Below are positions 1 through 35,209 of a DNA stretch of 35,209 bases, one piece after another (within the stretch, counting starts at the first letter, position 1; each line of letters opens with the position of its first letter). The DNA lies in contig RIBL01000025.1 of NCBI GenBank assembly GCA_003762875.1, positions 1 to 35,209 of the forward strand, given 5' to 3'. The notes beneath the pieces were generated by a model. That model was not told the DNA's origin. It worked only from the letters and a program-made list of their open reading frames with translations, and made no database searches. A program made the translations under genes and the position numbers. The stretch comes from Muribaculaceae bacterium Isolate-110 (HZI) (GTDB lineage: Bacteria > Bacteroidota > Bacteroidia > Bacteroidales > Muribaculaceae).

Positions 1-114
1 ACCAATGCCTCCGCCGAAGCCTTCAACTCTAAAGTCAAGATCTTCCGCTCGCAAATGCGCGGTGTCCGAGATCGCGATTTCTTCATCTTCCGCCTGGTCA
101 AACTATACGCCTGA
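1..114 (+). CDS. ISL3-family transposase, C-terminal fragment (runs off the window)
   Basis: The reading frame is open from base 1 and stops at TGA 112-114, giving 37 residues. It contains the motif N-x-x-AEAFNSKVK, which in ISL3 (DDE_Tnp_ISL3) transposases carries the last catalytic glutamate, followed by the typical RSQMRGVRD and FFIFRL tail. The rest of the gene lies outside the window. A related but diverged copy of the same tail sits at 34786-35040 (AESFNAKVK, RSQFRGVTD), so at least two different ISL3 elements have been active here. Confidence 0.8.
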   Translation, partial: TNASAEAFNSKVKIFRSQMRGVRDRDFFIFRLVKLYA

Positions 115-174
115 ATATTTAACACTTCGTTCTGCTCAATTTAACATATGCACCGGAATTTCGGCTTGAGCCGA
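1..174. repeat. Left arm of a 174-bp terminal inverted repeat (ISL3-type IS end)
   Basis: Bases 1-174 are the exact reverse complement of the last 174 bases of the window; position p pairs with 35210-p and identity ends after base 174. The arm contains the last 37 codons of a transposase gene, its stop codon and about 60 bp of non-coding IS end. The simplest reading is that a multi-copy IS bounds the contig on both sides. Confidence 0.93.
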
Positions 175-206
175 ATTTCGGCTTGAGCCGGATTTCGATT
201 TGGGTC
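156..206. repeat. 17-bp tandem repeats at the IS end
   Basis: The 17-mer GAATTTCGGCTTGAGCC occurs twice in tandem (156-172, 173-189). A degenerate third copy follows at 190-206 with about 12 of 17 positions conserved. The first copy belongs to the IS end, because the right-hand inverted copy also has it; the second and third are unique to the left side. They may be transposase-binding repeats or a scar of repeated insertion. Confidence 0.7.
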
Positions 207-247
207 AAAAAAAGTCGGATGTTTCAAAATTTTGAAACATCCGACTT
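205..247 (-). terminator. Intrinsic terminator downstream of tRNA-Ser
   Basis: Bases 212-247 form a perfect palindrome centred between 229 and 230. Read on the minus strand, it is followed by a run of T (complement of the A-run 207-213). It lies just 3' of the tRNA-Ser gene and is a strong Rho-independent terminator for it. The symmetric stem and A-run on the other side could also serve plus-strand transcripts leaving the IS. Confidence 0.85.
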
Positions 248-253
248 GACTTG

Positions 254-341
254 CGGAATGACCGAGATTCGAACTCGGGATACGCTTTTGACGTATACAC
301 GCTTTCCAGGCGTGCCTCTTCAGCCACTCGAGCACCATTCC
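254..341 (-). tRNA. tRNA-Ser (anticodon GGA)
   Basis: Read on the minus strand, this 88-nt gene has a 7-bp acceptor stem (GGAATGG with TCATTCC, one G-U pair), the long variable arm of class II tRNAs, a GTTCGAATC T-loop, and the anticodon loop CTGGAAA with anticodon GGA. This reads UCC/UCU serine codons. The discriminator base is G and no CCA is encoded. A TACCTTTG promoter box lies upstream and a perfect terminator downstream, so it is transcribed alone. Confidence 0.95.
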
Positions 342-380
342 TTGGTTCTTTTAAGCTGACTCATCTGAGCATTGCGAGTG

Positions 381-388
381 CAAAGGTA
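381..388 (-). promoter_or_regulatory. Bacteroidetes -7 box (TACCTTTG) for tRNA-Ser
   Basis: CAAAGGTA on the plus strand is TACCTTTG on the minus strand and matches the TAnnTTTG consensus. It lies about 40 bp upstream of the tRNA-Ser 5' end. A CAAA (TTTG on the minus strand) is found at 404-407, a little closer than ideal for the -33 element. Confidence 0.6.
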
Positions 389-447
389 GGAAATTTTCTT
401 TAGCAAAAAGAATTATAACCGTTAAAAGATGTTTACACTCAAACTTC

Positions 448-1986
448 TCACACCGCCATCTTATTCTTCATAAACCGGCCAAACAAATAGCCGAGAACAT
501 CGGCCTGTATGCGAGACTTCAACAAAGCATTGACACCGACATAAACAGCCACAAACACTATCGCCTCCACGCAACACAACACCGGAGGCAACATCTCAAA
601 CGCACCCGCTATCAACGCGCACGGCAGCAATCCGAGAGTCGTGACCGCCACATAGGGCGCAAGATCGGCAAGATAACTCATGAACGGACGGCCTGTAATG
701 CGTATCACATAGACCAGAGTCACAAACCATGTCACCACCGACGCCACAAGCTGCCCCCAGAGAAATATCTCCACTCCATACACCACATTGCCCCCCGAAG
801 TCATCGCAATATAGGGCAACGTCACAATCACCGCAACGACCGACGTCACATCCTTGACTGTTTCGGTCAGGACAAGCAGCTTCGACTTGGCCAGCGACAA
901 CATAAAATTCCCATAAAGGCTCGACAGCACCATGAATATGCCACGCATAAGCAAAAGCTGAAACAATACTATCGAGGGGTCCCATTTGGTGCCGAAAAGC
1001 GTGTGGAAAATCGGCGTAGCCATCACTGCAAGCAATCCCATGGCCGGAAACAGCAGATAGGCCGCCAGGCGATGAGTCTTGCCACACATGCGTGCATATC
1101 GCTCACTGTCATCCTGCACGCCCGAAAGCAGAGGGACAAACGAGGAGGTAAACACCTGTGAGAGCGATGTCACACCCATCTTGCTCCACTTGTCGGCCTG
1201 TGTATAATAGCCAAGCGTAACGAGGCTGACCTTATGGCCTATGACAAACGACCCCATGGTGAGAAACACGGTGTTGAGCACCGACGATATCGTCACTCCC
1301 GAACCGAGACGGACAAACCCTCGCAGTGACTCAAACGAAAACCGCCACAACGGCGTCCATCCGCTCGTAAGCCACAATATGGCCACCTTGACCACCGATA
1401 TGACTATAGCCTGCCACACCAATGCCCACGCGCCATAGCCCGTGACCGCAAGATAGATGCCCACGACTGCTCCGGCCACAAGCCCGAGCGAATTGCTCAC
1501 AGCCACCATACGTGTGTCCATCAGTTTGGTGAGACGATTCACCTGGACTATTGAGAATGCGTTGATTATGAATGTCAGAAACATCACCCTCGACAGCGGT
1601 ATAAGACGCACATCGCCTTGAAACAGGTCGGCAATCACAGGGGCGAGGATATACAGCAGCATGTATATGGCCAGCGACATTGCCACGTTAAACCACAGCA
1701 CTGTCGAGTATTCAAGCCGTGTGGGCGATTTGCGCTGGAGCAATACCGCGGCAAAACCGCTGTCGACAAACAATGACGCGAATACATGAAACACCTGTAT
1801 CGCCCCGACAAGTCCATACTCCTCCTGCGTAAGCTCGCGTGCGAGCACAACGCCGGTGACGAGATAAAGCACCTGTGACGACAGGCGGTCTATGACGTTC
1901 CACTTGAGCGTGCGGGCCACCGACTGCTTGAGCGTGCCGCCGCTCTCGCCCGACTCCTTTCGCGAAGATGTTTCCGACTCTGACAT
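448..1986 (-). CDS. Polysaccharide/O-antigen flippase (MOP superfamily, Polysacc_synt)
   Basis: A 512-residue integral membrane protein with about 12-14 hydrophobic segments after a short charged, Ser/Glu-rich N-terminus. The segment LKWNVIDRLSSQ followed by VLARELTQEEYGLVG resembles the start of WzxC/TuaB-type lipopolysaccharide and polysaccharide exporters, which flip undecaprenyl-linked oligosaccharides across the inner membrane. Length is normal for the family. It is the last gene of a minus-strand group behind dusB and the DUF2807 gene, 4 bp after the latter. No glycosyltransferases are nearby, so the exported sugar cannot be guessed. The 14 residues before the first Lys-rich helix are not conserved, so the exact start is less certain. 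Confidence 0.85.
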   Translation of the reverse strand: MSESETSSRKESGESGGTLKQSVARTLKWNVIDRLSSQVLYLVTGVVLARELTQEEYGLVGAIQVFHVFASLFVDSGFAAVLLQRKSPTRLEYSTVLWFNVAMSLAIYMLLYILAPVIADLFQGDVRLIPLSRVMFLTFIINAFSIVQVNRLTKLMDTRMVAVSNSLGLVAGAVVGIYLAVTGYGAWALVWQAIVISVVKVAILWLTSGWTPLWRFSFESLRGFVRLGSGVTISSVLNTVFLTMGSFVIGHKVSLVTLGYYTQADKWSKMGVTSLSQVFTSSFVPLLSGVQDDSERYARMCGKTHRLAAYLLFPAMGLLAVMATPIFHTLFGTKWDPSIVLFQLLLMRGIFMVLSSLYGNFMLSLAKSKLLVLTETVKDVTSVVAVIVTLPYIAMTSGGNVVYGVEIFLWGQLVASVVTWFVTLVYVIRITGRPFMSYLADLAPYVAVTTLGLLPCALIAGAFEMLPPVLCCVEAIVFVAVYVGVNALLKSRIQADVLGYLFGRFMKNKMAV

Positions 1987-1990
1987 ATGC

Positions 1991-2689
1991 CTACTTGGAC
2001 AACGGCATTAGCTTCAGACCTACCGAACGGTTTTTAATCTCAGGCGAACCTATATAATAGACCGATGTGCTGCCCATGCCATACACGCCGAGCGCGCTTA
2101 CGGCATTTACGCCCACCGACCCGGTGCCTTTGGCATTGACAGTAGCTTCCTCGGCCACAAGTTCGTCGGCCTGAATCACTCCCGTGCCTGTAAGATTGAG
2201 CTTGGCCTCCTTGCATTTGCCGGTCAGGATGAGTGTGCCGTGCCCCAGACGTAATGTACCCTTGACCTCTGTGGCGTCAATTCCGCGCACTATCAGATGG
2301 CCGTTACCCTCAAGACGGGCTTCAAGTTTGGGTAGTCCGTTGAGCGAAAGCACTCTGACAGTCGAGTCGGAAGTGTTTTCGACCTTGGTCAGATGTTTGG
2401 AGTGAACGGTTATCGTCGGCAGATTGCGGGCCCCTATAATTTCGGGCGAAAGCTGAATGGTGAGGCGGCCGCCCTTGTTGGTAAACATGAATGACGAGGC
2501 CTGCTGAGCCGGACAGTTGAAAAAAGCTCTTCCGGCCTTATCGGGGTCGGAGGTATAATCGACATTGATGCCGTCGCTCACGCGCAGCTCGCTAAACTCC
2601 CCCACATTGAGGTCATAGCTTGTGTCGGTCTGCGCCGAGAGGCTCAGAGCACATGAGATGAATAATATAAATGAGCAAAGTGTCTTCAT
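1991..2689 (-). CDS. Secreted DUF2807 (GIN/head domain) protein
   Basis: A 232-residue protein with a clear Sec signal peptide (residues 1-20, MKTLCSFILF... ending SLSAQ). The mature part is rich in short beta-strand repeats with Gly/Asn/Thr turns (for example LEGNGHLIVRGI and LNLTGTGVIQADEL), the pattern of DUF2807 putative auto-transporter adhesin head domains common in Bacteroidetes. These are predicted right-handed beta-helices in the periplasm or at the cell surface; their function is not established. It lies 23 bp after dusB and 4 bp before the flippase gene, which suggests co-transcription but not a shared function. Confidence 0.8.
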   Translation of the reverse strand: MKTLCSFILFISCALSLSAQTDTSYDLNVGEFSELRVSDGINVDYTSDPDKAGRAFFNCPAQQASSFMFTNKGGRLTIQLSPEIIGARNLPTITVHSKHLTKVENTSDSTVRVLSLNGLPKLEARLEGNGHLIVRGIDATEVKGTLRLGHGTLILTGKCKEAKLNLTGTGVIQADELVAEEATVNAKGTGSVGVNAVSALGVYGMGSTSVYYIGSPEIKNRSVGLKLMPLSK

Positions 2690-2712
2690 ATGGTCAGAAA
2701 TTATTGTAGTTG

Positions 2713-3696
2713 CTATTGGTTGTCTATAAGCTCCTGCACCTGCGAGAGCACCTCCATGAGTTCGTCGAGTGTCGAGGCTCGGAGCATGCGTATACGGGTG
2801 TCGCGGAAGTGCGATATCCCCTTGAAGAGAGGCGAGGCCGCGAGATGACGCCTTATATGCAGGATGCCGCGATACTCGTCAATGCGGTCCACGCTCTCGC
2901 GTATCTGACGCCGCAGCAGGTCAAAACGCTCGGCTACGGTGAGCGGAGCCCCCATGTCGGCATGCAGTGCCTGACGTATGTCGCGAAATATCCACGGCGC
3001 ACCGATCGATGCACGGCCCACCATCACTCCGTCCACGCCATATCGGTCAAAGGCCTCGCATGCAGCCTCGGGAGTGGTGATGTCACCGTTGCCTATAAGG
3101 GGAATGGTCAGACGCGGATTTTCCTTCACTCGGGCTATCATCTCCCAGTCGGCCGAACCTGTATACATCTGCGAGCGCGTGCGTCCGTGCACTGTCAGCG
3201 CGCTTATGCCACAGTCCTGCAACTGCTCGGCGAGTTCGACTATTATCTTACTGTTGTGGTCCCAGCCCAGACGTGTCTTGACCGTCACGGGGAGTTTCAC
3301 GGCATTGACCACAGCACGTGTTATCTCGAGCATCTTGGGTATGTCGCGCAACATTCCCGCTCCGGCCCCTTTGCCCGCTACCTTCTTGACCGGACAGCCG
3401 AAATTTATGTCTATAAGGTCAGGACCGGCCTGTTCGACTATTCTGGCGGCCTCGACCATAGGCTCCACCTCCCGGCCATATATCTGTATGGCCGTGGGAC
3501 GCTCGCCCGGATCAATCGACAGCTTGCGCACTGTGGCCGGGATGTCACGTATGAGCGCGTCGGCACTCACAAACTCTGTGTAGACCATCGACGCCCCCTG
3601 CTCTCTGCATATAAGACGAAACGAACGGTCGGTCACATCCTCCATGGGTGCGAGCATCACAGGGCGTGGGCCGAGATCTATATTTGCGATTTTCAT
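2713..3696 (-). CDS. dusB: tRNA-dihydrouridine synthase (DusB type)
   Basis: A 327-residue FMN-dependent enzyme that reduces uridine to dihydrouridine in tRNA D-loops. Visible motifs are the FMN-binding start APMEDVTDRSFR (about 16-27), the catalytic cysteine in NFGCPVKKVAGKGAGAGML (about 98-116), HGRTRSQMYTGSADW (about 171), and NGD plus GVMVGRASIGAPW near 203-230. Length is normal for the family. The start is supported by a TAAATTTG box only a few bases upstream. Given that box the mRNA may be leaderless. It heads the dusB-DUF2807-flippase group. Confidence 0.93.
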   Translation of the reverse strand: MKIANIDLGPRPVMLAPMEDVTDRSFRLICREQGASMVYTEFVSADALIRDIPATVRKLSIDPGERPTAIQIYGREVEPMVEAARIVEQAGPDLIDINFGCPVKKVAGKGAGAGMLRDIPKMLEITRAVVNAVKLPVTVKTRLGWDHNSKIIVELAEQLQDCGISALTVHGRTRSQMYTGSADWEMIARVKENPRLTIPLIGNGDITTPEAACEAFDRYGVDGVMVGRASIGAPWIFRDIRQALHADMGAPLTVAERFDLLRRQIRESVDRIDEYRGILHIRRHLAASPLFKGISHFRDTRIRMLRASTLDELMEVLSQVQELIDNQ

Positions 3697-3700
3697 ATGC

Positions 3701-3708
3701 CAAATTTA
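3701..3708 (-). promoter_or_regulatory. -7 box (TAAATTTG) directly before dusB
   Basis: On the minus strand TAAATTTG is followed by four bases and then the dusB ATG. With a Bacteroidetes start site about 5-7 nt after the box, transcription would begin at or near the A of ATG. No clear -33 TTTG was found. Confidence 0.5.
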
Positions 3709-3796
3709 GTAAGAATTATCCGTTTGGGGAATTTTCACAGCCTTTTAGACTAACAAATTATCCATTTCTGCACAAAAAGCCACGATTTTCACCGTC

Positions 3797-5080
3797 CTAT
3801 TTTATTTTTTGCAGGTCGGCAATCAGGAAATTGCTGCCTGCAATGAGCACAAAGCCCTCGTCTCCGGCCATCTCACGCGCCCTGCTCACCGCCACGTTGA
3901 CATCCTGCTCGACATATCCCGTCAGGCCTCTCTCAGCGGCCTTGGCGGCCAGCTCCGACGCCGGCAATCCGCGCTGGCTCGACGGCCCGCTGAACCATAG
4001 CGTCACGTCGTCCTTCACTTCGTCAATCAGATCGAAGATATGGCCGAGATCCTTGTCGGCCACAAAACCCATGACGAGATGGCGCGGACGTTGCTCGATA
4101 TTTTTAAGCTCTTTTATTATGAGTTCCCATCCGCCCTGATTGTGACCTGTGTCACACACCGTGAGCGGAGCCTCGGCCACACGGCTCCATCGGCCGAAGA
4201 GATGAGTAAGCCCCGTGACATTGCTTATGCCGCGCGCCACAGCCTCGTCGGATATATCAAAACTGTGCCTGAGCACCTCAACGGCCTTGAGCACCGTGGC
4301 TGTATTGCGCCGCTGACACTCACCGCGCAACTCGCCGCGCAACGGTCCGAAAGGCGTGGAGGGATACATATTACAGTCACTCTCCACCCTACCCTCTATC
4401 GGCCCGGCGAAATGAATCTCCGTCCCGACGGCTGCCGCCGTGTCTCTGAACACAGGTTCCGTCTCATCGTCACATTCACCGATGACCACAGGCACACCGG
4501 GCTTGATGATACCCGCTTTCTCTCGGGCTATCTGTGCCCGCGTGTCTCCAAGCAGCGACGTGTGGTCGAGTGATATATTGGTGATGATGCCGAGTATCGG
4601 CGTAATGATATTGGTCGAGTCAAGCCGGCCGCCGAGACCTGTCTCTATGACAGCCACATCCACCTTCTTGCGGGCGAAATATTCAAACGCCATGGTCGAT
4701 GTCAGTTCAAAGAAACTCGGCGAAAGGCCCGGATTATTGTCGCGCGCCTCAATCCAACGCTCCACGAAATCCACGACAGCCTGCTCCTCGATCATCTCGC
4801 CGTCCACACGTATACGTTCACGGAAATCATAGATATGAGGCGAAGTGTATAGCCCCGTCCTATAACCTGCCGACCGGAGTATCGCCGCAAGAGTATGGGC
4901 CGTCGAACCCTTGCCGTTTGTACCCGCCACATGTATCGTGGGATAGGCATGATGGGGATTGCCGGCCATATCGTCAAGACGGCGCGAAGTGTCAAGCCCA
5001 GGCTTATATGCTCCCGGACCCATATGCTGAAATACAGGCAGAGAATTATACAACAGCTCTATAGCCTGAGAATAATCCAT
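3797..5080 (-). CDS. folC: Bifunctional dihydrofolate synthase / folylpolyglutamate synthase
   Basis: A Mur-ligase-family enzyme that adds glutamate to dihydropteroate and folates. The start was set at the internal ATG (5078-5080) giving MDYSQAIELLYN and 427 residues. The frame is open to 5185, but that extension overlaps the chromate-transporter gene and has no family similarity. Motifs are the ATP loop HVAGTNGKGSTAHTL (about 51-65), SPHIYDFRERIRVDGE (about 80-95), ETGLGGRLDSTN (about 147-158), and DTGHNQGG in the C-terminal half. Length fits FolC. It is 73 bp downstream of the chromate-transporter pair and probably on the same transcript. Confidence 0.93.
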   Translation of the reverse strand: MDYSQAIELLYNSLPVFQHMGPGAYKPGLDTSRRLDDMAGNPHHAYPTIHVAGTNGKGSTAHTLAAILRSAGYRTGLYTSPHIYDFRERIRVDGEMIEEQAVVDFVERWIEARDNNPGLSPSFFELTSTMAFEYFARKKVDVAVIETGLGGRLDSTNIITPILGIITNISLDHTSLLGDTRAQIAREKAGIIKPGVPVVIGECDDETEPVFRDTAAAVGTEIHFAGPIEGRVESDCNMYPSTPFGPLRGELRGECQRRNTATVLKAVEVLRHSFDISDEAVARGISNVTGLTHLFGRWSRVAEAPLTVCDTGHNQGGWELIIKELKNIEQRPRHLVMGFVADKDLGHIFDLIDEVKDDVTLWFSGPSSQRGLPASELAAKAAERGLTGYVEQDVNVAVSRAREMAGDEGFVLIAGSNFLIADLQKIK

Positions 5081-5153
5081 ATTATAAACGTAAATTGATG
5101 TAGATTGTGATAAGGTAAGGATAATCAGAGTCCAAACTCCATACTTAAATACT

Positions 5154-5726
5154 CTAATAAACAATCCATCCGGCCACTCCGGCAAGACATATTATAAGTA
5201 TAGGATGCCACTTGAGCCAATACACAGCGACGAAAGCTGCCACACAAAGCGCAATGCTCCATATCACCTGATAGGTCGTATCGCCGAAATTGGCCGCATT
5301 CATCAGCAACAATGCCGCCGATGCTATAAGCCCGACCACCACAGGGCGCAATCCGGTGAAGATGCCGCGCACCACCACACTGTCCTTATGCCGGTGTATG
5401 AGATGGCTCGTATAAGCCACAAGCAGAAACGACGGCAACACTACAACCAGAGTACATACTATCGAGCCAAGTATACCCCACAGCGGCGAAGACAACGATG
5501 CGGAATACTCTCCGGGAGCAACATAGCCTATATATGTGGCCGAATTGATGCCTATCGGCCCGGGCGTCATCTGCGAGATAGCCACGATGTCGGTAAAAGT
5601 CTGTTCGGTTATCCATCCCGGGCCGACAATCTCACGCTCGATAAGCGCGAGCATGGCATAACCGCCGCCAAACCCGAAAAGCCCTATTTTGAGGTAAGCC
5701 CATATGAGCCGCAGATATATAGTCAT
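5154..5726 (-). CDS. Chromate transporter (CHR family), half-size subunit 2
   Basis: A 190-residue membrane protein of the short-chain CHR family, in which two half-length proteins together equal one ChrA. It begins with an amphipathic stretch, then FGFGGGYAMLALIEREIV and SQMTPGPIGINSATYIGY, both CHR signatures, followed by about five hydrophobic segments. It overlaps the other half by 4 bp (ATGA), so translation is coupled. CHR pairs are often annotated as chromate efflux systems, but the native substrate in gut anaerobes is not known. Chromate export is therefore a family-based label only. Confidence 0.88.
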   Translation of the reverse strand: MTIYLRLIWAYLKIGLFGFGGGYAMLALIEREIVGPGWITEQTFTDIVAISQMTPGPIGINSATYIGYVAPGEYSASLSSPLWGILGSIVCTLVVVLPSFLLVAYTSHLIHRHKDSVVVRGIFTGLRPVVVGLIASAALLLMNAANFGDTTYQVIWSIALCVAAFVAVYWLKWHPILIICLAGVAGWIVY

Positions 5727-6349
5727 AATTTTTCCTCCTCTTCCTTACGCATTTCACCTTCAAGTTCTCTGAGTTTTCTCTGATGGCGTGACAGCCACCA
5801 CCATCCACCGATTCCGCCGAGCACGATATAGAGTATCGGACTTGACACTATCGGGAGTTTCGACCATATGAGCAGAGCCACGGCGACAGGTATGATCACC
5901 GTGCGCCATCCGATGCCTGCCGAGCGCGCCGACGATATGACCGGAGCCACTATCAGAGCCACGACAGCCGGACGTATCCCCTTGAATACAGCCGAGAGAG
6001 TCTCGTTTTCTTTGATCAGATCGGGTGTCAGGAATATGGCTATACACAGGATTATCATGAACGACGGAAGTATGGTGCCGAGCGATGCCGTGACCGCCCC
6101 CTTCATGCCGCGCAACTTATCGCCGACAGCCACCGAGACATTCACGGCCAAAATACCGGGCAACGACTGCGCCACAGCTATAAGGTCGAGATATTCGGTC
6201 CGGTCAATCCATCCTCGTTTGTCGACAATCTCTTTCTCTATAAGTGAGAGCATGGCCCATCCGCCTCCGAATGTAAACGCGCCTATCTTGAAAAACGTCG
6301 TAAACAACTGCAGATAGATATTGCCACCTGCGTTTGTATTTTTATCCAT
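5723..6349 (-). CDS. Chromate transporter (CHR family), half-size subunit 1
   Basis: A 208-residue membrane protein homologous to the downstream gene. It has the matching motifs FTFGGGWAMLSLIEKEIV and AQSLPGILAVNVSVAVG in place of TPGPIGIN, which suggests that the two halves have diverged. A charged C-terminal tail (EGEMRKEEEEKL) is probably cytoplasmic. It lies 23 bp after the YczE-like gene and overlaps the second half by ATGA. The two likely form a heterodimer in the inner membrane. Confidence 0.88.
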   Translation of the reverse strand: MDKNTNAGGNIYLQLFTTFFKIGAFTFGGGWAMLSLIEKEIVDKRGWIDRTEYLDLIAVAQSLPGILAVNVSVAVGDKLRGMKGAVTASLGTILPSFMIILCIAIFLTPDLIKENETLSAVFKGIRPAVVALIVAPVISSARSAGIGWRTVIIPVAVALLIWSKLPIVSSPILYIVLGGIGGWWWLSRHQRKLRELEGEMRKEEEEKL

Positions 6350-6372
6350 AAATCTCAGAACGCCTGATTATT

Positions 6373-7056
6373 TCAACGCGAACCACACAGCACGGAAGTG
6401 GCACGGTGGATTCTCGTCGGTGTGAATATATATCTTATCATAGCCGAGACAATAAAGCCTGTACATACGGCAGCCACGACCGTGCCTTCCCTGAGACCCT
6501 CGATATGTCCGGCCAACGCAAACGACAACATGGCGGCCATCGTGACAAGCGTTATGTCAAACGCCACCTTCATACGTCCAAAGTCACGGTTCCAGCGGCG
6601 GGAGGAGTATTTCACGACCCCCTCGGCACTCATTATCGCCACATTGGGCTTCAGTTCGAGCACCACTCCGAGAGCCTGCGTGATACAGCCGGCCAGGACA
6701 AACCCGACAGCCATAGGATAACTGTCGACCTCAATCGGCGCAAGAAGACGCATGTTAATATCCATAAACAACCCGAGCAGAGCCGAAAATGGCACCTGAA
6801 GAAGTATCTCTATTCTGTCGCGCTTAGTGCCGATGCCTCGTATCAGCATCAGTTCGATAAGTATCAGCACGACATTGAACAAAAACGTCGCCGACCCGAG
6901 TGTCAAAGGGGTATGGAGCGACAACACATAGTTGATACATGAAATTGGGGTGGTGCCTAACGATGACTTGACAAACAATACAACCCCCAGCGACAAGATA
7001 TAAAATCCGAGGATAACTGTAAGATACTTCAATACACTCTTTCTCATAAATTGCAT
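6373..7056 (-). CDS. YczE/DUF6198-like integral membrane protein
   Basis: A 227-residue protein with about five to six membrane segments. It begins with Arg/Lys (MRKSVLKYL) and then YILSLGVVLFVKSSLGTTPISCINYVLS, a start typical of the YczE/YyaS/YitT-like membrane proteins (annotated DUF6198 in Bacteroidetes). The function of this family is unknown, although transport or regulation has been suggested. It is the first gene of a four-gene run (this gene, two CHR halves, folC). A TAACTTTG box lies 11 bp upstream, so the leader would be only a few bases. The second ATG (MRKSV) is an alternative start. Confidence 0.75.
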   Translation of the reverse strand: MQFMRKSVLKYLTVILGFYILSLGVVLFVKSSLGTTPISCINYVLSLHTPLTLGSATFLFNVVLILIELMLIRGIGTKRDRIEILLQVPFSALLGLFMDINMRLLAPIEVDSYPMAVGFVLAGCITQALGVVLELKPNVAIMSAEGVVKYSSRRWNRDFGRMKVAFDITLVTMAAMLSFALAGHIEGLREGTVVAAVCTGFIVSAMIRYIFTPTRIHRATSVLCGSR

Positions 7057-7066
7057 TTTGAGACTG

Positions 7067-7074
7067 CAAAGTTA
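7067..7074 (-). promoter_or_regulatory. -7 box (TAACTTTG) for the YczE-like/CHR/folC group
   Basis: CAAAGTTA on the plus strand is TAACTTTG on the minus strand, 11 bases before the start codon of the YczE-like gene. It would give a leader of about 4-5 nt. Confidence 0.6.
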
Positions 7075-7391
7075 CTACAAAAAAGTGAAATGCGGAAAGA
7101 TATAGTGATAGAATTGAGTTACAGTTGTTTCAGCCGTGCTTCCGATTATTCGTGAAGCCATTGCAATCACCGCTGAAGCCAAATCAGGACGCCGCTACGT
7201 TACTTATCCGTAACCATGCCCGATAGGGCGACAGACGGACACGGATGGCGAAACAAGGCGTTAAGGGTTAGTGAATTACTGACAACTCACACAAAAAAAT
7301 CCGGTTACACATATATATATATAAGGATATGGCAACAATGCGTAACAAGTTTGACTGCGCCATGATGAACTGACAATAGACAGTGAGAAAG
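7075..7391. other. Non-coding stretch without recognised gene
   Basis: About 320 bp between the YczE-like promoter and the helix-turn-helix terminator. All frames are short. The plus-strand stretch 7137-7209 gives a short open frame (LPIIREAIAIT...) that ends quickly and matches nothing I recognise. A (TA)n run lies at 7311-7322. Given the element remains to the right, this may be decayed mobile-element DNA. Confidence 0.4.
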
Positions 7392-7437
7392 AAAAATAAC
7401 GGCAACCGGGCTATAAACTTGGCTGCCGTTATTTTTT
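7392..7437 (-). terminator. Intrinsic terminator after the helix-turn-helix genes
   Basis: Two 16-base arms (7392-7407 and 7421-7436) pair around a 13-base loop; read on the minus strand there is one G-U pair and the stem ends in a U-rich tract. It lies 15 bp after the stop codon of the 92-residue helix-turn-helix gene. Confidence 0.8.
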
Positions 7438-7451
7438 CAGTCGAACTTGGG

Positions 7452-7730
7452 TCAGTAGTTGGATTGCAGGAAGATTTCTATATCTTCCTCGGCATAGAGG
7501 ATTTTACCGTCATGTCGGTAATATGGGATTAGACACCAGTCGCGGTGGTCCTGCGTGGTGCGTCGGCTTACTCCGAGCAGCTCAGACAGCATGGCATCGG
7601 TAATGAACCGCATGCTGTGGAGCAATGGATGGTATTCCTCTTTCAACTGCTGGCACATAGCGGTTATGTCGTCTGTTTGTGCTGTCAGGCGCATTATGCG
7701 CGGGTCAGTGGCGGTTATTGTTTCTTTCAT
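7452..7730 (-). CDS. Small helix-turn-helix protein (excisionase/mobile-element type)
   Basis: A 92-residue protein. The C-terminal half reads FITDAMLSELLGVSRRTTQDHRDWCLIPYYRHDGKILYAEEDIE, the winged helix-turn-helix layout (helix, recognition helix, Y-x-x-x-GKxxY wing, D-I) of the small DNA-binding proteins found in pairs in Bacteroidales mobilizable and integrative elements. It overlaps the preceding helix-turn-helix gene by 4 bp (ATGA) and is followed by a good terminator. No relaxase, primase or active integrase is nearby, so this appears to be a left-over of an element. A role in excision or regulation is inference from the family. Confidence 0.65.
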   Translation of the reverse strand: MKETITATDPRIMRLTAQTDDITAMCQQLKEEYHPLLHSMRFITDAMLSELLGVSRRTTQDHRDWCLIPYYRHDGKILYAEEDIEIFLQSNY

Positions 7731-8012
7731 TGCCCCGCTCCTTTCGCCCTCACGATAAGCCGGGTGATGTCGCTACTCTTGAACTGTGAAAATCTGCCGA
7801 TGTGGGAGAACCAGATTTTGCCGCGCTCTTTCAGAGTGTGTGGCTTTCTTTCGGATATGTGGAGATCGTCGTAGGTCTGCTTTGTGTTGAGCCAGTCCGA
7901 CAATCTTCTGTCGCGAAGCTCGTCATAACAACGCCTTGACAGTCTTGTGGAGAAAATCGACACATTCAATCAGTGAGTCGAATACTTCTCGCTCAACTTC
8001 AATTGTGTCCAT
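7727..8012 (-). pseudogene. Helix-turn-helix protein with probable frameshift near residue 28
   Basis: The C-terminal part (frame from about 7930 down to 7727) contains LSDWLNTKQTYDDLHISERKPHTLKERGKIWFSHIGRFSQFKSSDI, a MerR/excisionase-like helix-turn-helix. Its natural N-terminus seems to lie in another frame: an ATG at 8010-8012 opens MDTIEVEREVFDSLIECV followed by DFLHKTVKALL and a TGA at 7923-7925. Joining KAL to YDELRDRRL by removing one base near 7926-7930 gives about 95 residues, the usual size of this family with an acidic N-terminal helix. Without the shift, a caller would start at 7969 (80 residues, NVSIFSTRLS...), which looks unlike the family. A sequencing error or programmed shift is possible. 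Confidence 0.55.
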
Positions 8013-8137
8013 AGTATGACCACATTTTTGATATCCTTACCCATCGAAGGGATATTAACCGAAATGGTGTCAATCTGCTGGGCATGGAGTCCGAAGACTC
8101 CAATGCAGCAGATAATTAAAATGATCAGCTTTTTCAT
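8013..8137 (-). pseudogene. Secreted esterase (Esterase D-like alpha/beta hydrolase), N-terminal fragment only
   Basis: The ATG at 8135-8137 opens a signal peptide (MKKLIILIICCIGVFGLHAQ). It is followed by QIDTISVNIPSMGKDIKNVVIL, which resembles the start of Bacteroidetes periplasmic esterase-family (PF00756) hydrolases, where the next residues normally lead to YPVLYLLHGYGG. Here the similarity stops at about residue 42, at base 8013-8016, exactly where the helix-turn-helix reading frame begins. The frame then runs on without meaning to a stop at 7970-7972. The gene begins 6 bp after the alcohol dehydrogenase stop, so it was probably the last gene of that operon. Identification rests on a short stretch. 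Confidence 0.5.
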
Positions 8138-8143
8138 TGCTCA

Positions 8144-9325
8144 TCAACGGTATGACTCTGCGAATATGTCTATAATGTCTTGGTCAGACATCTGTACGCG
8201 GTCGCTTGTGAACATGATGCCCATTACCTCGCGGGTGTTGTGCATGAATGTCTCGAACTCCGACGGCTCTATTCCGTAGTCCGACATTTTCAGGTCGGCT
8301 ACACCGCAGGCTTCCTGCAATGCCACAAGCGCATCGATGAAGTCTTCAGGCTTGTCTGCGTCATGTTTCCCAAGAAGCCGGGCAAGCTCAATGAAGCGGT
8401 CGTCGCAACCGTGATTTCTTATGAAGTAGCTGAAATATGCCTTGCTTATCATTATCAGTCCCGCGCCATGAGGCAGATTGGGATGATATGCTGACAGTGC
8501 GTGTTCCAGACCATGCTCGCTGGTAAGCAGCGTAAGGCACATCACAGCACCTGAGAGGGTATTGGCAAAAGCCACACGGGTGCGTGCTTCAAGGTCATTG
8601 CCGTCTTTTACAGCACGCGGCAGATACTCTGCTATATTACGTATTGCCTCGCGAGCGTTCATGTCGCTGGCAAGATTGGCGGTGGAGGCGACAAAACCCT
8701 CTATGCTGTGGAAAAGCGCGTCGAAGCCCTGAAATGCGGTAAACATCGGAGGCACAGTCAGCATGAGTTCAGGGTCGACAACTGCGAGAACCGGGAACAA
8801 TGCTGGGTGCATTATAAATGCTTTCTCGTTGGTATCCTCTTTTGTGATTACTCCACAAGGATCGGTTTCCGAGCCTGTTCCGGCAGTTGTAGTGATTGCC
8901 AAAATCGGCAGCGGCTTGTTGTTGATTGGATTTCCTTTGCCCGAACCAATCGCTACATAATCCCACAACTCACCGGGATTTGTAGCAAGTAAGGCAATCG
9001 CTTTTGCACAGTCCATGACACTTCCGCCACCGAGTGCTACGATAAAGTCGGCTCCGGATTTCCGGGCGGCATCAGCTCCGGCTACTGCGTTGTCGACTGT
9101 CGGATTGGGCGCGATACCGTCAAATACGGCTGTTTCTACTCCCGCAGTGTGCAGCTGTTCTTCCGTGCGGACAAGGTAACCGTTGGCGCGTGTCGATTTG
9201 CCGTTTGAGATGACTATCAGAGCCTTTCTGCCCGGCATTGTCTGAGAGTGGAGATTGTCAAGCTGTCCTGCCCCGAAAAGAATATGGGTAGGAATGTACT
9301 GGTTGTAATCAAGAATCGTATTCAT
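8144..9325 (-). CDS. Iron-containing alcohol dehydrogenase
   Basis: A 393-residue group III (Fe-ADH) enzyme that interconverts alcohols and aldehydes or ketones with NAD(P)H in the cytoplasm. Visible are the nucleotide-binding motif ALGGGSVMDCAKAIA (about 96-110), TTAGTGSETDPCGVI (about 150-164), and metal-ligand regions FQGFDALFHSIEG (Asp, His, about 207-219) and HGLEHALSAYHPNLPHG (two His, about 277-293). Length is normal. It is the third enzyme of the minus-strand group with the acetyltransferase and the flavodoxin/aldo-keto reductase. A 36-codon frame lies in the 96-bp gap before it. The substrate cannot be read from sequence. Confidence 0.93.
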   Translation of the reverse strand: MNTILDYNQYIPTHILFGAGQLDNLHSQTMPGRKALIVISNGKSTRANGYLVRTEEQLHTAGVETAVFDGIAPNPTVDNAVAGADAARKSGADFIVALGGGSVMDCAKAIALLATNPGELWDYVAIGSGKGNPINNKPLPILAITTTAGTGSETDPCGVITKEDTNEKAFIMHPALFPVLAVVDPELMLTVPPMFTAFQGFDALFHSIEGFVASTANLASDMNAREAIRNIAEYLPRAVKDGNDLEARTRVAFANTLSGAVMCLTLLTSEHGLEHALSAYHPNLPHGAGLIMISKAYFSYFIRNHGCDDRFIELARLLGKHDADKPEDFIDALVALQEACGVADLKMSDYGIEPSEFETFMHNTREVMGIMFTSDRVQMSDQDIIDIFAESYR

Positions 9326-9419
9326 GTTTTATTTCATATAAAGATTGTCGAACATCGGTATTGCCTCTCTGATTTTCAAGATTGAGGACTATATCTTTTG
9401 TTTCCTCGAAGTATTTCAT
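9309..9419 (-). CDS. Possible 36-residue peptide between the reductase and dehydrogenase genes
   Basis: An ATG at 9417-9419, two bases after the stop of the flavodoxin/aldo-keto reductase gene, opens 36 codons (MKYFEETKDIVLN... ending HEYDS) and ends inside the alcohol dehydrogenase start. The peptide is charged and helical-looking, with no motif I recognise. Its position suggests translational coupling, but it could equally be the remnant of a lost gene or chance. Low confidence that it is expressed. Confidence 0.25.
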   Translation of the reverse strand: MKYFEETKDIVLNLENQRGNTDVRQSLYEIKHEYDS

Positions 9420-9421
9420 AA

Positions 9422-10888
9422 TCAATACCAGTCATGTTTCTCGTTACGGTTAAGTGCGGCAATCGCGGTCATCTCATCCTCAGTCAACTCGAAGTCAAAT
9501 ATTGAGATGTTTTCTTTCATGTGGTCGGGGTTGCTTGAGCCGGGAATGACTACAACACCACGCTGCAAGTCCCAGCGCAAAATGACCTGTGCGACAGACT
9601 TGCCGTGCCGCATGGCGATTTTGGTAAGCACCGAGTCGCTCAGCAATTCCTTCTGATGCCCTCTGCCCCCTAACGGATACCAAGCCTCGACCGCTATTCC
9701 GAGATTCTGGATATGGGGAACGACATCGGTGTCCTGATAATAGGGGTGAACCTCGTTCTGCACAAGCACAGGCTTTATATCTACCTGACGGATGAAATCG
9801 TCGATTTCCTTGATATAGTAGCATGACACGCCTATGGAGCGGATTTTTCCCTCCTTGACATATCGTTCCATCGCCTTGTAGGCTTTCACGTCGTCAGTGC
9901 CGGGATGATGCAGAAGCATCAGGTCAACGTAGCCGAGGTCGAGTTTGCGCAGGCACTCATCTACGGCGGCTTCCGGGTCGCCATACTGGTTGGGGTATAT
10001 TTTCGTAGCCACGAAGATTTCTTCCCGCGGCACACCAGATTCACGCACTCCGCGACCCACCTCGACCTCGTTGCCATACATGTGCGCGGTGTCAATCTTT
10101 CGGAAACCGAGAGAGATAGCCGACTTTACGGAGTTCACGCACACGTCGCCTGTAAGGCTGTATGTGCCGAGACCCACCACCGGCATATCATATCCGCTGC
10201 TGAGGCGGATTGTGGGTGCCTGACCGTTTTTGCCCTCTGAAAGAGGAAATTTCGAGTAATCCATATCTGTGTCAAATTTTATATCAAGTCCTGAAATCCA
10301 CTTTTCAAGCTCTGTTTTGGATATGTTTTCCGCAAAGCGTCGTCCTGGTATCCAGACAGCATCCGGAGCGAGAGAATGCAGATTGCGGTCGCTGCTTCCA
10401 AGACCGCTGGAGTGTGAAGTGCAGAACGGTACTATCGTTTTACCTTTGAAATCTCCGTTCTCAAGGAATGTGCTGATTATACGCGGTGCTTCTCCCCACC
10501 ATATCGGATAACCGATGAAAACCACATCGTATCGGTCAAGACCGTCAGGCATCCCTTTGATTGCCGGACGAGCCTTAGGATTGTTCTGCTCCCTGTTGGC
10601 ACGACAGTCGCTGTTATAGTCGAGGTCGGCGGCGGTATAAGGCACTTCCGCTTCTATTCTGAATGTGGATGCCCCGGTTATATCCGCTATACCCTCGGCA
10701 ATACCTTCTGTGGTGCCCGTACATGAGAAATATGCCATCAACACGCTGCCGTTGGTACCGGTTTCAAGGCCGGGAATCGGATCATGGGCCGGATTTTCAT
10801 TTACGGGGTCATCATCCGTTGTGGCGCATGATGCACACGCTGTCAGAGAAAACATGGACATTATCATTGAAAGAATTTTGATTTTCAT
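9422..10888 (-). CDS. Lipoprotein fusion: flavodoxin domain + aldo/keto reductase domain
   Basis: A 488-residue two-domain protein. The N-terminus is a signal with a lipobox-like end (SLTACASC), so it is probably a membrane-anchored lipoprotein. Residues about 48-200 form a flavodoxin: the FMN loop AYFSCTGTTEGIAEG, GYPIWWGEAPR and FCTSHSSGLGSS. Residues about 228-488 form an aldo/keto reductase: GLGTYSL, the catalytic residues in KIDTAHMYGNE (Asp, Tyr), VATKIYP (Lys) and LLHHPG (His), and an SNPDHMKENI-type cofactor loop near the end. An FMN electron carrier fused to an NADPH-type reductase outside the cytoplasm is unusual, because NADPH is not expected there. The gene lies 4 bp after the acetyltransferase gene, in the AraC-linked island. 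Confidence 0.88.
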   Translation of the reverse strand: MKIKILSMIMSMFSLTACASCATTDDDPVNENPAHDPIPGLETGTNGSVLMAYFSCTGTTEGIAEGIADITGASTFRIEAEVPYTAADLDYNSDCRANREQNNPKARPAIKGMPDGLDRYDVVFIGYPIWWGEAPRIISTFLENGDFKGKTIVPFCTSHSSGLGSSDRNLHSLAPDAVWIPGRRFAENISKTELEKWISGLDIKFDTDMDYSKFPLSEGKNGQAPTIRLSSGYDMPVVGLGTYSLTGDVCVNSVKSAISLGFRKIDTAHMYGNEVEVGRGVRESGVPREEIFVATKIYPNQYGDPEAAVDECLRKLDLGYVDLMLLHHPGTDDVKAYKAMERYVKEGKIRSIGVSCYYIKEIDDFIRQVDIKPVLVQNEVHPYYQDTDVVPHIQNLGIAVEAWYPLGGRGHQKELLSDSVLTKIAMRHGKSVAQVILRWDLQRGVVVIPGSSNPDHMKENISIFDFELTEDEMTAIAALNRNEKHDWY

Positions 10889-10892
10889 ATAT

Positions 10893-11453
10893 TCAAGTAT
10901 TTATATGTCGGATATACCTGGCAGGTATTCCTGCGACGATTGTATTATCGGCTACATCATTTTTTACTATCGCACCGGCGGCCACTATGGCATTTTCTCC
11001 TATGGTGACACCAGGCAGGATTATCGCTCCGGCTCCGATCCATGCGTTACGGCAAACCACAACCGGGGCTGTAATCAGTGAATGCCGTTTTTCAGGTTCT
11101 TCGGGATGTCCTTCGGTCGCGATTTTCACACCCGGGCCGACAAACACTCCGTCCTCCAGCGTTATTCCGCCCTGATCAAGAAAGGTACAGCCGAAGTTTA
11201 TAAAAACCTCTTTGCCTACATTTGTCATTTTGCCGAGAGCGGTATAGAACGGCGGGAACATTCTCACCGTGCTGTCAAGCCGCTGTCCCCAGATGCGTTC
11301 CAGAATGGCACGTATCTCATCGGGCGTATGGTAGCCTGTGTTCAACTCGGCAATACACCGACGGGTATTCTCAATCTCGTCACATAGAAGTTCGGGGGCA
11401 GTTTCGGATATGCGTTCGCCGTTTCTCATCCGTTTAATAATATTAGTTGACAT
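10893..11453 (-). CDS. Sugar O-acetyltransferase (maltose/galactoside acetyltransferase type)
   Basis: A 186-residue left-handed beta-helix (hexapeptide repeat) acetyltransferase of the Maa/LacA/NodL group, transferring acetyl from acetyl-CoA to a sugar hydroxyl. Features are the N-terminal maltose-acetyltransferase helix (MRNGERISETAPELLCDEI), PPFYTALGKMTNVGKEVFINFGCTFLD in the middle, the catalytic His in KIATEGHPEEPEKR (about 114), and IGAGAIILPGVTIGENAIVAAGAIVKNDV at the end. Length is typical. It is the first gene of the minus-strand operon with the flavodoxin/aldo-keto reductase 4 bp downstream, and its promoter faces the repeated putative AraC sites. Confidence 0.93.
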   Translation of the reverse strand: MSTNIIKRMRNGERISETAPELLCDEIENTRRCIAELNTGYHTPDEIRAILERIWGQRLDSTVRMFPPFYTALGKMTNVGKEVFINFGCTFLDQGGITLEDGVFVGPGVKIATEGHPEEPEKRHSLITAPVVVCRNAWIGAGAIILPGVTIGENAIVAAGAIVKNDVADNTIVAGIPARYIRHINT

Positions 11454-11484
11454 GTCGTTTCTTCATTGATATGTTTTCACAGTG

Positions 11485-11492
11485 CAAAATTA
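11485..11492 (-). promoter_or_regulatory. -7 box (TAATTTTG) for the acetyltransferase operon
   Basis: CAAAATTA on the plus strand reads TAATTTTG on the minus strand, 31 bases upstream of the acetyltransferase ATG. No good -33 was found, as might be expected of an activator-dependent promoter. The TGTACC repeats begin about 43 bp further upstream. Confidence 0.5.
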
Positions 11493-11534
11493 GCTTCAAA
11501 ACAAATGGCAGGAATAACCAATGTTACGCCTGAA

Positions 11535-11616
11535 TGTACCTCGATTACGGAATTACGCGTCTGCCTTAAACCTCTGATTCGCAAAATGTACCAATCTTAC
11601 GGAATTATGTACCCCG
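11535..11616. promoter_or_regulatory. Three direct repeats, probable AraC-family operator
   Basis: Three copies starting TGTACC lie in the divergent promoter region: 11535-11557, 11587-11609 and 11608-11616. Copies 1 and 2 share TGTACC, then after four variable bases TTACGGAATTA, then G two bases later. Copy 3 is shorter (TGTACC followed by CCGATTAC). The spacing is 52 bp and 21 bp, near five and two helical turns, as expected for same-face binding of an AraC-type regulator. Such a regulator is encoded at 12720. Confidence 0.55.
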
Positions 11617-11663
11617 ATTACATCTATGTGAGTTTTCCGCATTGCGCGACAACTGATTATGCT

Positions 11664-11671
11664 TATCTTTG
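11664..11671 (+). promoter_or_regulatory. Promoter for the Gfo/Idh/MocA-araC pair (TATCTTTG)
   Basis: TATCTTTG matches TAnnTTTG, with ATTG at 11641-11644 as a near -33 element (19-bp spacing). Transcription would begin near 11677, about 24 bp before the ATG at 11701. The third putative operator copy ends about 25 bp upstream of the -33 element. Confidence 0.6.
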
Positions 11672-11700
11672 CAATGTAATAACTATAATTGATTTGTGGC

Positions 11701-12699
11701 ATGAACAGGATTCGTCTTGGCATTATCAGAACTAATAAGATTTCCGAATGGTTAATCCGTGGAAGTCGGTTTGACAAACGCTGTACCATTTCCGCTGTAT
11801 GTTCAAGGAGTATGGAAAAAGCGAAAGAATTCGCCTACGAACATGATATCCCACATTGCTTTGATTCTGTTGAAAAAATGGCAATGAGTACGGATGTAGA
11901 TGCGGTGTACATCGCAACACCAAATTCGTTTCATGCCAGACATAGTATAATATGCATGAGATATGGCAAACATGTACTCTGCGAGAAACCTCTTGCATCC
12001 AATGCTAAAGAGGTGCGTAAGATGATTGACACATCAGAAAAATACGGAGTGGTTTTGATGGAGGCAATGAAGACAACTGTAACGCCAAACTTCAAAAACA
12101 TTATCAGCAATATCGGCGATATAGGTGTTATACGTCGCTATTTTTCCTCCTACTGCCAATATTCATCACGATATGATAATTTTAAGAAAGGGAGTGTGCA
12201 AAATGCGTTCAATCCTGAATTTTCAAATGGTGCAGTCATGGATATTGGGATATATACGATATATCCTATGGTCGTTCTGTTTGGAAAGCCGCTGGAGATA
12301 TCCGTCAGTGGGACAATGCTTTCCTCCGGCGTTGACGGTCAAGGTGCTGCCATATTCAGATATGAACAGATGGATGCTGCGGCAATTTATTCAAAAATTG
12401 CAAATTCGTATCTTCCATCGGAGATTCAGGGCGAAGATGCGACTATATCAATCAAGGATATACATAATATGAAGGAAATTGCAGTATCCTCAGGTAAAAA
12501 TACATTCGACACGACATGGAATCATAACGAATATATTGATGAATACTACTATGAGATTGCCGAATTCATTGACGTGATTTTATCTGGAAGCATTGAGTCG
12601 AAGATCAACAGCCATAGAAATTCGCTTATTACAATTGAAATTATCGATGAGATCCGGAAACAAATCAATCTTAAATTTCCTGCGGATTTCATAAGCTAA
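11701..12699 (+). CDS. Gfo/Idh/MocA-family oxidoreductase
   Basis: A 332-residue NAD(P)-dependent sugar or polyol dehydrogenase-like protein. ATG 11701 (MNRIRLGII) was preferred over the TTG at 11689. The Rossmann domain is followed by YIATPNSFHARH, the cofactor motif CEKPLASNA (about 94), and the C-terminal domain with FNPEFSNGAVMDIGIYTIYP. In the dinucleotide loop (LGIIRTNKISEWL), an Arg (AGA) sits where relatives usually have Gly (GGA would be one base away), which could weaken cofactor binding. The DNA is clearly more AT-rich than flanking genes, a sign of separate origin. It is 20 bp upstream of the AraC gene and presumably co-transcribed. Confidence 0.88.
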   Translation: MNRIRLGIIRTNKISEWLIRGSRFDKRCTISAVCSRSMEKAKEFAYEHDIPHCFDSVEKMAMSTDVDAVYIATPNSFHARHSIICMRYGKHVLCEKPLASNAKEVRKMIDTSEKYGVVLMEAMKTTVTPNFKNIISNIGDIGVIRRYFSSYCQYSSRYDNFKKGSVQNAFNPEFSNGAVMDIGIYTIYPMVVLFGKPLEISVSGTMLSSGVDGQGAAIFRYEQMDAAAIYSKIANSYLPSEIQGEDATISIKDIHNMKEIAVSSGKNTFDTTWNHNEYIDEYYYEIAEFIDVILSGSIESKINSHRNSLITIEIIDEIRKQINLKFPADFIS

Positions 12700-12719
12700 C
12701 GAATTTAACAAAACACCAT

Positions 12720-13616
12720 ATGGATATATACGAGGCAGACACTATTGAAAAATACAACCGCTATTTCGGTTTTGAGACGCGACACCCTCTTGTCGGCATT
12801 GTCTATTTTGATGATACCGTGGAGCAGCCGACACACTGCATGCACTTCGGGTTTTATTCGCTTTTTCTCAAAAAAACCACCGGGTGCAAGATAAACTATG
12901 GGAAGACGACATATGACTTCGACGACGAGACGGTTGTCAGTTTTGCCCCCGGCCAGACAGTAGGCATACACCGTTTTGAGGACGGTCCGGTTCCGGAAGC
13001 TGTCGGACTGCTGTTTCATCCTGATTTTCTTCTGCGGACTCCTTTAGGCCAGAAAATCAAGCAATACACATTCTTCTCCTACGCCTCAAACGAAGCATTG
13101 CATCTATCGACGGAAGAACGCCTGATCTTGCAGGACTATATGGACAAGATAGCACGTGAACTGCAACATCCGATCGACAAGTTTTCCAAATCACTTATCA
13201 TATCCAACATCGAGGTTATGCTCAATTACTGCATGCGCTTCTATGAACGTCAGTTTGTGACTCGCGAAGAACTTAACCATAACGCCCTCGGCAAATTCGA
13301 GCAGCTGATTGACGAATATCTTGACAGTGGACGTGGTGTAACCGACGGAATACCCACAGTAAAGTATTTCGCCGACAAGATATGCCTTTCATCCAACTAT
13401 TTCGGCGACCTTGTAAAGCAGGAAACTGGCAAGACCGCACAGGAATACATACAGCTAAAAATGATAAACTTCGCTAAAAATTCGTTGTTGAATCCGTCTC
13501 TTAGTACCAAACAGATTGCCGAACTGCTCGGTTTTCAGCATTCACAGCACTTCATCCGCTTCTTCAAAAAACAAACTGGAAGCACTCCAAGAGAATACCG
13601 GTTGCAACTTAATTAA
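12720..13616 (+). CDS. AraC-family transcriptional regulator
   Basis: A 298-residue regulator. Residues 1-170 form a ligand-sensing region with strands around FYSLFLKKTTGCKINYGKTTYDFDDETVVSFAPGQ, the cupin-like pattern of AraC N-terminal domains. The C-terminal ~100 residues hold two helix-turn-helices: TVKYFADKICLSSNYFGDLVKQETGKTAQEY and LSTKQIAELLGFQHSQHFIRFFKKQTGSTPREYR, the AraC/XylS signature. Regulators of this type are common beside aldo/keto reductase, flavodoxin and alcohol dehydrogenase genes. It likely binds the TGTACC repeats upstream of the pair and controls both divergent transcripts. The ligand is unknown. Confidence 0.92.
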   Translation: MDIYEADTIEKYNRYFGFETRHPLVGIVYFDDTVEQPTHCMHFGFYSLFLKKTTGCKINYGKTTYDFDDETVVSFAPGQTVGIHRFEDGPVPEAVGLLFHPDFLLRTPLGQKIKQYTFFSYASNEALHLSTEERLILQDYMDKIARELQHPIDKFSKSLIISNIEVMLNYCMRFYERQFVTREELNHNALGKFEQLIDEYLDSGRGVTDGIPTVKYFADKICLSSNYFGDLVKQETGKTAQEYIQLKMINFAKNSLLNPSLSTKQIAELLGFQHSQHFIRFFKKQTGSTPREYRLQLN

Positions 13617-13632
13617 TCAAAATAAAGTATTG

Positions 13633-13669
13633 CTTAAACCATAAATCGGCAACTGATCTATGGTTTAAG
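13633..13669. terminator. Hairpin after the AraC gene
   Basis: CTTAAACCATA (13633-13643) and TATGGTTTAAG (13659-13669) are perfect 11-bp inverted arms around a 15-base loop, 16 bp after the araC stop. No strong T-run follows on either side, so it is a weak terminator. The integrase remnant ends with TAG inside this structure (13658-13660), so it may also mark an element boundary. Confidence 0.45.
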
Positions 13670-14279
13670 TATCCCTATGACAGAGTTCTCGACGGGTCTC
13701 TCCGGGCGACGTGGCTTGCGTGTGGTTTCAACAACATCAGAGGCGGTCTTGTATATTGAGAGATATTTGTCATATATTTTCGGCTCATTAATTACAAATT
13801 ACTTGAACCGCTCTATCTCGGCGTAATCAATGTCGTTGAGAATAAGCGTGAACTTTGTCCGAGTCGTTTTCTGTCCATACAGTTCAAAGCGACGCAACAG
13901 TCGGGCAAGCACCCTGTAGTGGCCTGACAATGGTGCGCCATCAAAATGCTTGTCGAGAAATTCATTAAACACATCGAAAAACGACATCTTTTGCGGCGCG
14001 GCTTCAAACGGTTCCGGGGGGTGATGACGCAATATTACATCCTCGAAGGATTCTTTGGAGAGTGATTTTTGAGGCGTGTTGACGCAGATCGAAATCAATA
14101 GGCTCGCTCTCCAAAGAGCCGAGATTGTCATTTATTATTTGCAACTTTGCCAATGTATTTCGGTCTGCGCGTGGCATTATGATTTTACCGTCACGAAAGC
14201 GAGTATCCTCAACAAAATTACAAAATCCACGGCGTATATGCAAAACAATCTCAATCCCGGCCACTCGGTCGCTCATCCG
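13658..14279 (-). pseudogene. Decayed tyrosine recombinase/integrase (N-terminal part only)
   Basis: Three stretches read in order as the arm-binding and core-binding (SAM-like) domains of a Bacteroidetes integrase: RDGKIIMPRADRNTLAKLQI and NLGSLESE (14279 to about 14070); SLSKESFEDVI, FFDVFNEFLDKHF and RVLARLLRRFELYGQKTT (to 13799); and EPKIYDKYLSIYKTASD with RKPRRPERPVENS (to 13658). The first join needs removal of one A from an A5 run at 14066-14070 (minus strand) and then reads ASKSLSKES. The second is an in-frame TAA at 13799-13801. The catalytic R...HxxR...Y domain is absent. The gene is clearly inactive and marks an old element next to the AraC island. Confidence 0.7.
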
Positions 14280-14344
14280 GCAGCATCGGCAAAAATGGTA
14301 TTTATTTATGTAAAATGTGTAGATGAAAATTTGCGGGAATTTAT

Positions 14345-14352
14345 TAACTTTG
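14345..14352 (+). promoter_or_regulatory. -7 box (TAACTTTG) for the Fe-S/aldo-keto reductase operon
   Basis: TAACTTTG lies 68 bp upstream of the ATG of the polyferredoxin gene. No good -33 element is seen at the usual distance. It is the only clear TAnnTTTG match before a five-gene operon whose genes are 5-16 bp apart or overlap. Confidence 0.55.
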
Positions 14353-14419
14353 CACAATCAAGACCAATCCATACATCCGCCGCCTCCGGGTAGATGACCG
14401 CAACATCAGTGATTTTGTT

Positions 14420-15901
14420 ATGAAAATATTGAAAGGGATACGCCGGGCACTCGCCATAGCGAGTATTATTACGGTAACATTACTGTTTCTTGACTTTACA
14501 GGCTCCGCCCATGCTTGGCTTGGATGGATGGCAAAAATACAATTTCTGCCCGCGCTGCTCGCTCTGAATGTCGGAATTATCATAGCACTTGTGGCCTTGA
14601 CACTGATTTTCGGACGTATATACTGCTCTGTGATATGCCCGCTCGGCATAATGCAGGACGGTTTTGCATGGCTCGGCCTCAAAGCCCGCCGCAACCGTTA
14701 CAGCTACTCGCCTGCCAAGACCGCTTTGCGCTACGTCATGCTTGCCGTGATGGTCGCCGCAATTATCGGAGGGGCCGGAGTCATCGTGGCGTTGCTCGCG
14801 CCCTATAGTGCATACGGACGCATAGTCCAAAGCATATTGTCGCCCATCTGGCTGTGGGCCAACAATCTGCTTGCACAATGGGCCGAAAGCCATGACAGCT
14901 ATGCTTTCTACACCATAGACATTTGGCTCAAAGGCGGCGTCACTCTCATGGTAGCCGCTCTGACTCTCGTGATTCTCGCCGCGCTCGCATGGCGCGGAGG
15001 CCGCACCTACTGCAACACTGTCTGCCCCGTAGGCACACTGCTTGGATTTCTCTCGGCTCATTCTCTCCTGCGTCCGGTCATAGACACATCGAAATGCAAC
15101 GGATGCGGACTGTGTGCTCGCAACTGCAAAAGCGCGTGCATTGACAGCAAAAATCACGCCATTGACTACTCTCGTTGCGTCACATGCATGGATTGCATCG
15201 GCAAGTGTCACAAGGGAGCGATATCCTACACTCTCGCCCGCACTGCAACCAAAACGTCAGGAGACGCGACCGACAATTCACGCCGACAATTTCTGACCGC
15301 GACAGCCGCAATCTCGGCCTCGATGGCTCTGCGCGCTCAGGAGAAAACCGTTGACGGAGGCCTGGCCGCAATCACCGACAAGAAAATCCCTGAGCGTAAA
15401 ACCCGCATAGTCCCTCCCGGAGCTTTGGGCATAAGCAATCTGTCGTCACACTGCACCGCATGTCAGCTATGCGTTTCAGCCTGCCCCAACGATGTGTTGC
15501 GTCCGTCGACCGACCTCGCCACACTCATGCAGCCCGAGTCGTCATATGAGCGCGGATATTGCCGTCCGGAATGCACTCGATGCTCTGAAGTGTGTCCTAC
15601 CGGAGCCATACGTCCAATATCGATGGCCGACAAATCATCGATCCAGATAGGACATGCCGTCTGGGTCAAAGCCAACTGCGTGCCGCTGACCGACGGAGTG
15701 GAATGTGGCAACTGTGCCCGTCACTGCCCGGCGGGAGCCATATCCATGGTAGTCTCCGACAGCGGCAATCCCTCATCGCCCAAAATCCCTGTGGTCAACA
15801 CCGAACGGTGCATCGGCTGCGGTGAGTGCGAAAACCTGTGCCCGGCACGTCCGTTCAGCGCGATATATGTCGAAGGGCATGAGAAACACCGTGAAATCTG
15901 A
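14420..15901 (+). CDS. NapH-NapG-like fused polyferredoxin with an internal twin-arginine motif
   Basis: A 493-residue membrane Fe-S protein. Residues 1-215 resemble NapH: about four to five membrane segments and two CxxxCP motifs (CSVICPLG, CNTVCPVG). Two 4Fe-4S motifs follow (CNGCGLCARNC and CVTCMDCIGKC, about 223-265). Then comes SRRQFLTATAAISASMALRAQ (about 289-309), which looks like a Tat signal, followed by a NapG-like part with four more Cys clusters (CTACQLCVSACP, CTRCSEVCP, CGNCARHCP, CIGCGECENLCP). In nitrate-reductase systems NapH and NapG are separate and pass electrons from quinol to the periplasm. No nap genes are present here, so the acceptor is unknown. Sec-inserted helices followed by a Tat-exported domain would be a dual-route protein. 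Confidence 0.87.
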   Translation: MKILKGIRRALAIASIITVTLLFLDFTGSAHAWLGWMAKIQFLPALLALNVGIIIALVALTLIFGRIYCSVICPLGIMQDGFAWLGLKARRNRYSYSPAKTALRYVMLAVMVAAIIGGAGVIVALLAPYSAYGRIVQSILSPIWLWANNLLAQWAESHDSYAFYTIDIWLKGGVTLMVAALTLVILAALAWRGGRTYCNTVCPVGTLLGFLSAHSLLRPVIDTSKCNGCGLCARNCKSACIDSKNHAIDYSRCVTCMDCIGKCHKGAISYTLARTATKTSGDATDNSRRQFLTATAAISASMALRAQEKTVDGGLAAITDKKIPERKTRIVPPGALGISNLSSHCTACQLCVSACPNDVLRPSTDLATLMQPESSYERGYCRPECTRCSEVCPTGAIRPISMADKSSIQIGHAVWVKANCVPLTDGVECGNCARHCPAGAISMVVSDSGNPSSPKIPVVNTERCIGCGECENLCPARPFSAIYVEGHEKHREI

Positions 15902-15917
15902 CAAGTCATCTCTTCCA

Positions 15918-17339
15918 ATGAATAACAATAACAGCAATAACAATAATAGTCCACGTTCGCGTCGCGACTTCCTGAAACGTATCGGTCTCGGAGCCACCGT
16001 GACAGGCCTCGCCCTGGCCGGATGTGAATCGGCCGGAAGGAAAGCTGCCGGAGGGCTGTCGTCCTCTGTTGCGGTCCCCGACGGCAAGATGACCTACCGC
16101 ACAAACCCAAAGACCGGCGAAAAGGTGTCGATACTCGGATATGGCTGCATGCGCTGGCCGACAAAACCCGACGGAAACGGCGGTGACGACGTGATTGACC
16201 AGGAGACGGTCAACCGCCTCGTCGACACAGCCATAGCCCACGGCGTGAATTATTTCGACACATCGCCCGCCTACTGCAAAGGGCTCTCCGAACGTGTCAC
16301 AGGCATAGCACTGAGCCGCTATCCGAGAGACACGTATTATATCGCGACCAAACTTTCCAACTTCTCTCCTTCCACATGGTCACGCGAAGCGTCGCTGGCA
16401 ATGTATCACAATTCGCTCAAGGAACTTCAGACCGATTACATCGACTACATGCTCCTCCACGGCATAGGCATGGGTGACGACGCCATGAAGACGTTTGAGG
16501 ACCGTTACATCAACAACGGAGTGCTCGACTACCTCATGGCCGAACGCGAAGCAGGACGGATACGCAACCTCGGATTCTCCTACCACGGCGACATCGCAGT
16601 GTTTGACCGCCTGCTGGCCGAACACGACAGATACAAATGGGATTTCGTGCAGATTCAGCTCAACTATGTTGACTGGAAGCATGCCAAGGAAGTAAACCCG
16701 CGCAACACCGATGCCGAATATCTCTACAACGAGCTTGACCGTCGCGGCATCCCGGTAGTCATAATGGAGCCCCTGCTTGGCGGACGCCTGTCCAAAGTGC
16801 CCGACCATATCATAACACGGCTCAAACAGCGTGAGCCCGAGCGGAGCGTGGCGTCATGGGCTTTCCGTTTTGCTGGCTCACCCGAAAGAGTGCTGACAGT
16901 GCTCAGCGGCATGACCTATATGGAACATCTCGAGGACAATCTTCTCACATATTGTCCTCTCGACCCGCTGTCGGAGGAAGAGACACAGTTTCTCTACGAC
17001 ACGGCCGATCTGATGATGACCTATCCAACCATCCCGTGCAACGACTGCAAATACTGTATGCCTTGCCCCTATGGCATCGACATACCATCCATATTGCTGC
17101 ACTACAACAAGTGTATCAACGAAGACAACGTGCCGGCGTCGACTCGCAGTGCCAACTATGCCTCGGCACGTCGCGCTTTCCTTGTGGGCTATGACCGCTC
17201 CGTCCCGCGGCTGCGTCAGGCCAACCACTGCATAGGATGCAACCAGTGCTCGCCCCACTGCCCGCAAAACATTGACATACCCTCCGAGCTGCAACGCATC
17301 GACCGGTTTGTCGAAATGCTAAAGACCAATCCGTCATGA
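15918..17339 (+). CDS. Tat-exported lipoprotein aldo/keto reductase with two C-terminal 4Fe-4S motifs
   Basis: A 473-residue protein from the chosen ATG (15918). It begins with an Asn-rich stretch, then SRRDFLKRIGLGATVTGLALAGC, a twin-arginine signal ending in a lipobox. The frame is open further upstream and ATG 15879 is possible. The aldo/keto reductase domain shows GYGCMRWP, Asp and Tyr in NYFDTSPAYCKG, Lys in IATKLSN, and His in YMLLHGIG. The tail has CNDCKYCMPCPYGIDIP and CIGCNQCSPHCPQNIDIP, two ferredoxin-like clusters as in other Fe-S aldo/keto reductases. Location is probably the periplasmic face of the inner membrane or the outer membrane. With the preceding gene it suggests electron delivery to, or from, an exported substrate. 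Confidence 0.88.
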   Translation: MNNNNSNNNNSPRSRRDFLKRIGLGATVTGLALAGCESAGRKAAGGLSSSVAVPDGKMTYRTNPKTGEKVSILGYGCMRWPTKPDGNGGDDVIDQETVNRLVDTAIAHGVNYFDTSPAYCKGLSERVTGIALSRYPRDTYYIATKLSNFSPSTWSREASLAMYHNSLKELQTDYIDYMLLHGIGMGDDAMKTFEDRYINNGVLDYLMAEREAGRIRNLGFSYHGDIAVFDRLLAEHDRYKWDFVQIQLNYVDWKHAKEVNPRNTDAEYLYNELDRRGIPVVIMEPLLGGRLSKVPDHIITRLKQREPERSVASWAFRFAGSPERVLTVLSGMTYMEHLEDNLLTYCPLDPLSEEETQFLYDTADLMMTYPTIPCNDCKYCMPCPYGIDIPSILLHYNKCINEDNVPASTRSANYASARRAFLVGYDRSVPRLRQANHCIGCNQCSPHCPQNIDIPSELQRIDRFVEMLKTNPS

Positions 17340-17764
17340 CACCACGCCGACAGGAGACAGTCGACATGCTCCACACACTGGGATGTTCTTGCATCATCGA
17401 CAACGGGACCGACAGGACAATCTGTCATGAACGCGGAGTCAGAGACCTGCTACGCATCCTCACCGCGACCCCTACCCTGCTTGCCGGCAGCTTCATAGCC
17501 GACAAGGTTGTCGGCAAGGGGGCAGCCGCCCTCATGACGGCAGGAAGCGTTGCCGCTGTCTATGCCGACACCATAAGCCGGCCGGCACTCGCAATGCTCT
17601 CCTCTTATGGCATCACGGTCACATACCGCACATGCGTTCCCAATATCATCAATCGTTCCGGCACAGACATTTGCCCGGTCGAGCGGCTGTGTGCCGATGC
17701 GTCCACTCCGGCTGAATGCCTGCCGCTCATCCAATCGTTTGTCAATTCACTTACCCAACAATGA
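17336..17764 (+). CDS. DUF1893 protein
   Basis: A 142-residue cytoplasmic protein. It starts in a 4-bp ATGA overlap with the reductase gene. The pattern is that of DUF1893: LGCSCIIDNG near the start, GVRDLLRIL, then SFIADKVVGKGAAALM (about 52-67), SRPALAMLSSYGI and a late Cys-Pro (GTDICPVERLC). The family has a cytidine-deaminase-like fold as I recall, but its biochemical function is not established. The conserved lysine-glycine loop and the cysteines could bind a cofactor or nucleotide; that is speculation. Its tight position between a redox protein and a transporter component suggests a role in supplying or modifying a cofactor. Confidence 0.8.
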   Translation: MTPRRQETVDMLHTLGCSCIIDNGTDRTICHERGVRDLLRILTATPTLLAGSFIADKVVGKGAAALMTAGSVAAVYADTISRPALAMLSSYGITVTYRTCVPNIINRSGTDICPVERLCADASTPAECLPLIQSFVNSLTQQ

Positions 17765-18255
17765 CCCTCACACTCACCACCCTACGTTTCAAAGAGACCG
17801 AGACATATCTCATGGCGGCACTATTCATCGCAGGAAACATAGTGTTGCCCCAACTGTTTCACCTCATCCCTCAGGGCGGCATCATCTGGCTGCCAATCTA
17901 TTTCTTCACCCTCATAGGAGCCTACATGTATGGATGGCGCGTAGGGCTGCTCACAGCATTGGCGTCACCCGTCATCAACTCACTTCTTTTCGGCATGCCG
18001 CCCGTGGCAGCACTTCCGGCCATCATACTCAAATCCACGCTTCTCGCAGTCATAGCCGGACTCACAGCCGCTCGTTTCCGCCACACATCCCTGCTGTTGC
18101 TCATAGCCGTAGTGCTTGGCTATCAGACCATCGGCACCATTGGCGAATGGGTGATGAAAGGCGACTTCATGCTTGCCTGTCAGGACTTCCGCATGGGCAT
18201 CCCCGGCATGCTTCTCCAGATAGCCGGAGGTTATCTCATATTACCGAAAAAATAG
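17761..18255 (+). CDS. ECF transporter S component (substrate-binding membrane protein)
   Basis: A 164-residue membrane protein with about five to six hydrophobic segments. The ATG at 17761 overlaps the DUF1893 stop (ATGA); an upstream in-frame ATG at 17716 overlaps too far to be likely. The layout GNIVLPQLFHLIPQGGIIWLPIYFFTLIGAYMYGWRVGLLTALASPVINSLLFGMPP fits S components, the vitamin- or cofactor-recognising part of energy-coupling-factor transporters. No EcfA or EcfT gene is in the window, so it would share a module encoded elsewhere or work alone. The ligand may be a cofactor needed by the neighbouring redox proteins; this is inference. Confidence 0.82.
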   Translation: MTLTLTTLRFKETETYLMAALFIAGNIVLPQLFHLIPQGGIIWLPIYFFTLIGAYMYGWRVGLLTALASPVINSLLFGMPPVAALPAIILKSTLLAVIAGLTAARFRHTSLLLLIAVVLGYQTIGTIGEWVMKGDFMLACQDFRMGIPGMLLQIAGGYLILPKK

Positions 18256-18260
18256 CAGCC

Positions 18261-19085
18261 ATGACACTACGCACCGTAACATTCTCACCTACCGGCACTA
18301 CAGCAAAGATAGTCAGTGCCATTGCCTCGGGCATCATGGACACAATAAAATGTGAATCCATAATCTGCGACACCACCTGTCGACCTGCCGAGACGTTCGT
18401 GGCCGGCCCTGACGATATCACCGTGATAGCCGCTCCAGTCTACGGAGGCAAAATGGCTCCCATAGCCAAAACCCGCCTGACCGCAATCAAAGGCCTAAAC
18501 TCTCCGTGTGTGCTCGTAGCCGTCTATGGCAACCGCGCTTTTGAAAACGCACTCAACGACATGGCCGACTTTGCCACATCACTCGGTTTCATGCCCGTAG
18601 CAGCCGGAGCATTCATCGGCGAACACTCCTACTCATCACCGGCCACCCCGATAGCCGTCGGACGCCCCGATGCCGACGACATAGAGACCGCCCGTGAATT
18701 TGGCCGCAACATCGGCCGGCACCTCTTGGCCGGGACGCTTGAACGGATCGACACGACCATGCTCCACGACCGCCCGTCACCTGAAGAGTCTCTGCTCAAC
18801 TTCCGCAACTTCGTGACCGGCTATCAAAAGCAACAGGCCGTCACGCCCCGCAAATTTCTACCCGAGGTCAACACTGCCTTATGCTCACAGTGTGGCCAAT
18901 GTATCGACATTTGCCCTGTCGGAGCTATCGGCGACGACTGTCTGAGCGTCGACGGCTCGAAGTGCATCAAATGTTGCGCCTGCGTGAAGAGATGTCCGGC
19001 CAATGCCCGCTCACTCCACTCTCCGTTCGCCCCGATACTCTCCCAAAACTTCGACCTGCCAAAAGCTCCGGTCCTCAGTCTGTAA
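18261..19085 (+). CDS. EFR1-type flavodoxin/ferredoxin protein
   Basis: A 274-residue cytoplasmic electron carrier. The start at ATG 18261 is 5 bp after the S-component stop; the frame is open far upstream, but that part is a shadow of other genes. Residues 1-150 form a flavodoxin-like domain with the FMN loop TFSPTGTTAKIV and PVYGGKMAP. The C-terminus has two 4Fe-4S motifs, CSQCGQCIDICPVGAI and CIKCCACVKRCPANA. This is the EFR1 (EFR1 family ferrodoxin) architecture of anaerobes. As the last gene of the operon it is a plausible cytoplasmic partner linking low-potential electrons to the membrane polyferredoxin. Confidence 0.9.
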   Translation: MTLRTVTFSPTGTTAKIVSAIASGIMDTIKCESIICDTTCRPAETFVAGPDDITVIAAPVYGGKMAPIAKTRLTAIKGLNSPCVLVAVYGNRAFENALNDMADFATSLGFMPVAAGAFIGEHSYSSPATPIAVGRPDADDIETAREFGRNIGRHLLAGTLERIDTTMLHDRPSPEESLLNFRNFVTGYQKQQAVTPRKFLPEVNTALCSQCGQCIDICPVGAIGDDCLSVDGSKCIKCCACVKRCPANARSLHSPFAPILSQNFDLPKAPVLSL

Positions 19086-19140
19086 AAACCGCCACACCCC
19101 TCCAAGAGTCACAGCCCCTGTGAAGGAAAAACAGGGGAAA

Positions 19141-19497
19141 CTATTCGTTGTACCGATATAATTCTGCCGTTATGTTGTAACAAGTGCTACGTATATCAGG
19201 CTCCTTAACCCGAACTAAATAGACAAGTTGAGCACCAACTTTTCTACTTTCTTCTTCGATGACCTGCATACATGCCTCATAAGTGCATTTACCGCTCGGT
19301 GTTAAGCCATTTTCACCAACTACAATAGAGCCAATCCGATATATGTTCTTAGGTAACGTTTGATTTGTCTGAACAATAGGGATCTGTCCCTCTGTTGGTG
19401 GATAATACTGTTTGACTGTTATTTGTTTTTTCAATGTACAAGAAGTAATTGCGAATGTCATCAATACTGATGATAGTATGACAAGGATTTTTTTCAT
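19141..19497 (-). CDS. Small lipoprotein, function unknown
   Basis: A 118-residue protein from ATG 19495-19497; the frame opens further upstream, but this start gives a proper lipoprotein signal (MKKILVILSSVLMTFAITSC). The mature part (KKQITVKQYYPPTEGQIPI and then GSIVVGENGLTPSGKCTYEACMQVIEEESRKVGAQLVYLV) alternates strands and a helix around a two-Cys motif. I do not recognise a family. The DNA is AT-rich compared with the operon before it, which suggests recent acquisition. It lies tail-to-tail with EFR1 and before a tyrosine recombinase on the same strand. Confidence 0.65.
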   Translation of the reverse strand: MKKILVILSSVLMTFAITSCTLKKQITVKQYYPPTEGQIPIVQTNQTLPKNIYRIGSIVVGENGLTPSGKCTYEACMQVIEEESRKVGAQLVYLVRVKEPDIRSTCYNITAELYRYNE

Positions 19498-19602
19498 GAT
19501 GTATTTTTTATAGGCAAATTTAGCAAATAATTCGTAATCACACAAATGCACGTCAGCGACTTCGGATGTGGAAGCCGCTGACGATAGCCGCTCTTACCGT
19601 CT

Positions 19603-20418
19603 TCACCAGTTGACTATCTTATCGACAATCGTCTGCTGCTCTGTGGCCGTGCGTCGCAGATATATACGGGTAGTCTCGATACTCTCATGGCCCATGAGAT
19701 CGGCAAGAAGCGCGAGATCATTGTATCGTTCGAGAAAATTTTTGGCAAAACGGTGGCGGAAAGAATGCGGATACACGACAGCCGTATTTATGCCATACCT
19801 CTCTGCAAAAAGTTTCAGTTGCTGGGCAATTCCTCGGGCCGTTATGCGTTCGCCAAAACGGTTGAGAAATATATAACCCGACTCGATGCGTCTCTTTCCG
19901 AGCCATTGCATCGCCTCGGTGCGCAGTCTCTTCGGTATGTAGAGACGCCTCATCTTGCCCCCCTTGGAATAGATGTCAAGATAGCCCTGCTGCACATGCT
20001 CGGCCTTGATCTGCAACAGTTCGCTCACACGGGCTCCGGTGGCGGTGAGAAACCACACTACGAAATACCACGACGTGTGGCCTCCGTTCTTCAGACTCGT
20101 CTTCAGAAATCTGTAATCGGCATTGCTGATGACATTCTCAAGAAAATTTTTCTGCTGCACCTTTACGAAACTCATTTTAAGCCGGTCTTTCTTCATATAC
20201 TCCAGATATTTATTGATAGCCTGCAACCGTAGATTGACAGTCTGCGGCTTATGATGTTCCATTAGAGACCCCTTGTAAGCCAAAAGGTTTTCACGTGTCA
20301 CCTCCGGATATTTTTCAAGAAAATCGGTCACGGTCCACACATACGAACGTATGGTGTTTGCGGCCAGCTCCTGGCGCATAAGAAATGTTTTGTACCTGTT
20401 TATCATATATGTATACAT
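19603..20418 (-). CDS. Tyrosine recombinase (phage-integrase family)
   Basis: A 271-residue site-specific recombinase from ATG 20416-20418 (MYTYMINRYKTFLMRQELA); ATG 20406 is an alternative. Residues 1-90 form a SAM-like core-binding domain (LAANTIRSYVWTVTDFLEKYP). The catalytic residues are visible: Arg in GARVSELLQI, Lys in YSKGGKMRRLYIP, His-x-x-Arg in PHSFRHRFAKNFLE, His in LMGHESIETT and the nucleophile Tyr in RIYLRR. There is no arm-binding domain, so it belongs with short XerC/D- or invertase-type enzymes. No excisable element or obvious pair of inverted sites is seen around it. It could act in trans on invertible promoters, as related short recombinases of Bacteroides do. Confidence 0.88.
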   Translation of the reverse strand: MYTYMINRYKTFLMRQELAANTIRSYVWTVTDFLEKYPEVTRENLLAYKGSLMEHHKPQTVNLRLQAINKYLEYMKKDRLKMSFVKVQQKNFLENVISNADYRFLKTSLKNGGHTSWYFVVWFLTATGARVSELLQIKAEHVQQGYLDIYSKGGKMRRLYIPKRLRTEAMQWLGKRRIESGYIFLNRFGERITARGIAQQLKLFAERYGINTAVVYPHSFRHRFAKNFLERYNDLALLADLMGHESIETTRIYLRRTATEQQTIVDKIVNW

Positions 20419-20539
20419 TAGAGAAAAGATAAAAGTAATGATTTTTTCACATCCCGCCCCCAAAGCATTATCGTATTTACCGATTGCAGCTATCGAAAAA
20501 AACATCAATACTCATCAATCCTTTCGCGGCTCCCGATTG

Positions 20540-20547
20540 TACTTTTG
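20540..20547 (+). promoter_or_regulatory. -7 box (TACTTTTG) for the small membrane protein/ThrE group
   Basis: TACTTTTG matches TAnnTTTG and lies 44 bp before the ATG at 20592, supporting that start over the upstream in-frame ATG at 20484, which would lie before the promoter. Confidence 0.5.
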
Positions 20548-20591
20548 TATATGTAAATGAGAACAAGCAACTTTTTAATGATCCAAGTCCT

Positions 20592-20783
20592 ATGACACAC
20601 CTTATGTATTTCTGGTATATAACCGTCGGAATCGTCCTTCTGACATTCCTCGTAAATTTCATCCACTATCTGGTGTCACACAAACGGAGCCGCAAGCACC
20701 ATCATCTCATAGGCCTCTCACGCGAACGTGACATCTTCTATATACCGGGCGACAAACTTGAAGACGATGAATTTGACGAATAA
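20592..20783 (+). CDS. Small single-span membrane protein
   Basis: 63 residues from ATG 20592 (MTHLMYFWYITVGIVLLTFL). One membrane segment (about 6-27) is followed by a basic His/Lys/Arg stretch (SHKRSRKHHH) and an acidic C-terminal tail (GDKLEDDEFDE). No family is recognised. It overlaps the start of the first ThrE gene by 17 bp, which suggests coupled translation and perhaps a role as accessory subunit of the exporter. The TACTTTTG box upstream supports a real gene. Confidence 0.5.
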   Translation: MTHLMYFWYITVGIVLLTFLVNFIHYLVSHKRSRKHHHLIGLSRERDIFYIPGDKLEDDEFDE

Positions 20784-21564
20784 CCATCCTGTTCAGTCCT
20801 CTTGTCAACTGGCCGATGCTGGCGACTTCATAGCCGACTACACGGCATGGCTGTGGGGATGCGGAGCCACCTGCATGCGCATCGAAAAAAACTCGGGCCG
20901 CATAGCACGCGCCCTCGGCTATGACATATGCATCACCATTATGCCTAAACACATAAGCCTGACACTCAAAGACTCCGCCACCAGCTCTCAGGCCACCTAT
21001 CAGCGTCAGATGGTGACATGCGGCATCAATTTTGACCTCAACACCCGTCTGAGCAGCCTCAGTTGGAAAATCGCTGATAGGAAACTATCCTACTGTCAGG
21101 CCAAGGCTCTCTTTGACAAAATCATAAGCACCACCTACTCCACCACTCAGCTCACAGTGCTGCTCACATCGCTCGCCAACGCCTCGTTCTGTCGGTTGTT
21201 CGGAGGCGATGCCGCCGCCATGCTGGTGGTATTTGCGGCGACATTCGCAGGCTTTGAGTTGAAACATATCCTCCTGAAAGCCCGCCTTGACGTGCGTCTT
21301 GTGTTTATGGCCTGTGCGTTTATCTCGACTGTAATCGCCACAGGCGCGCAACTCTTCGGTTGGGGCGACACCCCGGGCACAGCCATAGCCACAAGCGTGC
21401 TCTACCTCATCCCGGGGGTGCCTTACATCAATTCGGCAAGCGACCTCATCGACCGTCATTATCTGTGCTCGCTGAGCCGGTTTATGGACGCCTGCGTACT
21501 GACGGCATGCCTGTCTATCGGCATGTGTGCCGGACTTTCGCTCATGGGCATAAATCACGTGTAG
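20767..21564 (+). CDS. Threonine/serine exporter, N-terminal-type subunit (ThrE domain, DUF1212)
   Basis: A 265-residue protein from ATG 20767 (MNLTNNHPVQSS). The soluble N-terminal half shows the ThrE pattern: GDFIADYTAWLWGCGATCMRIEKNSGRIARALGYD and PKHISLTLKD, then FDLNTRLSSLSW. It is followed by about four to five membrane segments, with LIPGVPYINSASDLIDRHY between the last ones. ThrE proteins export threonine and serine across the inner membrane. Here the usual second domain is encoded separately by the next gene, 3 bp downstream, the split form common in Bacteroidetes. Confidence 0.88.
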   Translation: MNLTNNHPVQSSCQLADAGDFIADYTAWLWGCGATCMRIEKNSGRIARALGYDICITIMPKHISLTLKDSATSSQATYQRQMVTCGINFDLNTRLSSLSWKIADRKLSYCQAKALFDKIISTTYSTTQLTVLLTSLANASFCRLFGGDAAAMLVVFAATFAGFELKHILLKARLDVRLVFMACAFISTVIATGAQLFGWGDTPGTAIATSVLYLIPGVPYINSASDLIDRHYLCSLSRFMDACVLTACLSIGMCAGLSLMGINHV

Positions 21565-21567
21565 TCT

Positions 21568-22059
21568 ATGGAACACTTACTTCTACAAAACATTCTTGAG
21601 GACGGATTCTTTGCAGCGATGGCAGCCATCGGTTTTTCAAGTATCAGCCACACTCCGGCCCGCACATTCATCATATGCGGACTCGCCGCAGCCGTAGGCC
21701 ACGCTCTGCGCTATGTAATGATGTCGCCATGCCTCGGCAACATCAATATCATACTGGCCAGCACGGCCGCTGCCTTTGCCATCGGACTCCTTGCCGTGCT
21801 CCTCGCCCCGGTGGTGAGAGTGCCGGCCGAGGCTTGTCTTTTCCCGTCGCTGCTGCCGATGATTCCGGGCATGTATGCCTACCGCTCCATCGCGGCTCTC
21901 ATATCATGTGTGAGCAGCCCGTCGCCCGACAATATAGGCAGCCTCTACAGTCTTGCCTTCAACTCCACCACCTGCCTGCTTATTATTCTTGGCATGGTCA
22001 TTGGTGCCAACATTCCTATATTCCTGTTTAAAAAGATTTCTTTTCAGGCCACTCGCTGA
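21568..22059 (+). CDS. Threonine/serine exporter, C-terminal-type subunit (ThrE_2, DUF3815)
   Basis: A 163-residue membrane protein with about five hydrophobic segments and the DUF3815/ThrE_2 features: FAAMAAIGFSSI, CGLAAAVGHALRYVM, ASTAAAFAIGLLAVLLAPVVRVPAEACLFPSLLPMIPGMYAYRS, and a C-terminal membrane pair. It pairs with the preceding gene (gap 3 bp) to make a full exporter. Both are on the plus strand ahead of the LysR gene, 20 bp away, although that gene appears to have its own promoter. Confidence 0.88.
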   Translation: MEHLLLQNILEDGFFAAMAAIGFSSISHTPARTFIICGLAAAVGHALRYVMMSPCLGNINIILASTAAAFAIGLLAVLLAPVVRVPAEACLFPSLLPMIPGMYAYRSIAALISCVSSPSPDNIGSLYSLAFNSTTCLLIILGMVIGANIPIFLFKKISFQATR

Positions 22060-22066
22060 TTTTTCG

Positions 22067-22074
22067 TACCTTTG
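22067..22074 (+). promoter_or_regulatory. -7 box (TACCTTTG) six bases before the LysR start
   Basis: TACCTTTG ends at 22074 and the ATG begins at 22080. If it is used, the transcript starts at or next to the A of ATG (leaderless). It overlaps the short gap behind the ThrE genes. Confidence 0.5.
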
Positions 22075-22079
22075 CCTCC

Positions 22080-22985
22080 ATGGAACTCCGTCAGATAAAA
22101 TATTTCGTAAAAGCCGCCGAACTGCTCAACTTTTCCGACGCTGCCCGCACGCTCAACGTGGCCCAGAGCACGCTGTCGCAACAAGTGAAGCAGCTTGAGG
22201 ACGAGCTCGGCATACAGCTCTTTGAGCGTCACGCCCATGCCATAAGCCTGACCGAAGCCGGGCAGGAACTACTACCCTATGCGCGGCGCACGGTGTATGA
22301 TGCCGACACATGCATCGCACGCATCAACGACCTCTCCAATCTTGCCTCCGGCTCTCTCAACATAGGCGTGACCTACTCGTTCAGCCCCATACTCACCGAG
22401 ACCCTCATAGAGTTCACCCGCGAATACCCCAACGTGCGGCTCAATATTTTCTACAAACCGATGGCCGAACTTATGGAGATGCTCCATTCGCGCTCGGTCG
22501 ATTTCGTACTGGCGTTCCGTCCATCGGTAAGAATCGAAGAGATAGAGTCTCACGTCCTGTTTGACAATCATCTTGCCGTCATCGTGCGCGATGGACATCC
22601 GCTTGCTTGCAAGGAGCGTGTCGGCATCGCCGATCTGAGCCGTTACAATCTCGCGCTTCCATCCAAAGGCCTTCAGGCTCGCAATGCTTTTGACCATTAT
22701 CTCTCGGCCCGGTCCGGACAGCTCGACATACGCATCGAGCTCAACGAGGTCAACATTCTGCTCGAACTCATCAAGCACAGCAACATGGTCACTGTTCTCG
22801 CCGAAGCCACCGTCTACAACCAGCTCGGAGTTAAAGCCATACCGCTCGACTTGCCATCCAACGAGATGGAAGGATGTGTCCACATGCTCCGCAACTGTTA
22901 CCGCAAGCACTCGGCTCTTCGTTTCATCCATATGCTGCGCGAGTCAAACGCCGTCAAGGCCCGCGTACACGGATGGTTCACCTGA
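22080..22985 (+). CDS. LysR-family transcriptional regulator
   Basis: A 301-residue LTTR. The N-terminal winged helix-turn-helix reads MELRQIKYFVKAAELLNFSDAARTLNVAQSTLSQQVKQLEDELG and then FERHAHAISLTEAG. The effector domain follows with IGVTYSFSPILTETLIEFTREYPNVRL. It lies tail-to-tail with the catalase gene (36 bp apart) and directly behind the ThrE genes. Position next to a catalase suggests OxyR, but the paired redox cysteines of OxyR are not seen at the expected place; the only nearby Cys is in HPLACKERVG. The regulated genes are therefore uncertain: catalase, ThrE or distant targets. Confidence 0.9.
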   Translation: MELRQIKYFVKAAELLNFSDAARTLNVAQSTLSQQVKQLEDELGIQLFERHAHAISLTEAGQELLPYARRTVYDADTCIARINDLSNLASGSLNIGVTYSFSPILTETLIEFTREYPNVRLNIFYKPMAELMEMLHSRSVDFVLAFRPSVRIEEIESHVLFDNHLAVIVRDGHPLACKERVGIADLSRYNLALPSKGLQARNAFDHYLSARSGQLDIRIELNEVNILLELIKHSNMVTVLAEATVYNQLGVKAIPLDLPSNEMEGCVHMLRNCYRKHSALRFIHMLRESNAVKARVHGWFT

Positions 22986-23021
22986 CGGCGTCTGAGAGAG
23001 AGAAATATATATATTGACCGA

Positions 23022-24530
23022 TTATTTTCTTACACATTCACGCTTGTCCCATACAGGATGAGCCGGGTCCTCGGCCACAAGCGCGTCGGCCAGGTCTATG
23101 CCGAGCGCGTTGGCCAACATACGTCCATACTCTTCATCAGCGTTATGACACGCGCGCACGTGGCGTTGCTTGATGAAAAGCGGCACTCCATCCATCTGTG
23201 CGGCAGTGTTGTCACACGTCGCTTTCTTGTCGTCATCGCTCATGAGACGCCACAACTTGCCCGGCTGGGTATAATAATCGTCATCATACTCGCGCTCATC
23301 ATAATTATACATCTCCCCATGCAGCTCAAGCGGAGGCTGCTTGAGTTCGGGCGAGTCCTTCCATTCGCCAAAACTGTTAGGCTCATATGATATTGTAGCC
23401 CCCAGATTGCCGTCGGTACGCATCTTGCCGTCACGATGATAGGAATGATACGGACATTTCGGCATATTGACCGGGATGAGGTTACTGTTGACCCCGAGTC
23501 GATAACGCTGGGCGTCACCGTAGGAAAACAGACGCCCCTGTAGCATCTTGTCGGGCGACAGACCTATACCGTCGACTATATTCGACGGATTGAACGCCGC
23601 CTGTTCTATCTCGGCATAAAAATTTTCGGGATTACGGTTAAGTTCGAGTATACCTACATCACGCAACGGGAAATCCTTGTGATACCACACTTTAGTGAGG
23701 TCAAACGGATTGATGTGATACTCGCGGGCCTCCTCCTCTGTCATAATCTGCACTTGCAGTTTCCAGCGCGGGTAGTCGCCTCGCTCGATAGCATCGAAAA
23801 GATCGCGCTGATTCGACTCGCGGTCTTTGGCTATGACAGCCTCTGCCTCGGCATCAGTGAGATTTTTAATACCCTGGAGAGTGCGGAAATGAAATTTCAC
23901 CCACACACGTTTATCATCCTTGTTGATAAAACTGAACGTGTGGCTTCCAAAGCCGTGCATATGTCTGAACGATGCCGGTATGCCGCGCGGCGACATGGTG
24001 ATGGTCACCTGATGGAGAGCCTCGGGCAAAAGAGTCCAGAAATCCCAGTTGCTTGTGGGATTGCGCATACCTGTACGCGGGTCGCGCTTGATGGCATGAT
24101 TGAGATCAGGAAACTTCAACGGGTCACGCAGGAAAAACACAGGCGTATTATTGCCTACAAGATCCCAGTTCCCCTCATCGGTATAAAATTTCATCGCAAA
24201 GCCACGGATGTCGCGCTCAGCGTCAGCCGCGCCACGCTCGCCGGCCACAGTAGAAAATCTCACAAGACACGGAGTCTGCTTGCCTATCTTTGAAAATATC
24301 GAAGCCCGTGTAAATTCAGTGATATCATCAGTGACAGTAAAAGTGCCAAACGCACCCGAGCCCTTGGCATGCATACGACGTTCGGGTATTACCTCACGGT
24401 CGAAGTGAGCTATTTTCTCAAGATACCAAGGATCACTTGCGGTCATAGGGCCCGGTCGGCCGGCAGTCTGAGCATTCTGGTTGTCGGCGATAGGGCGTCC
24501 GTTTTCAGCGGTAAGTCTTTTCTTATCCAT
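23022..24530 (-). CDS. katA: Heme catalase (monofunctional, small-subunit type)
   Basis: A 502-residue catalase that splits hydrogen peroxide into water and oxygen. The distal His is in [13 protein letters not shown] (about 53), the distal Asn in [19 protein letters not shown] (about 126), and the proximal heme Tyr in [23 protein letters not shown] (about 335). The C-terminal domain is short, so it is the small-subunit clade. Start [18 protein letters not shown] is typical. No TAnnTTTG box is evident right upstream. It converges on the LysR gene. Confidence 0.95.
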
Positions 24531-24670
24531 ACAATCATAATGGGGGCTAAAAGGTAAAACAAATCATCATTAACAACAACAGCCCCGCCCCTAAAGTTTG
24601 CTCCAGAGCCCATCTTCCTCCGCCCCATTCGCCCATCCACCCCCATCCTCGCGAAGCTTTGTCCCCGCTT

Positions 24671-24686
24671 CCGAGCTTCAGCTCGG
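24671..24686. repeat. CCGAGC-TTCA-GCTCGG hairpin upstream of the unknown gene
   Basis: A 6-bp perfect stem with a 4-base loop. A second hairpin with the same stem and a CCAA loop lies at 25406-25421 at the end of the same gene. The pair frames the gene and may be a dispersed palindromic repeat family (REP-like). Confidence 0.6.
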
Positions 24687-24732
24687 CACCACAGCGCGGC
24701 GTTATCGCACCCCCTTCAGTCCCATCCTGCCC

Positions 24733-24740
24733 TATCTTTG
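24733..24740 (+). promoter_or_regulatory. -7 box (TATCTTTG) six bases before the unknown gene
   Basis: TATCTTTG ends at 24740 and ATG starts at 24746, the same spacing as at the LysR gene. It supports the chosen start and suggests a leaderless transcript. Confidence 0.5.
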
Positions 24741-24745
24741 CAATC

Positions 24746-25441
24746 ATGAGGCTCATCACCAAAAACACCCGTCACAGACCGCCCGTCCCCGACATCTGGT
24801 GTCACGGATTCGCGCGATATCTCGGCAGGCAGCTCACCCCGCCCGAGCGAGCCGTCATATCCGCCCTCGAAAAACAGCGACGCCAAAGCCATCCCGCACC
24901 GATAATGATCATCGACCGCGGCCATCGCGACTCCACAGCCATCCTCCGAAGCTACCTAGCCTATCGCCTCGCCACATCACCCAAAGGCGCGACAGCCATC
25001 AGTTGCACCCCCGACAAGCCACGCCGTCTCAAGCGAGAACCAAGGCTCCGCCACATCACCTACCGTCAGATTGACAGCATCCGTGGGAGCACACCCGCAT
25101 TCATGCTATTGCTCAACGCCCATCTGGCCAAGACCTTCTCACCCTTCCACCCTCGGCAACACAACTTCAAACGCGTATGCTCCGCCCTCTTCCCCATCCT
25201 CGACGCCTCCGGCTTCCTGGTCATCCACCTGCATGCCGACCACATCCCCTCCCACGCCCCGGGCATAGCCGAATGCCCCTCCGACCCGCCCCGGTCACCC
25301 GATGACGCTACCGTCGAGGAAGTCTCCGTCATCACCATTCCGAGCCTCGAGGCCCTCGACAAGCTCCTGCTATCACTGCGACAGTGCGCAGTCCTTGTCT
25401 CGGCCCCGAGCCCAAGCTCGGCTCCCCCTCACCCGCTTTAG
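24746..25441 (+). CDS. Protein of unknown function, 231 residues, from a C-rich gene
   Basis: The reading frame begins at ATG 24746 behind a TATCTTTG box and ends at TAG 25439-25441. The plus strand is strongly C-rich here, unlike neighbouring genes, and the protein is rich in Pro, Arg, His and Ser. Visible stretches are VPDIWCHGFARYLGRQLTPPE (about 14-34), PIMIIDRGHRDSTAILRSYL (about 52-71) and FPILDASGFLVIHLHADHIPSH. I recognise no family. The central segment has an alternating strand-helix order like a Rossmann or P-loop fold, but no Walker A motif. The C-terminal 20 residues (APSPSSAPPHPL) are encoded by a palindromic repeat and may be an add-on. Coding status is likely but not certain. 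Confidence 0.5.
   Translation: MRLITKNTRHRPPVPDIWCHGFARYLGRQLTPPERAVISALEKQRRQSHPAPIMIIDRGHRDSTAILRSYLAYRLATSPKGATAISCTPDKPRRLKREPRLRHITYRQIDSIRGSTPAFMLLLNAHLAKTFSPFHPRQHNFKRVCSALFPILDASGFLVIHLHADHIPSHAPGIAECPSDPPRSPDDATVEEVSVITIPSLEALDKLLLSLRQCAVLVSAPSPSSAPPHPL
25406..25421. repeat. CCGAGC-CCAA-GCTCGG hairpin at the end of the unknown gene
   Basis: The same stem as at 24671-24686 with another loop, here inside the last codons of the gene. See the upstream copy for comparison. Confidence 0.6.
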
Positions 25442-25446
25442 CGGTA

Positions 25447-25483
25447 CGCCGTGCTCCGCAGCCCAAAGCTAAACCGCACGGCG
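25447..25483. terminator. Possible hairpin terminator between the unknown gene and the TonB pseudogene
   Basis: CGCCGTGC (25447-25454) and GCACGGCG (25476-25483) form a perfect 8-bp stem with a 21-base loop just after the stop codon. A smaller CCGC-TTTA-GCGG hairpin overlaps the stop itself. No T-run follows, so termination is uncertain; it may be part of the palindromic repeat family. Confidence 0.4.
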
Positions 25484-25521
25484 AGCGTCCATTGACATTT
25501 TGACACCCATCCCCGGGCCCC

Positions 25522-27601
25522 TCATCGCTTTTTGGGCATTATATTCAATCTATACTGCACCGAAAAAAGCACATAACGAGGCAACGCATTGGAATAGGAA
25601 ATAGTTCGTCCGGAAGCATTTACCGCACAATTGACATTCGACAATTGGTGCAGCAGATCAAATCCGTCAGCCATAAACACCCACCGTCCGCCTCGCGGAG
25701 TATATGTGACACGCACATTCCATATGGCATCGGTCGTATCAAGATAGTTCAAGCCATACCCGCGACGCGTATAAAACATAAAATCCGTATTTATACCGAA
25801 CCCACACGGAAGCACAAACTGCCCCAGCACCCCATAATTGAAATGACGCGCATTTATCGTATTGAAATCCTCGCGGCTGGATATCGTGTGACGCAACATC
25901 CCGCCTCCCGACAGTTGCACATTCTGCCGTCCTATCTGCCAGTCGAGTTTAAGATTTCCCGACGCCACATGATTGGTCACCTTTGACTGCTCCGGTGCCG
26001 CCCGGTCGACACCTATCATATCAGCATAATTGGTTATACTGCCACCCGCATTCGCGCTCATGGTAAACTGTTGCCGGCGGCCAAACTGAAGCATGAACGA
26101 ATCATTGACACTATAACTGCTGTTGCCGTCAACATTATACGTACTCGTACGACGCACGCCTGTGGTCGTATCATATGTATATCCCCTCACAAGAGCATCA
26201 GTCGTAAAAGAGGCCGAACCGCTGAGCGTATTACTCAGAGTCCTCCCGTCAGGCCTGTATATCCATTCTATATTATGAGTACGTATATATTCATTACGCA
26301 GGTCAGGATTACCAACGGCGATATTGAGCGGGTCAGCGTCATTGACCACATCCACCATATGCAGCAGGTCGGGAGTCTTGGTATTGTAATTAAAAGAGTA
26401 TCTCAGTTCATTGGCATACGTCAGCCGTCTCCCCTTCGATATGGCACCCCATGAAAATATCGCACTTGCATCATATCGGGTCGCCACGGCCACAACAGAG
26501 CTTCGGGTCACAAGATAGTCCCGGCCGTCGCGCCAATAATCAAGATGGTCATGCTGTAATGAAATTTCAGGATGCAGTTGTATGAAGAGCTCAGTCTTCG
26601 GCCATATCTTAGTAGCCCACGATAATATCGGTTTGACAGAGTGACGGTTCGTCATCAGACGTGAAGTATAGCTGTTTGAGGGGTCCATGACAGCAAGATA
26701 TCCGCTCGGCACAGTCCCGTAGATACCCATGTCGGCAAGCCGGTCAAGTGCATACATATACGAGTCCTTGTCGGTATTCTCAAAGCGGTAGCTGTAATAA
26801 ACATTTAATCTCATTTTACCAACTGTGGTACCGTACTCCACCGTGCCGTCAAGCGTCAGCCGACGGTTAGGCGAATTGTCAAAATACTGTCTTTTAGTCA
26901 CTGCCGCCACAGGGTCCGCCCCGTAATTGATATTATAGTCGCGCCACAATTCCTCCTTGGCATCCTTATATTTGACACCAAGCTGAAAACGCACAATGTC
27001 ATTCGTCCTCGGTATCTTATAATTCAGAGTCGGAAAACACTGCACCTCCCATTCACGGCCATGTCCGTCACTGCGTGTGACCGAACGATTGGAGTGCGTC
27101 AAGCATCGAACCGTCGGAAAGCTGAAAAGCCGAAGCATTATAGACCAGCGTATCTCCTTTATGATAAAACTTTATTTTTGACGCCGTGACAGTCACCTCG
27201 TTAAGTTTATGGGGTGCTTTTTGGAGAAACACTATAGGAATCTCACGCCTGTCTTCCCTTTTCCCGACATTTTCCACACGATAAGTGACCGTTTGGGTTA
27301 TGTAGCCCGGACACTCTACATCAAACACATATGTCTAATCCTTGCGTTCAACCATAAACCCGAACCTGGCCAACTCGATAACTTCGCCATTCTTGTACGT
27401 ACGGCCACGGTCTGCCTTGATGGAATCAATCCTATTTCCGGCAGCATCATATCTCACCACCACAGCCGATGTCAGCTCGGTGCCCAGCACAGCGTCCTTG
27501 ACCCTGCCGGAGAGATAAAGCATGTCATCCTCCTTTCCGGACAGACTGAAACAGATAAAAAGTAACAATAGGCATGCGATGAAGCGATTCGGTTGTTTCA
27601 T
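25522..27601 (-). pseudogene. TonB-dependent outer-membrane receptor, broken (amber stop and internal deletion)
   Basis: The remains start with a signal peptide (MKQPNRFIACLLLLFICFSLSG) and a carboxypeptidase-like regulatory domain (LYLSGRVKDAVLGTELTSAVVV). An in-frame TAG at 27335-27337 interrupts between ERKD and TYVFDVECPGYI. The frame then gives LNEVTVTASKIKFYHKGDTLVYN and SDGSMLDAL, the beginning of the plug. There it jumps, with a change of frame near 27095-27105, straight into the barrel (RSDGHGREWEVQCFPTLNYKIPRTND...), which continues 500 residues to the normal C-terminus. Most of the plug and the first strands, probably some 200 residues or more, are missing. It is divergent from cobU with a shared 170-bp region. 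Confidence 0.8.
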
Positions 27602-27773
27602 GATATTGGCATGTTTGGTGTATGTAAAGACATTTTCGCACTGATGTTATCTGTAAAAAAAATTGTAACTTTGTGCCGTATATCCTATTGACGTTTTAAA
27701 TTAGGATTTGTTACATAATTTTTTCATTATTTTCATTAAAGCCTCTGCGATAACAAGAGGGTGTTTCATAACA
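27602..27773. other. Divergent intergenic region; no B12 riboswitch recognised
   Basis: 172 bp between the receptor pseudogene and cobU. A TAACTTTG box lies at 27666-27673. I looked for the B12-box and other cobalamin-riboswitch core motifs and did not find them on either strand. A long A-run (27655-27662) and an AT-rich leader of about 95 bp precede cobU. Confidence 0.5.
27666..27673 (+). promoter_or_regulatory. -7 box (TAACTTTG) for the cobU operon
   Basis: Matches TAnnTTTG; the ATG of cobU is about 100 bp downstream. The -33 region is weak. Confidence 0.55.
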
Positions 27774-28286
27774 ATGGCTGATATAATAATGATCACAGGA
27801 GGCCAACGTTCCGGTAAAAGCCAATTGGCCGAAGAGATGGCTCTGTCTCTTTCGCCAAAGCCTGTATACATTGCCACCGCCCGTGTGTGGGACGACGAGT
27901 TTCGCCGCCGTGTGGAGTTGCACAAGCTCCGCCGTGGTCCGGAATGGACCACACATGAGGCTCCGCTCGATGTTGCATCGGTGTCGCTCGGCAAGGACGA
28001 CACTGTGCTGTTTGACTGCGTGACTCTCTGGGCTACAAACTGGTTTTTCGAGTGTGGTGAGGACTCCGCCAAAGCTCTTGCCGCTATGAAAGAGCAGTTG
28101 GACAGATTATGCGCAAAATGCCGGCACATTATTTTTGTCACCAATGAGATTGGATTGGGCGGTGTGGCTGAAAACGCCATGCAACGCCACTTTACCGACC
28201 TGCAGGGCTACATAAACCAACACATCGCAGCTACGGCCTCGGAGGTCTACATGTCAGTATCAGGCATCCCTCTGAGATTAAAGTAA
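27774..28286 (+). CDS. cobU: Adenosylcobinamide kinase / adenosylcobinamide-phosphate guanylyltransferase
   Basis: A 170-residue bifunctional enzyme that phosphorylates adenosylcobinamide and then attaches GMP from GTP, activating it for nucleotide-loop assembly. The ATG at 27774 places the P-loop GGQRSGKSQLAEE at residues 9-21, as in CobU; the frame opens further upstream without similarity. Other motifs are YIATARVWDDEFRRRVELHKLRRG, with the His used for guanylylation, DCVTLWATNW and FVTNEIGLGGV. Length is normal. It begins a plus-strand operon with cobT (63 bp), cobS and cobC. Confidence 0.95.
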   Translation: MADIIMITGGQRSGKSQLAEEMALSLSPKPVYIATARVWDDEFRRRVELHKLRRGPEWTTHEAPLDVASVSLGKDDTVLFDCVTLWATNWFFECGEDSAKALAAMKEQLDRLCAKCRHIIFVTNEIGLGGVAENAMQRHFTDLQGYINQHIAATASEVYMSVSGIPLRLK

Positions 28287-28349
28287 CAGTTTAATCACCC
28301 GTTTGAAATTACAAAAACGACACATTAAAGCACTTGATTAGCCATCACC

Positions 28350-29390
28350 ATGAAACAATTTGATATCCAACCGGTCGACCGCTCAATACAGCAGGACGCA
28401 ATAAATAAAATTGACAATCTGACCAAGCCCAAAGGTTCGCTCGGGCGGCTTGAAGAACTGGCCCTGCGCCTGTGCATGATACAGCACACTCTTTCGCCGC
28501 AACTGCATCAGCCTCACAATGTGCTTTTCGCCGCCGACCACGGCATCATCGAAGAAGGCGTGAGCGTTTCGCCCAAGGAGGTGACGTGGCAGCAGTTGAG
28601 CCATTTCTCCAAAGGAGGCGCGGGCATCAACTTCCTATGCGACCAACATGGTTTCAGACTCGTGCTTGTCGACTCGGGCGTGGATTATGACATCCCGTCC
28701 GGCCACGGCATCATCGACATGAAAGTCAGACGTTCGACACGCAATTATCTCCACGAGGCTGCCATGACCGAAGACGAACTCGAACTTTGCCTCGAACGCG
28801 GGGCCAAAGTGGTCGATGACATCGCCGACTCTACCGGATGCAATATCATAAGTTTCGGCGAAATGGGCAGCGGCAACACATCTTCGTCATCGATATGGAT
28901 GCACCTCTTCACCGGCATCTCCCTCGACAAATGCATCGGAGCCGGTGCCGGACTTGACTCGGATGGCATCCGACACAAATATGATGTGCTCTCACGGGCT
29001 GTCGCCAATTACTCTGGCGATGGAAGCGTGAAGTCTCAAATGGCATGGTTTGGCGGTTATGAGATGGCTATGGCTGTCGGAGGCATGCTCAGGGCGGCCG
29101 AGAGAGGCATGACAATAATTGTCGACGGTTTCATCATGACGAGTTGCATACTGGCTGCCTCGCGACTCCATCCGACAGTGCTCGACTATGCCATATTCGG
29201 ACATCAGGGTGATGAATGCGGACATAAACTGATGCTTGAAGCCATGGGCGTAAAAGCATTGCTCCACCTCGACTTACGCCTCGGCGAAGGTTCCGGTGCT
29301 GTGTGTGCCTACCCGATCATCGAATCGGCCGTAAGAATGATCAACCACATGGATTCGTTTGGTTCGGTCAACGTCACAAAATACTTTTAG
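28350..29390 (+). CDS. cobT: Nicotinate-nucleotide--dimethylbenzimidazole phosphoribosyltransferase
   Basis: A 346-residue enzyme that makes alpha-ribazole phosphate from nicotinate mononucleotide and a lower-ligand base. Conserved parts are [18 protein letters not shown] near the start, [16 protein letters not shown] (about 53-68), [25 protein letters not shown], and the catalytic Glu region [19 protein letters not shown] near the C-terminus. Which base is activated (benzimidazole, adenine or another) cannot be read from sequence. It lies 6 bp before cobS. Confidence 0.96.
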
Positions 29391-29396
29391 GATTAC

Positions 29397-30155
29397 ATGA
29401 ACAGCCTGTTTTCTGCAATCATATTGTTCACCCGGTTGCCGTTGTGGCGATGGGTGGATATACCCCGGGAGAGCTACGACAGGGCTGTGGTCTACTGGCC
29501 GCTTGTCGGATGGCTCACTGGAGGATTATGCGCCTTGATTATTGTGCTTTGCCCTCCTTGTTGGGACATCAGTATAGTCGTGACGGTGGCTCTGCTCGCC
29601 CGTGTATTGCTCACCGGCGCGCTTCATGAGGACGGCCTGGCAGACTTCTGTGACGGTTTCGGAGGTGGTCACGACAAAGACCGCATACTTGCCATAATGA
29701 AAGACTCTCACATAGGCACCTATGGAGTGATTGGCCTGATACTCTATTACCTGTTGGCTGTACGGGCTTTGTCGGCAATGCCGGCCTGGATGGCCGGACT
29801 CGCAATATTAGCCTGCGACCCGTTTGCAAAACTATGTGCGTCCCAGCTCACCAACATACTCCCCTACGCGCGTCCTGAAGGTGCTAAAAACAGGATTTCA
29901 TATACACGCATGGATGCCGCACAGATAGCACTGCAGCTTGTGACAGGAAGTGCCCCTCTGCTTTATCTGATATATAAGACCGGGCCATTGTTCGGACTCG
30001 CGGCAATAGCACCGATAGCCATATGCGCGTCGCTGATGCTACTGATGCGCAAACGCATAGGCGGATATACCGGCGACTGCTGCGGGGCCACATTTCTGAT
30101 ATGCGAACTGTCGATGCTCCTCACAGTCGACATAATCTGCTGGAGCGTATCATGA
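29397..30155 (+). CDS. cobS: Adenosylcobinamide-GDP ribazoletransferase (cobalamin synthase)
   Basis: A 252-residue inner-membrane enzyme with about six hydrophobic segments that joins adenosylcobinamide-GDP to alpha-ribazole or its phosphate, the last assembly step. Signatures are FTRLPLWRWVDIP, YWPLVGWLTGG, the acidic metal-binding motif HEDGLADFCDGFGGG (about 77-91) and RILAIMKDSHIGTYGV. GGYTGDCCGA near the C-terminus is also typical. The stop overlaps the cobC start (ATGA). Confidence 0.95.
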   Translation: MNSLFSAIILFTRLPLWRWVDIPRESYDRAVVYWPLVGWLTGGLCALIIVLCPPCWDISIVVTVALLARVLLTGALHEDGLADFCDGFGGGHDKDRILAIMKDSHIGTYGVIGLILYYLLAVRALSAMPAWMAGLAILACDPFAKLCASQLTNILPYARPEGAKNRISYTRMDAAQIALQLVTGSAPLLYLIYKTGPLFGLAAIAPIAICASLMLLMRKRIGGYTGDCCGATFLICELSMLLTVDIICWSVS

Positions 30156-30685
30156 GACTCGTATTCATACGCCACACCTCGGTGGCCGTGGAGCGTGGTG
30201 TCTGCTACGGACAATCCGACGTCCCGGTAGCCGAGTCTTTCGAGACGGAGGCTGAAGCCGTAAAGAAGCGTCTTGAAGCATACCGTTTTGACCGCGTATA
30301 TTCAAGCCCGCTGTCTCGCTGCATGAAGTTGGCGGTTTATTGCGGTTACAATAATCCAATTACGGATTCACGGTTGCTGGAAATGAATTTTGGCGAATGG
30401 GAAATGAAAAGGTTTGACGAAATTACTGATCCAAGACTCCGTCTGTGGTATGATGACTATCTCAATGTTCACGCCACCGGGGGCGAATCAGCCATGGAGC
30501 AACGGGCTCGGCTGGAGGATTTTATCACCGACCTGTGTGCCACATGCGACAGCGATGAGACAATCGCCATATTCTGCCACGGCGGCATAATAATACACGC
30601 CATGGCAATCCTTGACCGGGCAGACTACACCGAGGCGTTCAGACACCAGCCTGGCTACGGTGCTATATCAGAATGGCACATCTGA
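30152..30685 (+). CDS. cobC: Alpha-ribazole phosphatase (histidine phosphatase family)
   Basis: A 177-residue phosphoglycerate-mutase-like phosphatase that removes the 5'-phosphate of alpha-ribazole phosphate or adenosylcobalamin phosphate. The ATG at 30152 overlaps the cobS stop. Motifs are the catalytic FIRHTSVAVERGVCYGQSDVPV, SSPLSRCMKLA, LLEMNFGEWEMKRFDEI and IFCHGGII with the second catalytic His. It is the last gene of the operon and its 3' end overlaps the convergent cbiB gene by 23 bp. Confidence 0.92.
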   Translation: MRLVFIRHTSVAVERGVCYGQSDVPVAESFETEAEAVKKRLEAYRFDRVYSSPLSRCMKLAVYCGYNNPITDSRLLEMNFGEWEMKRFDEITDPRLRLWYDDYLNVHATGGESAMEQRARLEDFITDLCATCDSDETIAIFCHGGIIIHAMAILDRADYTEAFRHQPGYGAISEWHI

Positions 30686-31595
30686 CAATCGCCGCAAGAG
30701 CGACCGCCATAAACTCGGCCACCCGATTGATGCGCGTGGCGACACGCATATCTTCACTTGTGAGCAGACGCTCGTTTGAGCCGATATACGGCTTATAGAC
30801 AGTCTCGCCGAAATAGTCATGCGGACCGCCGAAACGGCAGTCAAGCACCCCGGCGAGAGCGGCCTCGGGATAACCGCTGTTAGGGCTGGCGTGTCGTGGC
30901 CCAAAACATCTCACAAAACCAACCAACCCCGGACGACCGGCCGCTATCACCATGAGCAGGGCCGTGATGCGCGCAGGCAGCCAATTGGCCGCATCATCAA
31001 TTCTCGCGGCCACCGTGCCAAACATTCGGTAACGCTCCGACCTATAGCCGATCATCGAATCAAGCGTATTGACCATTTTATAGGCCAGCATGCCGGGCAC
31101 TCCCAACAGTGCATACCAGAAAAGCGGAGCTATCACGCCATCGCTCAGATTCTCGGCAAGCGTCTCAAGCGCGCCCGTGCGCACCTCATGATCAGTAAGT
31201 GCGGCGGTGTCGCGACCCACTATCCTCGCCACCTGCCTGCGCCCTTCGTCAAGCGAACGGTCTGCGGCCTCAAACACCATCCTCACCTCCCTTATAAGGG
31301 TTGTGCCGGCAAGGCAGTAGAATATCAACACCGCCTCGACCATAATCCTTACCCACAGCCACGGTGAAAGCAGCCCGAGCAGCCACCACGACAATGCATA
31401 AGTTACGGCAATCAAGCCCACAGCTACCACTCCGCCCTTCAGTGTACGGTGCGCTCCGTTGTTTAACTTATGTTCCAGGAAGGAAATCGCACGGCCAAAA
31501 TACACTATCGGATGAGGCAGCCTCGCAGGATCGCCCAAAATAACGTCAAGCAACCAGCCGATGAGAAGCGGGAGCAGCAATATTACAATATCCAT
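30663..31595 (-). CDS. cbiB: Adenosylcobinamide-phosphate synthase
   Basis: A 310-residue inner-membrane protein that attaches aminopropanol (or its phosphate) to adenosylcobyric acid. Features are GWLLDVILGDPARLPHPIVYFGRAISFLE at the N-terminus, REVRMVFEAADRSLDEGRRQVARIVGRDTAALTDHEV in the middle, ETLAENLSDGVIAPLFWYALLG and NTLDSMIGYRSERYRMFGTVAARIDDAANWLPAR, all typical of CbiB. Its start overlaps the cobD end by 13 bp, so the three minus-strand genes are one operon. Confidence 0.95.
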   Translation of the reverse strand: MDIVILLLPLLIGWLLDVILGDPARLPHPIVYFGRAISFLEHKLNNGAHRTLKGGVVAVGLIAVTYALSWWLLGLLSPWLWVRIMVEAVLIFYCLAGTTLIREVRMVFEAADRSLDEGRRQVARIVGRDTAALTDHEVRTGALETLAENLSDGVIAPLFWYALLGVPGMLAYKMVNTLDSMIGYRSERYRMFGTVAARIDDAANWLPARITALLMVIAAGRPGLVGFVRCFGPRHASPNSGYPEAALAGVLDCRFGGPHDYFGETVYKPYIGSNERLLTSEDMRVATRINRVAEFMAVALAAIVRCAILI

Positions 31596-32590
31596 TTGGT
31601 TATAGCAGTTATGAGCATATCATTTTCGGCCGGAGACAATACCGCCACCCGGAAATATCGCTCAGTAAGTCCATGAAAATTTGAAGCATCACGTATCAGC
31701 ATACCATGCTTTGTAACAAGATATTCCTTGAGTGCGGCCGCCGTCCCACGCTCAAGACGGCAAAGCAACATATTACAGTCGGTCGGCTCCACATGTATTC
31801 CTATACCACCAAGTGACTCCCCCACCCGCTCGGCCTCTCGGTGAAGCATCGAAGCATCAATCGGGAAATCTCCGATATGTCCAAGAAGATATTTCGCCCC
31901 TTCGATAGCCAACTGATTGACCGACCATGGCATACGCCTCGACTTAAATCGTGCCAGCAGCGATGGACACCCGACGGCATAGCCTATACGGAGCCCCGGG
32001 ATGGCAAAACGCTTCGTGAGCGAACCGAGCAGCACCAGATTGTGTCTCTCCACAGCCTCCCGATCGGCCACAACGGGGAGCAGAGTATAGTCGGCATAGG
32101 CTTGGTCGATAACAAACAATACGCGAGGATGTGAGTCGACAAACGACAACAGCCGGGCCTTGTCGGTAACACGGCCGGTAGGATTGTTGGGGTTACACAT
32201 CCACACAACCTCAACATCATCAGACACATCGTCAAGGCTGAATACATATCTCAGCCGATGGGAATACATCATACACGCATCGGCATATTCGCTGAATGTC
32301 GGAGCTATCACAGCCGATTGCCGGCCGGCAAGCTCACACGCCATGATATAGATTGCCTCGGTAGCCCCGTTGGTCACCATCACGGCCTCCGGCCCGACCT
32401 CTTTGAGTGATGCCAATGCGGCCTCGACCGAGACCGGGACCGGCTCGGGATAACTGCGTATACAATCAGCGACATTGCATAGATGAGCCGTCAGGCCGCT
32501 ATGGTCAAATCCGCCATAAACGTTAGTGCTGAAATTATACTTTATATCGCATCCGTAACGGTATGCGTCATCACCATGTCCCTCTGTCAT
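31583..32590 (-). CDS. cobD: L-threonine-O-3-phosphate decarboxylase (PLP, aminotransferase fold)
   Basis: A 335-residue PLP enzyme making aminopropanol phosphate for the cobalamin side chain. The start MTEGHGDDAYRYGCD at 32590 overlaps the cbiP stop (ATGA); 18 extra upstream codons are not family-like. Motifs are FSTNVYGGFD, YPEPVPVSVEAALA, TNGATEAIYIMA, WMCNPNNPTGRV, VIDQAYADYTLLP and the PLP lysine in GSLTKRFAIPGLRIGYAV. Histidinol-phosphate aminotransferase is the closest alternative, but the location between cbiB and cbiP decides for CobD. Confidence 0.92.
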   Translation of the reverse strand: MTEGHGDDAYRYGCDIKYNFSTNVYGGFDHSGLTAHLCNVADCIRSYPEPVPVSVEAALASLKEVGPEAVMVTNGATEAIYIMACELAGRQSAVIAPTFSEYADACMMYSHRLRYVFSLDDVSDDVEVVWMCNPNNPTGRVTDKARLLSFVDSHPRVLFVIDQAYADYTLLPVVADREAVERHNLVLLGSLTKRFAIPGLRIGYAVGCPSLLARFKSRRMPWSVNQLAIEGAKYLLGHIGDFPIDASMLHREAERVGESLGGIGIHVEPTDCNMLLCRLERGTAAALKEYLVTKHGMLIRDASNFHGLTERYFRVAVLSPAENDMLITAITKWIL

Positions 32591-34062
32591 TTTCGGCTCA
32601 TTATTTTGTATAACAATGGGATGTCGAGATACTCCCTGAGCCACGCCGCCAAGGCATCGTACTGTTGCTTCTTATAGGCCGCATAGTCGACGGCCACGGT
32701 CTCGGCCTTGTCAACATAAGGCCGAAGAAGATATTCCACCACAACCCGGTTGTCAAGAATACCATGTATATATGAACCGAAACACCGCTCGTCGGCCTGA
32801 CAGCCATCCGGCAGGCCACCGTCAATGACATTGAGCGGAGAAGCACCCTCCTCAAGCGTAGTACGCCCCATGTGTATCTCGTAACCCGAACAACACTCCG
32901 ACCGGTCGAGAAAGCGAAATTTCACCTGACGCGTCACCTTGCTGTCGGTCAGCACCGTGCGCACAGGCAGCAGCCCGAGTCCGGGCTGTAGGCTTATATC
33001 ACCCTCCACACCATCCGGATCACACACTTCAAGCCCCATCATCTGATACCCTCCGCATATGCCCACTATGGTCTTTCCTTCGTGTCGACATTCGGCTATT
33101 GCCGAGGCCAGCCCGCGACGACGCAGATAATGCAGATCCGAGAGCGTCGCCTTGCTGCCCGGAAGAATAATAATGTCTGCCTCACGAAGCTCTGAGGGAT
33201 CGGCTGTATAATAGAGATTGACTCTCGGGTCGAGTTCGAGTGAGTCAAAATCGGTAAAGTTGGAGATATGCGGCACAAGCACCACGGCAACATTCACCTT
33301 GCCGTCCGCCACCGATGAGCATTTTGCCGCAAGAGCCACAGAATCCTCTTCCTCGATATGTATATGTGATGCGAAAGGCACAACTCCAAGCACTGGCACA
33401 CCACATATCTCCTCCATCATCCGGCGGCCGGACTCAAACAGGCGCATGTCTCCGCGAAATTTGTTGACAATAATCCCCTTGATGCGCCGACGGTCAGACT
33501 CATCCTGAAGCATTATCGAGCCATAGGCACTCGCAAATACGCCCCCGCGGTCGATATCAGCCACAAGAATGACATCCGCATCGGCATATCTCGCCATTGA
33601 CATATTCACAATATCACTCTCACGCAGGTTGATTTCAGCAATACTTCCCGCCCCCTCCATCACTATCGGATTATAGTCGGCCGAAAGCCTGTCAAAAGCA
33701 TCTCTGACAACTTTACGCAACTCATCACGTCCCTCCTTGCGAAAATATTCACAGGCATCACGGTTGCACACAGGTCGACCGTTGACCACAACCTGCGAAG
33801 TATTTTGCCCCGACGGCTTAAGCAATATCGGATTCATATCGGTGTGACACCTTATACCGGCAGCTTCGGCCTGCACCGCCTGTGCACGCCCAATCTCATA
33901 ACCCTCAGGGGTAGCATACGAATTGAGAGCCATGTTCTGAGCCTTGAAAGGAGCCGGATGATAGCCATCTTGCATGAATATACGGCAAAGCCCTGTGGCA
34001 ATAAGACTTTTGCCAACATCACTGCCGGTCCCGGCAAGCATTATAGGTGAAAGTTTATTCAT
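32587..34062 (-). CDS. cbiP: Cobyric acid synthase (glutamine-dependent amidase)
   Basis: A 491-residue enzyme (CbiP/CobQ) that amidates four carboxyls of adenosylcobyrinic acid a,c-diamide. The N-terminal ATPase domain has MLAGTGSDVGKSLIATGLCR and KAQNMALNSYATPEGYEIGRAQ, then VMEGAGSIAEINLRESDIVNMSMA and VADIDRGGVFAS. The C-terminal glutaminase has the nucleophile Cys in VGICGGYQMMG (about 335) and a His in YIHGILDN. Length is normal. It is the first gene of the minus-strand operon. CbiP without the earlier ring genes suggests that cobyrinic-acid intermediates are taken up or that the ring genes lie elsewhere. Confidence 0.95.
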   Translation of the reverse strand: MNKLSPIMLAGTGSDVGKSLIATGLCRIFMQDGYHPAPFKAQNMALNSYATPEGYEIGRAQAVQAEAAGIRCHTDMNPILLKPSGQNTSQVVVNGRPVCNRDACEYFRKEGRDELRKVVRDAFDRLSADYNPIVMEGAGSIAEINLRESDIVNMSMARYADADVILVADIDRGGVFASAYGSIMLQDESDRRRIKGIIVNKFRGDMRLFESGRRMMEEICGVPVLGVVPFASHIHIEEEDSVALAAKCSSVADGKVNVAVVLVPHISNFTDFDSLELDPRVNLYYTADPSELREADIIILPGSKATLSDLHYLRRRGLASAIAECRHEGKTIVGICGGYQMMGLEVCDPDGVEGDISLQPGLGLLPVRTVLTDSKVTRQVKFRFLDRSECCSGYEIHMGRTTLEEGASPLNVIDGGLPDGCQADERCFGSYIHGILDNRVVVEYLLRPYVDKAETVAVDYAAYKKQQYDALAAWLREYLDIPLLYKIMSRK

Positions 34063-34141
34063 TATAGTGCGACGTTTATAGACAAACGACGATAATATAT
34101 TACACCTGATTTTTTATCAGTATAACGTTTTTTTACATGTA

Positions 34142-34149
34142 CAAAGTTA
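34142..34149 (-). promoter_or_regulatory. -7 box (TAACTTTG) for the cbiP-cobD-cbiB operon
   Basis: CAAAGTTA on the plus strand reads TAACTTTG on the minus strand, 80 bp upstream of the cbiP ATG. A CAAA (TTTG) lies at 34164-34167, closer than the ideal -33 spacing. The ~75-bp leader holds no recognised riboswitch. Confidence 0.55.
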
Positions 34150-34295
34150 GCACTTTTTTCTCACAAACCTTTCCCAATCACTCCCATCCGATACTCCATA
34201 ACAGCCAGCACCCTGATATACAATATACACAAGCAAAATCGCCCTATCAAAACATGCATCGCGCCTGTTAACAATAGTTAAATAAACTATAACTA
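34150..34295. other. Intergenic region between divergent promoters
   Basis: Non-coding DNA between the cbiP promoter and the tRNA promoter. I see no gene. Short direct repeats of TAACTAT/AACTATT type lie near 34276-34297. Confidence 0.4.
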
Positions 34296-34327
34296 TTTGG
34301 CAGTTTAAAATAAACTTCCTACCTTTG
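34296..34327 (+). promoter_or_regulatory. tRNA operon promoter (-33 TTTG, -7 TACCTTTG)
   Basis: TTTG at 34296-34299 and TACCTTTG at 34320-34327 are separated by 20 bp, an almost ideal Bacteroidetes housekeeping promoter. It drives tRNA-Gly and tRNA-Leu, starting about 95 bp upstream of the first tRNA. Confidence 0.75.
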
Positions 34328-34425
34328 CAACGCAAAAGAGGAAACAGCCCAAGCAACACTCTTCTAAACGCAGAGAACATTAAAAATATCGAGTCTAACA
34401 TTTGATAGACAAACGATAGACAATC

Positions 34426-34498
34426 GCGAAAATAGCTCAGTTGGTAGAGCACAACCTTGCCAAGGTTGGGGTCGCGGGTTCGAGTCCCGTTTTTCGCT
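34426..34498 (+). tRNA. tRNA-Gly (anticodon GCC)
   Basis: A 73-nt cloverleaf: acceptor GCGAAAA with TTTTCGC, D-loop AGCTCAGTTGGTAGAGC, anticodon stem CAACC with GGTTG around loop TTGCCAA (anticodon GCC), and T-loop GTTCGAGTC. The discriminator base is T and CCA is not encoded. It is followed 44 bp later by tRNA-Leu in the same transcript. Confidence 0.95.
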
Positions 34499-34542
34499 CA
34501 AAACCCTCGCATTCTCCCTAACAGGAGATGCATCATCCAAAT

Positions 34543-34626
34543 GTCCGGGTGGTGGAATTGGTAGACACGCTACTTTGAGGGGGTAGTGGCCGAAAGGCTG
34601 TGTGAGTTCGAATCTCATCTCGGACA
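34543..34626 (+). tRNA. tRNA-Leu (anticodon GAG)
   Basis: An 84-nt class II tRNA with acceptor GTCCGGG paired to CTCGGAC, anticodon loop TTGAGGG (anticodon GAG, reading CUC/CUU), a variable arm GTGGCCGAAAGGCTGT and T-loop GTTCGAATC. The discriminator base is A. The terminator directly follows. The 3' ends of leucine tRNAs are frequent integrase targets, which fits the repeats and IS remnants beyond it. Confidence 0.95.
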
Positions 34627-34630
34627 CTGT

Positions 34631-34680
34631 AAAAATCCGCAAGTGATTGATTTTTAATCCTTGCGGATTTTTCTTTTATA
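34631..34680 (+). terminator. Intrinsic terminator after tRNA-Leu
   Basis: AAAAATCCGCAAG (34631-34643) pairs with CTTGCGGATTTTT (34660-34672), and the stem is followed by TCTTTTAT. This is a strong Rho-independent terminator for the tRNA operon. Confidence 0.85.
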
Positions 34681-34681
34681 T

Positions 34682-34702
34682 TTTTGTCCCCATTTTGTCC
34701 CC
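34682..34702. repeat. Tandem TTTTGTCCCC repeats behind tRNA-Leu
   Basis: TTTTGTCCCC occurs at 34682-34691 and 34693-34702 (period 11). Similar GGGGACAAAA repeats are common near integrase genes and tRNA-borne attachment sites in Bacteroidales, so this may be a scar of a former integration. No integrase remains here. Confidence 0.4.
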
Positions 34703-34785
34703 CAATTTTATTTCTGCAAGTTTTTGGGGATCAGCAGCAAAACCAGGTTGAATTGTTAAAAAACTATCCGAGTTAAAAAATATTT

Positions 34786-35040
34786 TTAGGCGCATAGTTT
34801 TGATAGCCGGAAAAGGAAGAATGGAATGTCTGTCACGCCACGGAACTGGCTTCGGAATGCTTTGACTTTTGCATTGAACGATTCGGCTCCTGCATTTGTG
34901 GAACGGTTTATGAAGTAGTTCAATATTGTGTCATAGTGGTTTCGGAATGTTTCTGTGACAGTGCGGAACTGGCCGCCGTCCATTTCATCCACTTTGTTGT
35001 ACCATCGTGCCAGATTAAGGCGTGCCGTGTCTTTGTCGGC
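34786..35040 (-). pseudogene. ISL3-family transposase, C-terminal remnant (second element)
   Basis: The minus-strand frame is open from 35040 to the TAA at 34786-34788, 84 residues. It reads LARWYNKVDEMDGGQFRT, then YFINRSTNAGAESFNAKVKAFRSQFRGVTD and FFLFRLSKLCA, the end of an ISL3 DDE domain with its last catalytic Glu. Just beyond 35040 it hits an in-frame stop within the end of the other ISL3 element. The gene was cut by that insertion or by recombination between IS copies. The two elements share motifs but differ at many residues. Confidence 0.75.
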
Positions 35041-35209
35041 TCAAGCCGAAATTCCGGTGCATATGTTAAATTGAGCAGAACGAAGTGTTAAATATTCAGG
35101 CGTATAGTTTGACCAGGCGGAAGATGAAGAAATCGCGATCTCGGACACCGCGCATTTGCGAGCGGAAGATCTTGACTTTAGAGTTGAAGGCTTCGGCGGA
35201 GGCATTGGT
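35036..35209. repeat. Right arm of the 174-bp terminal inverted repeat
   Basis: This is the reverse complement of bases 1-174. On the minus strand it encodes the same 37-residue transposase tail (stop at 35096-35098) and IS end. Its inner border (35036-35040) touches the transposase remnant of the second ISL3 element. Confidence 0.93.

Follow-up and report, generated by a model that had tools for sequence, protein, structure and literature searches.

A conserved Bacteroidales gene cluster that seems to link a membrane polyferredoxin to an exported iron-sulfur aldo/keto reductase

Five closely packed genes of Muribaculaceae bacterium Isolate-110 (HZI) raise the question whether they form a membrane-to-periplasm redox system, as the original prediction proposed, and which of them belong to it. 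The window, i.e. the whole stretch of DNA that was analyzed, comprises 35,209 nucleotides. From it and from related loci, we obtained gene content, gene order, co-occurrence, motifs, and predicted folds. The features considered are:

14345..14352, + strand: TAACTTTG box ahead of the operon, Bacteroidales −7-like
14420..15901, + strand: P1, fused NapH-NapG-type polyferredoxin (Pfam/NCBIfam profiles, alignment)
15281..15340, + strand: internal twin-arginine segment of P1, residues 288-307, RRQFLTATAAISASMALRAQ
15879..17339 (alternative start 15918), + strand: P2, aldo/keto reductase (AKR) with Tat lipoprotein-type start (signal by inspection) and C-terminal 2×[4Fe-4S] motifs
17336..17764, + strand: P3, DUF1893/TM1506 protein, deaminase-type fold
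17761..18255, + strand: P4, ECF-S-like membrane protein
18261..19085, + strand: P5, EFR1-like flavodoxin-ferredoxin, outside the conserved cluster

All five open reading frames were found on the + strand within 14420..19085, separated by gaps of −23, −4, −4, and +5 bp. The alternative AKR start at 15918 lies 16 bp past the polyferredoxin stop, and with either start the genes overlap or lie at most 16 bp apart, as predicted. The single box expected ahead of the operon is present; TAACTTTG resembles the Bacteroidales −7 consensus. On its own it is weak evidence, since the window contains 27 copies of TANNTTTG versus 15.6 expected, and no TTTG element was seen by eye at its usual −33 spacing. A plasmid origin was dropped, as a plasmid collection, from which near relatives may be absent, held no near match for 14000-19500.

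For comparison, 30 other loci of an order sample and 80 named loci (the best 80 of 581 confirmed) were used; three of the 80 duplicated order-sample loci, leaving 77 further named loci. ORF calls relied on length and profile, loci truncated at contig ends were included, and DUF1893 was scanned with one conserved peptide as query, so that degenerate members were under-sampled. The order polyferredoxin, AKR, DUF1893, S-like protein was shared by 10/30 order-sample and 40/77 named loci (from the best 80 of 581), i.e. by 50 of 107 other loci, so that the set is more than chance. These four genes are a conserved Bacteroidales cluster reaching well beyond this strain; carriers include Bacteroides faecichinchillae (L135) and Butyricimonas synergistica (L132). 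The predicted conservation of a five-gene order did not extend to the last gene: with a single-sequence profile (E ≤ 1e-5), whether at 90 bits or, within 9 kb, at 40 bits, an EFR1-like gene was found in 0/110 other loci (three duplicates among them; 80 being the best 80 of 581), which speaks against EFR1 as a conserved member or electron source. Counting all loci compared, with the window and duplicates, a polyferredoxin lies upstream of 89/94 long AKR genes (named loci from the best 80 of 581). In 5/30 order-sample and 5/80 named loci (best 80 of 581), some of them cut by contig ends, none of the scanned-for partners lay within 9 kb of DUF1893 in the same orientation. Also, a version of the cytoplasmic Fe-S AKR type with 382-386 residues shares the cluster in L075, L084, L090, and L119 (Pfam on L075), and a superoxide dismutase (SOD) gene with a signal-like start lies inside three clusters, L065, L072, and L073 (Pfam on L065 only).

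Co-occurrence was analyzed in 295 genomes, which were counted as independent with kinship ignored. AKR genomes were defined at 1e-60, where 49 of 56 were kept and seven matches of 214-258 bits excluded. The AKR was present in 27/30 DUF1893 genomes (p 1.2e-21) and in 19/28 DUF362 genomes, the S protein in 24/30 DUF1893 genomes, and the receptor described below in 29/49 AKR genomes. At the cut-offs used, 22 of the 49 AKR genomes lacked DUF1893, 20 a receptor match, and 26 the S protein, and the uptake parts are thus optional.

P1 matches Fer4 in five stretches and Fer4_5 in two. It has four N-terminal hydrophobic segments and two CX3CP motifs, and two of its Cys sets presumably face the cytoplasm and four the periplasm; the cysteines of the CX3CP motifs and Cys sets are invariant in 14/14 aligned rows. 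Its NapG- and NapH-like scores of 77.2 and 76.4 bits lie below the respective NCBIfam equivalog cut-offs of 269 and 234, so that it is NapH-NapG-like, as predicted, without belonging to either equivalog. Because these scores are far under the cut-offs, nitrate-type respiration was dropped; by reading alone, no nitrate, nitrite, or TMAO reductase was seen among the neighbor genes read. P1 has the layout of the dual Sec-Tat polyferredoxins, i.e. a NapH-NapG fusion with an internal RR ahead of TM5, with a sub-cut-off match to TAT_signal (PF10518, residues 286-304, 16.9 bits, cut-off 22.7). In 14 aligned rows R289 is invariant and R288 conserved in at least 90%, and a pattern search found RR or KR preceding a DGG motif in 81/95 full-length relatives. 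The segment is like that of the published dual Sec-Tat polyferredoxin, and by this analogy Tat export of the C-terminal half is predicted.

P2 matches Aldo_ket_red (PF00248, 4.6e-33) and Fer4_17 (25.8 bits, cut-off 22.2), which together with the signal seen by inspection bears out the predicted Tat-lipoprotein AKR with two Fe-S motifs. Its AKR barrel carries the Asp-Tyr-Lys-His tetrad (D127, Y132, K158, H194), which is invariant in 13/13 rows and aligns with that of L-galactose dehydrogenases, the closest solved relatives (best 1.3e-14). The match points to a broad AKR branch rather than a single specificity. The putative NAD(P)H-dependent catalysis would be unusual for an exported protein.

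P3 belongs to PF08973 (1e-44, 151.8 bits, cut-off 27) and shares the TM1506 fold (match to 1vk9, E 1.8e-11). P4 matches the S-component family PF12822 (9.1e-8, 32.7 bits, cut-off 30.7), and its model (pLDDT 89.1) has TmRibU as top PDB fold (TM 0.63, E 4.2e-3; none at E ≤ 0.001). Three of the four top folds are TmRibU forms, and ThiT and FolT come next. The prediction of an ECF S component stands as to family and fold and lacks the expected partner, since EcfT (PF02361) gave no match across the own genome; a normal ECF transporter is therefore unlikely, and a complete one was dropped as a candidate. The S component, whose model comes weakly closest to RibU, and DUF1893 may have a cofactor role; in other lineages, the S protein is paired with a phosphoribosyltransferase or a methyltransferase. 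P5 scores 45 bits (1.3e-11) against EFR1 (NF038196, cut-off 75) and is therefore called EFR1-like only.

In relatives the cluster can be larger, taking in a TonB-dependent receptor that resembles BtuB, an exported DUF362 protein, flavodoxins with export signals, or TatA-TatC. None of these is visible in the window, and the earlier reading did without them. In the own genome, receptor and DUF362 lie together at a second locus (G000:C14:354772-357630); the best match of this receptor among the compared loci (named loci from the best 80 of 581) is that of L127 (61% identical), where all six genes are contiguous. TatC is encoded elsewhere in the own genome, away from both the operon and the second locus. 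TatA-TatC follow the S gene in 7/30 order-sample and 14/77 named loci (from the best 80 of 581). TatC occurs in 246/295 genomes, by eye including all 49 AKR genomes (chance 5.5e-5); since it is so common, its presence was dropped as diagnostic, and its position inside the cluster is more telling. Flavodoxin genes lie directly upstream of the polyferredoxin in five loci and beside DUF1893 in two (named loci from the best 80 of 581), with signal peptides judged by eye and Pfam on L077 and L159 only, and in L190 an FMN_red-family protein with an RR start lies between polyferredoxin and AKR. DUF1893 is fused to the receptor in five loci and to the AKR in three (named loci from the best 80 of 581).

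The best PDB match of the cluster receptor is BtuB. Cobalamin uptake was nevertheless dropped as the default, because neither the window nor ten loci held a riboswitch at gathering score. NikR lies directly upstream of the receptor in 15 of the 25 stand-alone receptor loci read, a hint of nickel; these are the loci fetched, a subset from 69 receptor genomes, and three of the 15 NikR proteins, confirmed by Pfam, served to build the NikR profile, L204 being confirmed by NCBIfam and the other 11 assigned by the profile alone. NikR was not found in the own genome, and in the receptor tree 18/20 DUF1893-linked receptors fall in a clade other than the NikR-tied ones. A membrane protein adjoining some receptors looks NicO-like by eye; two 110-residue pieces of it gave no Pfam match. 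DUF362 shows a weak local alignment over the lysine region of LarA (E 0.57), its profile has no PDB match at E ≤ 1, and the Tat form has no match to LarA. LarC (PF01969), with which the NPN cofactor of LarA is made, was not found in 27/28 DUF362 genomes, the own genome included (80 genomes searched). On these grounds, the usual biosynthesis of a nickel-pincer cofactor for DUF362 was dropped; it may instead salvage the cofactor.

Taken as parts, the genes support the predicted membrane-to-periplasm redox system. The gene set of many gut Bacteroidales seems to send electrons over the inner membrane to an exported Fe-S AKR, whose chemistry seems tied to small-molecule uptake, possibly of a nickel compound. 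Tentatively, and with somewhat less than even confidence, we favor a modular quinone-linked periplasmic oxidoreductase in which polyferredoxin and exported AKR act on a receptor-imported compound; export itself, electron direction, partner contacts, the substrate, and every transport step are what we infer here. Sec would insert the polyferredoxin into the inner membrane, Tat would export its C-terminal four-cluster half, and the protein would link the menaquinone pool to the periplasm by electron transfer. Most likely, quinol electrons would pass through it to the exported AKR, which would accept them via its two [4Fe-4S] clusters, with an exported flavodoxin, where present, probably acting as one-/two-electron gate. 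A BtuB-like TonB-dependent receptor would bring the small AKR substrate over the outer membrane, and an exported DUF362 protein would work on the same compound. Transport across the inner membrane, be it of the compound, of its product, or of a flavin, would fall to the S-like protein, and handling of the compound on the cytoplasmic side to DUF1893. Against this model count that hydride transfer to the NADP of an AKR is difficult for an Fe-S chain that lacks a flavin, that no flavodoxin match lies beside the genes in most loci, that the uptake parts are optional, that DUF1893 stands apart from the scanned-for partners in some loci, and that the two kinds of DUF1893 fusion place this domain on opposing sides of the membrane.

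Quinone-linked Fe-S chains can in principle run either way, and the flow could be the reverse here: the AKR could oxidize a periplasmic aldose or alcohol, and the polyferredoxin would pass the electrons to menaquinone for fumarate reductase. The kept catalytic tetrad and the L-galactose dehydrogenases as nearest solved relatives fit such a flow, which we nevertheless consider unlikely, as the AKR matches a broad branch of no one specificity and the recurring receptor is BtuB-like. RibU/FmnA serves extracellular electron transfer in Listeria as flavin supply, and S protein and DUF1893 could furnish flavin to exported flavodoxins linking polyferredoxin and AKR. The TmRibU forms among the S-model folds and the flavodoxin genes near polyferredoxin or DUF1893 in seven loci (named loci from the best 80 of 581), together with FMN_red in L190, argue for this role; the lack of a fold match at E ≤ 0.001, with ThiT and FolT following, and the transferase partners of the S protein in other lineages argue against it, and we consider it unlikely as well.

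A rather improbable variant is the reductive scavenging of a nickel-linked or nucleotide-like cofactor, which would be imported by the BtuB-like receptor of the NikR-tied family, reduced in the periplasm by the quinol-driven polyferredoxin and the exported AKR, and taken up by the solitary S-type protein. A partner that handles the base would assist the latter, namely the deaminase-fold DUF1893 or a phosphoribosyltransferase, and other lineages would use the Tat-exported LarA-clan DUF362 in the reduction step. If so, uptake coupled to periplasmic respiratory reduction would be a new mode of cofactor acquisition. Defense against carbonyl or oxidative damage, in which the AKR would be a periplasmic repair or detoxification enzyme of MsrPQ-like logic and the uptake genes accidental neighbors, agrees with SOD genes within three clusters and with the 22/49 AKR genomes without DUF1893. 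It is quite improbable, for the AKR is found together with receptor, DUF362, and S protein much more often than by chance, these genes are interleaved with it, and DUF1893 is fused to AKR or receptor in eight loci (named loci from the best 80 of 581). The strict earlier model, with cytoplasmic EFR1 as electron donor to the polyferredoxin, draws on the EFR1-like gene as the last of the operon, 5 bp behind the S gene, and on the two presumed cytoplasmic-side clusters of P1; as no such gene was found among the 110 other loci, duplicates and best 80 of 581 as above, it is highly improbable.

If the quinone-linked oxidoreductase is correct, it would at once assign a function to DUF1893, to DUF362 in its exported form, and to solitary S components, and explain why TatA-TatC lie inside the cluster in some Bacteroidales. 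Gut bacteria would have a NapGH-type respiratory branch that ends in an AKR in place of a molybdoenzyme.

Among known systems, cytoplasmic Fe-S AKRs, which we take to be COG1453-like, share the AKR barrel and the C-terminal two-cluster ferredoxin with P2, whereas P2 has a Tat lipoprotein-type start and an adjoining polyferredoxin. The FrpB4 nickel receptor of Helicobacter pylori (PMC13367063) is a NikR-tied TonB-dependent receptor like those at 15/25 stand-alone loci read; in contrast, no NikR was found in the own genome, and 18/20 DUF1893-linked receptors belong to another clade. DUF362 shares Pfam clan CL0471 with lactate racemase LarA (PMC11770544), and H173, K183, and H199 are spaced as H174, K184, and H200 of LarA1, but the alignment reaches E 0.57 only and LarC was not found in 27/28 DUF362 genomes. 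Q1NSB0 of delta proteobacterium MLMS-1, for which dual Sec-Tat insertion was tested by experiment (Tooke 2017, PMC5449189), is a polyferredoxin of the same build as P1, a NapH-NapG fusion with RR just ahead of a weakly hydrophobic TM5. The paper places this family in Chloroflexi, Nitrospirae, and Euryarchaeota; its main text names Bacteroidetes only for another family and contains neither 'aldo' nor 'TonB'. NapGH, the quinol dehydrogenase of periplasmic nitrate reduction, resembles P1 in both halves: the membrane half, NapH-like, carries two [4Fe-4S] sets and a pair of CX3CP motifs, and the NapG-like half carries four sets. P1 differs as one fused chain with an AKR as partner and scores (77 and 76 bits) far under 269 and 234. 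The literature searched, covering few subscription journals, yielded neither a description of this cluster nor a mention of DUF1893, and TM1506 turned up in one paper; the families are known, and the system would be a variant on NapGH-linked periplasmic chains with an AKR as partner.

The original prediction placed five genes of one operon at 14420-19085, and the open reading frames do run head to tail across this segment, with gaps of -23, -4, -4 and +5 bp:

P1, 493 aa: polyferredoxin whose NapH-like membrane half precedes a NapG-like one
P2, 486 aa: aldo/keto reductase (AKR) with a C-terminal two-cluster ferredoxin domain
P3: DUF1893 protein
P4: ECF-S-like membrane protein (S protein)
P5: EFR1-like protein

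Its assignment of P5 to EFR1 held for the flavodoxin-ferredoxin make-up but not for the score, which lies under the EFR1 cut-off. Near the start of P2, the stretch RRDFLKRIGLGATVTGLALAGC is by inspection a Tat lipoprotein signal. On the other strand, 3.5 kb upstream of the operon, window 9422-10888 (-) encodes a lipoprotein-like protein in which Flavodoxin_4 (3.6e-48) is fused to Aldo_ket_red (2e-46), a natural flavodoxin-AKR link within the operon's own window. The ORF just 3′ of the operon, window 19603-20508 (-), is tyrosine recombinase-like by eye.

PF08973 (DUF1893) was found in 30 of 295 Bacteroidales genomes (order sample), at 31 places including the window. Neighbourhoods were read at the 30 other places and at 80 named loci, the best 80 of 581 confirmed relatives in the genome collection (77 without duplicates), and locus maps were drawn with profiles built from the 30-locus set. 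The order polyferredoxin, AKR, DUF1893 was present in 17/30 order-sample loci and 49/77 named loci from the best 80 of 581; with the S protein added, these numbers were 10/30 and 40/77. An EFR1-like gene was detected by profile search in none of the 110 other loci (30 order-sample and best 80 of 581). Four of the five genes thus form a genuine unit, while the EFR1-like gene looks like a local addition. Two of the loci, L076 (four genes) and L104 (DUF1893 and S protein), come from MAGs titled Staphylococcus and Clostridiales, yet carry Bacteroidales-type genes; these titles are probably wrong. No account of the cluster was found in the literature covered, which was poor in subscription journals.

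Over the 295 genomes, full-length AKR occurred in 49, the S protein in 34, DUF362 in 28, a BtuB-like TonB-dependent receptor in 69 and TatC in 246. Genomes in common numbered 27 for AKR and DUF1893, 24 for DUF1893 and S protein, 23 for AKR and S protein, 19 for AKR and DUF362, and 29 for AKR and receptor (Fisher p 5e-22 to 2e-9); the loosest of ten pairs tested was S protein and DUF362 (p 5e-5), all tests ignoring relatedness. Since 22 genomes have AKR without DUF1893, the polyferredoxin-AKR pair is the core and the other genes are modules. Among 20 further AKR-centred loci (16 from DUF1893-less genomes, four second loci of DUF1893 genomes), polyferredoxin adjoins AKR in 19, the exception being L173, and the receptor is nearby in four (L162, L169, L170, L175).

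Within this core, P1 carries Cys pairs at 69/73 and 198/202 (CX3CP), two four-Cys sets (226-236, 253-263) and a further four sets from 345 to 474, all invariant in 14 aligned rows. RR or KR precedes the DGG motif in 81/95 full-length relatives by pattern, and most of the 14 misses have RR, RK or KR by eye. AKR Asp127, Tyr132, Lys158 and His194 are kept in 13/13 rows and align with the same residues of L-galactose dehydrogenases. By pattern, 81/93 long AKRs have an RRxF-type start and 57/93 a lipobox-like site.

Additional genes are interleaved in relatives: the receptor in 7/30 order-sample and 14/77 named loci (from the best 80 of 581) and an exported DUF362 in 4/30 and 15/77, with TatA-TatC 3′ of the S gene in 7/30 and 14/77. 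Receptor and DUF362 were identified by Pfam on one member each, TatA by sequence; TatC also has PF00902 matches there. Some clusters contain a second Fe-S AKR (382-386 residues) without signal, or a flavodoxin with a signal-like start. In L065, L072 and L073, the DUF1893 and S genes are separated by genes for a SOD with a signal-like start and for a lipoprotein-like protein (206-208 residues); in L065 Pfam assigns the former to Fe/Mn-SOD, and the latter matches no Pfam family. DUF1893 is fused to the receptor in five loci and to AKR in three:

DUF1893-receptor fusions
L032 7218-9668
L033 7279-9558
L059 8556-10844
L118 924-3212
L132 9995-12286 (record titled as DSM strain)

AKR (Tat-type start)-DUF1893 (C-terminal) fusions
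L043 7175-9106
L044 7134-8978
L055 7624-9468

In all five receptor fusions the DUF1893 part comes first and reads in frame into the receptor; what looks by eye like an internal signal peptide separates the two, so that the precursor of an outer-membrane receptor would carry a cytoplasmic domain. The AKR fusions would instead place DUF1893 in the periplasm, on the opposite side.

For the DUF1893 model (pLDDT 97.1), the matches are TM1506 (1vk9) and the structure of a Borrelia DUF1893 protein (9e9a), followed at E > 0.003 by nucleobase deaminases and RibG. An alignment of 56 rows keeps D56, K57, G60, K61, C113, P114 and E116 throughout, and a more divergent set of 26 keeps only G60, A64, A84 and C113. 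DUF1893 may bind a base or ring. The P4 model (pLDDT 89.1) has an S fold: forms of RibU come nearest, ahead of ThiT and FolT, although no match reaches E <= 0.001; flavin as ligand is a weak lead from this model. A flavodoxin gene lies directly 5′ of polyferredoxin in five loci and adjoins DUF1893 in two, and in L190 the gene between polyferredoxin and AKR encodes an FMN_red-family protein with an RR start. A flavin gate between these two is plausible; most loci read showed no flavodoxin-type gene.

In the own genome, a gene for a receptor homologue lies 15 bp from one for DUF362 at a second locus (G000:C14:354772-357630), and TatC is at G000:C2:42980; EcfT was not found in this genome. Among the loci compared, this receptor is closest (61% identical) to that of L127, which is part of a contiguous polyferredoxin-AKR-DUF1893-receptor-S-DUF362 cluster. 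The DUF362 of the second locus shares up to 73% identity with its counterparts in other loci and 59% with the one in L127. S protein genes without DUF1893 neighbour a phosphoribosyltransferase in eight loci (L176, L177, L179, L180, L181, L185, L186, L189) and a methyltransferase in two (L178, L182), with Pfam run on L176, L182 and L189. A Tat-signal DUF362 replaces AKR as polyferredoxin partner in L176, L177, L179, L185, L186, L188 and L189, all with S protein and, except L188, the phosphoribosyltransferase.

Outside the clusters, NikR lies directly 5′ of the receptor in 15 of 25 receptor loci read, one NikR reaching 153 bits where the equivalog cut-off is 105. In a tree of 58 receptors, 18/20 DUF1893-linked members belong to a single 28-member clade (support 99/92), near whose base one NikR-linked receptor stands; the own receptor, like those of L127, L182 and L214, falls in a group of 24 that includes 12 of the 15 NikR-linked receptors (support 91/90, drawn open). 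According to PMC13367063, Helicobacter pylori has nickel-linked TonB receptors. NikR was not found in the own genome, so nickel as substrate link is a lead and not a result. In L196, L198, L200, L204, L206, L212 and L213, the receptor is followed at once or one gene on by a protein resembling inosine-uridine nucleoside hydrolase (Pfam on the L200 piece, 7.9e-11). L198, L204 and L212 also have, after the receptor, a membrane protein that contains a GPDH motif and is NicO/UreH-like by eye; two pieces gave no Pfam match.

Most likely, menaquinol electrons would pass to P1 and on to exported P2, assisted by flavodoxin where present, and the receptor would bring in a compound that P4 takes out of the periplasm. 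Parts, order, fusions, co-occurrence, motifs and predicted folds are observed, and from these we infer export, electron direction, contacts and substrate. Against this working stand the optional uptake modules, the two fusion types, which imply opposite sides for DUF1893, and AKR genomes without the remaining genes.

DUF362 and LarA share one Pfam clan (PMC11770544). The spacing of exported DUF362 H173, K183 and H199 equals that of LarA1 H174, K184 and H200, but the DUF362-LarA alignment is weak (E 0.57). The DUF362 profile matched 0 PDB chains at E <= 1, LarA was not among the matches of the Tat-form DUF362 search, and LarC was not found in 27/28 DUF362 genomes. For P1, hydrophobic peaks lie near 10-28, 46-64, 108-126 and 172-190, and the segment following RR288-289 stays under the same cut-off. 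The NapH-NapG fusion polyferredoxin of Tooke and co-workers (PMC5449189), which in their tests needs both Sec and Tat, has this layout.
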